Of a stretch of DNA of 64,000 nt, positions 1-64,000 are shown in pieces (the first letter of the stretch is position 1; each line of letters begins with the position of its first letter). The DNA comes from Streptomyces sp. NBC_01750 (GTDB taxonomy: Bacteria > Actinomycetota > Actinomycetes > Streptomycetales > Streptomycetaceae): NCBI RefSeq assembly GCF_035918095.1, contig NZ_CP109137.1:4528001-4592000 (forward strand), given 5' to 3'. Under the pieces are notes generated by a model, which worked only from the letters and a program-made list of their open reading frames with translations, ran no database searches and was not told the origin of the DNA. Both the position numbers and the translations under genes were made by a program.

Positions 1-1
1 G

Positions 2-232
2 CCCGCGCCGGGTACCCGATGGAGCCCAACGGCACGCGACAGGTCACTGCCACCCACGATCAAGCAGCGTATTCGCGCCGAAGCCCACGGCTCCTCGCCC
101 GCCACCCGGCACCTCCACGCGATCGACGCCGATGCCGACGACTCACCGGGCTGCGCCTCCGGGGCCGCGCCCACCGCCGGGTCCGGGCCCGCCTCCGCGT
201 CTCCCCCGGAACCGGCGCTCGCCGCGGCATGA
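2..232 (+). CDS. C-terminal end of an unidentified protein (cut by window edge)
   Basis: An open frame runs from the window edge to a TGA at 230-232 (about 76 codons). It has the strong G/C third-position bias of real Streptomyces coding sequence. The visible part reads like a protein tail: a basic stretch (IKQRIRAEAHG) followed by an Ala/Pro/Ser-rich disordered end finishing in ALAAA. I recognise no domain. The competing frames here are Arg-rich and look like shadows. The start lies outside the window, so no function is assigned. Confidence 0.4.
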   Translation, partial: PAPGTRWSPTARDRSLPPTIKQRIRAEAHGSSPATRHLHAIDADADDSPGCASGAAPTAGSGPASASPPEPALAAA

Positions 233-287
233 GGCGCCGGGAGCACTCACATCTCCCGGCGCCACCGGCCACAGGGGCGGTATCCGG

Positions 288-968
288 TCAGCGGAGATCG
301 TCGCGATCCCCAGCCTCCGCCTCGTTCTGCTTAGCCTGCACCTCAGGGTCGAGATCATCCTGTCCACTGCCGTCGACGGACGACAGCGGGGCGCGGTCGG
401 AGACCTCCGTGGCAGCAGGCGGTTCCACCAGCCAATCGGGGTTGGCCTGCTTGTCCCACCACTTCCAAGCGGCGACAGCTCCACCGGCCAGCACGCCGAT
501 GACGGCAAGACCCTTGGCGAGCCGTGCGGCCTTGGACCGCCGTTCGTGCTTCCTCACCAACTTCTGAATCTCCTTGGCCGTCACCTGTCCGCGCAGTGCG
601 GCCAGCGCGGCAGCCGAGCGGGCCACGGCCTCCTCCCGTACAGGCTGAGCGACCGCCATCGCGTGCTCGACACGCGGAACGGTGTAGTCCGCCGCCTGAC
701 GAGCGGCCTTCCGAGCCTTGTGCGCGGCTCGGTGTGCGGCCTTGTCCACTTTCGGCGGCACATGCGGCGCGACAAATACGTCGTACTGAACACGGGCCTG
801 ACCAGCGGCCTTCGAGACTGTGGGCGCCAGCCGTTCGCGGGCCTCCTGCGCATAATGCGCGGCCTGCTCCTTGGCCGTCCCGGCGTAGGGCGCCACCACT
901 TCCGCGGCGTGCAGGACGCTCTCCTTCGCCGTACCGGTCGCGGCGCGCACGCTGTCCATGCGGGTCAC
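288..968 (-). CDS. DUF5324 family protein
   Basis: A 226-aa protein of the actinobacterial DUF5324 family, of unknown function. Residues 1-130 are Ala-rich and helical with heptad-like charged repeats (AKEQAAHYAQEARERL, HRAAHKARKAARQAA), suggesting long amphipathic helices. One hydrophobic segment follows near residues 150-170 (GLAVIGVLAGGAVAAW), then an acidic tail. This suggests a membrane-anchored protein with a cytoplasmic helical part. The GTG start at 968 is chosen because GAGGAGG lies about 5 nt upstream; ATG at 959 is possible. It is transcribed divergently from the cyclophilin gene. The family match is from memory of the sequence pattern. Confidence 0.75.
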   Translation of the reverse strand: MTRMDSVRAATGTAKESVLHAAEVVAPYAGTAKEQAAHYAQEARERLAPTVSKAAGQARVQYDVFVAPHVPPKVDKAAHRAAHKARKAARQAADYTVPRVEHAMAVAQPVREEAVARSAAALAALRGQVTAKEIQKLVRKHERRSKAARLAKGLAVIGVLAGGAVAAWKWWDKQANPDWLVEPPAATEVSDRAPLSSVDGSGQDDLDPEVQAKQNEAEAGDRDDLR

Positions 969-1241
969 GGGATCCTCCTCATCGGTGGCGTTCTGGGGGT
1001 CTGGGGTTTATCCCCAGTTGGGCACAGTTTCGCCTTTCCACCCGTTTGAAAATCATGCCTGTTGAGTGCCGCCTCGGCATGTGGGGCGGGCATCCGGGTC
1101 ATGTAGGGAGCTTGCGGACGACGATGCCACGGTTCGCCTCATAACGCGCCGCTCCGGCGATGACTCGGCGGCTTTTATCCGTAGGCGTCTCCCCCGTGCG
1201 AGGATCGACGGACCTCAGAGAAGACTTACGGAAGGCAGATC

Positions 1242-1775
1242 GTGGCCGAGCAGCTTTACGCCACCTTGAAGACCAACCAAGGCGACATCGAAATCCGGCT
1301 TCTGCCGAACCACGCGCCCAAGACGGTCAAGAACTTTGTCGAGCTCGCCCAGGGCGAGCGTGAGTGGACCCACCCGGCGACCGGCAAGAAATCCACGGAC
1401 AGGCTGTACGACGGTACGGTCTTCCACCGTGTGATCGGCGGCTTCATGATCCAGGGCGGCGACCCGCTCGGCAACGGCACCGGCGGCCCGGGCTACGAGT
1501 TCCAGGACGAGTTCCACCCGGACCTCGCCTTCGACAAGCCGTACCTGCTCGCCATGGCCAACGCCGGCCCGGCCACCAACGGCTCGCAGTTCTTCATCAC
1601 CGTGTCGCCCACCGCCTGGCTCACCCGCAAGCACACCATCTTCGGTGAGGTCAGCAACGACGCGGGCAAGAAGGTCGTGGACGCCATCGCGGGCGCCCAG
1701 ACCAACCCGCGCACCGACCGCCCGCTCAACGACGTCGTGATCCAGTCGGTCGTCGTCGAGACCCGCGAAGGCTGA
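1242..1775 (+). CDS. ppiA: cyclophilin-type peptidyl-prolyl cis-trans isomerase
   Basis: A 177-aa cytoplasmic cyclophilin that catalyses cis-trans isomerisation of Xaa-Pro bonds. The whole chain is one cyclophilin domain. It has the FHRVIGGFMIQGGDP segment with the catalytic Arg, a GPGYEFQDEF loop, LAMANAGPATNGSQFFIT in the core, and the HTIFGEV motif. There is no signal peptide. The start is GTG with GGAAGG upstream. It is followed by a rhomboid protease gene on the same strand after about 165 bases containing short C/G-rich palindromes (1778-1800) but no clear terminator. Confidence 0.95.
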   Translation: MAEQLYATLKTNQGDIEIRLLPNHAPKTVKNFVELAQGEREWTHPATGKKSTDRLYDGTVFHRVIGGFMIQGGDPLGNGTGGPGYEFQDEFHPDLAFDKPYLLAMANAGPATNGSQFFITVSPTAWLTRKHTIFGEVSNDAGKKVVDAIAGAQTNPRTDRPLNDVVIQSVVVETREG

Positions 1776-1942
1776 TCCCCGGGGCTTGGTCCCCGGGTGT
1801 GGTCCCAGACGTGATTCCGGGCTCGGCCCTGCGCCGATTCTGAGTGTGAGCCCGGGCCTGGTCCCCAGGGGAACCATTTCGCGCCGCCCGTCCGTAAGGA
1901 TGGACGGGCGGTGTGTTGAGTTAGGGAGATTGAGGGGACCTC

Positions 1943-2839
1943 ATGGACCAGGCGTCAGGCAGTCCACAGGAGCCGCAGGACGCGCACGGCCTGCCGAGCT
2001 GCTACCGGCATCCGGGTCGCGAGACGGGCATCCGCTGCACCCGCTGTGAGCGGCCGATCTGCACGGACTGCATGGTCAGCGCATCGGTCGGATTCCAGTG
2101 CCCGGAGTGCGTGCGTACCGGTTCGGGTACGGGGCACGCACCGTCCGCGAACCAGCCACGGACGGTCGCCGGGGGTTCTGTCGCCGCTGACCCGCGACTG
2201 TTGACCAAGATCCTGATCGGGCTCAACCTGGCCGCCTTCCTGGTGCAGCTGTCGGTCGGGGACCGATTCACCGACCAGTTCGACTTGATCGGGCGGGCCT
2301 TCGTCCCGGAGCTCGGATCGGTCGAGGGCGTCGCCGAAGGACAGTGGTATCGCCTGGTGACGGCGATGTTCCTGCACGGCGGCTACGTCCACATCGCCTT
2401 CAACATGCTCAGCCTGTGGTGGATCGGTGGCCCGCTGGAAGCTGCCCTGGGCCGCGTCCGCTACCTCGCCCTCTATCTGCTCTCCGGCCTGGCGGGCAGT
2501 GCGCTCACGTATCTGATCGCCGGCTCGAACGAGCCGTCGCTGGGCGCCTCGGGTGCCATCTTCGGACTGTTCGGCGCGACCGCCGTTCTCATGCGCCGGC
2601 TGAACTACGACATGCGGCCGGTCATCGCGCTGCTGGTGATCAACCTGATCTTCACCTTCGGGTGGCCCAGCATCGCGTGGCAGGCCCACGTAGGCGGGCT
2701 CGTTGCCGGTGTCGTGATCGGGTACGCCATGGTGCACGCTCCGGCTGAGCGCCGCACCCTCGTTCAGGTCGGGACCTGTGCACTTGTCCTTCTGGCGACC
2801 GTGGGTATGGCGCTGGCCAGAACCGCTTCGCTCACCTGA
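1943..2839 (+). CDS. rhomboid family intramembrane serine protease with N-terminal zinc finger
   Basis: A 298-aa membrane protease. Residues 10-55 form a B-box-like zinc finger with paired Cys/His (CYRHPGRETGIRCTRC, then CTDC and CPEC). About six membrane helices follow from residue 85. The rhomboid hallmarks are present: the catalytic Ser in GASGAIFG (near residue 205), the His of the dyad in AHVGGL, and HIAFNM on helix 2. The class cleaves transmembrane substrates within the membrane; the target is unknown. Zinc finger plus rhomboid is common in actinobacteria. A DnaA-box cluster and crgA follow. Confidence 0.93.
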   Translation: MDQASGSPQEPQDAHGLPSCYRHPGRETGIRCTRCERPICTDCMVSASVGFQCPECVRTGSGTGHAPSANQPRTVAGGSVAADPRLLTKILIGLNLAAFLVQLSVGDRFTDQFDLIGRAFVPELGSVEGVAEGQWYRLVTAMFLHGGYVHIAFNMLSLWWIGGPLEAALGRVRYLALYLLSGLAGSALTYLIAGSNEPSLGASGAIFGLFGATAVLMRRLNYDMRPVIALLVINLIFTFGWPSIAWQAHVGGLVAGVVIGYAMVHAPAERRTLVQVGTCALVLLATVGMALARTASLT

Positions 2840-2858
2840 GCGTGACCTTTCCCCAAAG

Positions 2859-3059
2859 TTGTCCACAGCGTGTGTCGGATCTTGTGCATGCTGTGGGGAA
2901 CAAGCGTGCCCCTTGTCGCTGAGCTGGGCTTTCCCAGTAGAGACAAGGGGCGGGTCGCTTCACCAACATGGCCGATGCAGTCACACCGGCGTCAACGTTC
3001 CGAGAGTTATCCACAGATCGTCAGACCTTTTCCCCTGCTGTGGACAACGCTGTGGATAA
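2859..3059. other. cluster of DnaA boxes
   Basis: Four exact matches to the DnaA 9-mer TT(G/A)TCCACA lie in the rhomboid-crgA intergenic region. TTGTCCACA is at 2859-2867 and TTATCCACA at 3007-3015 on the plus strand. The minus-strand copies are at 3039-3047 and 3051-3059. A weaker site (TGTGGGGAA) is at 2892-2900. There is no dnaA or dnaN nearby, so this is not the canonical oriC. It may act as a DnaA-binding or titration cluster, or in local transcription. Confidence 0.6.
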
Positions 3060-3096
3060 CCTCAGGGCAGAGCTTGACGGGCGGGCTGCGAAACAG

Positions 3097-3354
3097 CTAC
3101 TTCCACTGGGTGGAGACGCCGAAGCCGGCGGCGATGAAACCGAAGCCGGCGACGATGTTCCAGTTGCCGAAGCTCTTGATCGGCAGATCGCCCTCGGTCA
3201 CATAGAAGAGAACGATCCAGGCGAGCCCGATGAGAAACATCGCGAGCATCACCGGTGCGACCCAGCTGCGGCTTGTCAGCTTTATGCTCGTCGCCTGCTT
3301 CGATGCCGGCGGCGGCGTGAAGTCGGCCTTCTTGCGGATACGTGACTTCGGCAC
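3097..3354 (-). CDS. crgA: cell division protein CrgA
   Basis: An 85-aa integral membrane protein that in actinobacteria helps recruit and restrain septal and peptidoglycan machinery (FtsZ, PBPs). The basic N-terminus [15 protein letters not shown] is the family signature. Two membrane helices follow at about residues 32-52 ([20 protein letters not shown]) and 65-82, with the conserved NWN between them. Length and layout match the family. It is divergent from the DUF881 gene. The C-terminus faces the DnaA-box cluster. Confidence 0.95.
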
Positions 3355-3553
3355 GAGGGACTCTCCTGTCGATGCGCTGCGTGACCGCGCAGGGAACTGT
3401 GGCTGGCGCCGGGGCTGGAGCGAGGGGGAACGCTGCCGCCCCCGGGCGTCCGTTAGCGTAGTGCTTCCGCGGCGCCTGAGGAGATAAGGGTACGTTGAGC
3501 AATTCTGCCGACTTCCCCAAGGGCCGGTTCAGCGCTTCGACGGAGAGGGAGAG

Positions 3554-4309
3554 GTGCGAAGTCCGATGAGGGGTGGTGGCTGGGTGACGGGCGGAACGGT
3601 CCGGCTGCTGACGGCTGCCGTATTCGCTCTTGCCGGGCTCATCTTCGTCACTAGCTTCAACACTGCCAAGGGCACCAACATCCGCACGGACGCCTCGCTG
3701 CTGAAGCTCTCCGACCTGATCGAGCAGCGCAGCACCAAGAACGGTGCTCTCGACGAGTCCACCGCGGCGGTACGCGACGATGTCGACGCCCTCGCCCGGC
3801 GCGACGACGGCTCCACCAAGGCCGAGGACGTGAGGCTGAACGCCCTGGAGCAGGCCGCGGGCACCAAGAAGATCAGCGGGCCGGTCGTCACCGTCACTCT
3901 CAACGACGCCCCGCCGAACGCACAGGCCGCCCCCGGCTACCCCGAGCCGCAGGCCAATGACCTGGTGATCCACCAGCAGGACCTGCAGGCCGTCGTCAAC
4001 GCCCTGTGGAAGGGCGGCGCCAAGGGCATCCAGGTCATGGACCAGCGGCTGATCTCCACCAGCGCCGTGCGGTGTGTGGGAAACACGCTGATCCTCCAGG
4101 GCCGCGTCTACTCCCCGCCGTACAAGATCACCGCTGTAGGTGACCAGAGTGCCCTCAAAAAGGCGCTCACCGCCTCCCCGGCGATCCAGAACTACCAGCT
4201 GTATGTGAAGGCGTACGGCCTCGGCTGGAAAGTCGGCGAGCATGAGGCGGTGACTCTCCCCGGCTACTCGGGCACAGTGGATCTCCACTACGCGAAGCCC
4301 GTGGGGTAG
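3554..4309 (+). CDS. DUF881 domain protein
   Basis: A 251-aa protein with one N-terminal membrane segment (residues 13-35, LLTAAVFALAGLIFVTSF). An extracytoplasmic coiled region follows (residues 45-95), then the DUF881 fold with the conserved ISGPVVTVTLNDAP and NDLVIHQQDLQAVVNALW segments. The family is found next to division and sortase genes in actinobacteria; its biochemical role is not established. The GTG at 3554 follows a GAGAGG ribosome-binding site. It precedes the first sortase by about 20-40 nt and is probably cotranscribed with it. Confidence 0.9.
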   Translation: MRSPMRGGGWVTGGTVRLLTAAVFALAGLIFVTSFNTAKGTNIRTDASLLKLSDLIEQRSTKNGALDESTAAVRDDVDALARRDDGSTKAEDVRLNALEQAAGTKKISGPVVTVTLNDAPPNAQAAPGYPEPQANDLVIHQQDLQAVVNALWKGGAKGIQVMDQRLISTSAVRCVGNTLILQGRVYSPPYKITAVGDQSALKKALTASPAIQNYQLYVKAYGLGWKVGEHEAVTLPGYSGTVDLHYAKPVG

Positions 4310-4349
4310 TTCGGGCGGGGCTGGGCAGTGCTTGGGGGAGCCGGTGTCG

Positions 4350-5030
4350 GTGCGTCTGATCGTCAGGACCTTCAGTGAACTCTGCATCACCGTCGGCACC
4401 TTGATCATGCTCTTTGTGGTGTACGTGCTGTTCTGGACCGGTATCAAGGCCGGCAGTGCCACGGACGGCCAGATCGACCAGCTCCAGGACAGGTGGTCGC
4501 AGGGTCCGGTCGCGGCTCCCGCGCCCGATCGCACAGTGACTCCCGGCCCGAAGGCCTACGAAGACGGAAAGCCTTTCGCGGTCATGTACATCCCCCGCTT
4601 CGGCACGAGCTGGGACTGGCCGGTTCTGGAGGGCACCGAGGTGCGTACCCTCCACAAGGGCCTCGGCCACTACACCTCCACCGCCGCGCTCGGCGGCAGC
4701 GGCAACTTCTCGGTCGCCGGCCACCGCCGCACGTACGGCGACCCGTTCAAGGACTTCCCGAAGCTGCGTCCGGGGGACGCGGTCGTGCTGACGGACGGTA
4801 CGACCTGGTTCACGTACCGCATCGACAAGAGGCCCTACCGGACCGTGCCGAGCGATGTCGGCGTCATCGACCCCGTCCCTGGCAAGTCCGGATTCGACGG
4901 CCCGGGACGCTATCTGACGCTGACCACCTGCGATCCGGAATGGGGCAGCAGCCACCGGCTGGTCGCCTGGGCGCATCTGGACGCCACCCAGCCTGTGACC
5001 GACGGCAAACCGGAAGCTTTGCGCAGCTGA
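4350..5030 (+). CDS. class E sortase (first of three)
   Basis: A sortase of about 226 aa, a membrane-bound cysteine transpeptidase that anchors secreted proteins to the cell wall; class E enzymes usually use LAxTG-type signals. An N-terminal membrane helix (ITVGTLIMLFVVYVLFW) is followed by the sortase barrel. Catalytic His is in VAGHRRTYGDPF, Cys in TLTTCDPEWG, and Arg in SSHRLVAW. GTG at 4350 is preferred because GGGGAG (4335-4340) sits 9 nt upstream. TTG at 4332 and GTG at 4344 are in-frame alternatives. No sorting substrate is visible in the window. Confidence 0.92.
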   Translation: MRLIVRTFSELCITVGTLIMLFVVYVLFWTGIKAGSATDGQIDQLQDRWSQGPVAAPAPDRTVTPGPKAYEDGKPFAVMYIPRFGTSWDWPVLEGTEVRTLHKGLGHYTSTAALGGSGNFSVAGHRRTYGDPFKDFPKLRPGDAVVLTDGTTWFTYRIDKRPYRTVPSDVGVIDPVPGKSGFDGPGRYLTLTTCDPEWGSSHRLVAWAHLDATQPVTDGKPEALRS

Positions 5031-5086
5031 CCCATGTACCTCTGCAGCCCTTTAGTCTGGTGCGGTACCGAACGGAAAGGGACAGC

Positions 5087-5260
5087 ATGTACGGCTGGAT
5101 CTGGCGGCATCTGCCGGGCAACGCATGGGTGCGGGCGTTCATCTCGCTCGTGCTCGCTCTCGCGGTCGTCTACGTGCTGTTCCAGTACGTCTTCCCGTGG
5201 GCGGAGCCGCTGCTCCCGTTCAACGATGTGACGGTCGACGGGGCGGGGGCGGCCCGATGA
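5087..5260 (+). CDS. small membrane protein between sortase and pabA
   Basis: A 57-aa protein starting at ATG 5087 (MYGWIWRHLPGNAWVRA). It has one strong membrane helix (residues 18-37, ISLVLALAVVYVLFQYVFP) and an acidic, Gly/Ala-rich tail. Its stop overlaps the next start as ATGA at 5257-5260, which implies translational coupling to the glutamine amidotransferase. AAAGGGA upstream is a fair ribosome-binding site. It resembles small conserved actinobacterial proteins at this position; function unknown. Confidence 0.8.
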   Translation: MYGWIWRHLPGNAWVRAFISLVLALAVVYVLFQYVFPWAEPLLPFNDVTVDGAGAAR

Positions 5261-5895
5261 GCGCACGCATCCTCGTCGTCGACAACTACGACAGCTTCGT
5301 CTTCAACCTCGTCCAGTACCTGTACCAGCTCGGTGCCGAGTGCGAGGTCAGGCGCAACGACGAGGTCGAACTCGCGCACGCGCAGGACGGTTTCGACGGC
5401 GTACTGCTGTCCCCCGGTCCCGGAGCGCCCGAGCAGGCCGGTGTGTGCATCGACATGGTGCGGCACTGCGCGGATACCGGTGTTCCGGTTTTCGGCGTCT
5501 GTCTGGGGATGCAGTCGATGGCGGTGGCGTACGGCGGTGTGGTGGACCGCGCCCCCGAGCTGCTGCACGGCAAGACATCGCTGGTCACACACGAGGGCAA
5601 GGGCGTCTTCGCCGGGCTGCCCTCGCCGTTCACCGCGACCCGCTACCACTCGCTGGCCGCCGAGCCGGCGGATCTGCCGGACGAGCTGGAGGTCACGGCG
5701 CGGACGGCGGACGGCATCATCATGGGGCTGCGCCACCGTGAACTGGCCGTCGAGGGAGTGCAGTTCCACCCCGAGTCGGTCCTCACCGAGCACGGCCATC
5801 TGATGCTCGCCAACTGGCTGGAGCAGTGCGGCGACACCGGGGCGATCGGCCGTTCGGCGGGGCTCGCACCGGTGGTGGGCAAGGCCTTGGCGTGA
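5257..5895 (+). CDS. pabA: glutamine amidotransferase, PabA/TrpG type
   Basis: A 212-aa class I glutamine amidotransferase subunit that gives ammonia from glutamine to a chorismate-using partner (aminodeoxychorismate or anthranilate synthase). The start ILVVDNYDSFVFNLVQYL is typical. The nucleophile Cys lies in GVCLGMQ, the oxyanion motif in LLSPGPGAPEQ, and the catalytic His/Glu in VQFHPESVL. No partner subunit is in the window, so folate versus tryptophan cannot be settled; the position between sortases matches the PabA assignment used in Streptomyces. It overlaps the next gene as GTGA. Confidence 0.88.
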   Translation: MSARILVVDNYDSFVFNLVQYLYQLGAECEVRRNDEVELAHAQDGFDGVLLSPGPGAPEQAGVCIDMVRHCADTGVPVFGVCLGMQSMAVAYGGVVDRAPELLHGKTSLVTHEGKGVFAGLPSPFTATRYHSLAAEPADLPDELEVTARTADGIIMGLRHRELAVEGVQFHPESVLTEHGHLMLANWLEQCGDTGAIGRSAGLAPVVGKALA

Positions 5896-7079
5896 GCGCC
5901 GCAGGCCCTGAGGACGGGTACGACCCGCTGACGGACCCGCTGCCGCCGGGGGAGCACGGCTCGCCGTGGTTCCGGGCGCCGGGCGTTCCGGAGCCGGAGG
6001 AGCCGCAACCGCAGCCTCAGGAGTGGTCCGGATACGGTCAGTACGACGCGGGCGATCCTCAGGGCTATCAGCGGGACTGGTACGTACAGCCGGAGCCGAT
6101 TCCCGCACCGCAACGACTGTCCGCGCCGCAACCAATGTCAGCGCCGTCACCAGAGCCAGCGCCGATGCAGATGGCCGACCCGATGCCCGTACCGGACGAC
6201 GAGACCGTCGCGCTGCGTACGTCGGACACGCGTCGCGCGGCAGAGACCCCTGCCGGTCCAGGGCGGGCCGAGCGCCGCAAGGCGGCCAAGGGCGGCCGGG
6301 GCCGTAGGCGGTCTCAGCCCGCTGCCGCCGCTGTCACCGCCTCGGCCGACTCCGGGTCCGCCAGGCCTCTTTCGCGTGTCGAGGCCCGCCGTGCCGCGCG
6401 TGCGCTCAAGGACAGCCCCGCCGTCATCGCCAGCCGCGCCATCGGCGAGCTCTTCATCTCCTTCGGCGTGCTGATGCTGCTGTTCGTCACGTACCAGCTC
6501 TGGTGGACGAACATACGCGCGGGGCAGGAGGCCGGCCAGGAGACGAACAAGATCCAGGACGACTGGGCGAAGGGCCGTAAGCCCGGCGCGTTCGAGCCCG
6601 GCCAGGGCTTCGCCATCATGCACATCCCCAAGCTGGATGTGGTCGTCCCGATCGCCGAGGGCATCAGCAAGCACAACGTCCTCGACCGCGGCATGGTCGG
6701 TCACTACGGCGAGGGCAAGCTCACGACCGCGATGCCCGCGGACAAGTCGGGCAACTTCGCGGTCGCGGGGCACCGCAACACTCACGGCGAACCGTTCCGT
6801 TACATCAATCGTCTCAACCCGGGGGACCTGGTCGTCGTTGAGACTCAGGACGCGTACTACACGTACAAGATGGCGCGTACCCTCCCCCAGACCTCGCCGT
6901 CGAACGTAGGAGTGATCGGTCCGGTGCCGGCCGGCTCCGGATTCACCGAGCCGGGCAGGTACATCACGTTGACGACGTGTACACCGGAATTCACGAGTAC
7001 GTATCGATTGATCGTGTGGGGCAAGATGGTCGAGGAACGGCCGCGCAGCAAGGGCAAACCCGATGCGCTTGTCGGCTGA
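5892..7079 (+). CDS. class E sortase with long disordered N-terminus (second)
   Basis: A 395-aa sortase. Residues 1-185 are a Pro/Gln/Glu-rich cytoplasmic region with many PEP, PQP and APSPEP motifs and a basic patch (RRKAAKGGRGRRRSQ). The membrane helix is near residues 200-222 (ELFISFGVLMLLFVTYQLWW). The catalytic domain has His in VAGHRNTHGEPF, Cys in TLTTCTPEF and Arg in STYRLIVWG. GTG 5892 overlaps the pabA stop. A long charged tail is a known variant among actinobacterial sortases. Confidence 0.92.
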   Translation: MSAAGPEDGYDPLTDPLPPGEHGSPWFRAPGVPEPEEPQPQPQEWSGYGQYDAGDPQGYQRDWYVQPEPIPAPQRLSAPQPMSAPSPEPAPMQMADPMPVPDDETVALRTSDTRRAAETPAGPGRAERRKAAKGGRGRRRSQPAAAAVTASADSGSARPLSRVEARRAARALKDSPAVIASRAIGELFISFGVLMLLFVTYQLWWTNIRAGQEAGQETNKIQDDWAKGRKPGAFEPGQGFAIMHIPKLDVVVPIAEGISKHNVLDRGMVGHYGEGKLTTAMPADKSGNFAVAGHRNTHGEPFRYINRLNPGDLVVVETQDAYYTYKMARTLPQTSPSNVGVIGPVPAGSGFTEPGRYITLTTCTPEFTSTYRLIVWGKMVEERPRSKGKPDALVG

Positions 7080-7112
7080 ACGCTGTGGGACTTCAAGACG
7101 GGAACAGGTGCA

Positions 7113-7787
7113 GTGTCACGTGCGCGTAGCCGGATCGCCGGCGCCATCAGTGTCTTCGGCGAACTGCTGATCACCGCGGGCCTGGTGCTGGGGCTCTTTG
7201 TCGTCTACTCACTGTGGTGGACGAACGTTCTCGCCGACCGTGAGGCCTCCAAGCAGGCCGACCGGATGCGCGACGGCTGGAACGGCGCTCCTGGCGCGCT
7301 CGACACCAAGGGCGGCATCGGCTTCCTCCACGTGCCCGCCATGAACAACGGCGAGGTGCTCGTGAGGGAGGGCACCGACACCAAGAGCCTCAACAACGGC
7401 ATCGCGGGCTACTACGCGGACCCGATCAAGTCGGCGCTCCCCTGGGACAGCAAGGGCAACTTCACGCTGGCCGCGCACCGGGACGGGCACGGGGCGAAGT
7501 TCCACAACATCCACAAGCTGAAGAACGGCGATCCGATCGTCTTCGAGACCCGGGACACCTGGTACGTCTACAAGGTCTACAACGAGCTCAAGGAGACCTC
7601 CAAGTACAACGTGGATGTGCTGAGGCCGGTCCCGAAGGAGTCGGGGAAGTCGAAGCCGGGCCGCTACATCACGCTGACGACGTGCACGCCCGTCTACACC
7701 TCGGACTACCGCTACATCGTGTGGGGCGAGCTGGCGCGTACGGAGAAGGTCGACAAGGACCGTACGCCGCCGGTGGAGCTGCGCTGA
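7113..7787 (+). CDS. class E sortase (third)
   Basis: A 224-aa sortase starting at GTG 7113, 33 nt after the second sortase. The membrane helix is at residues 10-33 (FGELLITAGLVLGLFVVYSLWW). The catalytic domain has a His motif LAAHRDGHGAKF, Cys in TLTTCTPVY and Arg in SDYRYIVWG. The His loop differs from the AGHR of its two neighbours (AAHRDGHG). It has no long cytoplasmic tail. Probably in one transcript with the preceding genes; transcription meets the minus-strand endonuclease gene about 95 nt downstream. Confidence 0.92.
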   Translation: MSRARSRIAGAISVFGELLITAGLVLGLFVVYSLWWTNVLADREASKQADRMRDGWNGAPGALDTKGGIGFLHVPAMNNGEVLVREGTDTKSLNNGIAGYYADPIKSALPWDSKGNFTLAAHRDGHGAKFHNIHKLKNGDPIVFETRDTWYVYKVYNELKETSKYNVDVLRPVPKESGKSKPGRYITLTTCTPVYTSDYRYIVWGELARTEKVDKDRTPPVELR

Positions 7788-7882
7788 CAGACCTCCTTGA
7801 AGGACACCAGTCGTTCCAGGCCGGCCGGGGCCCGATGTCGCACTTGCCTTTGCGGCTTCGGGTCCTTTCTGTGCCGCGTCGG

Positions 7883-8931
7883 CTATCCGAGCGCGTTCAG
7901 CGCCGTGCCCGCGCTCCAGGCCTCCAGCAGCCCTCGGTGTACCGCGGTGACACCGCCCTCGGCTGAGATGTTGAGGGCGTCCCGGGTGAACGGGCACGTC
8001 GCTACATAGAGCGCGACGTCGGCCTTGTGCAGCACCTTGGCGGCCCCGAGGAACTTCTGGACGTCGGGGCTCGTCACGGAGTTGTGGGGCGCGAACCTCT
8101 TGCACTGGACGACGACCGGTCGTCCGTCAGGGGTACGCCCGGTGATATCCACGCCCCGGTCACCATGACCGCCTCGTACGACGACGTCGGTGCAGCCGTC
8201 CCGGCGCAGCAGGCCGGCGATGTGCTCCTCGAACTCGGAGCCGTTCATGGCGTCGATGGCGGCCATGACTCCGGCGAGTGGCCGGTCTTTCCGTGGGCCT
8301 TCGAGCCGCCGTAGCCGGGTGTGGTGGTGGCAGAGTCTGCGCTCGACGCGTTGGATGTCCTGGCGCAGGGCGATCAGTTCCTTTCGGTGCTCGCCCGAAT
8401 TCTCGATGAGGGCGTTGAACATGGGGACGACGGCTGTGCCGAGGATGTGGGTGATGCGCCGGTCGATGTGGCCGTCGAGGGAGTCGGCGGGACTGTAGGC
8501 GGAGTTGTCCACAGGTGCGGTGCGTGCCATGTACTCCATGTCGAGGAGGTACGTACGCACCTGACGTGCGACTTCGCTGTCGCGGAGGAGCATGGCGACG
8601 TTGAGGACGGCTCGACGTGGCCAGAGGGCCATCCCTGAACGGGGCTGTGGATAACTTTCACGACAGGAACTCAGCGTGAGTTCCTTAAATTTCTGCAGCT
8701 CAGCGCCGCGCAGGACCCGTAGACCGTTTGCCTCGAGCTCTTCACGGTGTCGGCTGAGAAGGTTGTTGATCACGGTCTCGGCGACCTCGAAGTAGACGGC
8801 GACCATCGCCGTCGTCACATGTATGCCATCCGGCAGTAGGACAGCGCCTTGACCCTCTCAAGCACTTCTGTTCGCGCGACCACACCCTCGCGCAGCGACC
8901 TCGACTCCAGCAGTACAGCTTCGTTGAGCAC
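7883..8931 (-). pseudogene. RhuM-like / Mrr-type restriction endonuclease, frameshifted
   Basis: The C-terminal part (about residues 210-310) is an Mrr_cat-like nuclease: EFEEHIAGLLRRDG, then the acidic residue in GDRGVDITG and the QCK motif in VVVQCKRFAP. The N-terminal part resembles phage RhuM/antirepressor DNA-binding modules (AVYFEVAETVINNLL, GLRVLRGAELQKF), followed by a helical linker. An intact frame starts only at GTG 8818, but coding similarity continues upstream in another frame. From GTG 8931 it reads MLNEAVLLESRSLREG to VKALS, where one base is missing near 8839; restoring it gives the continuous junction ALS-LLPDGIHVTTAMV. If the deletion is real, a shortened protein of 311 aa may still be made. 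Confidence 0.75.
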
Positions 8932-9069
8932 GTGCCCGCCCCTGTCTACTCGTGTAACTGACGCTGCGGCGGTGGAGCCTGAGTCCCGCCCCATCCAGCA
9001 CAACGAGTCGGGACATATGAAGACACGACCGATGGTCGAGAACGTGCGCGACGTGGTCGACGGCACAGG

Positions 9070-9107
9070 AAGAGCCCCGGCACCCTTGGTCGGGTGCCGG
9101 GGCTTCT
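9070..9107 (-). terminator. terminator after pknB
   Basis: A long perfect hairpin (arms AGCCCCGGCACCC and GGGTGCCGGGGCT, short TTGGTC loop) lies about 32 nt past the pknB stop on the minus strand. It has a strong GC stem without a long T tract, the usual Streptomyces form. Confidence 0.8.
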
Positions 9108-9138
9108 GCCGTACGGAATACGGGGCGCGGAGGGGCCG

Positions 9139-11103
9139 CTAGCCGAAGATTCCCCCGTTGCCGCCGCCGTTCCGGCCACCCCCGCCGTCACCGGCGATGG
9201 TCCTCACATTGACCTGCTGATTCGGCGTCGCAGGCTGACCGGCCTGCGGGTCCTGGATGATGACCTTGGCGTTGTCGTCGTTCGGGCCGTCGACGGTGCC
9301 GAGCTGCAGTCCCGCCTGGGCGAGGAGCTGCTTGGCCTGGCCGAGCGTCTGGTTGAACAGCTGGGGCACCTGGGCGGTCTGCTGCGGCGGTCCCTTGGAG
9401 ACCTTCAGCGTGACCGTGGCTCCCTTGGCGGCCTTCGAGTTGCCCGGCGGGTCCTGCTCGGTGACCTGACCCGCGGGCTGCTCCGCGTCGATGTCGTTCC
9501 GGACAACCGTGAAGCCGAGGGTCTCCAGCTGGTTCTTGGCGGCGTCGAACTGCTGGCCCACGACCGGAGGGACGTTGATCTTGGTCTGCTTGGCCACGGT
9601 GAGGGTGACCGTCGAGTTCTTTTCGGCCTGAGAGCCGCCCTGTGGGTCCTGGCTGATCACTGTGCCCGGCTCCCGGTCGGACTCGACCTCCTTGGTCTCG
9701 ACCTTGAAGACCTTGCTCACCAGGATGTCCGTCGCCTTGTCGACAGGCTTGTCGGTGACGTCGGGGACCTCGATCTTGGGGGCGCCCTCGGAGACGACGA
9801 CCTGGATCGTCTCTCCTTGATTCATCTTGCCGTCTTTGGGGGTCTGGCTGCAGATGCTGTTCTTCGGCTGGTCGCACCGCTGAGTGCCGGATTTGGCGAT
9901 CTTGACGCCCGCGTTGATCACCAGCTGTTCGGCTTCCGGGTACGGCTTGCCCACGAGCAGCGGCACCGGCACCTTGCTGCTGCCGTCGGTGCCGCCGAAG
10001 ACGGATTTGCCGATCAGTACCGCTCCGACCAGCACCAGGATGCCCGCGAGTACGAGCAGGATCGTGGAGGTGTTCGACTTCTTCTGGCGGCGACGGTCCG
10101 GGCGGTCGTCGTAACCGCCGTAGCCGCCGTCGTCCGGGTTCACCGGCGGGAGCATCGAGGTCTGGCCGGCCGGGTCGGTCTGGCGCAGTGCCGTGGTCGG
10201 CTGGTCGTCCGGGCTGTAGCCGCCGTAGCCGGCCGCGCCCATCGCCGCCGTCGCCGCGACCGGCTGGCCGTCGAGGCAGGCCTCGATGTCGGCGCGCATC
10301 TCGTCGGCCGACTGGTAGCGGTAGTCGGGGTCCTTGACCAGCGCCTTCAGCACGATCGCGTCCATCTCGGGCGTGATCTCGGGGTCGAAGTTGCTGGGCG
10401 GCTGCGGCTCTTCCCGTACGTGCTGATAGGCGACCGCAACCGGGGAGTCCCCGACGAACGGCGGCCGGACCGTCAGCAGCTCGTAGAGCAGACAGCCGGT
10501 GGAGTAGAGGTCGGAGCGGGCGTCGACCTGCTCGCCCTTGGCCTGTTCCGGGGAGAGGTACTGGGCGGTGCCGATCACGGCCGCGGTCTGCGTCATCGTC
10601 ATTCCGGAGTCGCCCATCGCGCGGGCGATGCCGAAGTCCATGACCTTGACCTGGCCGGTGCGCGTCAGCATGACGTTCGCCGGCTTGATGTCGCGGTGGA
10701 CGATGCCGGCGCGGTGCGAGTACTCCAGTGCCTGGAGGATGCCGATGGTCATCTCGAGCGTGCGCTCGGGCAGAAGTCTGCGCCCGGAGTGCAGCAGCTC
10801 TCTGAGCGTGGACCCGTCGACGTACTCCATCACGATGTACGGGATCGAGACCCCGTCGACGTAGTCCTCGCCCGTGTCGTAGACCGCGACGATCGCCGGG
10901 TGGTTGAGCGAGGCGGCCGACTGGGCCTCACGGCGGAACCGGGCCTGGAAGGACGGGTCACGGGCAAGATCGGCCCGCAGCGTCTTCACGGCGACGGTGC
11001 GGCCGAGCCGGGTGTCGTGGGCGAGGTAGACCTCCGCCATGCCACCACGGCCGAGCACCGAGCCCAGTTCGTACCGGCCGCCCAGGCGACGCGGCTCTTC
11101 CAT
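9139..11103 (-). CDS. pknB: PASTA-domain Ser/Thr protein kinase PknB
   Basis: A 654-aa transmembrane Hanks-type kinase that senses peptidoglycan fragments or lipid II and phosphorylates division and cell-wall proteins. Kinase domain at residues 10-270: P-loop GRGGMAEVYLA, VAVK lysine, HRDIKPANVM catalytic loop, DFGIAR, and SPEQAKG in the activation segment. A Pro/Gly/Asp-rich juxtamembrane region is followed by the helix STILLVLAGILVLVGAVLIG (near residue 350). Four extracellular PASTA repeats follow (about 65 aa each), then a Gly/Asn-rich tail. ATG 11103 is chosen over an upstream in-frame start because MEEPRRLGGRYELG is the normal kinase beginning. It is the last gene of the minus-strand cell-wall cluster. 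Confidence 0.96.
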   Translation of the reverse strand: MEEPRRLGGRYELGSVLGRGGMAEVYLAHDTRLGRTVAVKTLRADLARDPSFQARFRREAQSAASLNHPAIVAVYDTGEDYVDGVSIPYIVMEYVDGSTLRELLHSGRRLLPERTLEMTIGILQALEYSHRAGIVHRDIKPANVMLTRTGQVKVMDFGIARAMGDSGMTMTQTAAVIGTAQYLSPEQAKGEQVDARSDLYSTGCLLYELLTVRPPFVGDSPVAVAYQHVREEPQPPSNFDPEITPEMDAIVLKALVKDPDYRYQSADEMRADIEACLDGQPVAATAAMGAAGYGGYSPDDQPTTALRQTDPAGQTSMLPPVNPDDGGYGGYDDRPDRRRQKKSNTSTILLVLAGILVLVGAVLIGKSVFGGTDGSSKVPVPLLVGKPYPEAEQLVINAGVKIAKSGTQRCDQPKNSICSQTPKDGKMNQGETIQVVVSEGAPKIEVPDVTDKPVDKATDILVSKVFKVETKEVESDREPGTVISQDPQGGSQAEKNSTVTLTVAKQTKINVPPVVGQQFDAAKNQLETLGFTVVRNDIDAEQPAGQVTEQDPPGNSKAAKGATVTLKVSKGPPQQTAQVPQLFNQTLGQAKQLLAQAGLQLGTVDGPNDDNAKVIIQDPQAGQPATPNQQVNVRTIAGDGGGGRNGGGNGGIFG

Positions 11104-11271
11104 AGCTGTTCCAGCCCTCTCCGTCAGTCCCGACCGCACCCGTGTGTGGTCCGGCGGTGTGCTGTTCGCGCATACGCTACCGGGCACGCCGTACCTGATC
11201 CGCCCGTGACGGTCACCTGATACCCGACCGGTATCGCAATGTGCAGGTATGGACGCCGGACGTGATCCGCG

Positions 11272-12741
11272 TCACTTCTTGCTATCCAATACCGCCTGCA
11301 TCACGTCACGGGCGATGGGACCGGCGAGACCGCCGCCGGTGATGTCGTCGCGAGAGGTGCCGCTGGAGTCCTCGACGACGACGGCCACGGCGACCGGCGA
11401 TCCGCTGTCGGTCTTCGCGTACGAGATGAACCAGGCGTACGGCCGCTTGCTGTTGTTTTCGCCGTGCTGGGCGGTACCGGTCTTGCCGCCGACCTTCACG
11501 CCGTCGATTTTGGCCTTGCCGCCGGTGCCGCTCGGGCTCTCGACGACGTTCTCCATCATCTGCTGGAGAAGCTGCGCGTTCTTCGGGGAGAGCGGGCGGC
11601 TCATCTCCTGCGGCTCGTTCCGCTTGATGACCTCCAGGTTGGGTGCTTCCAGCCGGTCGATCATGTACGGCTTCATCAGCTTGCCGTCGTTGGCGATCGC
11701 CGCGGAGACCATGGCCATCTGGAGGGGAGTGGTGGCGGTGTCGAACTGGCCGATGGAGGACAGCGCATTGCTGGAGCGGTCCATCGTCTTGTTGTAGACG
11801 GAGGCGGCCGCACGGACCGGGGTGTCGATCTCGGGGTTGTTGAAGCCGAACTTCTGCGCCGTCTCCAGCATCTTGTCCCGGCCGACCTTGTCACCGAGCT
11901 TGGCGAAGACGGAGTTGCAGGAAACCTCGAGCGCCTTCATCAGGCTGGCGTTCTCGCAGCCGTTGGCGTGGTTGATCATCGGCGTGCGCGTGTTGGGCAG
12001 GATGTACGGCTCCGGGGTGTCCGTCGCCGCGTTGATGTCGTCGATCTCGCCGTGCTCCAGCGCGGCGGCCGCGGTGACCACCTTGAAGGTGGAGCCGGGC
12101 GGGTAGACCTCGCGCAGCGCGCGGTTGAGCTTCGGCTTTTCCTTGTCCTTCTCGAGCGCGTTCCACGCCTTCTCGTCCTTGCCGGAGTAGCCGGCGAAGG
12201 TGGAGGGGTCGTAGGAGGGAGTGGAGGCCAGTGCGAGGATCTTGCCCGTCTTGGGGTCGATCGCTGCGACGGCGCCCTTCTTGGAGCCGAGGCCCTTGTA
12301 TGCGGCCTTCTGCGCGGCGCCGCTGAGGGTCGTGACGACGTTGCCGCCCTTCTTCTCGTCGCCGGTGAACATCGCCATCGTGCGGTCGAAGAAGAGCTGG
12401 TCGGAGTTGCCGGTGAGGATGCCGTCCTCGAGCTTCTCGATCTGGTTGGCGTCGAATGCCTGGGAGGCGTACCCGGTGACAGGGGCCCACATGGGGCCGT
12501 TGACGTAGGTGCGCTTGAACTTGAAGTCGGTGTCGTTGGTCTCGACGGAGCCGGTGATGGGCTTGCCGTCGACGATGATGTTGCCGCGCTCGGCGGCGTA
12601 CCGCTCGATCAGGACGCGGCGGTTCTTCGAGTTCGTGTTGAGGTCGTCGGCCTGGACGTACTGGAGCCAGTTGGTGCGCACCAGCAGGGCAAGGACGAGG
12701 AGTCCGCAGAAGATCGCGATCCGGCGCAGGGGCTTGTTCAC
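11272..12741 (-). CDS. pbpA: class B penicillin-binding protein (PbpA type)
   Basis: A 489-aa peptidoglycan DD-transpeptidase with an N-terminal anchor (residues 6-24, IAIFCGLLVLALLVRTNWLQ). The dimerisation/PBP domain lies to about residue 150 and the transpeptidase domain after it. Active-site motifs: SxxK in PPGSTFKVV, SxN in VSCNSVFAK, and KTGT in GGKTGTAQHG. Its start overlaps the ftsW/rodA stop by 4 nt, so the glycosyltransferase-transpeptidase pair is translated together, as in mycobacterial rodA-pbpA. Confidence 0.95.
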   Translation of the reverse strand: MNKPLRRIAIFCGLLVLALLVRTNWLQYVQADDLNTNSKNRRVLIERYAAERGNIIVDGKPITGSVETNDTDFKFKRTYVNGPMWAPVTGYASQAFDANQIEKLEDGILTGNSDQLFFDRTMAMFTGDEKKGGNVVTTLSGAAQKAAYKGLGSKKGAVAAIDPKTGKILALASTPSYDPSTFAGYSGKDEKAWNALEKDKEKPKLNRALREVYPPGSTFKVVTAAAALEHGEIDDINAATDTPEPYILPNTRTPMINHANGCENASLMKALEVSCNSVFAKLGDKVGRDKMLETAQKFGFNNPEIDTPVRAAASVYNKTMDRSSNALSSIGQFDTATTPLQMAMVSAAIANDGKLMKPYMIDRLEAPNLEVIKRNEPQEMSRPLSPKNAQLLQQMMENVVESPSGTGGKAKIDGVKVGGKTGTAQHGENNSKRPYAWFISYAKTDSGSPVAVAVVVEDSSGTSRDDITGGGLAGPIARDVMQAVLDSKK

Positions 12742-14147
12742 GGTCGGACCACCTGGGTCATCTCGGCGTCGGGGGACGGAGCGGGAGCCGGCGCGGGACG
12801 GCGCGCGGTGTCGCTGATACGGATCAGGATGCCGATCAGCGCCCAGTTGGCGATCACGGACGAACCGCCGTACGCCACGAACGGCATGGTCATTCCGGTG
12901 AGCGGGATGAGGCCCATGACACCGCCGGCGACGACGAAGACCTGGATGGCGAAGGCACCGGAGAGGCCGATCGCCAGGAGCTTGCCGAAGGGGTCGCGAG
13001 CGGCGAGGGCGGTGCGTACGCCGCGCTCCACGATCAGGCCGTAGACCAGCAGGAACGCCATCATTCCGGCCAGGCCCATCTCTTCACCGAAGGTGGAGAG
13101 GATGAAGTCGGAGTTTGCGGCGAAGCCGATGAGGTCGGAGTCGCCCTGGCCGAGGCCGGTGCCGAGGGTGCCGCCCGAGCCGAAGGACATCAGCGCCTGG
13201 CCGATCTGTTCGCTCTGCGCCCAGGTCTTCTCGGCGAACGGGTTGAGCCAGAAGTCCACGCGCTGCTGGACGTGCGGCTCGAAGGAGGCGACGCCGACCG
13301 CGCCGACCGCGGACATCAGCAGACCGAAGACGATCCAGCTGGTGCGCTCGGTGGCGACGTACAGCATGATCACGAAGAGGCCGAAGAACAGCAGCGACGT
13401 GCCGAGGTCGGTCTCGAAGACCAGGATGAGGATCGACATCGCCCAGACCATCAGGATCGGTCCGAGGTCACGGCCGCGAGGCAGATACAGGCCCATGAAG
13501 CGGCGACTGGCCAGCGCGAGGGCGTCCCGCTTCACCATCAGATAGCCGGAGAAGAAGATCGCAATGATGATCTTCGCGAACTCACCGGGCTGGATGGTGA
13601 ACGGACCGAGGCTGATCCAGATCTTGGCGCCGTTCACCGCCGGGAAGAACACCGGCAGGATCAGCAGGATGAGGGCTGCCGCCATCGAGATGTACGTGTA
13701 GCGCTGCAGGATGCGGTGGTCCTTGAGCAGGATCAGTACGCCGACGAAGAGGGCGATGCCGATCGCGGAGTACATCAGCTGCTTGGGGGCGTCCGGGCTG
13801 AAGCCTCCGAAGAGCTTCTGGGCGCGCTGGATCAGGCGGGGCGACTGGTCCAGTCGCCAGATCATCACCAGTCCGAGGCCGTTGAGCAGCGTGGCCAGCG
13901 GAAGCAGCAGCGGGTCGGCGTACTTGGCGAACTTGCGCACCGCGAGATGGGCCACACCGGCGAGCAGGCCGAGCCCGATGCCGTATCCGAACACTCCGGC
14001 AGGCAGTTTGCCGTCGAGTGCGAGACCCACGTTGATGTACGCGAACACCGGAATGACGACTGCGAAACCGAGCAGCATCAGTTCGGTGTTGCGGCGGCTC
14101 GGTGCGTCGATCGCGCCGATCGTGGTGGTGTTGGTGACAACGCTCAT
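12738..14147 (-). CDS. rodA: FtsW/RodA/SpoVE family peptidoglycan polymerase
   Basis: A 469-aa SEDS glycosyltransferase that polymerises glycan strands from lipid II. About ten membrane helices span the chain. The family features AKIIIAIFFSGYL, GTSLLFFGLFVIML and the C-terminal TGMTMPFVAYGGSS (conserved PFVSYGGSS-type signature) are present. It is coupled by a 4-nt overlap to pbpA and preceded by pstP (25 nt). This cluster's SEDS protein is called FtsW or RodA in different annotations; the operon with a PbpA-type PBP favours RodA. Confidence 0.93.
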   Translation of the reverse strand: MSVVTNTTTIGAIDAPSRRNTELMLLGFAVVIPVFAYINVGLALDGKLPAGVFGYGIGLGLLAGVAHLAVRKFAKYADPLLLPLATLLNGLGLVMIWRLDQSPRLIQRAQKLFGGFSPDAPKQLMYSAIGIALFVGVLILLKDHRILQRYTYISMAAALILLILPVFFPAVNGAKIWISLGPFTIQPGEFAKIIIAIFFSGYLMVKRDALALASRRFMGLYLPRGRDLGPILMVWAMSILILVFETDLGTSLLFFGLFVIMLYVATERTSWIVFGLLMSAVGAVGVASFEPHVQQRVDFWLNPFAEKTWAQSEQIGQALMSFGSGGTLGTGLGQGDSDLIGFAANSDFILSTFGEEMGLAGMMAFLLVYGLIVERGVRTALAARDPFGKLLAIGLSGAFAIQVFVVAGGVMGLIPLTGMTMPFVAYGGSSVIANWALIGILIRISDTARRPAPAPAPSPDAEMTQVVRP

Positions 14148-14172
14148 GGTGGAGAAGGCCCCTTACGGCCGA

Positions 14173-15669
14173 TTACTGCTTTCCGCAGTTCGAGGCCAGC
14201 TTCTGCTCCTCCTCCGAGAGGGTGGGACCCGGAGAGGGAGTGGCTGCGGTCGGCTTGGTCTTGGCGTTCTGGGTGGTGGGCTTGCCGGTGGTGCCACCGG
14301 CCTCGCCCTCACCGGGCGGTGGAGTGCTCGCGCGGTCGGCGGCGTCGCGGCGCTGCTCGTCCTTCTTGCAGGCGGTGGCCTGGTCGGCGAGTTCCTGGAC
14401 CTTGGTGCGCGCCTTGTCGAGGCTGTCCTCGGTGATCGTCGCCTCGACCTGCTTGCGCTGGTAGGGCGGGAGGTACTTGAGTTCGATCTCGGGGTGGTCC
14501 TTCTGGACCTTCGAGAGTGAGACCCAGGCGAGGTCCTGGCTGATGCCCTGGTAGAGGGCGACGTGCTCGTTCTTGGAGCCGACGAAGTACTGGGTCTGGG
14601 TCCAGCTGTAGCCGCCGTACAGACCGCCGCCGAGGACCGCCAGGGCGAGCACGGTGTACAGAGATCTCTTCAGCCACCTGCGGCGGCCGCGGGGCTTGAT
14701 GAAGTCCTCGTCGGTGTATGCGCCGAAGCTGCCCTCGGGCGGCATTCCGCCGTAACCCATGCCGTCGCCGCTGCCGGGCGGGCCGAAGCCGCCGGAGGCC
14801 TGCGGCGGGAGGGGGCGGCCGAGGCCGGCCGCGCGGCCGGCCGGGGTCTGCATGGCGCCGCCGTCGTTCAGCTGGAGCTGGTTCTCGGCGACCGCGCCGA
14901 CGACGACCGGGGTGTCGTTGAGCTGTCCGGCCAGGGTGTCGTTGGAGTCGGTGTCGAGGACGTCCGCGACGATGCAGGTGATGTTGTCGGGGCCGCCGCC
15001 GCGCAGTGCGAGCTGGATCAGCGCCTGCACGGTCTCCTGCGGGCCCTGGTAGTCGGCGAGGGTGTCTTCCATCGTCTGGTGGGAGACCACGCCGGACAGT
15101 CCGTCGGAGCAGATCAGGTACCGGTCGCCGGCGCGGACCTCACGGATGGAGAGATCGGGCTCGACATGGTCGCCGCTGCCCAGCGCGCGCATCAGCAGGG
15201 AGCGCTGCGGGTGGGTGGTGGCTTCCTCTTCGGTGATCCGGCCCTCGTCGACCAGCCGCTGCACCCAGGTGTGGTCCTGGGTGATCTGCGTCAGCACGCC
15301 GTCGCGGAGCAGATAGGCGCGGGAGTCGCCGACGTGGACGAGGCCGAGCCGCTGGCCGGTCCACAGCAGGGCGGTGAGCGTGGTGCCCATGCCCTCGAGC
15401 TGGGGATCCTCCTCGACCATCAGCCGCAGCTGGTCATTGGCACGCTGTACGGCCGTGCCGAGCGAGGTGAGGATGTCCGAGCCGGGCACGTCGTCGTCGA
15501 GCGTGACGAGTGTGGAGATGACCTCCGAGGAGGCGACCTCGCCGGCGGCCTGGCCGCCCATGCCGTCGGCGATGGCCAGAAGGCGGGGGCCGGCGTAGCC
15601 GGAGTCCTCGTTGCCCTCCCGGATCATGCCCTTGTGCGACCCGGCGGCGAAGCGCAGAGACAGACTCAT
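14173..15669 (-). CDS. pstP: PP2C-type Ser/Thr protein phosphatase PstP
   Basis: A 498-aa membrane-anchored PPM phosphatase that reverses PknB-type phosphorylation. The Mn-binding motifs are present: REGNEDSGY, LLAIADGMGGQAAGE, LICSDGLSG, and GGPDNITCIV with the late Asp. The phosphatase domain covers residues 1-235. A Pro/Gly-rich linker follows, then a helix near residue 330 (LYTVLALAVLGGGLYGGYSW) and an extracytoplasmic domain ending in a Thr/Pro-rich tail. The chosen ATG (15669, MSLSLRFAAGSHKG) lies just before the first conserved strand. An in-frame upstream start at 15723 cannot be excluded. Confidence 0.94.
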   Translation of the reverse strand: MSLSLRFAAGSHKGMIREGNEDSGYAGPRLLAIADGMGGQAAGEVASSEVISTLVTLDDDVPGSDILTSLGTAVQRANDQLRLMVEEDPQLEGMGTTLTALLWTGQRLGLVHVGDSRAYLLRDGVLTQITQDHTWVQRLVDEGRITEEEATTHPQRSLLMRALGSGDHVEPDLSIREVRAGDRYLICSDGLSGVVSHQTMEDTLADYQGPQETVQALIQLALRGGGPDNITCIVADVLDTDSNDTLAGQLNDTPVVVGAVAENQLQLNDGGAMQTPAGRAAGLGRPLPPQASGGFGPPGSGDGMGYGGMPPEGSFGAYTDEDFIKPRGRRRWLKRSLYTVLALAVLGGGLYGGYSWTQTQYFVGSKNEHVALYQGISQDLAWVSLSKVQKDHPEIELKYLPPYQRKQVEATITEDSLDKARTKVQELADQATACKKDEQRRDAADRASTPPPGEGEAGGTTGKPTTQNAKTKPTAATPSPGPTLSEEEQKLASNCGKQ

Positions 15670-15798
15670 GCGCACCTCGCCCGTCGGCTCGGGGTACAGC
15701 CGGTCTCGAGCCACACTGCCCACCCTCCGGTCGGGAGCCCGTCCCGGTCCGCTGTCGGGACCGCTGCGGCTCGCTCGCTCCGCTCGCTCATTGTCGTA

Positions 15799-16317
15799 CT
15801 ACTTCCGCAGCTCGATGACGGTCTTGCCGATGCGGATCGGCGCGCCCAGCGGAATCGGTGTCGGGGTGGTGAGTCGGGTCCGGTCGAGATATGTGCCGTT
15901 GGTGGACCCGAGATCCTCGACGATCCACTGGCCGTCACGGTCCGGGTAGATCCTGGCATGGCGGCTGGACGCGTAGTCGTCGTCCAGCACGATTGTGGAG
16001 TCGTGTGCCCGGCCCAGGCTGATGGTCTGGCCCTGCAGTGCCACCGTGGTGCCCGTGAGGGTGCCTTCGGAGACGACGAGTTTGCTGGGCGAACCACGGC
16101 GCTGGCGGCCTCCGCCGCCGGCCTGCTGGCGCTGCTGCGGTGGCGCAGCAGCCTGGCGCGCCTGCTGCGGACGGGCGTCGGCATTGCGGCGTGAGCCGCG
16201 TTGCGTGACGCGCGTACCGAACAGGTCGCTGCGAATGACCTGAACGGCCACGATAACGAACAGCCACAGAACGGCCAGGAAACCTAGCCGCATGACCGTC
16301 AGGGTCAGCTCTGACAT
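15799..16317 (-). CDS. fhaB: FHA-domain membrane protein FhaB (FipA-like)
   Basis: A 172-aa protein with an N-terminal membrane helix (residues 6-27, LTVMRLGFLAVLWLFVIVAV). A Gln/Arg/Gly-rich cytoplasmic linker and a C-terminal forkhead-associated domain (about 90-170) follow. The phosphothreonine-binding motifs are clear: SLGRAHDSTIVLDD, SSRHARIY and DLGSTNGTYLD. It reads phosphorylation by the cluster's kinases. Ten nt separate it from fhaA upstream; a gap of 129 nt to pstP may hold another promoter. Confidence 0.93.
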   Translation of the reverse strand: MSELTLTVMRLGFLAVLWLFVIVAVQVIRSDLFGTRVTQRGSRRNADARPQQARQAAAPPQQRQQAGGGGRQRRGSPSKLVVSEGTLTGTTVALQGQTISLGRAHDSTIVLDDDYASSRHARIYPDRDGQWIVEDLGSTNGTYLDRTRLTTPTPIPLGAPIRIGKTVIELRK

Positions 16318-16327
16318 TGCCCCCGCT

Positions 16328-17176
16328 TCACCCTTCGGCTTGCCGGTAAACGATGGTGGTGCTGCCCACGACGATCCGCGAGCCGTCGCGGAGCGTAGCG
16401 CGGGTGGTGTGCTGCCCGTCTACCACGATGCCGTTGGTAGACCCGAGATCCTGGATCGTCGAGGGCGTTCCGGTCCGGATCTCACAGTGCCGGCGCGAAA
16501 CGCCGGGGTCGTCGATCCGCACATCGGCGTCGGTGCTGCGACCCAGCACCAGCGTCGGGCGGGAGATCTGATGGCGGGTGCCGTTGATCTCGATCCAACG
16601 TCGTACTTGGGTGCTCGGCATCGGTCCTGGACCGGGTGCCGGGCGTCGGTCCGCGACGGGCGCGGGGCGGCCGGCGCCCGGAGGGGGCGCGGCCGGCATG
16701 GGAGGTGCGGCAGTGGGCGGATAGCCGTAGCCGCCGCGGGCGCCGCCCTGGGGGGCGGCGGGACCGGGGGCCGCCGGAGCCCGCTCCGGCGACTGTGACG
16801 TACTCGACGCGAGAGTGCGGCTGCGCACGCGGTACAGACCGGTGTCGAGGTCGTCCGCCTTCTCCAGGTGGACCTTGATGGGGCCCATGAAGGTGTAGCG
16901 CTGCTGCTTGGCGTAGTCGCGGACCAGTCCGGAGAGTTCGTCGCCGAGCTGGCCGGAGTACGGGCTCAGGCGCTCGAAGTCGGGCGCGCTGAGCTCGACG
17001 ATGAAATCATTGGGTACGACGGTCCGCTCGCGGTTCCAGATCGTCGCGTTGTTGTCGCACTCGCGCTGGAGTGCGCCGGCGATCTCGACGGGCTGGACCT
17101 CGGACTTGAACACCTTGGCGAAGGTGCCGTTGACCAGACCTTCGAGTCGCTGCTCGAACTTCTTCAGGACTCCCAT
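16328..17176 (-). CDS. fhaA: DUF3662 and FHA-domain protein FhaA
   Basis: A 282-aa cytoplasmic protein, first gene of the pknB cluster. The N-terminal DUF3662 domain (residues 1-115) starts GVLKKFEQRLEGLVNGTF. A Pro/Gly/Ala linker carries repeated APPMPAAPP-type motifs. The C-terminal FHA domain (from residue 200) has VLGRSTDADVRIDD, SRRHCEIRT and DLGSTNGIVVDG. In mycobacteria FhaA binds phosphorylated MviN to control peptidoglycan precursor flipping; the same role is inferred here. An intergenic region of about 310 bases separates it from the tRNA-Leu gene and should hold the cluster promoter. Confidence 0.94.
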   Translation of the reverse strand: MGVLKKFEQRLEGLVNGTFAKVFKSEVQPVEIAGALQRECDNNATIWNRERTVVPNDFIVELSAPDFERLSPYSGQLGDELSGLVRDYAKQQRYTFMGPIKVHLEKADDLDTGLYRVRSRTLASSTSQSPERAPAAPGPAAPQGGARGGYGYPPTAAPPMPAAPPPGAGRPAPVADRRPAPGPGPMPSTQVRRWIEINGTRHQISRPTLVLGRSTDADVRIDDPGVSRRHCEIRTGTPSTIQDLGSTNGIVVDGQHTTRATLRDGSRIVVGSTTIVYRQAEG

Positions 17177-17493
17177 GAGGCACCTCCTCCGTCGTTGCCG
17201 TCCTGGTACTGCTTACTGATCGTATCCACGCGTCGGGAAATCGGCTGGTTCCCCTTGTCTGCCCCATCGATGAGTGTCACCTCTCACACGGATCGTAGAG
17301 GCGGCCTCCTGCCAGTGTCCCGCACCCAGGGTGCACCCATGAGGAGCGGGGGGTTGCCGCCTCCGTTCCCTCTGTTCGCCGACCGGGTCTGCCAAACAAT
17401 CGGATGTGAATCCACACTGTGCCGCGTGCTAATCTTCTCGAAGTCGCCAGGCGCTCACACCGGACAGGTGGGGGACGGGCGGCAACACCCAAT

Positions 17494-17577
17494 GCGCGGG
17501 TGGCGGAATAGGCAGACGCGCTGGATTCAGGTTCCAGTGCCCGAAAGGGCGTGGGGGTTCAACTCCCCCCTCGCGCA
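17494..17577 (+). tRNA. tRNA-Leu (anticodon CAG)
   Basis: A class II tRNA of 84 nt. The acceptor stem is GCGCGGG with CTCGCGC, discriminator A. The anticodon stem-loop is CTGGA TTCAGGT TCCAG, so the anticodon CAG is at 17528-17530. A long variable arm (TGCCCGAAAGGGCG) and T-arm GGGGGTTCAACTCCCCC are present. CCA is not encoded. The island begins immediately downstream, the usual side for tRNA-targeted integration. Confidence 0.95.
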
Positions 17578-17592
17578 CAAAGAGAAACCGAC

Positions 17593-17640
17593 GAAACGGG
17601 TCTCTACCAGTGACGAAAGTCCTGGTGGGGCCCGTTTCTC
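17593..17640 (+). terminator. hairpin downstream of tRNA-Leu
   Basis: An imperfect long hairpin with arms GAAACGGG...CTACCAG and CTGGTGGGGCCCGTTTC lies 15 nt past the tRNA. It probably terminates the tRNA transcript. Confidence 0.7.
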
Positions 17641-17760
17641 GTTGTTCGGTGCGCGTGGCTGCCCGAGTGCGGAGCGGTTCGGGGCGTTTTTACGTGAAAG
17701 AGCCCACATCGTGGCATACCTCACGATGCGTGCCCTGATCTTCGGATGACTCTTGTCCAG

Positions 17761-18130
17761 GGCGACTGGAGCTGATCGCCGGCCGGCGGGTGCGAGGTAG
17801 CCGGTGGGGGGGTCCAGTTGCCCAGCGGCTTGGTGCAGTGCCGGTGGTGCGTGCGCCTGCGGGGGCGCTCTCCGTTGAGGGCGAGCGTCTCGACCCAGTT
17901 TTTGATCTTCCGGCGGTTGGCGTGGGCGAGCTGGAAGACAAGGAGGATCGTCTGGGCGGCGATGCCCCCGATGCGGCGCGAGCCCGAGGCCTCGATGGCC
18001 TCGGCGAGCGGGTTCTTCGCGTAGTTGTACCCCTCGACGCTGTTCCGGAGCCGGAAGTAGACCTTCTGCCATTCCTGGTCGCCGTACTCGAGGGCCTGCC
18101 AGTGCTTGGCGCCCTCCGCGGGGCGACGGT
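17761..18130 (-). pseudogene. C-terminal remnant of a transposase-like mobile-element protein (copy A)
   Basis: On the minus strand about 110 codons read like the C-terminal part of actinobacterial element-borne transposase-like proteins: GAKHWQALEYGDQEWQKVY, then RNSVEGYNYAKNPLAEAIE, RRIGGIAAQTILLVFQLAH and ANRRKIKNW. There is no start, and the coding similarity ends abruptly at about 18130, where an unrelated MFS remnant begins on the other strand. A second, internally deleted copy with the same outer edge lies at 29543-29691. The family assignment is by pattern only. Confidence 0.55.
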
Positions 18131-18452
18131 CGCCCTCGCCTACGGCCTCTTCTCGGTCAACAGCCCCGCTTTCGCCTTGCTCGCGGTCCCGTTCCCGCCG
18201 GCCGGAGTCGGCATCGGGGCGGTGGAAACGGCCCAGCACTCTGCTGTAGCCGCCCTTGCACCCAAGGACCTGCGCGGGTCCGCGTCCGGCATGCTTGCCA
18301 CCGTGCAGTCCCTCGGCGACCTCGCCGTCTCAACTGTCGCAGGGGTGCTGTGGACGGCGCTCTCCCCGACGGCTGCATTCACTTACCTCACGGCCTGGAT
18401 GCTGCTTGCCCCGGTCGGCCTGCTCGTTGCCGCACGACGCCGTGGGCACTGA
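18120..18452 (+). pseudogene. 3' remnant of an MFS transporter gene
   Basis: About 105 codons without a start encode the last membrane helices of a major-facilitator efflux protein. They include a loop with AALAPKDLRGSASGMLATVQ, the pattern seen between helices 10 and 11 of drug-efflux MFS proteins, then a final helix (LTAWMLLAPVGLLVAARRRG) and stop at 18450-18452. The front of the gene is lost where it abuts transposase remnant A. It is convergent with the FAD monooxygenase, which may once have been its functional partner. Confidence 0.65.
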
Positions 18453-18475
18453 AGTGACCGGCATGACGAGGCCGA

Positions 18476-20029
18476 TCAGTGCGGCTCCTCGGCTTCGGGA
18501 AGCGGCAGCCACCGGTCGAGGTAGCTGAGGAGACCGGTCAGGTCCGCGCCTCCGGCTCGGTAGGCGAGGTAGCCATCGGGCCGGACCAGGCAGTGCGTGG
18601 TGCCGCGCCAGGGCCCGCTCATACCCAGTGTGTGGATGTGGAGCAGATGATTGCGGCCGCGGGTCGCGGCCACGATCCGGGCGGTGTCCCAGACCTCGCG
18701 GGGGCCGCCGAGGAGCAGGTGGTATCCGGGTGCGGCCGTTATCGCGTGCAGGTTGCCCGGGGTGTCGGGGAGCCGGTCTCCTGCCCGCGGGCCGCGCCTG
18801 TGGGGATGCGGGCCTTCGGCCGTTGCGGGGCTGCGCCGGTAGTGGATGGCCAGCTCGGAGATCGTACGGAAGGCGGCAGCGCGCAGGGCCGGAAGCCGCA
18901 TAACCAGCGGCGCGAGGCGGGGCGCGACTCGAGTACGAGCCAGCCGGAGCAGCGGGTTGGGGCTGGTGGCGATGGTGAACGCCCGGTCGGTGAAGTGCAG
19001 TACGTTGCGGCCGACCGGGGCGCGTTCGCTCTCGTACGTGTCCAACAAGGCGTCCGGTGCCGCGTCCTGGCAGACAAGGGCGAGTTTCCAGCCGAGATTG
19101 AGCGCGTCCTGGATGCCGGTGTTCATGCCCTGGCCCCCGGCGGGGCTGTGGATGTGGGCGGCGTCGCCGGCCAGGAAGGCTCGGCCGGCCCGGTAGCTCT
19201 TCGCGCCGCGGTTGTGGAGCCGGAAGTCGGTCATCCACACCGGGTCCCGCAGATGCAGCCGGTCGCTGACGTATCGGTCGACGACCGCCTGCAACTGCCG
19301 GACGTCCACCGGCCTTTCCGTGTCCGGGGTTCCGGGCGGTCGCATGGCGAGCATCCGCCAGCTCGCCGGTGAGCCGAGCGGGAAGAAGAACAGCATCCCG
19401 GCTTTGGTCAGGTAGGCGTGCGCGGCTCCCTTCTCCAGTTCGTCGACCTCCAGGTCTGCGAGCAGGAACGTCTGCGGATAGACGTGGCCTTCGAAGCCGA
19501 TTCCGGCCTGGTTGCGTACCGTGCTGTGCGCCCCGTCGCAGCCGACTACGTAGCGGGCCTTCACGCTCTCCTCCACCCCGTCACGATGCCTCAACCGGCA
19601 GGCAGCGTGGTCGCCTTCGGCTGTCAGCTCCACCAGCTCGGTGCCCCGCTCGATCGTTGTGCCGGCCTCGGCGAGGTGGCTGCCGAGCACGCGCTCCGTC
19701 TCGGCCTGGGACAGAAACAGCAGGAAGGGGTACGGGGTGTCGGCGACGCCGATGTCGAACGCCGGCAGCCGCACGGTGCGGCCCGCGAAATGCATCCGCA
19801 GCTGTACGGCCCGATTGCCGCGCGCGACCAGTTCGTCCGTCACGCCGTACGGGGCGAGAGCTTCCAGAGTGCGGGCCTGGATGGCCAGCGCACGTGACTC
19901 CCGGGCCCTGTCGAGGTGCCGGTCGACGATCCGGAACCGCGCGCCGTACGCATGCAGCTGGGCCGCGAGCGCCAACCCGGTCGGCCCCGCCCCCACGACC
20001 AGGACATCAAGCGACTCGCTCGCAGCCAT
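18476..20029 (-). CDS. class A FAD-dependent monooxygenase (PHBH fold)
   Basis: A 517-aa NAD(P)H-dependent aromatic or antibiotic hydroxylase. FAD motifs: GAGPTGLALAAQL at residues 12-24, YVVGCDGAHSTVRNQAG (DG motif, near 165), and FLAGDAAHIHSPAGGQGMN (GD motif, near 290). The C-terminal part (from 390) is the thioredoxin-like cap of phenol-hydroxylase-like members, more variable. Related proteins include polyketide hydroxylases and rifampicin monooxygenases; the substrate cannot be deduced here. It stands alone on the minus strand beside an MFS efflux remnant. Confidence 0.88.
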   Translation of the reverse strand: MAASESLDVLVVGAGPTGLALAAQLHAYGARFRIVDRHLDRARESRALAIQARTLEALAPYGVTDELVARGNRAVQLRMHFAGRTVRLPAFDIGVADTPYPFLLFLSQAETERVLGSHLAEAGTTIERGTELVELTAEGDHAACRLRHRDGVEESVKARYVVGCDGAHSTVRNQAGIGFEGHVYPQTFLLADLEVDELEKGAAHAYLTKAGMLFFFPLGSPASWRMLAMRPPGTPDTERPVDVRQLQAVVDRYVSDRLHLRDPVWMTDFRLHNRGAKSYRAGRAFLAGDAAHIHSPAGGQGMNTGIQDALNLGWKLALVCQDAAPDALLDTYESERAPVGRNVLHFTDRAFTIATSPNPLLRLARTRVAPRLAPLVMRLPALRAAAFRTISELAIHYRRSPATAEGPHPHRRGPRAGDRLPDTPGNLHAITAAPGYHLLLGGPREVWDTARIVAATRGRNHLLHIHTLGMSGPWRGTTHCLVRPDGYLAYRAGGADLTGLLSYLDRWLPLPEAEEPH

Positions 20030-20171
20030 GGCAGCAGTGTGCCTCCGAACGGTGCGCCGTGCCTGCCATCAATCGACTACGTGGACGGCGCGGTGGCAGC
20101 AGAGCCGGGTGCGCCCGACTCCGCCGGCGAAACGTACACGCCTCTGAAAGGGCGGGAGAGTGACGGCAGGT

Positions 20172-20189
20172 GTTCATCGATGTGTCACC
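20172..20189 (+). promoter_or_regulatory. candidate PHO box upstream of the PstS-like gene
   Basis: GTTCATC (20172-20178) and TGTCACC (20183-20189) form two direct-repeat units with an 11-nt period, the spacing of Streptomyces PhoP sites (consensus GTTCACC). They lie 58-75 nt upstream of the PstS-like start. The second unit deviates in its first two bases. Confidence 0.45.
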
Positions 20190-20246
20190 ACAGGCGCTCA
20201 CATATAGCCGACCATCTATTTTCCTGGCTTCTGGAAGGGAACACGG

Positions 20247-21368
20247 ATGCAGCATCGACCGACGAGGCGCAGACATCTGCTCGGGGCGGGTGTGCCGGCG
20301 GTGGCGGGCGCCGTCCTCCTCTCCGCCTGCGGACTCGGCGCCGCGGACGACGCGCGGCCGACTGCCAGGGAGACGACAAGCCAGATCGCGTGCGCCAAGA
20401 GGGGACAGCTGCCCGCGTCCGGTTCCACCGCCCAGCAGAACGCGATGACGCACTGGATGAATGAGTACCAAAAGGCGTGCCCTGGGGTGCAGATCCGATA
20501 CGTGCCCGTCGGGTCGGGCGCCGGTGTCGCCCAGTTTCTGCGCGGGGCGACGGTGCTCGGCGGGACCGACAGCCCGCTGAAGCCGGACGAGATCGAGGAT
20601 TCCCGTGAGGTGTGCCCAGGGGGCAGAGCTATCGATCTGCCGATGGTCGGTGGTCCCATCGCTCTTGGCTACAACCTCTCAGGCGTGGAGAACCTGGTAC
20701 TCGACGCCCCCACTCTCGCGAAGATCTTCGACTCGGAGATCACCCGGTGGAACGCTCCGGCCATCCAGCGCCTGAACCCCGGCCTGCGGCTGCCTCCAAC
20801 CCGCATCAGCGCGCTGCACCGCTCCGACGGGTCGGGCACAACCCAGAACTTCAACGCCTACCTCTCCGGGGCCGCGCCGGACGAGTGGCCCTACCCCAAG
20901 GAGAAAACCTGGCGGGCCAAGGGAGGCAACTCCGCGTCAGGTTCCGACGGGGTGGCATCCCAGGTAGCAAGTACCGACGGTGCGATCGGCTACTTCGAGC
21001 TCTCCTTCGCCAAGTCCGGCAAAATCCCCACGGTCCGACTCGACACGGGTGCGCCCGAGCCTGTCGCCGTCTCCGCCGAGACCGCATCGGCCGGTATCGC
21101 CGCAGGCCATGTGGCCGGAACCGGCAAGGACATGACGGTGAAGTTCGACTACAAGACCAAGGCCGCCGGGGCCTACCCCATCGTCCTCGTCACGTACGAG
21201 ATCGTCTGCGACAAGGGCACCCCCGCCGACGTCCTGCCCGCCCTCAAGTCCTTCCTGACCCATACCGCGGGCGCGGAGGGACAGAAGGACCTCTCCCGGA
21301 TTCACTACGCCCCCCTGCCGGAAGAGGTGGCCGGCCGGGTCCGCGAAATCGTCCGCACTCTGTCCTGA
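20247..21368 (+). CDS. pstS: PstS-like phosphate-binding lipoprotein
   Basis: A 373-aa extracellular solute-binding protein for phosphate ABC uptake. The N-terminus has RRRHLLGAG followed by a hydrophobic stretch and a lipobox LLSAC (Cys near residue 30), so it is membrane-tethered. The phosphate-site motifs are PASGSTAQ, VLGGTDSPLK and HRSDGSGTTQNFNAYL, with SDGVASQV near 235. The usual pstC/A/B permease genes are absent, so it is an orphan copy that would depend on a core transporter or act in sensing or scavenging. The upstream PHO-box candidate fits phosphate control. Confidence 0.88.
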   Translation: MQHRPTRRRHLLGAGVPAVAGAVLLSACGLGAADDARPTARETTSQIACAKRGQLPASGSTAQQNAMTHWMNEYQKACPGVQIRYVPVGSGAGVAQFLRGATVLGGTDSPLKPDEIEDSREVCPGGRAIDLPMVGGPIALGYNLSGVENLVLDAPTLAKIFDSEITRWNAPAIQRLNPGLRLPPTRISALHRSDGSGTTQNFNAYLSGAAPDEWPYPKEKTWRAKGGNSASGSDGVASQVASTDGAIGYFELSFAKSGKIPTVRLDTGAPEPVAVSAETASAGIAAGHVAGTGKDMTVKFDYKTKAAGAYPIVLVTYEIVCDKGTPADVLPALKSFLTHTAGAEGQKDLSRIHYAPLPEEVAGRVREIVRTLS

Positions 21369-21379
21369 CAGGGGCGGAG

Positions 21380-21610
21380 TCACTTTTCGGCGGCGAGCAA
21401 TTCGGCGATTCCCCGGGCAGCGTCCCGGCAGGGAGGAGTACGCGGCCGGGGAGAACAAGTGCAGCGATTCCCAGGTGTGCTGCCAGGTGCCGCCCGCCCC
21501 GGCCTGGGCGTCGAGGATGACAGAGTCCAGGTCGAGGTGGCGCAGGTGGTAGCCGGCGGCGAGCCCTGACTGGCCCCGCCGATCACCACGACCTGGGCCG
21601 CCTTGGTCAT
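21380..21610 (-). pseudogene. arsO: ArsO-like flavin monooxygenase remnant
   Basis: The start MTKAAQVVVIGG is a Rossmann FAD motif. One base is then missing; in the shifted frame it continues as GQSGLAAGYHLRHLDLD, VILDAQAGAGGTWQHTW and LHLFSPAAYSSLPGR, typical of ArsO/FMO-like proteins in ars loci. After about 60 residues it jumps to a short Ala/Glu-rich tail, DAARGIAELLAAEK, and stops, whereas the family is about 350-400 aa. So most of the interior is deleted and the reading frame is also broken. Its start overlaps the aquaporin stop by 4 nt. Confidence 0.65.
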
Positions 21611-22395
21611 GCCGCCGGCTGCCGGGAGCCGGCCCGCCCCTGCATGAAGATGAGCGCCACCAGGGCCAGTCCGACCACGGCACCCGCCAGTTGGGCGCCG
21701 ATGAAGCCCGGGACCGAGCCGGGCGCGATACCCGCGAACGTGTCGGTGAACGCGCGGCCGATCGTCACCGCCGGATTGGCGAACGAGGTGGATGACGTGA
21801 ACCAGTACGCGGCGCCGATGTAGGAGGCGACGGCGACCGGCGCGAAGCGCAGGCGGTCGGTGCGGGCCAGGCCGAAGATCAGCAGGATCAGACCCGCCGT
21901 GGCCACGACCTCACCGAGCAGCAGATTCCCGGCTGAGCGGTCATGAGTGGACCACTTCACCAGCGGCTCGCCGAACATCGCGTCGGCCAGTACGGCGCCC
22001 GCGATCGCTCCCGCGATCTGGGTGGGGACGTACACGGCCGCCTCGCGGGCGGTGACGCCGGCACCGCCGCGGCGGGCGGTCCACCACTCGGCGAGGGTGA
22101 CCGCGGGGTTGAAGTGCGCGCCGGACACCGGACCGAGAAGGGCGATCAGGACACCGAGTCCGAAGACGGTGGCGATGGAGTTGGCCAGCAGCTGGAGGCC
22201 GACGTCCTGGCTCAGCTCGGTGGCCTGGATGCCGGACCCGACCACCACCGCGACCAGCGCGGCGGTGCCGACCAGCTCGGCTGCGGCCCGGGCCACCAGC
22301 GGCGTGCGGGGCGGGGTGGCGCCCGGCGCGGGCTGGGGCTCGGCAGCGGGTGACTCCACCGTGGTCTCGGGACCGACGGCCGACGTGGCGCTCAA
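21607..22395 (-). CDS. aqpS: MIP/aquaporin family channel (AqpS-like)
   Basis: A 262-aa major intrinsic protein with six membrane helices and both pore motifs, FNPAVTLAEW and ANPAVTIGRA. A Pro/Ala-rich N-terminal tail of about 35 residues precedes the first helix. In ars operons such channels let arsenite leave the cell after ArsC reduction, replacing ArsB/Acr3; no other arsenite efflux gene is present here. Start is TTG 22395, supported by AAGGAG a few nt upstream. It is downstream of arsR1 on the same strand (48-nt gap). Confidence 0.88.
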   Translation of the reverse strand: MSATSAVGPETTVESPAAEPQPAPGATPPRTPLVARAAAELVGTAALVAVVVGSGIQATELSQDVGLQLLANSIATVFGLGVLIALLGPVSGAHFNPAVTLAEWWTARRGGAGVTAREAAVYVPTQIAGAIAGAVLADAMFGEPLVKWSTHDRSAGNLLLGEVVATAGLILLIFGLARTDRLRFAPVAVASYIGAAYWFTSSTSFANPAVTIGRAFTDTFAGIAPGSVPGFIGAQLAGAVVGLALVALIFMQGRAGSRQPAA

Positions 22396-22443
22396 CAGGA
22401 CTCCTTCGTGCAGATACGACAGGACGACGTGATCAGGGCGCGA

Positions 22444-22758
22444 TCAGGGGCAGGAGCGCTTGAGGTTCGCCTCGGCTGTGGCACGCGCGGTCTCGGCCAG
22501 GTCGGAGAACTGACCGGCGAGCTGGACGATGACCTCGGGCCGCAGCTTGTAGTAGGTGAAGCGGCCGCACGGCTCCGTCTCGACGACACCGGCCTCGCGC
22601 AGCACCTTCAGGTGGTTGGAGAGGTTGGTCTGCTTGGCACCGGTCTCCTCGACCAGGTGCGTGGTGCAGAGCGTCTCGTGGGCGAGCAGGGTCACGATCT
22701 GGAGCCTGAGCGGGTCGGCCAGCACCCGCATCAGGTCAGTGTCGACTGACGTCATCAT
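22444..22758 (-). CDS. arsR: ArsR family repressor (arsR1)
   Basis: A 104-aa winged-helix metalloregulator. The helix-turn-helix covers TLCTTHLVEETGAKQTNLSNHLKVL, with the wing at EPCGRFTYYKL. Cys in the LCTTH position matches the alpha-3 As(III) site, and two further Cys (EPCG and the C-terminal RSCP) could complete a thiolate site. There is no good ribosome-binding site before either ATG (22758 or 22755), so the message is probably leaderless. It faces the arsC genes across an operator-like palindrome. Confidence 0.9.
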   Translation of the reverse strand: MMTSVDTDLMRVLADPLRLQIVTLLAHETLCTTHLVEETGAKQTNLSNHLKVLREAGVVETEPCGRFTYYKLRPEVIVQLAGQFSDLAETARATAEANLKRSCP

Positions 22759-22759
22759 G

Positions 22760-22781
22760 GGCTGATACTCTCACATCAGCC
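22760..22781. promoter_or_regulatory. probable ArsR operator
   Basis: A perfect inverted repeat, GGCTGAT - 8 nt - ATCAGCC, begins 2 nt outside the arsR1 start and lies in the divergent arsR1/arsC control region. Position and symmetry fit autoregulation and co-control of both directions. Confidence 0.6.
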
Positions 22782-22832
22782 GGAGCTGACACCAGTCCGG
22801 ACTGAGTCGTAGGGCCCGTCGAAGGGGTTCCC

Positions 22833-22994
22833 ATGTCCGCCTCGCCACTCCCCGCCCTGCCCGATGCACGTCTTGCCGCCGGAGCGGCCCGCCTGGCCGC
22901 CCGGCACCAGGGCCACTTCTCCGTGGAGACCGTGCAGCAGCTGCTCGCCGACTCCCACCAGCTCCTCGCCGAGCACGCGCGGGTGTACCGATGA
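22833..22994 (+). CDS. small three-helix-bundle protein, split N-domain of arsenate reductase
   Basis: A 53-aa frame starting at ATG 22833 (MSASPLPALPDARLAAGAAR). It resembles the N-terminal three-helix dimerisation domain fused to, or found beside, actinobacterial arsenate-mycothiol transferase-type phosphatases. The segment HFSVETVQQLLADSHQLLAEHA would be helices 2 and 3. It ends with TGA 50 nt before arsC, which is in another frame. It is probably a shortened remnant or a stand-alone partner of ArsC. Confidence 0.5.
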   Translation: MSASPLPALPDARLAAGAARLAARHQGHFSVETVQQLLADSHQLLAEHARVYR

Positions 22995-23043
22995 ACCACG
23001 CCTGTCCGCAGACCTGTTGAACCGATACACGAAGGAAGAACCG

Positions 23044-23702
<659 letters not shown>

Positions 23703-23798
23703 CACCGGCTGGGAAGGTGGCCGCGCAGGCGAGGAGCGATCACCGGTGGCAACGGAGGCCTATCGACTCCCCCCCCGAGGCTCTCATGGGCAAAACTG

Positions 23799-24170
23799 TC
23801 AGGTCAGGGCGCCGACCGATGACCGCAGCATGTCCTGTACCGCTTCCATCCCCTCGCGGTCCACCGTGTACCAGACCCAGGTGCCGCGCTTCTCCCGCGA
23901 CAGGAGGCCCGCAGCGGCCATGGTCTTGAGGTGATGGCTGATGGTGGGCTGCCGCAGCCCGAGCTTCTCCGTCAGATTGCAGACGCAGGCCTCACCGCCG
24001 GGAGCGGTCTGGATCAGGTGCAGTAGCTGCAGCCGGGTGGGGTCAGCGATCGCCTTCAGCACGCGAGCGGTGCGCTCGATCTGCTCCCGCCCCGGGAGGG
24101 GGGCGGTCAAGGTGGGCGCGCATGCCCCAGTTGGCTCCTCGCACGTCTGGCCCGATGCAGGGACGGTCAT
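23799..24170 (-). CDS. ArsR/SmtB family repressor (arsR2)
   Basis: A 123-aa winged-helix metalloregulator unlike arsR1 in sequence. The core is VLKAIADPTRLQLLHLI, with ACVCNLTEKLGLRQPTISHHLKTM as recognition helix region and REKRGTWVWYTV as wing. The CVC pair is the classic ArsR As/Sb-binding motif; extra Cys residues sit in the N-terminal tail (QTCEEPTGAC). It is convergent with the trxB remnant. It may control the arsC direction or a gene now lost. Confidence 0.9.
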   Translation of the reverse strand: MTVPASGQTCEEPTGACAPTLTAPLPGREQIERTARVLKAIADPTRLQLLHLIQTAPGGEACVCNLTEKLGLRQPTISHHLKTMAAAGLLSREKRGTWVWYTVDREGMEAVQDMLRSSVGALT

Positions 24171-24703
24171 CTAGGCAGCATACGAATCGACTTCGCCCGA
24201 ATGGCTGGTCGTAGGCTCCCCGTGTCACCTGTTCACTTGGGGTTCACCCTTCTCGCTGACGCCGCCGATGACCGGGCCCAGCACGTACACGAGGATCGAG
24301 AACCTGGCGGTCGAGAGCTCGGATACGTCGTACTCGTCCTGCCCGCCGCGGGCAGCTGAGACCAGCGGGAAGGACAAGCCCGGCCGGATGCTGGGGCCGG
24401 ATGCCCGCTGGTGGCGGTCGCCGCACTCAGGTCGGAGCAGGTCGCGGTCGCGCCCGCGCAGATGCTCGATCTCGTCGACGGCTACTGGGAGGGCCGGCTG
24501 CCCGACGGCGAGGTCTCGCTGGTGTGAGGGGTTGGAGGGCGTCCGCATTCCGCAGTGGCTTGCATGTCATGGAGGACCCGTTCGATCTGCTGCTGGACAG
24601 GCTGGGCCTTTCCCCGGCGGTCGAACCGGGTGGTGACGGCTGACCTTCGCCTCGCGACGCGAAGAACCCGCCGCCCCGGGTCCAGTTCCGCGCCGCGACA
24701 CCG
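24171..24703. other. gene-poor stretch with coding fragments
   Basis: No intact gene is seen. A plus-strand fragment without a start ends at 24526-24528: AALRSEQVAVAPAQMLDL, then DGYWEGRLPDGEVSLV and a stop. It looks like the tail of a lost protein. On the minus strand, GQDEYDVSELSTARFSILV near 24260-24350 may be another tail. Neither family is recognised. Together with the truncated ars genes this marks decayed DNA. Confidence 0.35.
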
Positions 24704-24738
24704 AAGAGCCCCTCCCCGACTTCTCGACAGGGGTTCTC
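24704..24738 (-). terminator. terminator after the collagen-like gene
   Basis: A hairpin with arms AGAGCCCCT and AGGGGTTCT lies about 45 nt past the stop of the minus-strand collagen-like gene. A related, stronger hairpin is at 26083-26112. Confidence 0.6.
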
Positions 24739-24782
24739 GGCTGCGAGGGACGTGTGGGGATGTGGTCGGACGAGGGCGTGGC

Positions 24783-25601
24783 CTACGGCGCGAGCCACTC
24801 CGCCTGGAGCTGGGGAGCCACGTTGGTCTCTCCTGTGAACAGCCAGGCCGAGGTGGCGACACTTCCGGTGGTCTGGAAGGCCCTGAGGGAGATCACGTCA
24901 CCGACATTCAGCTGAACAATCGTTGACACGTCCTGCGAGGTGCCCATGCCTACCGGGGCGTCCGAGGTGTCCTGCCCGTCAAAGGCGACGACACTGCCGT
25001 TGACGGAGATACGAAGTTGACGCTGCCCCTCGTTATTCGCAGTGAAGTTCCAGAGAATCCTTCCCTTGAGGAGGTAGCGCCCGGCGGTGTTGACTTCCAG
25101 CGTCGAGTTCGTCGCGTCGAACATCGTGTCCGTGTCGTAGGCGGCGCCACTGAAAATGATCTGGGTCTCGGCGTTGGCCGGGATGGTCTGAGATTCGGCG
25201 GCGAAGATGCTCGCACCCACATTGACCGTGGGCCCGGCAGGCCCGGCAGGCCCGGCAGGCCCGGCAGGCCCGGCAGGTCCGGCAGGCCCGGTCGATCCCG
25301 CGGGCCCGGCAGGCCCCGTAGCCCCGGTCGGTCCCGTAGCCCCCGTCGGTCCCGTCGGTCCCATCGGGCCCTCGCACTTGTCCTTGCCGCGGCGGTCCGA
25401 CCCGTCCCTGCACTTGTCGTCTCCGCCGCCCGGGCCGCTCGACACGCTCACGCGTCCGCCCACGCTCTGAGCCGCGCCCGCGACCGGACTGACGAGCCCG
25501 GCCGCCAGGACCAGCGCGAGTGCGGCGACCGCGCCGCCCGCGGTCCAGTTGGCTCGACGAGTCAGCAGACCCAGTCGGGACCCTGTCCTGGCAGGACTCA
25601 T
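24783..25601 (-). CDS. secreted collagen-like protein with C1q/BclA-like C-terminal domain
   Basis: A 272-aa exported protein. A signal peptide or anchor is at residues 15-45 ([25 protein letters not shown]). A short basic, charged region with two Cys pairs ([18 protein letters not shown]) follows. Next come about 16 uninterrupted Gly-X-Y triplets (residues 80-127), mostly GPA and GPT, which can form a collagen triple helix. A C-terminal domain of about 145 aa resembles the trimerising C1q/TNF-like head of BclA proteins ([36 protein letters not shown]). The ATG at 25601 gives the signal peptide directly. It stands alone, flanked by gene-poor DNA. Confidence 0.85.
25218..25300. repeat. tandem 9-bp repeat encoding collagen triplets
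   Basis: About six near-perfect copies of GGCCCGGCA (one with a base change) code on the minus strand for the GPA triplets. Such a tract can change in copy number by slippage, altering triple-helix length. Confidence 0.75.
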
Positions 25602-26567
25602 GTACTCGCTCCTCGTTTCGACCGGTTGGGGACTCCACGTCCGATCCCAAGGGCGAGCTTGCCCCCCCCGCGCAGCCGATCGATCGTCACACCCGGTCGG
25701 CACACGCTGATTATCAATAACTCGGAGTAATCGGCAGATCCCAGGTGGGGTGCTTATCCTCCGCTGACCCGCACTCGGGGCGCGCGGCCGAGCGGGCACC
25801 GCTCCGAGCAGGTCCGGATCGACGCTCACGCTCCGGCTCACGCCTTCGGGGTCACCAGAGCGCCGGCCGCGGCCGGCGCCCCGCCATGCATCGGGTTGTG
25901 GCACGAAGTAGACAGCGACGCAAGCCTGTTGGCCCTCAGCCCGGGCAGGGGCTTCGGACAGCAGCGAGTCATGGTGGTACGCGCAGGAATGGGGGCACGG
26001 AAGGCTCTTCGGAAGCTGGGAAGCACCTGGGTGGATTGGATCAGACGCAGTTGCTGCACTTCACTGCTATGCGACGCCGAAAAGCCTCTGTCGGACTTCT
26101 CCGACAGGGGCTCTCAGCTGCGGTGACAGCGCCCCGAGGGGAATTGAAGCAGGTCGGCAGCCCGGAAGCCTACGTACCGCCTCCTCCTGGAGAAGCGCAG
26201 CCACATGGCCGGAGGCTCCCCGCCGGTCGGCGGGGGGTGGTTCGGACACGTGCCGGATGGTAGAAGTCAATATTTTTTCGGAGCCTGAAAGCATGGATAC
26301 AGCTTTTCAGCACCGGGCCAGGCCGTCCGTGTCGCCGGCCTCGGACGACTCTTCCTTGTGTGCGCCCTTCTGTGCGTCGGCAAACGGCGATTGATCGGTC
26401 TCGATCCGATCTCCGCACCGGGTGCCTGCCGCTGCCCCTGGCCGGTCAACCGGCGATCGGAAGGCGCTGGGCGCCGCTGTTGGTGTTACGTCCCGATGTG
26501 CGCAGCAGGGGCGTGACGGTTTCGGCGGTGATCTGACAGTGGACGGCCTGACTGGAGGCGACGGCAC
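25602..26567. other. gene-poor stretch before the carrier/Pls-like gene
   Basis: No intact gene is supported over about 960 bases. It contains an orphan terminator (26083-26112), a second GC hairpin near 26217-26237, and an A/T-rich patch near 26269-26279 unusual for this chromosome. The last 100 bases should carry the promoter of the following gene. Short open frames here are Arg/Pro-rich and look like chance. Confidence 0.45.
26083..26112. terminator. orphan strong terminator
   Basis: A 13-bp stem, AGCCTCTGTCGGA with TCCGACAGGGGCT, has a CTTC tetraloop. No gene ends nearby on either strand, so it probably belonged to a deleted gene. Flanking bases (CGACGCCGAAA, CTCAGCTGCG) resemble those around the terminator at 24704-24738. 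Confidence 0.65.
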
Positions 26568-29384
26568 ATGTCTTCCGAGACCACGGCGGGCACGGATGGT
26601 GCAGCGGTTGGCACCGAGAGCCTGCTGGTGGAGGTTCTGGGTGGTGTTCTGCGTACCGAGCGGGTGCCGGTGGACGCTGATTTCTTCACGGATCTGGGTG
26701 CTGATTCGCTGGTGATGGCTCAGTTCTGTGCGCGGGTGCGCAAGCGGGACGATCTGCCGACGGTGTCGATGAAGGACATCTACCAGCACTCGACGGTTCG
26801 GAGCCTGGCTGCTGCGTTCACGGACAGCACCTTCTCCCCGGCGCAGGAGGACGCACTGTCCGTTGGGGTGGTTGAGTCCCCGACGGATGTGCCAGTCGCC
26901 GGCACCGAGAGCCTGCTGGTGGAGGTTCTGGGTGGTGTTCTGCGTACCGAGCGGGTGCGGGTGGACGCTGATTTCTTCACGGATCTGGGTGCTGATTCGC
27001 TGGTGATGGCTCAGTTCTGTGCGCGGGTGCGCAAGCGGGACGATCTGCCGACGGTGTCGATGAAGGACATCTACGAGCATTCGACGATCCAGAGCCTGGC
27101 CGCCGCGTTCGCGGACGCTCCCGCCGCTGTCCAGCCCACGGCACCCGGGCGCGCGCCGTCACAGCCCTCCCAGCCGGCCCCGGGGCGTGGCGATGCCCCG
27201 TCCGAGGCATCGGGTGCGCCGCAGTCCGGCCCCTGGCGGTATGTGCTGTGCGGGACGGCCCAGCTGCTGATGTTCCTTGTTTTCTCCTCCCTCGGCGCCA
27301 CGATTGCCGTCCTCGGTTACGAGTGGACCCTGGAAGGCTCGGGGACGGCCGGCGTCTACCTGCGGGCGGTGTTGTTCAGTACAGCGCTCTTCTTCGGCGT
27401 CTGCGCGCTGCCCATTGCGGCCAAGTGGATACTCGTCGGCCGTTTCACCCCGCGCCGGTTCCCCGTGTGGAGTTTCGCCTACCTGCGATTCTGGTGCGTC
27501 AAGACCCTCATCCGAACCAGCCCGGTGCGTCTGTTCACCGGTTCACCGCTGTACGTGCTCTACCTCAGGGCCCTCGGCGCACGCATCGGAAAGGGCGTCA
27601 CCATCCTTTCCCGCACCGTCCCTGTCTGCACCGACCTCCTGTCCATCGGTGACGGCACGGTCGTCCGCAAGGACGTGCTGATGTCCTGCTACCGGGCGCA
27701 CGACGGCTGGATCGAGATGGGCCCCGTCACCCTTGGCGCTGATGTGACTGTCAGCGAGCAGGCCGTCGTCGACATCGGGACGTCGATGGGCGACGACACC
27801 CAGCTGGGCCACGCCTCCTCCCTGCATTCCGGGCAGGTGGTGCCGGTCGGAGAGTCGTGGCACGGCACTCCGGCGCAGTCGACGACGACCGATTTCCGGG
27901 CTGTCGAGCCTGCCGCTTGCGGCCCCCTTCGCAGGGCTTTCTACAGCCTGTCGCAGCTGCTTGCCATGCTGCTGGTGTACCTGCCGCTGACGCTGGCGGG
28001 GGTGAGCCTTGTGTTCACCGTGGTGCCGCAGCTGAACGCGGTGTTCACCTTGGGGCCGCCGGCCTTCACCAGCCCCGCGTTCTACCTCGAGGCGCTCGTC
28101 GCTTCCCTGGTGGCCTTCTTCGGCGGCATATTGGTGGGCCTGCTGGTGGTGAGCACGGTGCCACGGTTGCTCAGCCTGGCGATCAAACCGGGCACGGTCT
28201 ACCCGCTGTACGGCTTCCACCACGGCATCCAGCGGGCGATCACGCGGCTGACCAACATCAGATTCTTCACCACGCTCTTCGGCGACAGCTCCGCGATCGT
28301 GCACTACCTGCGGTGCCTCGGATACGACCTGTGCCACATCGCGCAGACCGGGTCGAACTTCGGCACGCTGGTCAAGCACGACACCCCTTACCTCAGCACG
28401 GTCGGGAGTGGAACGATGGTCGCCGACGGCTTGTCGATCATCAACGCCGACTTCTCCAGCTCGTCCTTTTGCTGCTCCCCGACCTCGATAGGGCCGGGCA
28501 ACTTCCTCGGCAACCGCATCCTCTACCCTTCACGCGGCCGGACCGGCGACAACTGCCTGCTCGCGACGAAGGTCATGGTCCCCATCGACGGGCCGGTGCG
28601 CGAAGGCGTGGGACTGCTTGGCTCACCCAGCTTCGAGATCCCGCGCACGGTGCTGCGCGACACCCAGTTCGACCACCTGGCCCACGGTGATGAGCTGCGC
28701 CGCCGACTCGCTGTCAAGAACAAGCACAACGCGCTCACCGCGAGCCTGCACCTGCTGGTGCGATGGTTCCACTTCTTCGTATTCGCCCTCATCACCATGG
28801 CCGCCGTCGAGCTCTACCAGACCATCGGTGTGCCGGCCTTCGTGCTGGCCGGTCTGCTCACCCTGGTGTTCACCATCGTCTACTTCACGCTGGTCGAACG
28901 GGCCGTTATACGAATCCGCCCGGTGAAGCCGCTGTACTGCTCGATCTACCAGGCCGACTTCTGGGGGCACGAACGCTTCTGGAAGCTGACGTCGCACCAG
29001 TACATGCAGGCCTTCAACGGCACCCCGTTCAAGACCATGGTCTGGCGGCTGCTGGGCGTGCGGATCGGCCGCCGGGTCTTCGACGACGGCTGCTCGATCA
29101 CCGAGCGGACCCTCGTCAGCATCGGGGACGGCTGCACCCTCAACGCCGGGACGATCATCCAATGCCACTCGCAGGAGGACGGCGCCTTCAAGTCCGACCA
29201 CGCCACGATCGGCGCGGGCGTGACCCTCGGCGTGAACGCGTTGGTCCACTACGGCACCACGATCGGCGACCAGGCACAGCTGGCCGCCGACTCCTTCCTG
29301 ATGAAGGGCGAGGAAGTTCCCTCTCAAGCGCGGTGGGGCGGAAACCCGGCCCGAGAAGGCACCTCCGTGGCCCGCGTTCTTTGA
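26568..29384 (+). CDS. tandem carrier-domain protein with Pls-like (TIGR02353) membrane/beta-helix region, no adenylation domain
   Basis: A 938-aa protein. Residues 12-85 and 112-185 are two phosphopantetheine carrier (T) domains, each with the attachment Ser in LGADSLVMAQF. A Pro/Gly linker follows. From residue 222 the protein has the architecture of the C-terminal half of epsilon-poly-L-lysine synthetase (Pls/PosA): pairs of membrane helices (YVLCGTAQLLMFLVFSSLGA, LLAMLLVYLPLTLAGVSLVF and HFFVFALITMAAVELYQTIG as examples) alternating with three left-handed beta-helix domains (about 315-410, 560-690, 780-930; e.g. SIGDGTVVRKDVLMSCY, TIGAGVTLGVNALVHYGTTI). Pls itself begins with an adenylation domain, absent here. 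It may be loaded in trans, or modify or export a carrier-bound amino acid. GGAGG lies 9 nt before the ATG. No PPTase or A-domain gene is nearby. Confidence 0.85.
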   Translation: MSSETTAGTDGAAVGTESLLVEVLGGVLRTERVPVDADFFTDLGADSLVMAQFCARVRKRDDLPTVSMKDIYQHSTVRSLAAAFTDSTFSPAQEDALSVGVVESPTDVPVAGTESLLVEVLGGVLRTERVRVDADFFTDLGADSLVMAQFCARVRKRDDLPTVSMKDIYEHSTIQSLAAAFADAPAAVQPTAPGRAPSQPSQPAPGRGDAPSEASGAPQSGPWRYVLCGTAQLLMFLVFSSLGATIAVLGYEWTLEGSGTAGVYLRAVLFSTALFFGVCALPIAAKWILVGRFTPRRFPVWSFAYLRFWCVKTLIRTSPVRLFTGSPLYVLYLRALGARIGKGVTILSRTVPVCTDLLSIGDGTVVRKDVLMSCYRAHDGWIEMGPVTLGADVTVSEQAVVDIGTSMGDDTQLGHASSLHSGQVVPVGESWHGTPAQSTTTDFRAVEPAACGPLRRAFYSLSQLLAMLLVYLPLTLAGVSLVFTVVPQLNAVFTLGPPAFTSPAFYLEALVASLVAFFGGILVGLLVVSTVPRLLSLAIKPGTVYPLYGFHHGIQRAITRLTNIRFFTTLFGDSSAIVHYLRCLGYDLCHIAQTGSNFGTLVKHDTPYLSTVGSGTMVADGLSIINADFSSSSFCCSPTSIGPGNFLGNRILYPSRGRTGDNCLLATKVMVPIDGPVREGVGLLGSPSFEIPRTVLRDTQFDHLAHGDELRRRLAVKNKHNALTASLHLLVRWFHFFVFALITMAAVELYQTIGVPAFVLAGLLTLVFTIVYFTLVERAVIRIRPVKPLYCSIYQADFWGHERFWKLTSHQYMQAFNGTPFKTMVWRLLGVRIGRRVFDDGCSITERTLVSIGDGCTLNAGTIIQCHSQEDGAFKSDHATIGAGVTLGVNALVHYGTTIGDQAQLAADSFLMKGEEVPSQARWGGNPAREGTSVARVL
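26607..27096 (+). repeat. near-identical direct repeat encoding the two carrier domains
   Basis: The segment beginning at 26609 recurs at about 26902 (offset about 293 nt). The first 175 bases or so differ at one position only (gtgcCgg versus gtgcGgg). Similarity then fades across the ends of the carrier domains. Such nucleotide identity points to recent duplication or gene conversion, since synonymous sites have not drifted. Confidence 0.8.
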
Positions 29385-29542
29385 GCTTCCTGCGGTCGGC
29401 GGGCGCGCTTCACGTCACCGTTGCTGAGCAGCCCACGGGAAACGATCTTGCTGTTCGCGGGAAATACCTGCGCGGCGCCACCCGTCGCGTCTGGCCAGCG
29501 CATTTCGTCGGTTCCCCACAAAACGAAGAGAAACCGACGCGG

Positions 29543-29691
29543 GGCGACTGGAGCTGATCGCCAGTCGGCCGGTGCGAGGTGGCCGGTGGGGGTCCGACCC
29601 GGCGGCTGGTTCTCCGCCTGTGGTGTCTGCCATTCCTGGTCGCCGTACTCGAGGGCCTGCCAGTGCCCGGCGCCCTCCGCGGGGCGCCGGT
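29543..29691 (-). pseudogene. transposase-like remnant (copy B, internally deleted)
   Basis: It matches copy A at both ends: 29543-29598 corresponds to 17761-17815, and 29626-29691 to 18065-18130. The central 250 bases are missing. On the minus strand it still encodes HWQALEYGDQEWQ before the deletion. Sixteen bases upstream it also shares AGAGAAACCGACG (29527-29539) with the sequence just after tRNA-Leu (17581-17593). The segment 29385-29542 in front of it holds no gene. Confidence 0.6.
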
Positions 29692-29732
29692 GACGCTGCG
29701 CCGGCGGCATACCGTGACCGGCCGTTCTGGCC

Positions 29733-29875
29733 ATGCTGCTGAAGCTCACCCGGACCGGCATCGTCATTCACTGGTACGCGGAGCAGGGCCCGAAGTGGCT
29801 CGGCAGGGCGGCGCTCAACGGCCTGGTCGCTCTGCTCACGGGTGTCTCGGCGTTCGTCGTCACGGCCACCCCATC
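29733..29875 (+). pseudogene. fragment of an APC-family permease
   Basis: About 45 codons (TRTGIVIHWYAEQGPKWLG, RAALNGLVALLTGVSAFVVTAT) match the cytoplasmic loop and next helix of APC permeases like the intact gene at 31365-33401, where the same region reads GMVRHWNRELRTE... and FLVLVIVLATKFTQGAW. The rest is lost, and the following 330 bases contain only short unconvincing frames. The original gene was probably disrupted at the island's right edge. Confidence 0.45.
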
Positions 29876-30212
29876 CCGAGACCGTGCGCAGAGCGAGGCT
29901 CTTGAGCGCGACTGGGCCCTGAGTACGGCGTGCAGACCCCCGCGCCCGACCTGGAGCGGTTCCAGGCGTGCCCTTCCCGACGGCATCGGCGCGTACCTCA
30001 TCACCCGGCCCGGCAGGGGAGACCGCCTCGATGCGTGACGCCGTCGATGCGGCTCTCATCCGTAAAGTCGGCATCATGGGACGCGGGAAACTACGGGTAT
30101 ATCTCGGTGCCACACACCTGGTAGCGCGCGGACCGTCCACCGGTGCGAGCCGGCGCGCGGATCGGGTCGGCGTTGGCTCGATGTACGGCTGCACCGCGGA
30201 AAGGTTGGTGAC

Positions 30213-31199
30213 GTGACTTCCGACGACCGAACCCCGCAACGGGCCACGCTCGGCACGTGGCCGACCCCGCTCGAGCCCATGCCGCGGCTGGCCGGTGCAC
30301 TCGGCCTCAACCCCGACGACCTGTCGGTCAAACGCGACGACCTCACCGGCCTGGGCGGCGGCGGCAACAAGATCCGCAAACTTGAGTGGATCTGCGGCGC
30401 CGCACTGGCCGACGGCGCGACGACCCTGGTGACCAGCGGTGCGCCGCAGAGCAACCACGCGCGGCTGACCGCCGCCGCCGGCGCCCGGCTGGGGCTCGAC
30501 GTCGTACTCGTGCTCGCCGGCTCACCCGGGTCGTCGGCGTCCGGGAACCTCGCCCTCAACGGGCTCTTCGGTGCGACGGTTGTGTGGGCCGGTGACGTCG
30601 GAGGCGAGGCTCTCCGCTCCGCCGCCGAGCAGGTGGCGGAGCAGCTGCGACATCGCGGCGCTGTCCCGGCGCTCATCCCCTTCGGTGGTTCGAGCGTGCT
30701 CGGTGCGCGTGGGTATGTCGAATGCGGTCGCGAACTCCTCGCTCAGGCCCCTGACTTGGCGACTGTCGTCGTCGCGGTCGGCTCCGGTGGCACCATGGCA
30801 GGCCTGGTCGACGTGCTGGGTCCCGCGCGCGTCCTCGGCGTTCACTGCGGTGCCGTCGGCGACCCTGCCCGGACCGTGTCCGAACTGGCCTCCGGCCTGT
30901 CCGGCACGCACTGCGCGCCGGAGGCGCTCAGGCTCCGGCTCGACCAGGTCGGCGACGGTTACGGTGCTTTGACCGAGCGGGTCATGGCCGCCATGACGCT
31001 GGCCGCACACACCGAAGGCATCGTGCTCGACCCGGTCTACACCGGACGCGCGATGGCCGGCCTGATCGCCGCAACCGAAGCCGGCGACATCGTCCCAGGA
31101 CAGCGCACGATCCTTCTGCACTCGGGCGGTCTTCCCGGGCTCTTCGGCCACCCGGCCACGCTCGCGCGGGCAGCAGCCGCGCTCACCGCCGGAGGTTAG
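30213..31199 (+). CDS. dcyD: D-cysteine desulfhydrase / ACC deaminase family PLP enzyme
   Basis: A 328-aa fold-type II PLP enzyme. The PLP Lys is in GGGGNKIRKLEW (near residue 53). The substrate-recognition SNHAR motif is in SGAPQSNHARLTAAA, and a Gly-rich phosphate-binding loop is AVGSGGTMAGL (near 190). The C-terminal HSGGLPGLFG segment is typical. The family releases pyruvate, ammonia and sulfide from D-cysteine, or opens 1-aminocyclopropane-1-carboxylate; sequence alone does not separate these. It starts at GTG 30213 with AAAGG upstream. Confidence 0.85.
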   Translation: MTSDDRTPQRATLGTWPTPLEPMPRLAGALGLNPDDLSVKRDDLTGLGGGGNKIRKLEWICGAALADGATTLVTSGAPQSNHARLTAAAGARLGLDVVLVLAGSPGSSASGNLALNGLFGATVVWAGDVGGEALRSAAEQVAEQLRHRGAVPALIPFGGSSVLGARGYVECGRELLAQAPDLATVVVAVGSGGTMAGLVDVLGPARVLGVHCGAVGDPARTVSELASGLSGTHCAPEALRLRLDQVGDGYGALTERVMAAMTLAAHTEGIVLDPVYTGRAMAGLIAATEAGDIVPGQRTILLHSGGLPGLFGHPATLARAAAALTAGG

Positions 31200-31364
31200 T
31201 GCGTCCGCCCGGGCCCGTCGGCCGCGATTACCTGCTCCGGGCGGCCGCTGTGGGATCAATTGCTCCATATGTACGCAGCGGTGGGGAATCCTAACGAGTT
31301 CGATGTGCCTGTCCCCCTATCGGAGTCGTGCTGCTGCGCAGGTGCCGCGGCTTACGCTCGCGCC

Positions 31365-33401
31365 GTGTTCAACGTGACAGCAGTTCTCAAACGGCTGGTC
31401 ATCGGCCGCGCCATGCGCAGTGAGGAGCTGGGCGGGACGCTGCTGCCCAAGCGTCTCGCCCTGCCGATCTTCGCTTCCGACCCGCTGTCCTCGGTGGCCT
31501 ACGCCACCCAGGAGATCCTGCTGGTGCTCACCCTTGGCGGGCTGGCCTATCTGCATTTCACGCCGTGGATCGCGGCCGCGGTCGTCGCGCTGATGACGGT
31601 GGTGGTGCTCTCCTACCGCCAGGTCGTGTACGCCTACCCGAGCGGCGGCGGATCGTACGAAGTCGCCTCGACGAACCTGGGCCCCTCCGCCGGTCTGGTG
31701 GTCGCCGCCTCGCTGCTCGTCGACTATGTGATGACCGTGGCCGTCTCGGTCGCCTCCGGAGTCGACAACGTCATTTCGGCCGTGCCCGCCCTGGTCGACT
31801 ACCGGGTTGTGATGGCGCTGGTCTTCGTGGCCGTCCTGACCGCGATGAACCTGCGCGGGGTGCGCGAATCCGGCCAGGCATTCGCCACCCCGACGTATCT
31901 GTTCATCGGCGGGGTGCTGATCATGGTCGGCACGGGCCTGTTCCGCTACCTGCTCGGCGACGCACCGGTGGCCGAGAGCGCCGCGTACGGCATCAAGCCG
32001 CAGCCCGGGGACGCGAGCCTGACCGGGCTGGCCCTGACGATGCTGGTCCTGCGTGCCTTCTCCAGTGGCTGTACCGCACTGACCGGTGTGGAGGCGATCT
32101 CCAACGGTGTGCCGGCGTTCCGCAAGCCCAAGTCGAAGAACGCGGCGGCCACCCTGGCCGCGATGGGCATCATCGCCATCACCATGTTCGTTGGCGTCAC
32201 CACGCTCGCCATCGTCGCCAAGGTGCACATCACCGACGACGCCTGCCGGCTCACCGGTCTGACCGGCGACTGCTCCTCGTACACCCAGCGCACCGTCATC
32301 GCCCAGCTCGCCGCCGCCGTCTTCGGCGGCGAGAACAGCGTCGGCTTCTACTTCCTCCAGGCCGCCACTGCCCTGGTCCTGATCCTCGCCGCGAACACCG
32401 CCTTCAACGGCTTCCCGCTGCTCGCCTCGATCCTTGCCCAGCACCGCTATCTGCCGCGCCAGCTCCACAACCGCGGCGACCGGCTCGCCTTCTCCAACGG
32501 CATCCTCGCCCTGGCCGTCGTGGCCGGTGTGCTGCTGTGGGCGTACAAGGCGAATGTCACCAGCCTCATCCACCTCTACATCCTGGGCGTGTTCACCTCC
32601 TTCACACTCTCCCAGACGGGCATGGTCCGGCACTGGAACCGTGAGCTGCGCACCGAGATCGACCCGGTGCTACGCCGCCGCCACCACGTCGCCCGTGTCA
32701 TCAACGCCACCGGCGCGGTCACGACCTTCCTGGTCCTGGTCATCGTGCTGGCCACCAAGTTCACTCAGGGGGCCTGGCTGGCAGTGCTCGCCGCGATCGT
32801 GCTCTGGGTGATGATGCGGGGCATCCGCCGTCACTACGACGCCGTCGCGGCGGAAATGGCGGTCACCGACCCGCGAAGCGAGATGATGCCGCCTTCCCGC
32901 GTACTGGCCATCGTGCTGGTTTCCACCATCCACAAGCCCACCCTGCGAGCACTGGCCTACGCCCGCGCCTTCAGGCCCGACCATCTGGAAGCACTCACCG
33001 TCGCGGTCGACCGCGACGCGGCTCTCGAGCTCCAACGGCAGTGGGAGAACTACGAGATCCCGGTGCCGCTCAAGGTCCTCGACTCCCCGTACCGCGAGAT
33101 CACCAGATCCGTCCTGGAGTACGTGCGCTCGATCCGGCGCGACAGTCCGCGGGACGTCGTCGCGGTCTTCATCCCCGAGTACGTCGTGGGTCACTGGTGG
33201 GAGAACCTGCTGCACAACCAGTCCGCGCTGTGGCTCAAGAGCCGCCTGCTCTTCACCCCTGGGGTCATGGTGACCAGCGTCCCCTGGCAGCTCACCTCCT
33301 CCGCCCGAGCCGACCACCCCGCCGCCCGTGCCCCCGGCTCCGTCCGCCGCGGTGAACCCACCACGCCCGACCAGAGCGAAGACGTCAGCACGCATCAGTA
33401 G
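31365..33401 (+). CDS. APC family permease (KUP-like architecture)
   Basis: A 678-aa transporter with about 12 membrane helices (residues 25-490) and a C-terminal cytoplasmic domain of about 170 aa (from IRRHYDAVAAEM). The N-terminal segment LGGTLLPKRLALPIFASDPLSSVAYATQEILLVL is the signature of this actinobacterial permease group (first residues shown in two pieces: LPKRLALPIFASDP, LSSVAYATQEIL). Substrate is unknown: amino acids or potassium are both suggested for relatives. GTG 31365 is chosen since upstream in-frame sequence is Cys/Ala-rich and not family-like. Confidence 0.82.
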   Translation: MFNVTAVLKRLVIGRAMRSEELGGTLLPKRLALPIFASDPLSSVAYATQEILLVLTLGGLAYLHFTPWIAAAVVALMTVVVLSYRQVVYAYPSGGGSYEVASTNLGPSAGLVVAASLLVDYVMTVAVSVASGVDNVISAVPALVDYRVVMALVFVAVLTAMNLRGVRESGQAFATPTYLFIGGVLIMVGTGLFRYLLGDAPVAESAAYGIKPQPGDASLTGLALTMLVLRAFSSGCTALTGVEAISNGVPAFRKPKSKNAAATLAAMGIIAITMFVGVTTLAIVAKVHITDDACRLTGLTGDCSSYTQRTVIAQLAAAVFGGENSVGFYFLQAATALVLILAANTAFNGFPLLASILAQHRYLPRQLHNRGDRLAFSNGILALAVVAGVLLWAYKANVTSLIHLYILGVFTSFTLSQTGMVRHWNRELRTEIDPVLRRRHHVARVINATGAVTTFLVLVIVLATKFTQGAWLAVLAAIVLWVMMRGIRRHYDAVAAEMAVTDPRSEMMPPSRVLAIVLVSTIHKPTLRALAYARAFRPDHLEALTVAVDRDAALELQRQWENYEIPVPLKVLDSPYREITRSVLEYVRSIRRDSPRDVVAVFIPEYVVGHWWENLLHNQSALWLKSRLLFTPGVMVTSVPWQLTSSARADHPAARAPGSVRRGEPTTPDQSEDVSTHQ

Positions 33402-33492
33402 CCGGTCAGGCTTCAGCTGCGCGACCTTCGTCGCTGCCGCGTACGACGAAAGTGGGCCGTGCACAGCGGGGTTGGCTGCTTAGGGTTCGGGC

Positions 33493-35181
33493 GTGGATGC
33501 GTCATCGAAGTTCCGGGCGGGCTGGCAGTGGCTGGCGGCGCCCGAGTTGTGGTCGCGGCGACGGACCGCCGGCGAGGCGGTGCTCGCGCTGGTGCTCGGC
33601 CTCATGGCGGCAGGGACCGAGGAACTGCTGGGCGGCGAAGGGCTGCAGCTGCTCGCCGTGGGGGCGGCGGCCGCGGTGCTGTCGCTGCTGCGACGGCGGA
33701 TGCCCGCGCCGGTGCTGCTGGTGGCGGCTGCGCTGGGGCCGATTCTGAGCGGTTTCGCCGCGCTGCTGATGGTCGTGGGGTGGTCGGCCGGTCGCAGGAT
33801 CGTGGGCGCCGGGCGGACGCTGGCGGCGTTCACCGTCGCGTACGTCTTCTGTGTCGCCTCCACGCTCCTGGACGTCTGGTCGCAGCAGGCACCCATGAGC
33901 TTCGTCCTGTTCACCACTCTGTACTTTCTGGCGACGACGGTTGTGCCGGGTCTGGCCAGCCGGTACTGGACGCAGCGCAGGACCCTGCTGCATGCGCTGC
34001 AGGAGCGCAATGCCCAACTGCTGCGTGAACACGCGATGGTGGCGGGGCAGGCGCGGCTTCGTGAGCGGCAGCGGATCGCGCAGGACATGCACGACAGCCT
34101 CGGCCACCAACTGGCGCTGATATCCGTGCACACAGGGGCGCTCGAGGTGGACCGCGAGCTGACGCCCAGGCAGCGGGAGGCGGTCGGGGTGCTGCGGGGC
34201 GCCTCGGTGACCGCGATGCACGAGCTGCGTGAGGTGGTCGGAATTCTGCGGGACGGGGTCGAGGGGCCCGCGCCGGTGGACGAGCCGGGGCGGTCCGCGC
34301 GCGGAACAGCCGGGATCGAGGGGCTCGTCGGGGCGGCGCGGGTGGCGGGGAACACCGTGAAGCTGCGGCGTACTGGCGAGGTGCGGCCGCTTGCCGCGGC
34401 GGCCGATCATGCGGCGTACCGCATCGTGCAGGAGGCGCTGACCAATGCGTACAAGCACGCTCCCGGCGCGCCGATCGGTGTGGAGCTGCGGTACGAGCCC
34501 GACTCGTTCGTCGTCGAGATCGTCAATGGGGCTTCTGGGGGCGTGACGCAGGGCGAGGTGGTGAGCGGCGGACAGGGGCTGACCGGACTTCGTGAGCGGG
34601 CGCGGCTGGTCGGCGGCATGGTGCATACGGCGCCGGCGGACGGCGGGGGCTTCCGGGTGGCGGGGGTGCTGCCCTACGGGGTGGTGGAGGCGGCGCCGTT
34701 CGTCGCCGCGGAGGACGACTTCCGTCAGCAGTCGCCGAAGGCCGCGCTCGGGAACGGTGCTCCGGTCATGGACTGGACCGTCTCCGAGCGGGAGCAGGCG
34801 ATGGGCGGCCGCGACCGGAGCGGCGGGTGGGCACTGGGCTGCGGAATCGCGCTGGCGGCTGTGCTGGTGCTGGCGGCGGCGGGTGTCTTCGGGCTGTTCT
34901 TCCTGGTGAGCTCCGTGAACAAGGGGATGATCGACCCGGGAGAGTACGAGCGAGTGCAGATCGGGGCGGACGAGGACGAGGTCCGCGACCGGCTGCCGAG
35001 CGGGGACACGATCACGACGACCGGGCTGGCCGGAACGGGTCCGAGGGAGCCCGAGGGTTCTGAGTGCCTGGTGCTGATGTCCTCCGAGGTGGGGCACAAC
35101 ATCGACACCGAGCCGGTGTTCCGGTTCTGCTTCAAGGGCGGCAAGCTGATCGAGAAGAAGGCCTATGAGGCCAGCCGGTAG
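33493..35181 (+). CDS. NarL-type sensor histidine kinase with extra C-terminal membrane domain
   Basis: A 562-aa kinase. Several membrane helices occupy residues 25-155. The HisKA_3 dimerisation segment has the phospho-His in RQRIAQDMHDSLGHQLALI (near residue 200). The HATPase_c domain (about 300-395) shows YRIVQEALTNAYKHAPG and GGQGLTGLRERARLVGG. Unusually the chain continues: a linker, another membrane helix (residues 452-478), and an outside domain of about 85 aa (EYERVQIGADEDEVRDRLPS; later CLVLMSSE) resembling SmpA/BamE-like folds. It is followed by its response regulator after about 35 nt. Confidence 0.88.
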   Translation: MDASSKFRAGWQWLAAPELWSRRRTAGEAVLALVLGLMAAGTEELLGGEGLQLLAVGAAAAVLSLLRRRMPAPVLLVAAALGPILSGFAALLMVVGWSAGRRIVGAGRTLAAFTVAYVFCVASTLLDVWSQQAPMSFVLFTTLYFLATTVVPGLASRYWTQRRTLLHALQERNAQLLREHAMVAGQARLRERQRIAQDMHDSLGHQLALISVHTGALEVDRELTPRQREAVGVLRGASVTAMHELREVVGILRDGVEGPAPVDEPGRSARGTAGIEGLVGAARVAGNTVKLRRTGEVRPLAAAADHAAYRIVQEALTNAYKHAPGAPIGVELRYEPDSFVVEIVNGASGGVTQGEVVSGGQGLTGLRERARLVGGMVHTAPADGGGFRVAGVLPYGVVEAAPFVAAEDDFRQQSPKAALGNGAPVMDWTVSEREQAMGGRDRSGGWALGCGIALAAVLVLAAAGVFGLFFLVSSVNKGMIDPGEYERVQIGADEDEVRDRLPSGDTITTTGLAGTGPREPEGSECLVLMSSEVGHNIDTEPVFRFCFKGGKLIEKKAYEASR

Positions 35182-35216
35182 GCGCAGCGAGGTGCGGGGT
35201 GGAAGTGGGGGTGGCT

Positions 35217-35876
35217 GTGACGGGGTCGCTGATCCGGGTCGTCATCGCCGATGACGAGCCGCTGATAAGGGCCGGGATCCGGATGATCCTCACCTCGGAC
35301 CGCGAGATCGAGGTCGTTGCCGAGGCGGCGAACGGCCGTGAGGCGATTGACCTGGCCCTTTCGCACAGCGCCGATGTGGTGCTGCTCGACATCCAGATGC
35401 CGGTGATGGACGGGCTCACCGCCTTGGGGGAGCTGCGCAGGTCTCTCCCAGCGGCGCGGGCCATCGTACTGACGACCTTCGGCGAGCGGGAGAACGTACT
35501 GCGAGCGCTGGAGGGCGGGGGCGCGGGGTTTCTGCTGAAGGACACGGCGCCCGCGGAACTGATCCGAGCGGTGCGGGCGGCCGCCGCGGGCGATGCGTAT
35601 CTCTCTCCCGGCGCGACCCGGCATGTGGTGGACCAGCTGTCCTCGGGGCGGGCGGCGGCGCGCGGTGAGGAGGCACGGGCACGGGTCGCAGGGCTGAGTG
35701 GGCGCGAGCGGGAGGTGCTGGCGCTGCTTGGGGAGGGGCTGTCCAACGCGGACGCCGGTCGGCGGCTGCATATGAGCGAGGCGACGGTGAAGACGTATGT
35801 GAGCCGGATCCTGGCGAAGCTCGAGTGTGAGAACCGGGTGCAGGCGGCGCTGCTGGCGCGCGACGCGGGGCTGTGA
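35217..35876 (+). CDS. NarL/FixJ family response regulator
   Basis: A response regulator of about 219 aa. The receiver domain has acidic pocket IADDEP, phospho-acceptor Asp in VVLLDIQMPVMDG, Thr in IVLTTFGE, and Lys in FLLKDTAP. The C-terminal LuxR-type helix-turn-helix has LSGREREVLALLGEGLSN and TVKTYVSRILAKL. It is the partner of the preceding kinase. Several in-frame GTG codons (35199, 35205, 35211, 35217) precede the conserved start; 35217 best fits the family and the G-rich upstream sequence. Confidence 0.9.
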   Translation: MTGSLIRVVIADDEPLIRAGIRMILTSDREIEVVAEAANGREAIDLALSHSADVVLLDIQMPVMDGLTALGELRRSLPAARAIVLTTFGERENVLRALEGGGAGFLLKDTAPAELIRAVRAAAAGDAYLSPGATRHVVDQLSSGRAAARGEEARARVAGLSGREREVLALLGEGLSNADAGRRLHMSEATVKTYVSRILAKLECENRVQAALLARDAGL

Positions 35877-35956
35877 GCGCTGGGTCGCGACGCGCTACGG
35901 GGCGGTGACCCACGGATGCTGATCGCCGGACGCTGATCGGGCGGTCCGTGAGCGAC

Positions 35957-35970
35957 GTTTCACGTGGAAC
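35957..35970. other. parS-like site (one mismatch)
   Basis: GTTTCACGTGGAAC differs by one base from the ParB-binding palindrome GTTTCACGTGAAAC. It is intergenic, 27 bases from a second near-match. Confidence 0.7.
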
Positions 35971-35983
35971 ATCCGTGCTGGCT

Positions 35984-35997
35984 GCTTCACGTGAAAC
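35984..35997. other. parS-like site (one mismatch)
   Basis: GCTTCACGTGAAAC differs by one base from the parS palindrome. With the site at 35957 it forms a pair downstream of the response regulator, a usual intergenic place for Streptomyces parS. Confidence 0.7.
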
Positions 35998-36032
35998 GCC
36001 CGCGAGGTGTCTCGGTTCGTCCCCCGCGGGCG
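35998..36032. terminator. bidirectional terminator between the response regulator and azoR
   Basis: Arms GCCCGCG and CGCGGGC enclose a loop of about 20 bases in the convergent intergenic region. Confidence 0.5.
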
Positions 36033-36052
36033 CTCGTGTCCGGTGCGCGCGA

Positions 36053-36667
36053 TCAGGCGGCGAGGCGCGCGGCCAGCTCCTTGCCCTTCTGGGTGGCCTC
36101 GTCCAGTGCCTTGGTGCGGGAGGCGTCGGCGAGCGGGATGAGCTCGGCCATTTCCGGCCTGGAGTGAGCCATCGTCAGCTCGGGGACGATGAAGTCGACC
36201 TCGGCGCCGAGCATGCCGGTGAACACCTTCTCCAGGTAGTTCTGGACGAACTCGAAGTCCTCGCGCGGGGTGCCGGGGGCGTAGGAGCCGCCGCGGCTGG
36301 CGACGACGGTCACCGGGGTGCCGGCCACCGGGCCGTCGGGGACGCTCGCGTTGTGACCGACGACGATCACCTGGTCCAGCCATGCCTTGAGGGTCGAGGG
36401 GATCGTGAAGTTGTACATCGGTGCGCCGATCAGCACGGCGTCTGCCGCTTCGAGCTCGGCGGCGAGCTCGGCGCGCAGGGGGTTGTCGATGCCTGCGGAG
36501 ACGGCGGCGATGTCCAGATGGGGCAGGGGGGCGGCGGCGAGGTCGCGGTAGACGACCGTGCCTTCGGGGTGCTGCTCCTGCCAGGCCTGGACGAACGCCG
36601 TGGTGATGTCGCGGGAGGCCGAGCCCTGGGGGAAGACGGCAGAGTCGAGATGCAGCAGCGTGGCCAT
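36053..36667 (-). CDS. azoR: FMN-dependent NADH-azoreductase / quinone reductase
   Basis: A 204-aa flavodoxin-fold enzyme that reduces quinones or azo compounds with NAD(P)H via FMN. The FMN phosphate loop is at the N-terminus (HLDSAVFPQGSASRDI), with the family motifs LIGAPMYNFTIPSTLKAWLD and VVASRGGSYAPGT. The chain ends AARLAA*. It is divergent from an HxlR-type regulator whose frame begins on top of the azoR start codon; HxlR/QorR-type proteins often control such reductases in response to oxidants. Confidence 0.92.
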   Translation of the reverse strand: MATLLHLDSAVFPQGSASRDITTAFVQAWQEQHPEGTVVYRDLAAAPLPHLDIAAVSAGIDNPLRAELAAELEAADAVLIGAPMYNFTIPSTLKAWLDQVIVVGHNASVPDGPVAGTPVTVVASRGGSYAPGTPREDFEFVQNYLEKVFTGMLGAEVDFIVPELTMAHSRPEMAELIPLADASRTKALDEATQKGKELAARLAA

Positions 36668-37009
36668 GAGGTGCTCCAGGGAGAGTTGCGGGGGTGCTAA
36701 AAATCCGTATGCAGCTATGGATAGCTCGGCAAGCGCTGGACCGGGCCGATCGTCTCGGTGCTGATGCAGCACGCGGTGCATTTCGCCGAGTTGAGGCGAG
36801 CCATTCCGGGCATCAGCGAGCGCATGCTCTCTGACCGGCTGGCCGAGCTGGGCGCGGCGGGGCTGGTGGTGCGAGAGGTCGACGAAGGGCCGCCGCTGAG
36901 GGTCGCCTACCGGCTGACCGAGGCCGGGGCCGCGATGGAGCCCGCGCTCAAAGAGCTGGCGCTGTGGGCGGAGACGTATCTGGGACACAGCGACGCGAAC
37001 GGCTGCTGA
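36666..37009 (+). pseudogene. HxlR family regulator with frameshift near its start
   Basis: The intact frame from GTG 36758 encodes 83 aa of an HxlR winged helix (HFAELRRAIPGISERMLSD, and GPPLRVAYRLTEAG as wing). The same frame extends back only to CTC 36725 (LGKRWTGPIVSVL, the normal first helix) before a stop. One base offset restores the expected N-terminus from ATG 36666: MRCSRESCGGAKNPYAAMD, with Cys residues as in redox-sensing members. So a one-base deletion near 36723 splits the gene. The ATG overlaps the divergent azoR start. Confidence 0.6.
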
Positions 37010-37029
37010 GCCCGATCGGGGCCGCTCCG

Positions 37030-37047
37030 TTATCCACGTTATCCACA
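37030..37047 (+). other. paired DnaA-box-like 9-mers
   Basis: TTATCCACG (37030-37038) is followed directly by the exact box TTATCCACA (37039-37047), about 80 bases upstream of the DUF2252 gene. Confidence 0.45.
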
Positions 37048-37126
37048 GGGGGAGACGGTTGTGACCGGCAGCGGTACGGTCTCTGGTAGTTGATGTTGAA
37101 GTCTTACAACGGGGAGGCACCGCGTC

Positions 37127-38608
37127 ATGAGCGAGGCTGGGACGGTGACGCCGGTGCAGCGACCGGAGTCGGGCGGTGGCGGGGCAGATTCCAGCCACGG
37201 GCGCATTCCTGTGGTGGCCGGCTTTGCGCGGCGCACGGCGGACGGGACGGCCGGCGCCCCCGGTACCGCGCGGTCACCGAAGGCGGAGGGCAAGGCCCTT
37301 CGGGACAGGATCCCGCGGTCCTCGCACGACTCGCTGGTGCTCGCCGTGGAGCGGCCCGGTGCGGTCCAGGCCGTCGAGGAGTCGAGCCGGGGCCGGGTGC
37401 CGGAGCTCACACCGATACGGGTGGGCCGGATGACCGCCACCCCCTTCGCCTTTCTGCGCGGTTCGGCCGGGCTGATGGCCCACGACCTGGTGGGCACTCC
37501 GGTCACTGGGGTGGGCGCGCAGATCTGCGGTGATGCGCACGCGGCGAACTTCGGGCTGTACGGCGACGCGCGCGGCCGCCTCGTGATGGATCTGAACGAC
37601 TTCGACGAGACCGTCGTCGGCCCGTGGGAGTGGGACCTCAAGCGGCTCGCGGTCTCACTCGTGCTGGCAGGGCGTGTGGCAGGCGCGGACGAAACCGTCT
37701 GCCGGGCGGCCGCGTTCGACACCGTTGGGGCGTACCGGCGCACCATGCGGCTGCTGGCGAAGCTGCCGTCGCTGGACGCGTGGAATGCCATCGCCGACGA
37801 GGAGCTGGTCTCCCACACGGACGCGCGGGATCTGCTCGGCACCCTGGAGCGGGTCTCGGCGAAGGCTCGGAACAACACGAGTGCGCGCTTCGCCGCCAAG
37901 GCGACGGAGGAGTGCGGCGACGGCGGACGGCGCTTCGTGGATGCGCCGCCGGTGCTGCGGCGGGTACCGGACGCGGAGGCGGCAGCCGTTGCCTCCGCAC
38001 TCGCGGAGTACCTGGCCACCGTGTCGGAGGACCGGCTGCCGCTGCTCGCGCGCTACGCGATCCATGACGTGGCGTTCCGGGTGGTGGGGACCGGGAGCGT
38101 CGGCACCAGGTCGTACGTGGTGCTGCTGCTCGACCACCGGGGCGAAGCGCTGGTGCTCCAGGTGAAGGAGGCGCGGGCCTCGGCGCTGGTGCCCCATCTG
38201 CCGGCCGCCGGGTTCGCGGTCGCGGATGCGGAGCACGAGGGGCGCCGGGTGGTGCTCGGGCAGAAGCGGATGCAGGTGGTCAGCGACATCCTGCTGGGCT
38301 GGACGACGGTGGACGGACGGCCGTTCCAGGTGCGGCAGTTCAGGAACCGCAAGGGCAGTGTGGACCCGGCGGCGCTCGCGCCGGACCAGGTCGACGACTA
38401 CGGACGGATGACAGGCGCGCTGCTGGCCAGAGCGCATGCGCACAGCGCCGACCCGCGGCTGATCGCCGGGTACTGCGGCAAGAACGAGGAGCTCGACGAG
38501 GCGGTCGCCGGCTTCGCCATAACCTACGCGGACCGTACGGAAGCGGACCACGAGGAGCTTCTGGCAGCGGTCAAGAACGGTCGGATAGCCGCTGAGCTGG
38601 GGGTGTGA
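37127..38608 (+). CDS. DUF2252 domain protein
   Basis: A 493-aa protein filled by DUF2252, a domain with a kinase-like fold (distant from aminoglycoside phosphotransferases). Signature segments: TPFAFLRGSAGLMAHDL, ICGDAHAANFGLYGDARG and MDLNDFDETVVGPWEWDLKRLA, where the acidic residues would be the metal site. Function is unknown. An N-terminal tail of about 60 residues is Gly/Ala-rich. It is followed after about 33 nt by the J-domain-like gene. Confidence 0.9.
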   Translation: MSEAGTVTPVQRPESGGGGADSSHGRIPVVAGFARRTADGTAGAPGTARSPKAEGKALRDRIPRSSHDSLVLAVERPGAVQAVEESSRGRVPELTPIRVGRMTATPFAFLRGSAGLMAHDLVGTPVTGVGAQICGDAHAANFGLYGDARGRLVMDLNDFDETVVGPWEWDLKRLAVSLVLAGRVAGADETVCRAAAFDTVGAYRRTMRLLAKLPSLDAWNAIADEELVSHTDARDLLGTLERVSAKARNNTSARFAAKATEECGDGGRRFVDAPPVLRRVPDAEAAAVASALAEYLATVSEDRLPLLARYAIHDVAFRVVGTGSVGTRSYVVLLLDHRGEALVLQVKEARASALVPHLPAAGFAVADAEHEGRRVVLGQKRMQVVSDILLGWTTVDGRPFQVRQFRNRKGSVDPAALAPDQVDDYGRMTGALLARAHAHSADPRLIAGYCGKNEELDEAVAGFAITYADRTEADHEELLAAVKNGRIAAELGV

Positions 38609-38641
38609 CGGGGGGCTCCGCCGCGCCCGTAGGCTGGACGG

Positions 38642-39475
38642 GTGACCGAGGATGCATCCGGGGGGCCGACGACCCGGAATGACGAAGAGCAGGACGCGCA
38701 GACGCGGCCCGAGGCCCGGCTGGACAAGGCGGTGCGCGCGGCCGAGCAGGCGTTGATCGAGTTCGAGATCGCACTGGAGACGTTCCGGGTCGAAGTGGAG
38801 AACTTCTCCCGACTGCATCACCAGAAGCTCGGTCCGATGTATGCGCGCCTGGACGAGCTGGAAGCCCAGATCGCGGAGGCCCGGGCCGCAGCCACCGGCG
38901 ACCCGGAGGATCTGCGCAAGGCACAGGAAGCGCGGGCCATGGTGATGCCCATGCCCGGGGTCGACGAGCTCTTCCACGACTGGATGGACTCCGACGGCCT
39001 GTCCCCCGAGGCAGCCGCGATGCTGAACGACCAGCCCGTACGGGCGCCGAAGCGGGTGCGGCCGAGCGAGGAGGCCCGCAAGCTCTACCGTGAGCTGGCG
39101 CGCAAGGCGCATCCGGACCTGGCCCAGGACGAGACGGAGCGGGCGCGGCGTGATGAGTTCATCACGCGGGTGAACGCCGCGTACGCGCTCGGGGACGCGG
39201 CCATGCTGCGGGAGCTGGCCGAGGAGTGGGCGGCCGGGCCCGTGCCTCCTGAGCAGCAGCTCAGTGAGAGCGAGGAGCTCTATGCCCGGCTCGAGTGGCT
39301 GTCGCAGCGCAAGGAGCTGCTGACCGTGGTGGCCCGGGAGCTGGAGGAGAGTGCGATCGGCGCGATGCTGCGGATGGCGCCCGACGACCCGGACCGGCTG
39401 CTGGAGGAGATCGCCGAGCAGTTGCTTGCCCAGGTCGCCGAGCGTGAGGCGGAACTGTCCGGAATGGTGCAGTAG
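38642..39475 (+). CDS. J-domain-like protein
   Basis: A 277-aa cytoplasmic protein. Residues 20-75 form an N-terminal coiled coil (RAAEQALIEFEIALETFRVE). A DnaJ-like segment near residues 143-180 reads RKLYRELARKAHPDLAQDE and ends VNAAYALGD; the HPD tripeptide is the Hsp70-stimulating motif. A C-terminal helical region has a second coiled coil (DDPDRLLEEIAEQLLAQV). It may be an Hsp70 co-chaperone, although the J-domain is degenerate outside HPD. Confidence 0.75.
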   Translation: MTEDASGGPTTRNDEEQDAQTRPEARLDKAVRAAEQALIEFEIALETFRVEVENFSRLHHQKLGPMYARLDELEAQIAEARAAATGDPEDLRKAQEARAMVMPMPGVDELFHDWMDSDGLSPEAAAMLNDQPVRAPKRVRPSEEARKLYRELARKAHPDLAQDETERARRDEFITRVNAAYALGDAAMLRELAEEWAAGPVPPEQQLSESEELYARLEWLSQRKELLTVVARELEESAIGAMLRMAPDDPDRLLEEIAEQLLAQVAEREAELSGMVQ

Positions 39476-39480
39476 GTTGC

Positions 39481-39504
39481 CTGAGGCTTTTCAGAAAGCC
39501 TCAG
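39481..39504 (+). terminator. terminator after the J-domain gene
   Basis: A perfect 10-bp stem, CTGAGGCTTT and AAAGCCTCAG, has a TCAG loop. It starts 5 nt after the stop and lies 37 nt before the rhodanese gene. Confidence 0.8.
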
Positions 39505-39540
39505 AACCCTGCTGCGAACGCACGAGAGAAGGCATGACCC

Positions 39541-39885
39541 ATGAATTTCGCCCCACTGCCCTCGGTGGACGTCGCGGCGGTACCTTCCGGCGGCCTGGTG
39601 CTGGATGTCCGGGAGAACGACGAATGGGCGTCCGGGCATGTCGAGGGCGCGCTGCACGTCCCGATGAGCGACTTCGTGGCCCGCTTCGGTGAAGTGACCG
39701 AGGCAGTGGCCGATGGCGGCCGGGCGTACGTGATGTGCCGCGTCGGCGGCCGGTCCGCGCAGGTCACGCAGTATCTGGTGCAGCAGGGCATCGACGCCGT
39801 GAACATCGACGGCGGCATGCTCGCCTGGGAGGGCGCCGGGCGTCCGATGGTCACTGACAACGGCGGCCCGGCCTCCGTCCTCTGA
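39541..39885 (+). CDS. single-domain rhodanese
   Basis: A 114-aa sulfurtransferase-like protein. The active-site loop is CRVGGRSAQV (Cys near residue 67). Earlier motifs LDVRENDEWASGHVEGALHVPM and the end NIDGGMLAWEGAGRP are standard (first motif also readable as VRENDEWASGH). It transfers sulfane sulfur from thiosulfate or persulfides. It is convergent with the acyl-CoA dehydrogenase gene (29-nt gap). Confidence 0.92.
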   Translation: MNFAPLPSVDVAAVPSGGLVLDVRENDEWASGHVEGALHVPMSDFVARFGEVTEAVADGGRAYVMCRVGGRSAQVTQYLVQQGIDAVNIDGGMLAWEGAGRPMVTDNGGPASVL

Positions 39886-39914
39886 GGCTTTGCCGGCCGT
39901 GCGCGGGCGATCTG

Positions 39915-41072
39915 CTAGCCGAGGGGATGGGCGGCCAGCAGATCGCCGAGGGCCTCCTCATGGGCCGCGGCCGGACCGAGTGAGAGCTCGAGCTGCTTGG
40001 CCCACGCGTGGTAGCGGTGCAGCGGATAGTCGGTGTCCGCGCCGAAGCCTCCGTGTAGATGCTGTGCGGTCTGGACGACGCGGCGTACACCCTCCGAGGC
40101 CCAGATCTTCGCCACCGCGACATCGCCGGCCACAGGCAGCGGACCGCCGACCCCAGGGTCACGGGGCGACGGCGCCAGTCTCCAGGCCGCCTGCCAGAGG
40201 GTCGCTTCCATCGCGCGGAGATCGATATAGCGGTCGGCTGCCTGGACCGCGACGGCCTGGAACGTCGCGACCGGGAAGCCGAACTGCTCGCGTTTGCCGG
40301 TGTATGCACTCGTCATGGAGAGCACGCCCTCGCCGAGTCCGAGCGCGAGTGCGCAGGTCCCGATGGCGAGGAGCTGGCGCAGCCAGTCCCAGGCGCCCTC
40401 GGCGTCGATCAGTTCGCTGCTGTCGATCCGCACGGAGTCCAGGCTGACCTCGGCGAAGCGCTCGCCGCTGGTGGAGATCTGCTCGGCGAGAGCGATACCT
40501 TCCCGGTTCCGGGGGACCAGGGCGAACACGGCACGCCCATCATCGGTGTGTGCCGGCACGGCGATCCGGTCCGCGCACTGCGCCCAGGGCACGCCTGTCT
40601 GCACGCCTTCGAGTACCCAGCCGTCCCTGTGCTCGCTGTCCGGGCGTGCGGTGACGGCGAGCTCGGCGGGGTCATGGCCGGTGCGGCCGTTGGCGCCGAC
40701 GGTCAGCACCAGCTCGCCGCGGCCGATCCGGGGAAGGATTTCGTCGCTCAACTCCGGCCTGCCGTAACGCTCAACGGCCATGGCGACCGCGCTCGTCTCC
40801 AGCAACGGCACCCGTGCCAGCACCTTCGCGGACTCGCGCAGTACCAGGCAGAGCGCTATGGGGTTGAGCCCGGCCCCGCCGTGGTCCGGCGACAGAACCA
40901 GACTCAGCAGATCGGTGTCCGCGAGCTTGGCCCACAGAGGCCTGTCGAACTCCTCGGCCACCGCGCCCGGAGTGAGCGCGGGGCTCGGCACTCCGTCCGG
41001 CGCGACGCCTGAGAAGACCGCCTTCGCTGCCTCGACGGCCGCCTGCTGCTCCTCGGTGAAGGTGAAGTCCAC
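39915..41072 (-). CDS. acyl-CoA dehydrogenase family protein
   Basis: A 385-aa flavoprotein of the acyl-CoA dehydrogenase family, oxidising acyl-CoA to enoyl-CoA. The N-terminus VDFTFTEEQQAAVEAAKAVF and the C-terminal helix block with HLHGGFGADTDYPLHRYH are typical of the subgroup used for short, branched or steroid-derived acyl-CoAs. GTG 41072 follows GGAGGACAG. A KstR-like palindrome overlaps its likely promoter. It is a lone gene, so the substrate is open. Confidence 0.88.
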   Translation of the reverse strand: MDFTFTEEQQAAVEAAKAVFSGVAPDGVPSPALTPGAVAEEFDRPLWAKLADTDLLSLVLSPDHGGAGLNPIALCLVLRESAKVLARVPLLETSAVAMAVERYGRPELSDEILPRIGRGELVLTVGANGRTGHDPAELAVTARPDSEHRDGWVLEGVQTGVPWAQCADRIAVPAHTDDGRAVFALVPRNREGIALAEQISTSGERFAEVSLDSVRIDSSELIDAEGAWDWLRQLLAIGTCALALGLGEGVLSMTSAYTGKREQFGFPVATFQAVAVQAADRYIDLRAMEATLWQAAWRLAPSPRDPGVGGPLPVAGDVAVAKIWASEGVRRVVQTAQHLHGGFGADTDYPLHRYHAWAKQLELSLGPAAAHEEALGDLLAAHPLG

Positions 41073-41129
41073 TGCCTGTCCTCCCACGCACCGGCGCTGC
41101 CCGAATCACTGCCTGACGGACCGTCAAGA

Positions 41130-41143
41130 TAGAACACGTTCTT
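41130..41143. promoter_or_regulatory. KstR/FadR-like TetR operator candidate
   Basis: TAGAACACGTTCTT fits the TNNAACNNGTTNNA pattern of KstR-type TetR regulators of lipid and steroid catabolism, except for the last base. It lies about 60 bases upstream of the acyl-CoA dehydrogenase start. Confidence 0.45.
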
Positions 41144-41224
41144 GAAAAAGAACACAGCCCTGTAAGGAACATGGCCCGAAAGGAACGACAGCGAGGTCGG
41201 AGGCTCAGTGGCGGTCGGTCGTCG

Positions 41225-42280
41225 TCAGCGGTCGAAGTCCAACTCCACCTCCGGCGTGGCCGGATGGGACTGGCAGGCCAGTACATAGCCCGCGTCGGTC
41301 TCCTCCGGCTCCAGCGCGAAGTTGCGGTCCATGCGTACCTCGCCCGAAACCAGGAAGGCCCTGCAAGTGCCGCAGACCCCGCCCTTGCACGCGTACGGAG
41401 CGTCCGAGCGGCTGCGCAGCACTGTCTCCAGCAGCGATTCGCCTTCCTGTACCGGCCACTTGCCGGACCGGCCGTCGAGGGTCGCGGTGAGTGAGGCGTG
41501 GGCCGGGGCGGTCACCGACGCCGAAGCGCGCGCGGAGCCGTCGTCGACATGGAAGATCTCCTCGTGGATACGGCTGCGGTCCACGCCGAGCCCGCGCAGC
41601 GCGCGCTCGGCGCCCTGGACCAGGCCGAAGGGGCCGCACAGGAACCAGCCGTCCACGTCCGCCACCGGAAGCAGAGCCGGCAGCAGTCCGGTCAGCCGCT
41701 CCTGGTCGAGCCGTCCGGACGGCAGACCTGACTGCTGTTCCTCCCGGGAGAGCACAGTGACCAGCTGGAAGCGGTCCGGGAAGCGGTCCTTCAGATCGGC
41801 GACCTCATCCAGGAACATCGTCGACGCCGCGGTACGGTCGCTGCGTATCAGACAGAACCGGGCCTCAGGTTCCCGCGCCAGCACGGTCGCCGCCATCGAC
41901 AGCACGGGGGTGATGCCGCTGCCGCCGACGACCGCTGCGAAGTGCCCGGGACGCGGCGCGAGGAGGAACCGGCCCATCGGAGGCATCACCTCGACGGTGT
42001 CGCCCACGGCGAGCTCCTTCAGCGCATATGTCGAGAACTCGCCACCGTCGACCAGCCGGATGCCCACGCGCAGTACCGGGTCACTGCCGGCCGGGGCGGC
42101 CGGAGCGCAGATGGAGTACGTACGACGGATCTCCTGGCCCTGCACGAGTCGGCGCAGGGCGAGATGCTGACCGGGGGTGTGGCGGAAGGCCTCCCGCAGC
42201 TGGGGCGGCACCTGGAGGGTGACGGCGACCGAGTCGTCCGTGAGCTGTTCGACCTCGCTGACCCGGAGCGAATGGAACAT
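41225..42280 (-). CDS. paaE: phenylacetyl-CoA epoxidase reductase subunit PaaE
   Basis: A 351-aa iron-sulfur flavoprotein passing electrons from NADPH to the PaaA di-iron centre. The FAD domain has RRTYSICAPA and GEFSTYAL; the NAD domain has VVGGSGITPVLSMAATVL. The C-terminal plant-type 2Fe-2S domain has YACKGGVCGTC plus a distal Cys in LACQSHP. Stop of paaD and start of paaE are adjacent (no gap). It is the last gene of the paaABCDE operon. Confidence 0.95.
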   Translation of the reverse strand: MFHSLRVSEVEQLTDDSVAVTLQVPPQLREAFRHTPGQHLALRRLVQGQEIRRTYSICAPAAPAGSDPVLRVGIRLVDGGEFSTYALKELAVGDTVEVMPPMGRFLLAPRPGHFAAVVGGSGITPVLSMAATVLAREPEARFCLIRSDRTAASTMFLDEVADLKDRFPDRFQLVTVLSREEQQSGLPSGRLDQERLTGLLPALLPVADVDGWFLCGPFGLVQGAERALRGLGVDRSRIHEEIFHVDDGSARASASVTAPAHASLTATLDGRSGKWPVQEGESLLETVLRSRSDAPYACKGGVCGTCRAFLVSGEVRMDRNFALEPEETDAGYVLACQSHPATPEVELDFDR

Positions 42281-42844
42281 CTACAACTCCTTGAAGTGGT
42301 CGAAGGGTTCGCGGCAGGCGACGCAGCGGCGCAGTGCCTTGCAGGCGGTGGAGGAGAACCTGCTGAGCAGCTCGGTGTCGGTCGATCCGCATTGCGGGCA
42401 GCGCACGGAGAGGGTGAGCGGCACCGGTCCCTCCGCCGCGTGTGAGCGGGGCGGGGCTATTCCGAACTCGGCGAGCTTGCGCCGTCCTTCCTCGCTGATG
42501 TCGTCCGTCGACCAGGCCGGGGAGAGGACCTTGATCACCGAGACGTCCGGTATCCCGTGATCGTGCAGAACCTGCTCGATGTCCGAGGTCATGGCCTCGA
42601 TCGCCGGGCAGCCGGTGTACGTGGGGGTCAGCTCGACCTCTACCCTGCCGGGTCCGAGGATCTGGACTCCGCGGAGCACACCGAGCTCCTCCAGCGTCAG
42701 CACCGGCAGCTCCGGGTCGGGCACGGAACCCGCGAGCCTGCGCAGTTCGGCCTCGAGTCGCGTATCGGTCCCGGTCGGGGTCCTGCTTGTCGTCCCGGTC
42801 GAGGCTCCTGCCACGGACTCAGCTGTCATCATCTCGGTCACCAT
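42281..42844 (-). CDS. paaD: PaaD, maturation factor of the phenylacetyl-CoA epoxidase
   Basis: A 187-aa protein with a MIP18/DUF59 domain (residues 25-105: VPDPELPVLTLEELGVLRGV, then LTPTYTGCPAIEAM). A C-terminal zinc ribbon has CPQCGS and CVACREPF. It is thought to help assemble the iron centres of the epoxidase. The N-terminal 20 residues are Thr/Ser-rich. Its start overlaps the paaC stop by 7 nt. Confidence 0.93.
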   Translation of the reverse strand: MVTEMMTAESVAGASTGTTSRTPTGTDTRLEAELRRLAGSVPDPELPVLTLEELGVLRGVQILGPGRVEVELTPTYTGCPAIEAMTSDIEQVLHDHGIPDVSVIKVLSPAWSTDDISEEGRRKLAEFGIAPPRSHAAEGPVPLTLSVRCPQCGSTDTELLSRFSSTACKALRRCVACREPFDHFKEL

Positions 42845-43554
42845 GACGCCCCCGGATGGCTTCGGTGCAGATGCTGCATCTCGGCAAGCATCCGCCCGAA
42901 GGACTCGGTGTGCAGACCCTGTCGTCCGGCGCCCGCCGCCCATCCGCCGGACCGCGGCCCGCCGGGCACGGTCAGTGTCGCCCGCTCCAGGACCGCGGTG
43001 ACGGTCTCGAGCCAGTTGTCCTGCAACGACTGCCAGTCGATGTCCAGCCCGTCGACCGGCTGGAACATCTCGCCGGTGAACCGCCACAGCGCGTCGCACG
43101 CCCGCTGCATCCGCTCATGGCTCTCGTCCGTGCCGTCACCGAGCCGCTCGGTCCAGTGCTCGGCGTGGTCCTGGTGGTACGCGACTTCCTTGACCGCCTT
43201 CGCCGCGAGCCCGGCGAACTCACTGTCCCCGGCCGCCAGCCGTCCGTACAGCAAGCGCTGGTAGACGGAGAAGTAGAGCTGGCGGGCGATCGTGTGCGCG
43301 AAGTCGCCGTTCGGCTGCTCGACCAGCTCGAGATTGCGGAAGGCCCGCTCCTCGCGCAGATACGCCAGCTCGTCCTCGTCACCGACGAGAGAGAGCAGCA
43401 CCCGTGCCTGGCCCAGCAGGTCCAGCGCGATATTGGCGAGGGCGACCTCCTCCTCCAGCACGGGCGCATGGCCCGCCCACTCCCCCAGCCGGTGCGAAAG
43501 CACCAGCGCATCGTCGCCGAGAGCGAGTGCCGCGGCATTCACCGTCGTGGTCAC
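42838..43554 (-). CDS. paaC: phenylacetyl-CoA epoxidase subunit PaaC
   Basis: A 238-aa structural subunit with a ferritin-like helical fold. It pairs with PaaA, which holds the di-iron site. Family segments: LSHRLGEWAGHAPVLEE, ALANIALDLLGQARVLL, and VAYHQDHAEHWTERLGDG. GTG 43554 ([18 protein letters not shown]) is the best start and overlaps the paaB stop by 4 nt. Confidence 0.95.
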   Translation of the reverse strand: MTTTVNAAALALGDDALVLSHRLGEWAGHAPVLEEEVALANIALDLLGQARVLLSLVGDEDELAYLREERAFRNLELVEQPNGDFAHTIARQLYFSVYQRLLYGRLAAGDSEFAGLAAKAVKEVAYHQDHAEHWTERLGDGTDESHERMQRACDALWRFTGEMFQPVDGLDIDWQSLQDNWLETVTAVLERATLTVPGGPRSGGWAAGAGRQGLHTESFGRMLAEMQHLHRSHPGASW

Positions 43555-43841
43555 AGGTGCTTCACCCCTTCCGGAATCTCGTAGAAGGTCGGATGCCGGT
43601 AGGGCTTGTCGCCGGCAGGCTCGAAGAAGGAGTCCTTCTCGTCCGGCGAAGAGGCGGTGATCTCCGTGGAGGGCACCACCCAGATCGAGACGCCTTCGTT
43701 CCGCCGGGTGTAGAGGTCGCGGGCGTTGCGCAGGGCCATCTCGGCGTCCGGGGCGTGCAGGCTTCCCGCGTGGGTGTGGGACAGCCCTCGGCGCGAGCGC
43801 ACAAAGACCTCCCACAGCGGCCAGTCGGTCGAGCTGCTCAT
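43551..43841 (-). CDS. paaB: phenylacetyl-CoA epoxidase subunit PaaB
   Basis: A 96-aa small subunit, normal family length. Typical sequence: [40 protein letters not shown], and the C-terminal [11 protein letters not shown]. It connects PaaAC units in the epoxidase. Its start overlaps the paaA stop (ATGA-type, 4 nt). Confidence 0.96.
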
Positions 43842-44803
43842 GCTGTCGCCTCCCCGGGCTTCACGTGCTGTGCTTGGTGCTTCGTGGCGTACGCAGCGGC
43901 CGCGTCCCGGACCCAGGCGCCCTCTTCGTGCGCCTGACGGCGCTGGGTGATCCGCTGCTCGTTGCAGGGGCCGTTGCCTTTGAGGACTTCCTGGAACTCG
44001 GACCAGTCGATCGCGCCGAAGTCGTGGTGCCCCCGTTCCTCGTTCCACCGGAGATCGGGGTCGGGGAGGGTGAGGCCCAGGGCTTCGGCCTGCGGGACGC
44101 AGATGTCGACGAAGCGCTGGCGCAGCTCGTCATTGGAGTGCCGCTTGATCTTCCATGCCATGGACTGCGTCGAATGCGCCGACTCGTCGTCCGGCGGGCC
44201 GAACATCATCAGCGACGGCCACCACCAGCGGTCCACCGCGTCCTGCGCCATCTCGTGCTGCGCGGGCGTCCCGCGGGAGAGGCTGAGCAGCAGCTCGTAC
44301 CCCTGCCGCTGGTGGAAGGACTCCTCCTTGCAGATCCGGACCATGGCGCGGGCGTACGGGCCGTAGGAGCAGCGACAGAGCGGCACCTGGTTGGTGATTG
44401 CCGCGCCGTCCACCAGCCAGCCGATAGCGCCGACATCGGCCCAGGTCAGCGTGGGGTAGTTGAAGATCGAGGAGTACCTCTGGCGGCCGGCGTGGAGCTT
44501 GTCGAGCAGTTCCTCGCGGCTCGTGCCCAAAGTCTCGGCGGCGCTGTACAGGTACAGCCCGTGGCCGGCTTCGTCCTGCACCTTGGCCATCAGGATCGCC
44601 TTGCGGCGGAGCGAGGGCGCCCGCGTGATCCAGTTCGCCTCGGGCTGCATTCCGATGATCTCGGAGTGGGCGTGCTGCGCCATCTGGCGCACCAGCGTGG
44701 CCCGGTACGCGTCCGGCATCCAGTCGCGTGGCTCGATGCGCTCGTCGGCGGCCACGGCGGCGTCAAAAACCGCCTCGTACGTATCCGCAGTCACTGCCGT
44801 CAT
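43838..44803 (-). CDS. paaA: phenylacetyl-CoA epoxidase catalytic subunit PaaA
   Basis: A 321-aa catalytic di-iron monooxygenase subunit that makes ring-1,2-epoxyphenylacetyl-CoA. Iron ligands are expected in [20 protein letters not shown] and [16 protein letters not shown] (two E-x2-H motifs). Other family blocks: [20 protein letters not shown] and [18 protein letters not shown]. First gene of paaABCDE. A TetR-type operator (44815-44832) lies directly before its start. Confidence 0.96.
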
Positions 44804-44814
44804 CCGGGCCCCTT

Positions 44815-44832
44815 ACCGACCGATCGTTCGGT
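44815..44832. promoter_or_regulatory. PaaR operator upstream of paaA
   Basis: ACCGACCGATCGTTCGGT is a near-perfect palindrome 12 nt before the paaA start. Its reverse complement is identical to the site at 49450-49467. Confidence 0.75.
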
Positions 44833-44916
44833 TCATTGACTTCAATGGTGAGTCGACGGCCCGTAGGGTGTCAACCCTGTGGATAACTGAGGTGGACCGA
44901 TGGGGATCGGGGCGGG

Positions 44917-45786
44917 ATGGACTCCTACGAGGACGAGGACGTCGAACGCGCCAGGAGTCTGAGCTCCCGGCCTCGGCCCGGCGACCCTCCCCAGCCTGCT
45001 GACCAGCCCGAATCCCAGCCCGAGACCGATTATCGGTCCGAGTCCGAGTCCGAGTCCCTGGGCGAGTCCGAGTCCCGGTCCGATCAACAGCCCCGGTCCG
45101 AATCCCGGTCCGAGCCCGCGCCTGCCACTGGCATGGCGGCGCTTTCCCTCCCCTACCAGGTGGCCGCCGCCGTCTCCCTCGCGATCGTCGGCGCCCTCGC
45201 CTGCGTCCACCTGGCCATGGTGTTTCTGCATGTCGCCCCTTCCAACACCGTGACCAAGCAGTACGGCGAGGCGGTCGACGGCTGGGTCTATCCCGAGTTC
45301 GAGCAGAACTGGAAGCTCTTCGCCCCCAACCCGCTCCAGCAGAACGTCGCCGTGCAGGTCAGGGCCGAGTACACCGTCTCCGACGGCAGCCGCAGGAGCA
45401 GCGACTGGATCGACCTCACCGCCGAGGACGCCGGAGCGATCCGCGGCAACCTCCTCCCCAGCCATGTCCAGCAGAACGAGCTGCGCCGGGGCTGGGACTT
45501 CTACGTCAATTCACACGACAACGACAACCGCCCCAACGGCCTGCGAGGCCAGCTCTCCGAGAGCTATGTCCGCCGCATCGTGATGCAGCGACTGGAGACG
45601 CACGATATGGGCGGTCCCGTCGAGCGCATCCAGCTCAGGTCTTCGACCCGCTCGGTCAAGGCCCCGCAGTGGAGTGACGAGAAGATAGACACCCGCCCCG
45701 TCCACCGGGTCCTCCCCTGGTGGACGGTGACCGCCGTGGATCTGCCCGGGGGAGTCCGTAACGGTCGTACGGAGGCGGGGACGTGA
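44917..45786 (+). CDS. DUF5819 family membrane protein
   Basis: A 289-aa protein. Residues 1-72 are an acidic, repetitive tail rich in SES and RSES units. One membrane helix lies at residues 80-104 (VAAAVSLAIVGALACVHLAMVF). The extracytoplasmic DUF5819 domain follows, with YPEFEQNWKLFAPNPLQQNV. It is coupled by 4 nt to the HTTM gene, a constant pairing in Streptomyces. Function unknown; perhaps it works with the HTTM protein in a membrane carboxylase- or lipid-related reaction. An exact DnaA box (44878-44886) is in its upstream region. Confidence 0.88.
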   Translation: MDSYEDEDVERARSLSSRPRPGDPPQPADQPESQPETDYRSESESESLGESESRSDQQPRSESRSEPAPATGMAALSLPYQVAAAVSLAIVGALACVHLAMVFLHVAPSNTVTKQYGEAVDGWVYPEFEQNWKLFAPNPLQQNVAVQVRAEYTVSDGSRRSSDWIDLTAEDAGAIRGNLLPSHVQQNELRRGWDFYVNSHDNDNRPNGLRGQLSESYVRRIVMQRLETHDMGGPVERIQLRSSTRSVKAPQWSDEKIDTRPVHRVLPWWTVTAVDLPGGVRNGRTEAGT

Positions 45787-46979
45787 ATCACACAGTCGAC
45801 GGCAGGGTCGCCCGCACCGTCCAGCGCGTCACCTCCACCGCACTCGGCCCGTACCAGAGCGCGACGATACGGATCGGCTTCGCCGCCGGCTGGCTGCTCT
45901 TCCTCCTGCGCGAGCTGCCCAACCGGCACGAGATGTACGGGCCCGACAGTCCGTGGAGCTGGGAGATGTCGCGGCAGCTCATCGCGGGCAATGACTCTTT
46001 CACCGCGCTCATGTGGTCGGACAGCACCCTCTGGTTCGAGATCGTGTACGGCGTCGCCGTGCTGTCCAGCCTGCTGCTCATACTGGGCTGGCGTACCCGC
46101 ACCATGTCCGTACTCTTCATGATCGGCGTTCTGTCACTGCAGAACCGCTCCATCTTCATGGGCGACGGCGGCGACAACGTCATCCATCTGATGGCGATCT
46201 ATCTGGTCCTGACGCGTTGCGGACAAGTCTGGTCCCTGGACGCGCGCCGGGCGGCGCGGGCCGCGGCCGTCGCTGTCCCCGGCCTGCCACCTCGCGACCG
46301 GGTCGGGCCCGTGCTCTGGGTGGTGCTGGGATTCGGCCTGGTCAGCGCCACTTTTCTGAACCAGACCGGCTCCTTGATACTGCTGCTTCTCTGGGGACTG
46401 TGGGTGGCACAGGGGCTGTGGTGGATGGTGAGCCGGTACGCCCAGTACAGCGAGCCGCGCAGCCTGCTGGATGTTCTCGCCAACCTCGCGCACAACGCCG
46501 CGCTCGTCGTGATCATGGCCGAGGTCTGTCTGATCTATGCGACGGCCGGCTGGTACAAGATCCAGGGTTCGCGCTGGCAGGACGGCACTGCGCTCTACTA
46601 CCCGCTCAAGCTCGATTACTTCACGCCGTGGCCTGCCCTCTCCGACCTGCTGGCCTCAGGCGGCGTGATGGTGATGGTCCTGACGTACGGCACGGTCATC
46701 GTGCAGGTCGCCTTCCCCTTCACTCTCTTCAACCGGCGCGTCAAGAACGTCCTGCTGGCGGCCATGATGATGGAGCACGCAGCGATCGCCGTGCTGCTCG
46801 GGCTGCCGTTCTTCTCGCTCGCGATGATCGCTGCCGACGCGGTCTTCCTGCCGACCGCCTTCCTGGTCTGGCTCGGCGGCCGGGCCGTGCGGGGGCGGGA
46901 CCGGATGTTCTCGCGGGTGGATCCGGCGCCGCGGCAGCGGCGGGGAAGCCAGGAGCAGCCCCGTACGCTCGTCGGGTGA
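45783..46979 (+). CDS. HTTM domain membrane protein
   Basis: A 398-aa polytopic protein with about eight membrane helices, of the HTTM family (horizontally transferred transmembrane domain, shared with vitamin K-dependent gamma-glutamyl carboxylase). Recognisable blocks: YQSATIRIGFAAGWLLFLL, WRTRTMSVLFMIGVLSLQNR, MGDGGDNVIHLMAIYLVLTR and YKIQGSRWQDGTALYYPLKL. The real reaction of bacterial members is mostly unknown. It overlaps DUF5819 (4 nt) and the next gene (GTGA), so the three are one operon. Confidence 0.88.
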   Translation: MNHTVDGRVARTVQRVTSTALGPYQSATIRIGFAAGWLLFLLRELPNRHEMYGPDSPWSWEMSRQLIAGNDSFTALMWSDSTLWFEIVYGVAVLSSLLLILGWRTRTMSVLFMIGVLSLQNRSIFMGDGGDNVIHLMAIYLVLTRCGQVWSLDARRAARAAAVAVPGLPPRDRVGPVLWVVLGFGLVSATFLNQTGSLILLLLWGLWVAQGLWWMVSRYAQYSEPRSLLDVLANLAHNAALVVIMAEVCLIYATAGWYKIQGSRWQDGTALYYPLKLDYFTPWPALSDLLASGGVMVMVLTYGTVIVQVAFPFTLFNRRVKNVLLAAMMMEHAAIAVLLGLPFFSLAMIAADAVFLPTAFLVWLGGRAVRGRDRMFSRVDPAPRQRRGSQEQPRTLVG

Positions 46980-47653
46980 GTAGCACCGAGGAACCGATTC
47001 AGTACGACGAGGCCGCCTTCTTCCAGGGCAAGCAGAGCGTCCCGGCCGAGGTCGGCGTCGGGTCGCACCCGAGGCCGTGGCCGCAGGAGGCGCGGTACGA
47101 CCCGGAGCTGCTGGCCGAGGGCGACCGGCGCAATGTGGTCGACGAGTACCGGTACTGGACGCGCGAGGCGATCGTCGCCGACCTGGACACACGGCGACAC
47201 GACTTCCATGTGGCCGTGGAGAACTGGGGTCACGACTTCAACATCGGTTCCGTGGTGCGTACCGCCAACGCCTTCCTGGCGAAGGAGATCCACATCGTCG
47301 GCCGCCGGCGCTGGAACCGGCGCGGGGCCATGGTCACCGACCGGTACCAGCATGTGCGGCACCACCCGGACACCGAGTCACTGACCACCTGGGCTGCGGC
47401 CAAGGGTCTGCCGATCATCGGGATCGACAATCTGCCGGGATCGGTGCCGCTGGAGCGGACCGAGCTGCCACGGCGGTGCGTGCTGCTCTTCGGGCAGGAG
47501 GGCCCCGGACTGACGGAGGAGGCGCGCAAGCACGCGGCGATGGTGTGCTCGATCGCGCAGTTCGGCTCGACCCGCTCGATCAACGCGGGTGCGGCGGCGG
47601 CAATCGCGATGCATGCGTGGGTGCAGCGGTACGCGGAGGTCCCGTCCCCGTAG
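46976..47653 (+). CDS. SpoU/TrmH family RNA 2'-O-methyltransferase
   Basis: A 225-aa SPOUT methyltransferase. The N-terminal extension (residues 1-70) precedes the SPOUT domain. The domain motifs are NIGSVVRTANAFLAKEIHIV, LLFGQEGPGLTEEARK (motif 2) and SIAQFGSTRSINAGAAAAIA (motif 3, the SAM knot). The substrate is a tRNA or rRNA ribose. The start is GTG 46976 overlapping the HTTM stop. Confidence 0.93.
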   Translation: MSSTEEPIQYDEAAFFQGKQSVPAEVGVGSHPRPWPQEARYDPELLAEGDRRNVVDEYRYWTREAIVADLDTRRHDFHVAVENWGHDFNIGSVVRTANAFLAKEIHIVGRRRWNRRGAMVTDRYQHVRHHPDTESLTTWAAAKGLPIIGIDNLPGSVPLERTELPRRCVLLFGQEGPGLTEEARKHAAMVCSIAQFGSTRSINAGAAAAIAMHAWVQRYAEVPSP

Positions 47654-47674
47654 GGGCATGTGTGAGCGGCGGCG

Positions 47675-47712
47675 AGGCCGTGCCCCGTACCCCGTCCTAT
47701 GGGGCACGGCCT
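47675..47712. terminator. bidirectional terminator between the methyltransferase and paaN
   Basis: Perfect arms AGGCCGTGCCCC and GGGGCACGGCCT enclose a 14-base loop in the convergent gap. Confidence 0.85.
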
Positions 47713-47733
47713 GTTCTACCGCCACATCCGCCG

Positions 47734-49395
47734 TCACGCCTGGCGGCGGACCTCCACCACACGGAATCGGTTCGAGACGAACGCACCGTCGCACAGTGCC
47801 GCGTTCGCCGCCGGGTTGCCGCCCGAGCCGTGGAAGTCGGAGAACGCCGCAGTCTGGTTGACGTACACCCCGCCCGTCAGATTCAGCGACAGCTGCGCCG
47901 ACTCGTCCAGGCAGATGTCCTCGATCGCGCGCTCCGTCTCCGCCGAGGTGGTGTACGCGCCGACCGTCATCGCGCCCTTTTCGCGGATCGTGCGCCGAAG
48001 CAGCTCCAGCGCGTCCGCCGTCGAGTCCACGCCCACCGCGAACGACACCGGGCCGAAGCACTCCGACATGTACACCGCTTCGGCGTCGGGCTTGGCGCCG
48101 TCGAGCTTGACGACGACCGGCGTACGGACGACAGCGTCCGGGAAATCGGGGTTGGCGATCTTCCGTGACGGAAGAGCCACTTCACCCAGTCCGGAGGCCG
48201 CCTCCAGGCGCCCCTTCACATCGGGGTTGACCAGCGCACCCAGCAGGGCGTTAGCCCGCGCGTCGTCGCCGAGCAGACCGCCCACCGAGGCCGCGACATC
48301 GGCGACCACCTCGTCGTACGACTTGGGCCCGGCGTCCGTCGTGATGCCGTCCCTCGGGATGAGGAGGTTCTGCGGGGTGGTGCACATCTGGCCGCTGTAC
48401 AGCGACAGCGAGAAGGCCAGGTTGGAGAGCATCCCCTTGTAGTTGTCGGTGGAGTCGATGACGACGGTGTTGACGCCGGCCTTCTCGGTGTAGACCTGGG
48501 CCTGGCGGGCATTGGCCTCCAGCCAGTCGCCGAAGCCGGTCGACCCCGTGTAGTCGATGATCTTGATCTCGGGGCGTACCGCGAGGGTCTTGGCGATCCC
48601 TTCGCCCGGAAGCTCGGCGGCCAGACAGACCAGGTTCGGATCGAAGCCCGCCTCGGAGAGCACCTCGCGGGCCACGCGCACCGTGAGCGCGAGCGGCAGA
48701 ATCGCGCGGGGGTGCGGCTTGACCAGGACAGGGTTGCCGGTGGCCAGCGAGGCGAACAGCCCCGGGTAGCCGTTCCACGTGGGGAAGGTGTTGCAGCCGA
48801 TCAGCAGGGAGATGCCGCGCCCCGCCGTGGTGAAGGTCTTCCGCAGCTCCAGCGGGTCGCGCTTGCCCTGCGGCTTGGACCACTCGGCGGCGGCCGGCGT
48901 GCGGGTCTGCTCCGCGTAGGCGTATGCGACGGCCTCCAGGCCGCGGTCCTGGGCGTGCGGGCCGCCCGCCTGGAACGCCATCATGAAGGCCTGGCCGCTG
49001 GTGTGCATCACCGCGTGCGCGAATTCATGGGTGCGGGCGCTGATGCGGGACAGGATCTCCACGCAGACCAGCGCCCGCGTCTCGGGGCCGGCCTCGCGCC
49101 AGGCGCCCATGCCCGCGCGCATCGCGGGCAGCAGAACATCCAGGTCCGGGTGCGGATACTCGATGCCCAACACCGGGCCGTACGGCGAGACTTCGCCGCC
49201 CGTCCAGCCGTCCGTGCCTGGCTGGTCCAGCTCGAAGCGGGAGTCGCGAAGGGCCTCGAAGGCCGCGAGTCCGTCGGCCGGCGCGGTGTCGCCGTAGGCC
49301 TTGGGGTGCTCGGGATGCGGGGACCAGTACGCGCGGGTGCGGATCGCCTCGAGGGCCTGGTCGAGCGTGGGCCGGTGGGTCTCGGTCAGCTGCAT
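47734..49395 (-). CDS. paaN: PaaN, aldehyde dehydrogenase-like phenylacetate degradation protein
   Basis: A 553-aa protein with an aldehyde dehydrogenase fold, acting on the ring-opened semialdehyde-CoA in phenylacetate breakdown. NAD-binding region LLIGCNTFPTWNGYPGLFAS; the catalytic Cys is in SLYSGQMCTTPQNLL. There is no hydratase (MaoC) domain, so this is the stand-alone PaaN type, and another hydrolase is needed for ring opening. It is divergent from the 3-hydroxyacyl-CoA dehydrogenase gene over a shared PaaR operator. Confidence 0.92.
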   Translation of the reverse strand: MQLTETHRPTLDQALEAIRTRAYWSPHPEHPKAYGDTAPADGLAAFEALRDSRFELDQPGTDGWTGGEVSPYGPVLGIEYPHPDLDVLLPAMRAGMGAWREAGPETRALVCVEILSRISARTHEFAHAVMHTSGQAFMMAFQAGGPHAQDRGLEAVAYAYAEQTRTPAAAEWSKPQGKRDPLELRKTFTTAGRGISLLIGCNTFPTWNGYPGLFASLATGNPVLVKPHPRAILPLALTVRVAREVLSEAGFDPNLVCLAAELPGEGIAKTLAVRPEIKIIDYTGSTGFGDWLEANARQAQVYTEKAGVNTVVIDSTDNYKGMLSNLAFSLSLYSGQMCTTPQNLLIPRDGITTDAGPKSYDEVVADVAASVGGLLGDDARANALLGALVNPDVKGRLEAASGLGEVALPSRKIANPDFPDAVVRTPVVVKLDGAKPDAEAVYMSECFGPVSFAVGVDSTADALELLRRTIREKGAMTVGAYTTSAETERAIEDICLDESAQLSLNLTGGVYVNQTAAFSDFHGSGGNPAANAALCDGAFVSNRFRVVEVRRQA

Positions 49396-49449
49396 GAAGG
49401 ACCAACTCCTCGTCGAGCTGGGCAGGGAAGGATTGACAGAGTTAGAGTA

Positions 49450-49467
49450 ACCGAACGATCGGTCGGT
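49450..49467. promoter_or_regulatory. PaaR operator between paaN and paaH
   Basis: ACCGAACGATCGGTCGGT is a near-perfect palindrome, identical to the reverse complement of the paaA site. It lies 55 nt from paaN and 52 nt from paaH. Confidence 0.8.
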
Positions 49468-49518
49468 ACAAGGGGGCCTGTCAAACCTGTGGACAACTCA
49501 TCGGGGAGGATCACTCCC

Positions 49519-51048
49519 ATGACCGCCATCGAGCCCATCGACGCCATCGACGAGAGCCGTACCGTCGCCGTCGTCGGCGCCGGCACCATGGGGCAGGGCA
49601 TCGCCCAGGTCGCCCTCGTTGCCGGACATCCCGTACGTCTCTACGACGCCGTTCCCGGACGGGCGGCCCAGGCCGCGGAAGCCATCGGCGCGCGCCTCGA
49701 CCGGCTGGTCGAGAAGGGCCGGATGGACGCCGCCCAGCGCGACGCGGCTCGCGCGCGGCTGCATCCGGCCGCCGATCTTGCCGAGCTCGCCGACGCGGCG
49801 CTCGTCGTCGAGGCGGTTCTCGAGCAACTGGCGGTCAAGCAGGAGCTGTTCACGGCGCTGGAGAAGATCGTCGCGGACGACTGCCTGCTCGCCACCAACA
49901 CCTCCTCACTCTCCGTCACGGCCGTCGCCGGCGCCCTGGAGCGCCCCGGCCGCTTCGTCGGACTGCACTTCTTCAATCCGGCACCCCTGCTCCCCCTCGT
50001 CGAGGTCGTCAGCGGCCATGCGACCGACGAGGAGACGGCCACGCGCGCGTGGGCGACGGCGGCGGCCTGGGGCAAGACCCCGGTGCGCTGTGCCGACACC
50101 CCTGGTTTCATCGTCAACCGCGTCGCCCGCCCCTTCTACGCGGAAGCCTTCGCGGTGTACGAGGAGCAGGGCGCCGATCCCGCCACCATCGACGCGGTGC
50201 TCAGAGAGTCCGGTGGCTTCAGAATGGGCCCCTTCGAGCTCACCGATCTGATCGGCCAGGACGTCAACGAGGCCGTCACACGTTCGGTCTGGGAGTCCTT
50301 CTTCCACAGCCCCAAGTTCCTCCCTTCCCTCACGCAGCGCCGTCTCGTCGAGGCGCGCCGTCTGGGCCGGAAGTCCGGCCACGGCTGGTTCTCGTACGCG
50401 GAAGGGGCGACGAAGCCCGCGCCGCACACCGCGGAGCCGGCGGACGCCCCCGAGTCCGTCGTGGTCGAGGGCGATCTGGGGGCCGCCGGTGAGCTGATAG
50501 CGATGATCAGCGACGCGGGCATCGTGGTGCGGCACGAGGACGAGGACAAGGGAACGCGGCTGTTGCTGCCCAGCGGAGGCCAGCTGGTCCTCGCCGACGG
50601 CCAGACATCCGCCGAATTCCGGGATGTCGTCTACTTCGATCTGGCACTCGACTACCGGTCCGCGACCCGGATCGCCCTGTCCGCCGCCGACAGCGTCCAG
50701 GAGCAGACGCTCAAACAGGCGACCGGCCTCTTCCAGGCGCTCGGCAAGCAGGTCAGCGTCATCGGTGACGTACCGGGCATGATCGTCGCCCGTACCGTCG
50801 CGATGCTCGGCGACCTGGCACTGGACGCGGTCGCCAAGGGGGTCGCGACCGCGGAGGACATCGACACGGCGATGCGCCTCGGGGTCAACTACCCCCTGGG
50901 ACCGGTCGAATGGAATGCAAAGCTCGGACCGGACTGGGCGTGGGAACTGCTCGGCAACCTTCATGCGAGCGTGCCGACCGGACGCTACGCCCGGTCTCTC
51001 GCCCTCCATCAGTGGTCGTACGAGACCTCACAGGAGGACGCCTCATGA
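49519..51048 (+). CDS. paaH: 3-hydroxyacyl-CoA dehydrogenase, PaaH type
   Basis: A 509-aa NAD-dependent enzyme oxidising 3-hydroxyadipyl-CoA in the phenylacetate pathway. The Rossmann motif is VVGAGTMGQGIAQVAL; the dehydrogenase domain has NTSSLSVTAVAGAL, FVGLHFFNPAPLLPLVEVV and DTPGFIVNRVARPFYAEA. A second 3HCDH-like C-terminal unit (from 390) has DVPGMIVARTVAMLGDLALD and NYPLGPVEWNAKLG. This double arrangement is usual for PaaH. ATG 49519 follows GGGGAGGATC. It is coupled to the TetR gene by a 4-nt overlap. Confidence 0.93.
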   Translation: MTAIEPIDAIDESRTVAVVGAGTMGQGIAQVALVAGHPVRLYDAVPGRAAQAAEAIGARLDRLVEKGRMDAAQRDAARARLHPAADLAELADAALVVEAVLEQLAVKQELFTALEKIVADDCLLATNTSSLSVTAVAGALERPGRFVGLHFFNPAPLLPLVEVVSGHATDEETATRAWATAAAWGKTPVRCADTPGFIVNRVARPFYAEAFAVYEEQGADPATIDAVLRESGGFRMGPFELTDLIGQDVNEAVTRSVWESFFHSPKFLPSLTQRRLVEARRLGRKSGHGWFSYAEGATKPAPHTAEPADAPESVVVEGDLGAAGELIAMISDAGIVVRHEDEDKGTRLLLPSGGQLVLADGQTSAEFRDVVYFDLALDYRSATRIALSAADSVQEQTLKQATGLFQALGKQVSVIGDVPGMIVARTVAMLGDLALDAVAKGVATAEDIDTAMRLGVNYPLGPVEWNAKLGPDWAWELLGNLHASVPTGRYARSLALHQWSYETSQEDAS

Positions 51049-51638
51049 CCACCGCCAAGCGCGACACCTACACCCCCGAGACGCTGCTGACCGTCGCCGT
51101 CCGGATCTTCAATGAGCGCGGGTACGACGGCACGTCCATGGAGCATCTCTCCAAGGCGGCCGGCATCTCGAAGTCCTCGATCTATCACCATGTCGCGGGC
51201 AAGGAGGAGCTCCTGCGCCGTGCGGTCAGCCGGGCGCTCGACTCGCTCTTCGCGATCCTCGACGAGCCGGGCGCCGTACGGGGACGGGCCATCGAGCGGG
51301 TCGAGTATGTGACCCGGCGCACCGTGGAGGTGCTGATGGCCGAGCTGCCCTATGTGACGCTGCTGCTGCGCGTACGGGGCAACACCAAGACCGAGCGGTG
51401 GGCGATGGAGCGGCGCCGCGAGTTCGACCAGCGGGTCGCCGACTTGCTCAAGGCGGCCGCGGCGGACGGCGACCTCCGCACGGACATGGACATCCGGCTG
51501 GCGACCCGACTGCTCTTCGGCATGGTGAACTCCCTGGTGGAGTGGTACCGGCCGCATGCGGGTGGCGGCTACGACGGCGACCAGGTCGCCGAGGCGGTCG
51601 TACGACTGGCCTTCGACGGGCTGCGGACGGACTCCTAG
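51045..51638 (+). CDS. paaR: TetR/AcrR family regulator, probable PaaR
   Basis: A 197-aa repressor. N-terminal helix-turn-helix: AVRIFNERGYDGTSMEHLSK, then AAGISKSSIYHHVAGKEELL. The C-terminal domain has helices for a ligand, presumably phenylacetyl-CoA. Its operon position (after paaH) and the three matching palindromes before paaA, paaN/paaH and the oxoacid dehydrogenase operon suggest it controls all of them and itself. Confidence 0.88.
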   Translation: MTTAKRDTYTPETLLTVAVRIFNERGYDGTSMEHLSKAAGISKSSIYHHVAGKEELLRRAVSRALDSLFAILDEPGAVRGRAIERVEYVTRRTVEVLMAELPYVTLLLRVRGNTKTERWAMERRREFDQRVADLLKAAAADGDLRTDMDIRLATRLLFGMVNSLVEWYRPHAGGGYDGDQVAEAVVRLAFDGLRTDS

Positions 51639-51721
51639 AGCCGGCCGGTGCCCAGTGCGCCGACCTGTGGCCGTGGCTCATTGTGCCGGCCGGCCCACTG
51701 AACCCGCCGGGTCCACCGGGT

Positions 51722-52264
51722 CTACAGCAGCGGCTCGGTGTCCGGGGGCGGCTCCGCGATCTGCCCCGGGCCCGGATCGAGATCCGTCTCCTCGAAGACC
51801 AGCAGCGTGCGCGTGGACAGCACTTCCGGGATGGACTGGAGCCTGGTCAGGACGAGCTCGCGCAGCGTGCGGTTGTCCGGGGTGTGCACCAGCAGGAGTA
51901 CGTCGAAGTCTCCGCTGACCAGCGCGATGTGGGTGGCGCCGGGCAACGCCTGCAGCTGCTCGCGCACCGTGCGCCAGGAGTTCTGCACGATCTTGAGCGT
52001 GATATAGGCGGAAGCCCCCTGACCTGCCCGTTCATGGTTCACACGCGCGCTGAAGCCGCGGATCACACCGTCGTCGATGAGCCTGTTGATACGGGCGTAG
52101 GCGTTCGCGCGGGAGACGTGGACCCGTTCGGCCACGGAGCGTATCGAGGCGCGGCCGTCCGACTGCAGGATGCGCAGGATGTCTCGGTCGATGGCGTCGA
52201 GCGGTCGCGGCGGAGGTGCCTGCTCCGCGCGGTCACCGCTCTCGGCCATTTGTTCAGCTGCCAT
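51722..52264 (-). CDS. Lrp/AsnC family regulator
   Basis: A 180-aa regulator. The helix-turn-helix is LDAIDRDILRILQSDGRASIRSVAE (in two pieces: LDAIDRDILRILQSDG and RVHVSRANAYARINRL). The C-terminal RAM/AsnC domain has ALVSGDFDVLLLVHTPDN, and an acidic Pro-rich tail ends the chain. It is divergent from the E1 alpha gene, so it probably senses amino or oxo acids and controls that operon (BkdR/PdhR-like role). Confidence 0.9.
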   Translation of the reverse strand: MAAEQMAESGDRAEQAPPPRPLDAIDRDILRILQSDGRASIRSVAERVHVSRANAYARINRLIDDGVIRGFSARVNHERAGQGASAYITLKIVQNSWRTVREQLQALPGATHIALVSGDFDVLLLVHTPDNRTLRELVLTRLQSIPEVLSTRTLLVFEETDLDPGPGQIAEPPPDTEPLL

Positions 52265-52365
52265 ATCCCCCCGCCTCCCTGGCATGGACGACCTGTCTCC
52301 ATCTCAGGCTGTGGAGAACCGTTTGTCCACAGGCTGAAGGCGCCTGTAGCCAAAATGCGTCCACG

Positions 52366-52383
52366 ACCGAACAATCGGTAGGT
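52366..52383. promoter_or_regulatory. PaaR-like operator before the oxoacid dehydrogenase operon
   Basis: ACCGAACAATCGGTAGGT matches the 49450 site at 16 of 18 positions. It lies 79 nt before the TTG start of the E1 alpha gene and 102 nt from the Lrp start. An exact DnaA box is at 52323-52331. Confidence 0.55.
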
Positions 52384-52461
52384 GAGGCGCGACACACTCG
52401 CGCCACTTCGTCATTGCTTTGTCATTGCTTTCGTCGTCGCTCCCACGAGGAGGTGCTCGCG

Positions 52462-53616
52462 TTGAGAAAGAGCAGCATGACGGTCCAGGAGCTGCCCGGT
52501 GCCGCTGCCGCCTACCGGCCCACCCCGCCCCCGGCGTGGAAGCCCCGTACCGACCCCGCGCCACTGCTCCCGGACCCGGAGCCGTACCGCGTGCTCGGCA
52601 CTGACGCCGCGGCCGGCGCCGACCCCGAGCTGCTGCTGCGGCTGTACGCGGAGCTGGTGCGCGGCCGCAGGTACAACGTCCAGGCGACAGCCCTGACAAA
52701 GCAGGGCAGGCTGGCCGTCTACCCGTCGAGCACCGGGCAGGAGGCGTGCGAGGTGGCGGCCGCACTAGCGCTGGAGGAGCGGGACTGGCTCTTCCCCAGC
52801 TACCGCGACACCCTCGCGGCCGTGGCGCGCGGTCTCGACCCCGTACAGGCGCTGACGCTGCTGCGCGGCGACTGGCACACCGGCTACGACCCGCGTGAGC
52901 ACCGCATAGCGCCCCTGTGCACGCCGCTGGCCACGCAGCTGCCGCACGCCGTGGGCCTGGCGCACGCCGCGCGGCTCAAGGGCGATGACGTTGTCGCGCT
53001 CGCCATGGTCGGCGACGGCGGCACCAGCGAGGGCGACTTCCACGAGGCGTTGAACTTCGCCGCCGTGTGGCGGGCCCCCGTGGTCTTCCTCGTCCAGAAC
53101 AACGGCTTCGCCATTTCGGTGCCGCTGGCCAAGCAGACCGCAGCCCCTTCGCTGGCCCACAAGGCCGTGGGGTACGGCATGCCCGGTCGGCTCGTCGACG
53201 GCAACGACGCGGCCGCGGTGCACGAGGTGCTCGGCGAGGCCGTGGCGCGGGCCAGGCGCGGTGGCGGTCCTACGCTCATCGAGGCCGTGACGTACCGCAT
53301 CGACGCGCATACGAACGCCGACGACGCGACCCGCTACCGGGGCGAGAGCGAGGTCGAGACCTGGCGTGCACACGATCCGATCCGGCTGCTGGAGCGGGAG
53401 TTGACGGAGCGAGGGCTGCTCGACGAGGACGGCATACGGGCGGCTGCCGAGGCGGCCGAGACGATGGCCGCGGAGCTGCGCGACGGGATGAACGCAGACC
53501 CGGTGCTCGACCCGATGGACCTTTTCGAGCATGTCTACGCCGAGCAGACGAGCCAGCTGCGGGAGCAGGCGGCACTACTGCGGGCCGAGCTGGACGCGGA
53601 GGGAGAGGCGCGATGA
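52462..53616 (+). CDS. pdhA: 2-oxoacid dehydrogenase E1 component, alpha subunit
   Basis: A thiamine diphosphate enzyme subunit of about 384 aa that decarboxylates pyruvate or branched-chain oxoacids. The ThDP motif is GDGGTSEGDFHEALNFAAVW to NNGFAISVP (starts GDG, ends NN). The phospho-loop region is YRIDAHTNADDATRYR. TTG 52462 is chosen since GAGGAGG sits 8 nt upstream; ATG 52477 (MTVQELPGAA) is the alternative. It overlaps the beta gene by 4 nt. Pyruvate versus branched-chain specificity is not settled by sequence alone. Confidence 0.9.
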   Translation: MRKSSMTVQELPGAAAAYRPTPPPAWKPRTDPAPLLPDPEPYRVLGTDAAAGADPELLLRLYAELVRGRRYNVQATALTKQGRLAVYPSSTGQEACEVAAALALEERDWLFPSYRDTLAAVARGLDPVQALTLLRGDWHTGYDPREHRIAPLCTPLATQLPHAVGLAHAARLKGDDVVALAMVGDGGTSEGDFHEALNFAAVWRAPVVFLVQNNGFAISVPLAKQTAAPSLAHKAVGYGMPGRLVDGNDAAAVHEVLGEAVARARRGGGPTLIEAVTYRIDAHTNADDATRYRGESEVETWRAHDPIRLLERELTERGLLDEDGIRAAAEAAETMAAELRDGMNADPVLDPMDLFEHVYAEQTSQLREQAALLRAELDAEGEAR

Positions 53617-54617
53617 CCACGGCCGCGGTGAAGCCCGCTTCCATGGCTCAGGCCTTGCAGCGCGCGATGCGCGACGCGATGGCCGAGGATCCGTCCGTTC
53701 ATGTGCTGGGGGAGGACGTCGGCACGCTCGGCGGAGTCTTCCGGGTGACGGACGGGCTCGCCAAAGAGTTCGGCGAGGACCGCTGTACGGACACACCGCT
53801 TGCTGAGGCGGGCATCCTCGGCGCCGCCGTCGGTATGGCGATGTACGGGCTGCGGCCGGTCGTCGAGATGCAGTTCGACGCCTTCGCCTATCCAGCGTTC
53901 GAGCAGCTGATCAGCCATGTGGCGCGGATGCGGAACCGCACACGGGGCGGTATGCCGCTGCCGATCACTGTGCGCGTGCCGTACGGCGGCGGAATCGGCG
54001 GTGTGGAGCACCACAGCGACTCGTCCGAGGCGTACTACATGGCGACTCCGGGGCTCCATGTCGTCACGCCGTCGACGGTCGACGACGCGTACGGACTGCT
54101 GCGTGCCGCGATCGCCTCCGACGACCCTGTGGTCTTCCTGGAGCCGAAGCGGCTGTACTGGTCGAAGGCGCAGTGGTCGCCGGATACGCCGTCCGTGGTC
54201 GAGCCGATAGGCCGGGCCGTCGTCCGGCGTCCCGGGCGCAGCGCCACCCTCATCACGTACGGGCCGTCGGTACCCGTCTGCATGGAGGCGGCGGAGGCCG
54301 CCGCGGCCGAGGGCTGGGACCTGGAAGTCGTCGATCTGCGCTCGCTGGTGCCCTTCGACGACGAGACTGTCTGTGCGTCCGTGCGGCGCACGGGCCGGGC
54401 GGTCGTCGTCCATGAGTCCACCGGCTTCGCCGGTCCCGGAGGAGAGATCGCCGCGCGGGTGACGGAGCGCTGCTTCCACCATCTGGAGGCGCCGGTGCTG
54501 CGGGTCGCGGGGTTCGACATTCCGTATCCGCCGCCGATGCTGGAGCGGCATCATCTGCCGGGAGTGGACCGAGTGCTGGACGCGGTGGCGCGACTGCAGT
54601 GGGAGGCGGGGAGCTGA
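53613..54617 (+). CDS. pdhB: 2-oxoacid dehydrogenase E1 component, beta subunit
   Basis: A 334-aa transketolase-like subunit partnering E1 alpha. Blocks: HVLGEDVGTLGGVFRVTDGL, DTPLAEAGILGAAVGMAMYG, FDAFAYPAFEQLISHVARMR, GGGIGGVEHHSDSSEAYY and VDLRSLVPFDDETV, all standard. The stop overlaps the E2 start as TGATG. Confidence 0.94.
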   Translation: MTTAAVKPASMAQALQRAMRDAMAEDPSVHVLGEDVGTLGGVFRVTDGLAKEFGEDRCTDTPLAEAGILGAAVGMAMYGLRPVVEMQFDAFAYPAFEQLISHVARMRNRTRGGMPLPITVRVPYGGGIGGVEHHSDSSEAYYMATPGLHVVTPSTVDDAYGLLRAAIASDDPVVFLEPKRLYWSKAQWSPDTPSVVEPIGRAVVRRPGRSATLITYGPSVPVCMEAAEAAAAEGWDLEVVDLRSLVPFDDETVCASVRRTGRAVVVHESTGFAGPGGEIAARVTERCFHHLEAPVLRVAGFDIPYPPPMLERHHLPGVDRVLDAVARLQWEAGS

Positions 54618-56002
54618 TGGCCCAGGTGCTCGAATTCAAGCTCCCGGACCTCGGGGAGGGGCTGACCGAGGCGGAGATCGTCCGTTGGCTGGTGGCCGTG
54701 GGCGATGTCGTCGCGATCGACCAGCCGGTCGTCGAGGTCGAGACGGCCAAGGCGATGGTGGAGGTGCCGTGCCCGTACGGGGGCGTGGTGACCGCGCGCT
54801 TCGGCGAGGAGGGCACGGAACTGCCGGTCGGGGCGCCCCTGTTGACGGTCGCGGTCGGTGCTGTGGAACCGGTCGGTTCCGCGGGATCCTCGGGTTCGCC
54901 CGACTCCGCGGGATCCGGCGGAGAATCGTCGGGCAATGTGCTGGTCGGTTACGGGACGGGGGCGCCGGCTGCCCGCAGGCGCCGTATCCGGCCTGCCGCG
55001 CCTGTTGCCGCCGCGCCTGCTGCACCCAGGCCTGCCGCAGCTCCGGCGCCTGCCCCGGCTCCGGCGCCTGTTGGGGCGCGCGTCGAGGCTCCGGCGCCCG
55101 CTGAGCACGTGACGCAGGACGGGCCCGTGCCTGTCATCTCGCCGCTCGTCCGCAGGCTCGCCCGTGAACATGGCCTCGATCTGCGCCGGTTGACCGGGTC
55201 CGGGCCGGACGGTCTGATCCTGCGTGCCGATGTCGAGCGTGCCATGTGCGCCGCCGACGCCACTGCCGCGCCGGAGCCCGCCGTGGCCACCACCGCAGCA
55301 GCCTCCGGCACGCGCGGTGAGCGCGTACCGCTGCGTGGCATCCGCGGGGCCGTGGCCGACAAGCTGTCCCGCAGCCGGCGCGAGATTCCCGACGCCACCT
55401 GCTGGGTCGACGCGGACGCGACCGAGCTGATGGCCGCGCGGGCCTCGATGAACGCCGCAGGCGGTCCGAAGATCTCGCTTCTGGCGCTGCTCGCCCGGAT
55501 CTGTACGGCCGCACTCGCCCGCCACCCGGAGCTGAACTCCACGGTGGACCTGGAGGCCCGGGAGATCGTGCGCCTGCCCGAGGTGCATCTCGGGTTCGCG
55601 GCGCAGACCGAGCGAGGACTGGTCGTCCCCGTCGTACGGGATGCGCACAGCCGCTCGGCCGAGTCGCTGACCGCGGAGTTCGGGCGGCTGACGGATGCGG
55701 CCAGGGACGGAACGCTGACTCCGGCGGATCTGACCGGCGGGACGTTCACGCTGAACAACTACGGGGTGTTCGGCGTCGACGGCTCCACGCCGATCATCAA
55801 TCACCCGGAGGCGGCCATGCTCGGCATCGGCCGGATCGTGCCCAAGCCATGGGTGCACCAGGGCGAGCTGGCCGTCCGCCAGGTCGTCCAGTTGTCGCTG
55901 ACCTTCGACCACCGGGTTTGCGACGGCGGCACGGCGGGCGGTTTCCTGCGGTACGTGGCCGACTGCGTGGAGCATCCGGCAGTGCTGCTGCGCAGCCTGT
56001 AG
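54617..56002 (+). CDS. pdhC: 2-oxoacid dehydrogenase E2, dihydrolipoamide acyltransferase
   Basis: A 461-aa E2 core. One lipoyl domain (residues 1-78) with the lipoyl Lys in VETAKAMVEVPCP. A flexible Ala/Pro linker (near 100-165), the E1/E3-binding domain (VISPLVRRLAREHGLDLRRL), and the catalytic domain from about 230 with FDHRVCDGGTAGGFL (HxxxDG). ATG 54617 gives MAQVLEFKLPDLGEGLTEAE. E3 is not in the operon and must come from elsewhere. Confidence 0.94.
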   Translation: MAQVLEFKLPDLGEGLTEAEIVRWLVAVGDVVAIDQPVVEVETAKAMVEVPCPYGGVVTARFGEEGTELPVGAPLLTVAVGAVEPVGSAGSSGSPDSAGSGGESSGNVLVGYGTGAPAARRRRIRPAAPVAAAPAAPRPAAAPAPAPAPAPVGARVEAPAPAEHVTQDGPVPVISPLVRRLAREHGLDLRRLTGSGPDGLILRADVERAMCAADATAAPEPAVATTAAASGTRGERVPLRGIRGAVADKLSRSRREIPDATCWVDADATELMAARASMNAAGGPKISLLALLARICTAALARHPELNSTVDLEAREIVRLPEVHLGFAAQTERGLVVPVVRDAHSRSAESLTAEFGRLTDAARDGTLTPADLTGGTFTLNNYGVFGVDGSTPIINHPEAAMLGIGRIVPKPWVHQGELAVRQVVQLSLTFDHRVCDGGTAGGFLRYVADCVEHPAVLLRSL

Positions 56003-56089
56003 ATCTACTGGACGGTCCACTGCGTCCACATGTCAAGAGAGATCCAATCGGGGCTCCCGACCCGCGCGATCGCGGCCCATACTGCAGGG

Positions 56090-57004
56090 ATGACCGCGTA
56101 TGACGCCATCGTGCTCGCCGGAGGTGCCGCGAAGCGGCTGGGCGGCGCCGACAAGCCTGCGGTGAGCGTGGGCGGGCGGGCCCTGCTCGACCGTGTGCTC
56201 GGCGTGTGCCGTGACGCGGGGTGCACCGTTGTCGTCGGGGGGCGCCGGGCCACCGCGCGCCCCGTCGTCTGGGCGCGCGAGGACCCCCCGGGCGGTGGGC
56301 CGCTCGCCGCGCTGGACGCCGGCGTGCGGCAGATCGGGGCACCGGCCGTCCTGGTGCTCTCCGCCGATCTGCCGTTCCTGGGGGAGCGGACGGTGCGGCA
56401 GCTGATCGGCGCCCTCGACACGAGCAGGCAGGAGGCGGTCCTGCTCACCGATGCCGGCGGCCGTGACCAGCCCCTCGTCGCGGCGTACCGCACCGAACCG
56501 CTGCGCCGTGAACTCGCGCTCCTCGCCACCGAGCACGGGAGTCTGACCGGGCTGCCGTTGCGTCTGCTGACCCAGGAATTGGACCTCGCCCGGATCGCCG
56601 CGGAGCCGCTCGCCTCTTTCGACTGCGACACCTGGGAGGACATCTCCGCAGCCCGGGCCCGTATCAGGGAGCATGGGAACGTGCTGGACGAATGGATTAC
56701 CGCAGTCAAGGACGAACTCGGCATCGATCTCGAAGTCGACACCGGCGCCCTGCTCGACCTCGCCCGGGACGCCGCGCATGGCGTCGCGCGCCCCGCCGCA
56801 CCACTCACCACCTTCCTGGTGGGCTACGCAGCCGCCAAGGCGGGCGGTGGGCCGGAGGCGGTCGCCGAGGCCGCCCGCAAGGCCGCCGCGCTGGCCGCGC
56901 GCTGGGCCGACGAGACTGATCAGGCCGCCGCCGGCACCGAGGCCGGTCCGGCCGCAACCGGCGAGAAGCCCACCGACGACACCGACGAGGTCGACGCCGG
57001 ATGA
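56090..57004 (+). CDS. mobA: molybdenum cofactor guanylyltransferase with C-terminal DUF6457
   Basis: A 304-aa protein. The N-terminal nucleotidyltransferase (residues 1-200) has AIVLAGGAAKRLGGADKPA and LVLSADLPFLGERT, as in MobA, which attaches GMP to molybdopterin. The C-terminal part (from about 203, VLDEWITAVKDELGIDLEVD) matches the small helical DUF6457 domain often next to mobA; here fused. An acidic tail ends the chain. It overlaps moeA by 4 nt (ATGA). Confidence 0.88.
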   Translation: MTAYDAIVLAGGAAKRLGGADKPAVSVGGRALLDRVLGVCRDAGCTVVVGGRRATARPVVWAREDPPGGGPLAALDAGVRQIGAPAVLVLSADLPFLGERTVRQLIGALDTSRQEAVLLTDAGGRDQPLVAAYRTEPLRRELALLATEHGSLTGLPLRLLTQELDLARIAAEPLASFDCDTWEDISAARARIREHGNVLDEWITAVKDELGIDLEVDTGALLDLARDAAHGVARPAAPLTTFLVGYAAAKAGGGPEAVAEAARKAAALAARWADETDQAAAGTEAGPAATGEKPTDDTDEVDAG

Positions 57005-58374
57005 CTGGTCGGGGCCACGAGGTCGACGCTGCTGACGGAGCCATGGACGAGCCCGATGCGGACGGCGTCGAGGAGGCCCTCGCGCTGGTCGGCAGCCAGA
57101 CCCGGCGGCCGTCGCCCCCCGTCCCCGGCGCGGCCCGGCACCGCGCCACCCCCTGGCCCGAAGCCCGCGCTCTCGCCGCACGCCTCGGGCGCTCCGCTCC
57201 GCCCCGCACCCGGCGTGTGCCTCTCGAGCAGGCCCTCGGCCGGATTCTCGCCGAGCCGTTGACCGCGCTCTGTGATCTGCCCTCCTTCGACACCTCCGCG
57301 ATGGACGGCTGGGTCGTCGCGGGGCCCGGCCCATGGGCCGTTCAGGGTGACGGCCCGATCCTCGCCGGGCACGCCGATGCCCCGGCGCTGCCCGATGGAA
57401 CGGCCGTACGGATCGCCACCGGCGCCCGTATTCCGCCCGAGGCCACCGCGGTGATCCGCACCGAGCACTCCCGCACCGACATGGACAAGAGCCAGCTGTA
57501 CGCCGAGCGCGAGGTGGTCCCCGGCCAGGACATCCGGACGCGCGGACAGGAGTGCCGCTCCGGCGACCAACTGTTGCCCGCCGCGTCCCTGGTGACCCCC
57601 GCGGTACTCGGCCTCGCCGCGGCCGCCGGCTACGACGAACTGCTCACGGTCCCCCTGCCCCGCGTTGAAATCCTCGTACTCGGCGATGAACTCCTCACCG
57701 CCGGACTCCCCCGCGACGACCTCATCCGCGACGCCCTGGGGCCGATGATCGGCCCCTGGCTGCGCGCTCTCGGCGTCGGGGTCATCGCCACGCGCCGTCT
57801 GGGTGACGACGCCGAAGCCCTCCACCGGGCCATCACCACATCCGATGCCGACCTCCTCCTGACCACCGGTGGCACGGCCTCGGGTCCGGTCGACCATGTT
57901 CATCCGGTGCTTCGTAAGGCGGGCGCGGAGCTGCTGGTCGACGGAGTAGCCGTACGCCCGGGCCATCCGATGTTGCTGGCCCGGCTCGCACCGGACTCGA
58001 ACCGGCCGGACGGTTCCCCGGACAGATATCTGGTGGGCCTGCCCGGTAATCCACTCGCTGCGGTCGCCGGGCTTCTCACCCTCGCCGAGCCGCTGTTGTG
58101 CGCACTCGCTGCCCGGCCCACCCCTTCCTCCTATCGCGCCCCCGTACGTGACGAGGTGCACGGGCACCCGTACGACACCCGCCTTGTGCCCTTCGTCCAC
58201 CGCGCCGACGAGCTGGTCCCGCTGCACTACAACGGACCGGCCATGCTGCGCGGTATCGCCGCCGCCGATGGTCTTGCCGTCGTGCCCCCGGGCGGCGCGC
58301 GTGCCGACGACGAGCTGGAGGTCCTCGATCTGCCCTGGGCGCCGTCGAACGCCCAGGGTGGGTGTTTCACGTGA
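57001..58374 (+). CDS. moeA: molybdopterin molybdenumtransferase MoeA
   Basis: A 457-aa enzyme inserting molybdate into adenylated molybdopterin. Key blocks: LCDLPSFDTSAMDGWVVAGP, ATGARIPPEATAVIRTE, ILVLGDELLTAGLPRDDLIR, LLTTGGTASGPVDHV and YLVGLPGNPLAAVAGLL. About 60 residues of N-terminal extension are Arg/Pro-rich. The stop lies inside an exact parS site and overlaps the channel gene. Confidence 0.92.
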   Translation: MTGRGHEVDAADGAMDEPDADGVEEALALVGSQTRRPSPPVPGAARHRATPWPEARALAARLGRSAPPRTRRVPLEQALGRILAEPLTALCDLPSFDTSAMDGWVVAGPGPWAVQGDGPILAGHADAPALPDGTAVRIATGARIPPEATAVIRTEHSRTDMDKSQLYAEREVVPGQDIRTRGQECRSGDQLLPAASLVTPAVLGLAAAAGYDELLTVPLPRVEILVLGDELLTAGLPRDDLIRDALGPMIGPWLRALGVGVIATRRLGDDAEALHRAITTSDADLLLTTGGTASGPVDHVHPVLRKAGAELLVDGVAVRPGHPMLLARLAPDSNRPDGSPDRYLVGLPGNPLAAVAGLLTLAEPLLCALAARPTPSSYRAPVRDEVHGHPYDTRLVPFVHRADELVPLHYNGPAMLRGIAAADGLAVVPPGGARADDELEVLDLPWAPSNAQGGCFT

Positions 58375-58377
58375 AAC
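58364..58377. other. parS site (exact)
   Basis: GTTTCACGTGAAAC is the perfect ParB-binding palindrome. It spans the moeA stop and the start of the next gene, so it is embedded in coding DNA. Confidence 0.9.
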
Positions 58378-58799
58378 TTCCCGGTCATGACGCCATGGCC
58401 CGCGGTGCCGACGAGCACCTGGTCACCAGCCGGGTGAAACTCCCCCGCCGTATTGTCGAGCGCCCGCTCCGCCAGGTCGCCAAGCGGGTGATGATGGCGC
58501 TGGGCGTGCTGGCGCTGACGGTGCTGATCGTCTGGTCCGACCGGACGGGATACCACGACAACTCCGACAACTCCGTCGACTTCCTCGACTCCGTCTACTA
58601 CGCGACGGTGACGCTCTCCACGACGGGATACGGCGACATCGTCCCGTACAGCGCCGGAGCCAGGCTCACCAATGTGCTGCTGGTGACGCCGCTTCGTGTG
58701 CTCTTTCTGATCATCCTGGTCGGTACCACTCTCGAGGTCCTCACAGAGCGGACCCGGGAGGAGTGGCGGCTGAACCGCTGGAGTCAACGGTTCGCCTGA
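58371..58799 (+). CDS. two-helix potassium channel protein without RCK domain
   Basis: A channel of about 142 aa. Basic N-terminus, then helix 1 (MMALGVLALTVLIVW), pore with selectivity filter TLSTTGYGDIVP, helix 2 (VLLVTPLRVLFLIILVGTTL) and a short tail ending TREEWRLNRWSQRFA. Relatives continue with an RCK/TrkA-N domain; this one stops just where it should begin. The start may be GTG 58371 or 58362, both within or beside parS. It faces a full-length paralogue 21 nt away. Confidence 0.82.
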   Translation: MKLPGHDAMARGADEHLVTSRVKLPRRIVERPLRQVAKRVMMALGVLALTVLIVWSDRTGYHDNSDNSVDFLDSVYYATVTLSTTGYGDIVPYSAGARLTNVLLVTPLRVLFLIILVGTTLEVLTERTREEWRLNRWSQRFA

Positions 58800-58820
58800 T
58801 GTGCCACAAGCTGCCCCTGG

Positions 58821-59795
58821 TCAGCCGTGTGAACTCGTCCGGGTCACCGTGACCACCCGATCGCCGGGCCGGAGCGTCGCGGCTTCTGGGTGGTCGTAGC
58901 CCAGAATCTCGTTCCTGCGCACGACAGCGACGACGAGGTCGCTGCACTCGCGCGGAGATCGGCCCGCCTCTTCCTCCGTCGCAGGCCGCTCAGACAAATC
59001 AAGCCCCTTGCCAGAAGTCATCAGCTCTTCCAGCACCGTGCCCACGTATGGCTTGACAGTCGAAAGCCCGAGCAACCGTCCGGCCGAACCGGAGCTGGTT
59101 ACTACGGCATCAGCTCCACTCTGCTTGATCAGCGGTACGTTCTCCTCTTCCCGGGCCGCCGCGACAATGGCGGCTCGCCTGTTGAGCTGTCTCGCCGTGA
59201 GAGTGACCAAGGTGGCCGTGTCGTCCCGCTGCGGAGCGATGATCACTTTGGAGGCGCGTGGCAATTCCGCTCGGAGCAGTGTTTCGGAGCGGGTCGCGTC
59301 CCCATGGACGGCTACGAAGCCGTCACTGCTGGCGGCGTCGACTGCCTTCCTCTGAGGGTCGATGACGACGATCTTCTCTTTGGGAGTTCCCTGGCAGAGC
59401 AGCGTTGCGATGGCGTGACGGCCCTTGGTGCCATAGCCGACGACGACCACATGGTCTTGGGTGCGGCCCCTCCAACGATGAACGCGAGCCTGCTGGCGCG
59501 TTCGTTCGGTGAGCACTTCGAGTGTGGTGCCAACCAAGATGATCAGGAAGAGCACACGCAACGGGGTGATGAGCAGGATGTTGGTCAGACGTGCGGTGTC
59601 GCTGTGCGGAACGATGTCGCCGTATCCGGTGGTGGAGAGGGTGACCGTGGCGTAGTAAAAGGCGTCGAGAAGATCGACCGAGTCGTTGGCATTGTCGTGG
59701 TAGCCGTCGCGATCGGCGTAGACGATAGCCACTGTGGCCAGCAGCACGCCCAGGGCCATCGTGAGGCGTCGTAGGACTTGCTGCAGCGGAGGCAC
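58821..59795 (-). CDS. potassium channel with TrkA-N (RCK) domain
   Basis: A 324-aa protein. Two membrane helices flank the filter TLSTTGYGDIVP (near residue 55). The RCK domain from residue 118 has a Rossmann motif HVVVVGYGTKGRHAIATLL and DGFVAVHGDATRSETLLRA, implying NAD(H) or nucleotide gating. A TrkA-C-like end follows. GTG 59795 gives a short N-terminus. An overlapping frame upstream (from ATG 59923, MKDDTQSAETGG to ARTVVMPVLG) may be its lost N-terminal part after a frameshift. Confidence 0.85.
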   Translation of the reverse strand: MPPLQQVLRRLTMALGVLLATVAIVYADRDGYHDNANDSVDLLDAFYYATVTLSTTGYGDIVPHSDTARLTNILLITPLRVLFLIILVGTTLEVLTERTRQQARVHRWRGRTQDHVVVVGYGTKGRHAIATLLCQGTPKEKIVVIDPQRKAVDAASSDGFVAVHGDATRSETLLRAELPRASKVIIAPQRDDTATLVTLTARQLNRRAAIVAAAREEENVPLIKQSGADAVVTSSGSAGRLLGLSTVKPYVGTVLEELMTSGKGLDLSERPATEEEAGRSPRECSDLVVAVVRRNEILGYDHPEAATLRPGDRVVTVTRTSSHG

Positions 59796-59959
59796 CCCAG
59801 AACCGGCATGACGACGGTTCGGGCAGCCTCGGCGTCGACCTTGCTCCCTGAACGAGTACCGAACCAGAGGGACCGGAGAACCGAGGTTCCTCCCGTCTCA
59901 GCGGACTGCGTATCGTCTTTCATGACCGGCCCTCGCGTGCAGTGATCCACTCAGTCAGC

Positions 59960-60320
59960 ATGCCGACCATGGTTCCGTACCGGACCGGCGAAACTCGCCG
60001 TGCTGTGGATCTTCATCAGTGCCGCAGGCATTGGGATGGCTGACCGCCTCATCTCGAACGGCCACCACGGCGTCAAAGTCTCGTGATCGACTCGGCCACG
60101 CCGAGGTCACGGCGCATGACGAGAACGCACGCCGACCCCGCTCCTGGCCTCGGCTGATCGCCATTACCCGGTCGTTCTGGCACGGCAATGGCACGCTGAT
60201 GGGCTGCGCCGGGTGGGGGGGCGTGTTTCGGATCGTTTGTGCCGTACCCGGTGGCGGTGGACATCGGCGCCTTGTGACGCAGAGTGATCGATCTTTGACG
60301 AAACGTCGCGGTATGGTCGG
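59960..60320. other. gene-free stretch
   Basis: No frame here shows consistent coding bias or a recognisable product. It sits between the channel gene and a pseudogene and may be eroded DNA. Confidence 0.4.
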
Positions 60321-60362
60321 CCTGTACGCGGAACACAACGGACCTGGCGGTGGATCCTGCTG

Positions 60363-61056
60363 GTGACCGCCGGGACGATCGGACTGCTCGCTTTGCTTAC
60401 GCTCTCCACGGTGGACCGACTGGTCCTGCGAACTCCCGTCTCGAGCGACGGCGGGCACGGTACTGACCAGGTCATCTTCCAGAAGGGAGTGGCCGAGGAC
60501 CGCAGATCCCTTTTCAATGGGGTTCTTTATTACCAGCCTCCGAAGGTGGTGGACGTGGGCGACACCCTGGAGTTCTCGGCGTGGCTCACGGCGATCCGCG
60601 GTGAGACCCCGCCCGCGTGGCCGCCCGGCAGAGTGGTGGCTCAACGCGCCTTGCGCGTTGGCGGGGTGCAGAAGGCGTACCTCTCCGAGGCCGGGAAGAA
60701 CGTGGACATGAGGTACTCGGCTCTCCGATCGGCACGATCGCCGCGCCCGGTGACGAGGTGGAGTGGCACCGGTACCTCACCCCGCGCAAGCCCGGCAGGT
60801 ACACCCTCAAGTTGATGGTCGAGACGTACCGAGGTGAGTCGGACGTCCTCCTCGCCCGTTTCTCCCCACCCATCGACATCATCCTGACCGCCCGCGCCAC
60901 CTGGGGCTACCGCATCACGTCGGCCCAGGGCTCATCGGCTTGGGAGCCTCCCTCACCGTGCTGACAGCGCTGGCGGCGGTCTTCCGCAGGCCCCTGGCCG
61001 CGATCTTCTCCCGCTTCCGCGACCATCGGCGGAGAAGTGGCCGGCAGCAGCCTTAA
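60363..61056 (+). pseudogene. membrane-anchored extracytoplasmic protein broken by two frameshifts
   Basis: Three consecutive segments in three frames read as one protein. First (60363 to about 60708): an N-terminal helix VTAGTIGLLALLTLSTVDRL, then VIFQKGVAEDRRSLFNGVLY and VVDVGDTLEFSAWLTAI. Second (about 60708-60928): EVLGSPIGTIAAPGDEVEWH and PGRYTLKLMVETYRGES. Third (about 60928-61056): GLIGLGASLTVLTALAAVF, a second helix, and a basic tail to TAA. Each junction needs one missing base. The outside part has a beta-sandwich-like look; family not recognised. Confidence 0.6.
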
Positions 61057-61312
61057 GTGGTTCGTGCGGGCCTTGACCTGCTGCTGAGCTGTCGGCAGTT
61101 GTCAGCCTTGGTCATCGTTGAGCGCCCTTCCACGGCCCCGGAAGGGCGCTCCGCTGTGCGATGACCCCGGCTTTAGGAGCGTGGTGGGGCGAGTTGGGGC
61201 CTGACCTGGGGCATGTCGACTTCGACAGACACGGGCTCCACGCATCGTCGGCGCCCCCTGTTCCTCGTGGCTCCCCGCCTGATCTGGCGCGGCTGTAGCA
61301 CGGCGAACATCT

Positions 61313-61446
61313 GATCCGTAGCTCCAGCCGGATCGTGGCCTGAGCTCCAGCCGGATCGTGGCCTGCGGTCATTCAGACCATTCGAGGTCTCTGGAGGGCG
61401 CTGTCAGCCGGTAGCGGTTGCGGTAGTTGCGGTACTGCACTGCTGT
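61313..61446 (+). repeat. imperfect direct repeat, left copy
   Basis: Begins TGATCCGTAGCTCCAGCCGG and ends near TTGCGGTACTGCACTGCTGT. A related sequence of about 115 bases is at 61901-62014. Within it GAGCTCCAGCCGGATCGTGG is itself doubled near 61320-61365. Confidence 0.6.
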
Positions 61447-61464
61447 ACAGCACCAGCTTGAGGG

Positions 61465-61725
61465 GTGTACAACGACGCCGTGGCGACTCAACCAACACGG
61501 GCGATGTGGTGGGCCGAGATTGCGGTCTTCCTCGCCGGATCAGCAATGACCCTCACGATGATCATGTTCACAGTGTTGGTGGCTGCCAGGCGGCCTGTGG
61601 TGCTCGGGACCGGGCCCTCGGCCCTGCTGATCGCTCTGTCCGTCGGTGTCGGCGTCTTCGTGAGCGGCAAGTTCAGAGCTTGGGGGTTGCGTCGACAGGA
61701 TTTGGCCTGCGCCACACGATCTTGA
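61465..61725 (+). CDS. small two-helix membrane protein
   Basis: An 86-aa frame. Two hydrophobic helices, AEIAVFLAGSAMTLTMIMFT and PSALLIALSVGVGVFVSG, are joined by a short basic loop. The start is GTG 61465 or ATG 61504 (MWWAEIAV). Its last codons run into a tRNA-Ser fragment. No family recognised; coding bias is moderate. Confidence 0.5.
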   Translation: MYNDAVATQPTRAMWWAEIAVFLAGSAMTLTMIMFTVLVAARRPVVLGTGPSALLIALSVGVGVFVSGKFRAWGLRRQDLACATRS

Positions 61726-61775
61726 AAACCGTCGTGGCAGCGATGTCACCGTGGGTTCAAACCCCACACCCACCG
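61715..61775 (+). pseudogene. 3' fragment of tRNA-Ser(TGA), candidate attachment site
   Basis: From the anticodon arm onward it matches a class II tRNA-Ser. Anticodon loop CTTGAAA (TGA), variable arm with TGGC/GTCA pairing, T-arm GTGGG-TTCAAAC-CCCAC, acceptor strand ACCCACC and discriminator G. The 5' half (GGTGGGT acceptor strand and D-arm) is missing. This is the form left at one end of an element integrated in a tRNA gene. Confidence 0.6.
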
Positions 61776-61780
61776 CAGGT

Positions 61781-61819
61781 GAACGGCCCCTGACCAGGTA
61801 ATTCGGTCAGGGGCCGTTC
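61781..61819. terminator. strong hairpin after the tRNA-Ser fragment
   Basis: Perfect 15-bp arms GAACGGCCCCTGACC and GGTCAGGGGCCGTTC with a 9-base loop. It is probably the original terminator of the tRNA, carried along with the fragment. Confidence 0.8.
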
Positions 61820-61900
61820 TCGTGAGAGTTGTCCGCGAGCGACCGATGTTCCCCGCTGTTTCCCGACCGAACGGGCACGGGAGGGGCACGGCCACCTTTT

Positions 61901-62014
61901 GATCCGTAGCTCTAGCCGGAGCGGTCAGCGACGGTCATTCCGGTCGCTCCACGTCCCCGGAGGGACGCTACCGGTCGGGGCGGCTGCTGGGGTTGCGGTA
62001 CTTCGCGCTGTACG
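61901..62014 (+). repeat. imperfect direct repeat, right copy
   Basis: Begins TGATCCGTAGCTCTAGCCGG and ends TTGCGGTACTTCGCGCTGTA; partner of 61313-61446. The pair brackets the small membrane gene and the tRNA-Ser fragment. Just upstream (near 61870) are two GGGCACGG-type direct repeats. Confidence 0.55.
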
Positions 62015-62062
62015 CCTACCCCGGGAGACGGCCCCGTGTGCGAGCAGGCCTACTCTCCTCGG

Positions 62063-62605
62063 ATGGACGACGCCACTTGCTTCTGCCTCCTCTGCGCCCC
62101 GACGGAATGGGGCGGCCCCGTGTCGGAGGAACGCGACAACCGCATAGCCAAGAGTGTCGCGGACTTCGGCTGGCACGTCATGGGCGTGGCCGGCGGTGAT
62201 GCCCCCGGCGATTGGGGCTACTCCATCGGTCTCTGGCACACACTGCGTAGTCCCGAGGTAAGCGTGTTCGGCCTGCCATCGCAAACCGCGATGCGCGTGG
62301 CGAACGCCGCTGGGGCAGCGATACGGGATGGCAACCCACTCGAGCCCGACCAGCGCCGGGGAGACGTCCTCAACGGCTACGACGTGGCCGTCCGGCCCGT
62401 GCATCCCAGCTGGTACCACGACTTCTTCGGCGCAGGCATCGACTTCTACCAGACCCCGCCACTGCCAATCACGCAGCTGTTCTGGCCGGACAAGGCCGGG
62501 CGGTTCCCCTGGGATGAGGGAGCAGACGAGCGCTGCCGCACGGGCCAACCGCTGCTCTGGATTCCAAAAGACGAGACCACCGGTCCATGGACCGAAGTCG
62601 CGTGA
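62063..62605 (+). CDS. DUF4262 domain protein
   Basis: A 180-aa protein of the DUF4262 family. The N-terminal Cys-rich start is MDDATCFCLLC. The core is IAKSVADFGWHVMGVAGGDA, GYSIGLWHTLRSPEVSVFGL and VHPSWYHDFFGAGIDFYQTP. Function is unknown; such genes are frequent in actinobacterial accessory regions. ATG 62063 is favoured over GTG 62036. Confidence 0.85.
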   Translation: MDDATCFCLLCAPTEWGGPVSEERDNRIAKSVADFGWHVMGVAGGDAPGDWGYSIGLWHTLRSPEVSVFGLPSQTAMRVANAAGAAIRDGNPLEPDQRRGDVLNGYDVAVRPVHPSWYHDFFGAGIDFYQTPPLPITQLFWPDKAGRFPWDEGADERCRTGQPLLWIPKDETTGPWTEVA

Positions 62606-62693
62606 GTTCGGTGGGCCGGGGCACGGCAGCATGCTGAGTGGAGCAACTCCCCCTGGAGTGTCCTGCCCGTAGTACGCAAGTCTGGCGAGCCGC

Positions 62694-63008
62694 TCATTCC
62701 GTCGAAGGAAGCGCTCTGACCTGCGGCTCTTCTCCGGTCGGCCGTTGGTACCCACACTCCAACGCGGTGCCACCTTCGTCAACCACCTCATAGCCGACGA
62801 TCACCTTGCAGGGGTCACCGTCCTCATAGAGCCAGACGGTGATGTGGTCAGCCGCGAGGACGACGGAGAACTGAACATCGATTCCGTCGGCAGCGGGTGC
62901 GACGGTGAAGACTTCCCCAGGCTGCAGCCAGAAGTCTTCGCCATACGGCTCGATGAAGAGGCTGACGAGATCCGCACCTGCGTTCTGAACTGGAAGCCTG
63001 TTCTTCAT
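62694..63008 (-). CDS. hypothetical protein
   Basis: A 104-aa acidic protein starting at ATG 63008 (MKNRLPVQNAGADLVSLFIE). The sequence looks like a single beta-rich domain (DFWLQPGEVFTVAPAA, FSVVLAADHITVWLYEDGDP). No signal peptide or membrane helix. It is convergent with the DUF4262 gene. Family not recognised, but coding bias is good. Confidence 0.65.
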   Translation of the reverse strand: MKNRLPVQNAGADLVSLFIEPYGEDFWLQPGEVFTVAPAADGIDVQFSVVLAADHITVWLYEDGDPCKVIVGYEVVDEGGTALECGYQRPTGEEPQVRALPSTE

Positions 63009-63304
63009 CCGCGCCACCCTAGAAGGAGCTGGCCACCCTGCCGCTGTGGCCCCCGGCTGTGGACCACCGCTTTGTAAGCCTGGCATCGATCTCAAAGCGG
63101 TCATGCCAGGTCAGCAGGCCCGCAGCTGAGCTGAACCTGCCAGCTGGTGTTTGCACCTTCCCGCGCCCCAACTGACCGTGAATGACCGCACGATCTGGCA
63201 CGCATCTGGCACGTAACTACGTTCGATCCCCCGTATTACCAAGTGGTAGAGTCACGCTCTTCGCCAGGCTTCCCCTGTGCGGAGTCCCTGCGGTTGGTCG
63301 TGCC

Positions 63305-64000
63305 ATGTCCGATCCTCTTAACCTCGATCCGTACACGGTGTGGCGGCACGCGATCGCCGAAGCTGACCGGGTCTTCGCATCGCCTCCCGAACTCGACCGA
63401 CCGGTGGACGGCTGCACCTATTGCACCCCGGAGTCCGAGCTGCAAATTCTCGGTGGCGATCCCGCCGCCGTACCAGATGATCTCCTCGGGCATTTCATGC
63501 GCGAAGTCGTCAGCCACTGGGACGCGGACCAATACCCCGTCCTATGGCGTCGTCTCATGCCCCGTGCGCTGCGCTATTGGGGGCCCGAGGGTCATGACAT
63601 TGATCCATCCGGGGAAATCGGTCATCTCGGCCAACACGGGGCCAAGTTCGTTGACTGGCCCGCCCCCGAACGTGCCGTGGTAGAGCAGGCCTTCCGAGCG
63701 CTGCTGGCCCTCGCCCTGGTTGATGGCACTCCCGGGGACATCGCCGAACTCGTGGAAGGAATCGCCCACGCAACGGGTGATCTGGAGCCGTGGTTGGAGC
63801 ACATCGCCGGGCTCTCAGGCTCCAAGGCGGACGCCGGCCTCGTCCGCCTCGCCTTCGACTGGGCCACCGACCTTCTCTGGGACGAGCTTCAGTTCACGTG
63901 GTGGTACGACGGCGACCCCCAGGTGATCGCTGCCTGGCTGCCCACCCAGCGCGCCCGCATCGCCACCTTCGCCACACAGCACCCGCGCTGCAAGACCGCG
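63305..64000 (+). CDS. hypothetical protein, cut by window end
   Basis: An open frame of at least 232 codons from ATG 63305 (MSDPLNLDPYTVWRHAIAEA) to the window edge. The product is soluble and acidic, Trp-rich, with a Cys pair in DGCTYCTPESELQ and helical segments such as VVEQAFRALLALALVDGTP. No transmembrane part. It may be a conserved actinobacterial hypothetical; I do not recognise the domain. Opposite-strand frames here are shadows. Two CTGGCACG repeats (63197-63213) lie about 100 bases upstream. Confidence 0.75.
   Translation, partial: MSDPLNLDPYTVWRHAIAEADRVFASPPELDRPVDGCTYCTPESELQILGGDPAAVPDDLLGHFMREVVSHWDADQYPVLWRRLMPRALRYWGPEGHDIDPSGEIGHLGQHGAKFVDWPAPERAVVEQAFRALLALALVDGTPGDIAELVEGIAHATGDLEPWLEHIAGLSGSKADAGLVRLAFDWATDLLWDELQFTWWYDGDPQVIAAWLPTQRARIATFATQHPRCKTA

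Follow-up and report, generated by a model that had tools for sequence, protein, structure and literature searches.

The window analysed here is a stretch of 64 kb (G000:C1:4528001-4592000) from a Streptomyces genome of 8.98 Mb. The gene under study has an ATG start and runs uninterrupted over 26568-29384 on the + strand. It encodes a protein in which two carrier domains precede the membrane half typical of Pls/PosA synthetases, with no adenylation (A) domain; such proteins are called A-less below. The features of the locus are as follows.

26554..26558, + strand: GGAGG, resembling a ribosome-binding site, with the ATG nine bases downstream (read from the sequence)
26568..29384, + strand: A-less carrier-carrier-Pls protein, 938 aa (ORF, two PF00550 matches, TIGR02353, dN/dS)
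26592..26825, + strand: direct repeat copy 1 (234 nt, contains carrier 1), 93% identical to 26883-27116
26610..26819, + strand: carrier domain 1, residues 15-84, with Ser47 at 26706-26708 (PF00550)
26883..27116, + strand: direct repeat copy 2 (234 nt, contains carrier 2), 93% identical to 26592-26825
26904..27113, + strand: carrier domain 2, residues 113-182, with Ser144 at 26997-26999 (PF00550)
27231..27437, + strand: predicted membrane helix pair 1, residues 222-290 (model, hydropathy)
27246..29351, + strand: TIGR02353 Pls/PosA terminal region, residues 227-928 (NCBIfam; 180 of 182 operon-invariant positions kept)
27540..27893, + strand: beta-helix domain C1, about residues 325-442
27924..28175, + strand: predicted membrane helix pair 2, residues 453-536 (model, hydropathy)
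28284..28658, + strand: beta-rich domain C2, about residues 573-697, with Asp620 (model, conservation)
28686..28916, + strand: predicted membrane helix pair 3, residues 707-783 (model, hydropathy)
28998..29360, + strand: beta-helix domain C3, about residues 811-931, with His867 (29166-29168) and Asp871 (PF00132 at 878-909)

Both carriers keep the motif LGADSL, with Ser47 and Ser144 as the phosphopantetheine serines. The Pfam search of the window protein gave two PP-binding matches, no match to AMP-binding (the A domain), and no match to the condensation domain PF00668 up to E 0.1. TIGR02353 is matched over its whole length (model 1-695 of 695) at 764.6 bits, against an NCBIfam cut-off of 423.1. 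The description given by the sequence-only reading, of two carriers and a full TIGR02353 membrane half with no A domain, is therefore correct. The closest database proteins are from Streptomyces.

An AlphaFold2 model of the protein (mean pLDDT 80.1, pTM 0.74) contains two carrier bundles and three pairs of long helices, with three beta-rich domains interspersed. Foldseek matched this model mostly to single beta-helix domains and found no whole-chain match, which is weakly informative for a chain of 938 residues. The protein shares with Pls/PosA six predicted membrane helices, arranged as three pairs about the three beta-helix domains, and a serine-bearing carrier ahead of the membrane half; the A domain that Pls/PosA enzymes have within the same chain is absent.

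Proteins of this type are not rare. TIGR02353 is present in 66 of 121 genomes of the genus, the window's own included, with 95 matches in total: 46 A-less, one fusion and 48 A-bearing. The matches were sorted first on the length of the open frame and then by searching fetched loci for domains, which covered all 46 A-less loci and confirmed 18 of the A-bearing ones, the other 30 being assigned by frame length alone. A DNA search that scored one or two places per genome found A-less Pls in at least 143 of 392 genomes of the genus, about a third. The A-less carrier-Pls proteins form a subfamily of their own, and a common one. The sequence-only reading had named one outcome that would reduce the window gene to a truncated Pls, namely an A domain in all intact relatives; what was found is that the A-less form is a distinct clade. 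Nor does its idea that the second carrier replaces the A domain hold. Among 121 relatives scored, with partial carrier matches counted as carriers, 53 have one carrier, 35 have two and 25 have three, within a range of one to six, and more than one carrier is seen in operon copies and lone copies alike. Since single-carrier A-less relatives are the commoner, loss of the A domain and duplication of the carrier look like separate events.

The partner of the A-less proteins is revealed by gene context. A separate NRPS gene of the form [half-C]-A-carrier(-TE), here called the loader, adjoins 42 of the 46 A-less Pls genes in the 121-genome sample, and the usual further neighbours are a TauD-type dioxygenase, SbnB and SbnA. 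This five-gene operon is complete at 38 of the 46 A-less loci; at L039, L042 and L056 it is interrupted by contig ends, and L062 is without TauD and SbnB. The four A-less genes that have no adjacent loader are the window gene, L063, L065 and L069. A separate contig scan of 17 loci found the loader in 11, and found it absent from L012, L013, L014 and L025; L023 consists of a contig of 3.6 kb that carries SbnA, and the broken locus L028 was left out of the scoring. None of the 18 A-bearing loci fetched has TauD, SbnB or SbnA. At L087 a single 2327-aa frame has the order carrier-Pls-[half-C]-A-carrier-TauD, joining the first three operon genes in unchanged order, and SbnB and SbnA adjoin it. The expectation that the amino acid comes from another protein is thus supported by the neighbouring A-carrier genes and by the genome that fuses both. 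Of the suggestion that the window gene is the best candidate for an undescribed system, what stands is that a system here deserves attention, and that system is the five-gene operon; the window gene itself is a detached paralogue of it. Because relatives have the loader either fused or as a neighbouring gene, the lone window copy most likely borrows a loader from the same chromosome. Outside the genus the adjacency of Pls and loader is looser: of the 15 TIGR02353 genes in P. alaniniphila (Pseudonocardia, G147) nine are A-less, and L119 alone among these nine shows a loader match within the stretch fetched.

The loader and its neighbours give an indication of the substrate. The N-terminus of the loader resembles the C-terminal part of a condensation domain (in L019, the end of the Pfam profile is matched below threshold), and is followed by the A domain, the carrier and, in many cases, a thioesterase. 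SbnB and SbnA of L008 score above their NCBIfam cut-offs (403.1 against 326.9, and 387.6 against 349.95), which points to synthesis of 2,3-diaminopropionate (Dap). The A-domain code was taken by hand from an alignment with LgrA, using the GrsA code positions, and was then checked over 58 domains. It reads DIWQVVADD in 45, DIWQVAADD in 10, DIWQVPTDD in two and DIWQMVADD in one, so that Ile at position 2 and Trp at position 3 are found in 58 of 58. According to PMC10522769, known cationic homopolymer synthetases have Asp at position 1 and Glu at position 3, and the synthetase for poly-Dap (PDAP) has Phe at position 2. The loader code has neither the Glu nor the Phe, and the substrate may therefore differ from plain Dap. 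The paragraph of PMC12283262 on Dab/Dap domains states that DVWQMIGDDK recognises 'the beta-OH modification', which on our reading is beta-OH-Dab. Given that SbnA and SbnB adjoin the loader, Dap or hydroxy-Dap would be the most likely residue.

The window's own genome contains five TIGR02353 proteins above cut-off: the window gene, the A-carrier-Pls L010, and the A-less L008, L009 and L011. Each of the last three adjoins an A-containing NRPS, a TauD-family dioxygenase, SbnB and SbnA (at L009, SbnA is upstream of Pls and in divergent orientation). The pair of Dap enzymes that stands beside the PDAP synthetase is thus present at the three operons, and is absent at the window gene. The earlier remark that no A-domain, MbtH or PPTase gene lies in the window has no bearing on the question, the genome having three matching loaders, eight PPTase-domain matches and one MbtH match.

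The three loaders are almost the same gene. The L008 loader DNA is 99.8% identical to that of L011 (2532 nt) and 98.8% identical to that of L009 (2442 nt), and this near-identity ends abruptly at the Pls gene, the Pls genes being 73-75% identical in DNA. In protein, the A domains are 99.2-100% identical and the Pls partners 65.6-68.5%. Compared with each operon Pls of its own genome, the window Pls shows 62.4-68.5% identity, and so one loader sequence already accompanies Pls partners as divergent as the window Pls. Two other pairs of complete operons within one genome show no such homogenisation, their A domains being 81.4% (G040) and 74.9% (G101) identical. The two carriers of the window protein share 61-76% identity with the carriers of the operon Pls proteins of the same genome, 37-39% with the carrier of the A-carrier-Pls, and 25-27% with the loader carrier.

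The window gene groups with other lone copies. In a FastTree analysis of 130 Pls regions, the window protein, L012, L014, L063 and L065 fall together with 32 database proteins in a single clade (support 1.0); the surroundings were inspected at the genome loci. The clade is nested among A-less copies and is sister to the operon group that contains L009 (0.997), and the lone copies are therefore not recent duplicates of the operons in their own genomes. In that tree the operon label covers all A-less loci outside the lone list, including the loader-less Pseudonocardia loci L114-L116, L118, L120, L122 and L126. A second sampling of 20 loci (13 new rows of at least 1385 bits, from 11 genomes, and seven second copies) added L129, L131, L133, L135, L137, L139 and L140 to the clade, with a support of 0.80 in the second tree. 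Of these L129 has one carrier, and the repeat region of L012 is an assembly gap.

None of the 12 lone-clade copies whose surroundings were inspected has operon genes nearby, and all 12 genomes that hold them have the operon elsewhere: three in the window's genome, and L035, L039, L130, L132, L134, L136, L138, L154, L141, L109 and L113 in the others (L039 reaches a contig end, and no SbnB accompanies L141 in the stretch fetched). Ten of these genomes belong to the 392-genome sample, and for them the chance of such co-occurrence is 3.4e-5 with 143 carriers, assuming independent genomes; ignoring relatedness in the same way, it is 1.1e-4 with 160 carriers, and 9.3e-5 for nine genomes without that of the window. 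The co-occurrence could in part reflect shared ancestry rather than dependence. A loader search at E<=1e-180 gave a match in seven of nine lone-copy and related genomes, and none in G407 and G387. This threshold is too strict, because the SbnB region of G407 holds a full operon (L154) and the A domain of the G387 loader (L141) is matched in two pieces. The lone copies L069 and L025, which lie outside the clade, likewise come from genomes with an operon (L036 and L119, the L119 loader being a partial A match).

These observations suggest a split Pls/PosA-type synthetase in which the window protein is the subunit for polymerisation and export and borrows the operon loader in trans, and we regard this as the probable explanation. 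The small diamino acid activated by the loader would be 2,3-diaminopropionate, supplied by SbnA and SbnB and possibly hydroxylated by the TauD-type enzyme, and the loader would transfer it in trans to the carrier or carriers of the membrane Pls protein. The beta-helix and membrane half would then form isopeptide bonds, with His867 and Asp871 in C3 as the candidate active site, and its membrane part may pass the product out. Lacking a loader of its own, the lone two-carrier paralogue in the window would use that of the operons elsewhere in the genome. Because each loader includes a carrier itself, and in many cases a thioesterase as well, the loaders might serve another partner. More tentatively, we hypothesise that the shared loader feeds several diverged Pls proteins, and that the detached copies give rise to a second product (longer, branched or exported in another way) in a widespread, undescribed pathway to hydroxylated-diaminopropionate isopeptides; this is possible, with the balance somewhat against it.

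The residues conserved in the membrane half bear on what the protein does. Invariance was defined as at least 97% across 52 operon copies, only rows with a loader being used. The window protein keeps 180 of the 182 operon-invariant positions, and seven other lone copies keep 174-181. Another 54 positions are invariant in operon and A-bearing Pls alike; the window protein keeps 53 of these, the exception being Leu401 to Val. A comparison confined to ionisable residues found Asp620, Glu802, His867 and Asp871 without exception in the operon (52), A-bearing (21) and lone-clade (37) rows, and His867 is the sole histidine conserved in all three groups. An A-less Pls might instead use the residue brought by the loader for a single amide or ester bond, capping a small molecule or transferring at the membrane as one step of its pathway, with no polymerisation. 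The dioxygenase and the frequent loader thioesterase, which would be superfluous for a plain homopolymer, fit this, as does the formation of glycerol and PEG esters by recombinant Pls, reported in PMC9606270. We nevertheless consider it rather unlikely, in view of the whole TIGR02353 region with its conserved positions and of the two to six tandem carriers in many relatives, which fit repeated use. Alternatively, the lone copy might receive a different amino acid from another A domain of its genome, and have a function unrelated to the operon. The A-carrier-Pls L010 is an alternative source of an A domain in the same genome. Moreover, when the window was compared with L012, L013, L014, L025, L065 and L069, a block of flanking genes (window 33-42 kb) was found in common with L012 only, so that the lone loci have no common partner. 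Such a function seems improbable, given the operon in 12 of 12 lone-clade genomes and carriers that are far closer to those of the operon Pls proteins than to that of L010.

A search of the whole 64-kb window for traces of the loader, TauD, SbnB and SbnA gave none (best E 0.17), and with no operon neighbours either, the window gene might be taken for a relic heading for loss. Yet dN/dS between the window gene and L012, L063, L014 and L065 is 0.21-0.36 (about 707 codons), near the 0.18-0.36 of four operon pairs, and six further lone pairs give 0.19-0.46, the maximum being the window against L131. Set against six other lone copies in all, the window gene has values of 0.21-0.46. The lone copies are under purifying selection, and together with the invariant positions, both carrier serines and the well-supported clade this makes a relic most improbable. 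A truncated or decayed Pls is ruled out by the clade structure, the invariant residues and dN/dS. There is almost nothing to recommend the view that the window gene is a classical A-carrier-Pls minus its A domain. It is true that A domains come and go, since some members nested in the A-less clade (L017, L118, L121, L123-L125) have one in frame, and that P0058, P0067 and P0085 (57-61% identity) have an A domain. However, none of the 120 homologues listed above 61% identity has one, a long branch (3.0 substitutions per site, support 0.84) parts the A-less clade from the A-carrier-Pls proteins of the genus, neither tree puts the window clade inside the latter, and the loader A-domain code differs from that of known homopolymer synthetases.

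The split synthetase proposed here can be compared with several known systems. The epsilon-poly-L-lysine synthetase and the delta-poly-L-ornithine synthetase PosA, as presented in PMC10522769, are alike in TIGR02353, three helix pairs, three beta-helix domains and a preceding carrier; they differ in having the A domain in the same chain with Glu at code position 3, whereas here it is in another protein and the residue is Trp. The PDAP synthetase of S. albulus PD-1 has an A-carrier followed by a C-terminal half with seven TM segments and three domains, and is accompanied by two Dap enzymes (PMC4668381). That system (NjxA/NjxB) is alike in combining a Pls-type polymerase with cysteine-synthase-like and ornithine-cyclodeaminase-like enzymes that make L-Dap; it is unlike the present one in being an A-carrier-Pls single chain, where the operons have a separate half-C, carrier and often TE loader and a TauD-type dioxygenase (PMC4668381). 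A precedent for loading in trans is CmnA-A1, which loads L-Dap on the A-less module CmnI of the capreomycin system, and CmnI and VioI (the latter loaded by VioA-A2) resemble the window protein in being A-less carriers, their A domain being in another protein as is proposed for the window protein; CmnI is a carrier-condensation protein, while the window protein has its carriers joined to a Pls membrane half and has no condensation domain (PMC12400406). For the A-less Pls proteins, the partner A-domain genes were located by gene context.

Streptothricin biosynthesis provides a further parallel. ORF18 is a carrier-condensation protein, and ORF5 belongs to the same comparison as ORF18 and ORF19. 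In this pathway a carrier is served by a stand-alone A domain and a short cationic isopeptide results; ORF19 is itself described as elongating the chain, whereas in the operons the Pls half would be the expected catalyst (PMC9606270).

Cationic isopeptide polymers, among them epsilon-polylysine, which is used to preserve food, have their best-known source in Pls-type enzymes. If loading and polymerising sit on separate proteins, the two steps could be assayed apart and the partners swapped. No description of an A-less Pls or of its operon was found in the open-access literature searched. The published PosA network was restricted to proteins of 1100-1800 aa according to PMC10522769, and A-less Pls proteins, being shorter, fall outside it; with a third of the genomes at the least carrying the gene, their product may be common but unseen. 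As a separate observation, and with no link to the operons claimed, a comb-like Dap polymer (Takehara 2021) is cited in PMC9606270.

The three operons of the Streptomyces sp. NBC_01750 genome, each pairing an A-less Pls gene with a separate loader NRPS, are located at about 0.48, 1.03 and 8.59 Mb (L008, L009 and L011). The loader DNA of L008 is 99.8% and 98.8% identical to that of L011 and L009, respectively, while the adjoining Pls genes share only 73–75% DNA identity, and the identity drops sharply at the gene junction. As judged from the sequences, this pattern resembles what gene conversion or cassette exchange would leave behind. Two loader A domains of another genome (G258:C1:2325298-2326818 and 7237690-7239210) score 762.9 bits each, and are perhaps a further instance of homogenised loaders.

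Three further loci are of note:

L087 (G105), 4548-11528, - strand: fusion gene, one open frame of 2327 aa
L017, 8804-12565: Pls of the A-less clade, with a partial A-domain match at residues 96-392
L153 (G407), 6354-10002: TauD and SbnB, together with fragments of SbnA

The L087 frame joins carrier-Pls, half-C-A-carrier and TauD, and is adjoined by SbnB and SbnA. In L017 the partial A-domain match is in frame and upstream of the carrier, and a separate loader gene follows. Neither Pls nor loader was found beside the L153 genes (6354-10002), which look like a second, decayed operon of G407.

Pseudonocardia alaniniphila (G147) has 15 TIGR02353 genes, of which six contain an A domain and nine do not; a loader is nearby for one of these nine. 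Among the homologues listed, P0060 and other A-less Pls proteins have three to six tandem carriers, partial carrier matches being counted as carriers.

Around the Pls gene, the window also contains:

23463-23702, + strand: 79-aa ORF, read by eye, adjoining an arsenate-reductase-like gene
24783-25904, - strand: collagen-repeat protein, directly upstream of the Pls gene
30213-31199, + strand: D-cysteine desulfhydrase/sulfo-lyase-like enzyme (match under curated cut-offs)
31260-33401, + strand: APC-type permease, identified by eye

The short ORF looks like both ends of a thioredoxin reductase lacking the middle. The collagen-repeat protein has a BclA_C-like end (sub-threshold match). L012 carries a related lone Pls copy; its fetched stretch has nothing that matches the collagen-repeat protein, and neither the desulfhydrase-like enzyme nor the permease has a match at this locus. 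In the window these last two genes separate the Pls gene from a two-component pair, which is also present at L012.
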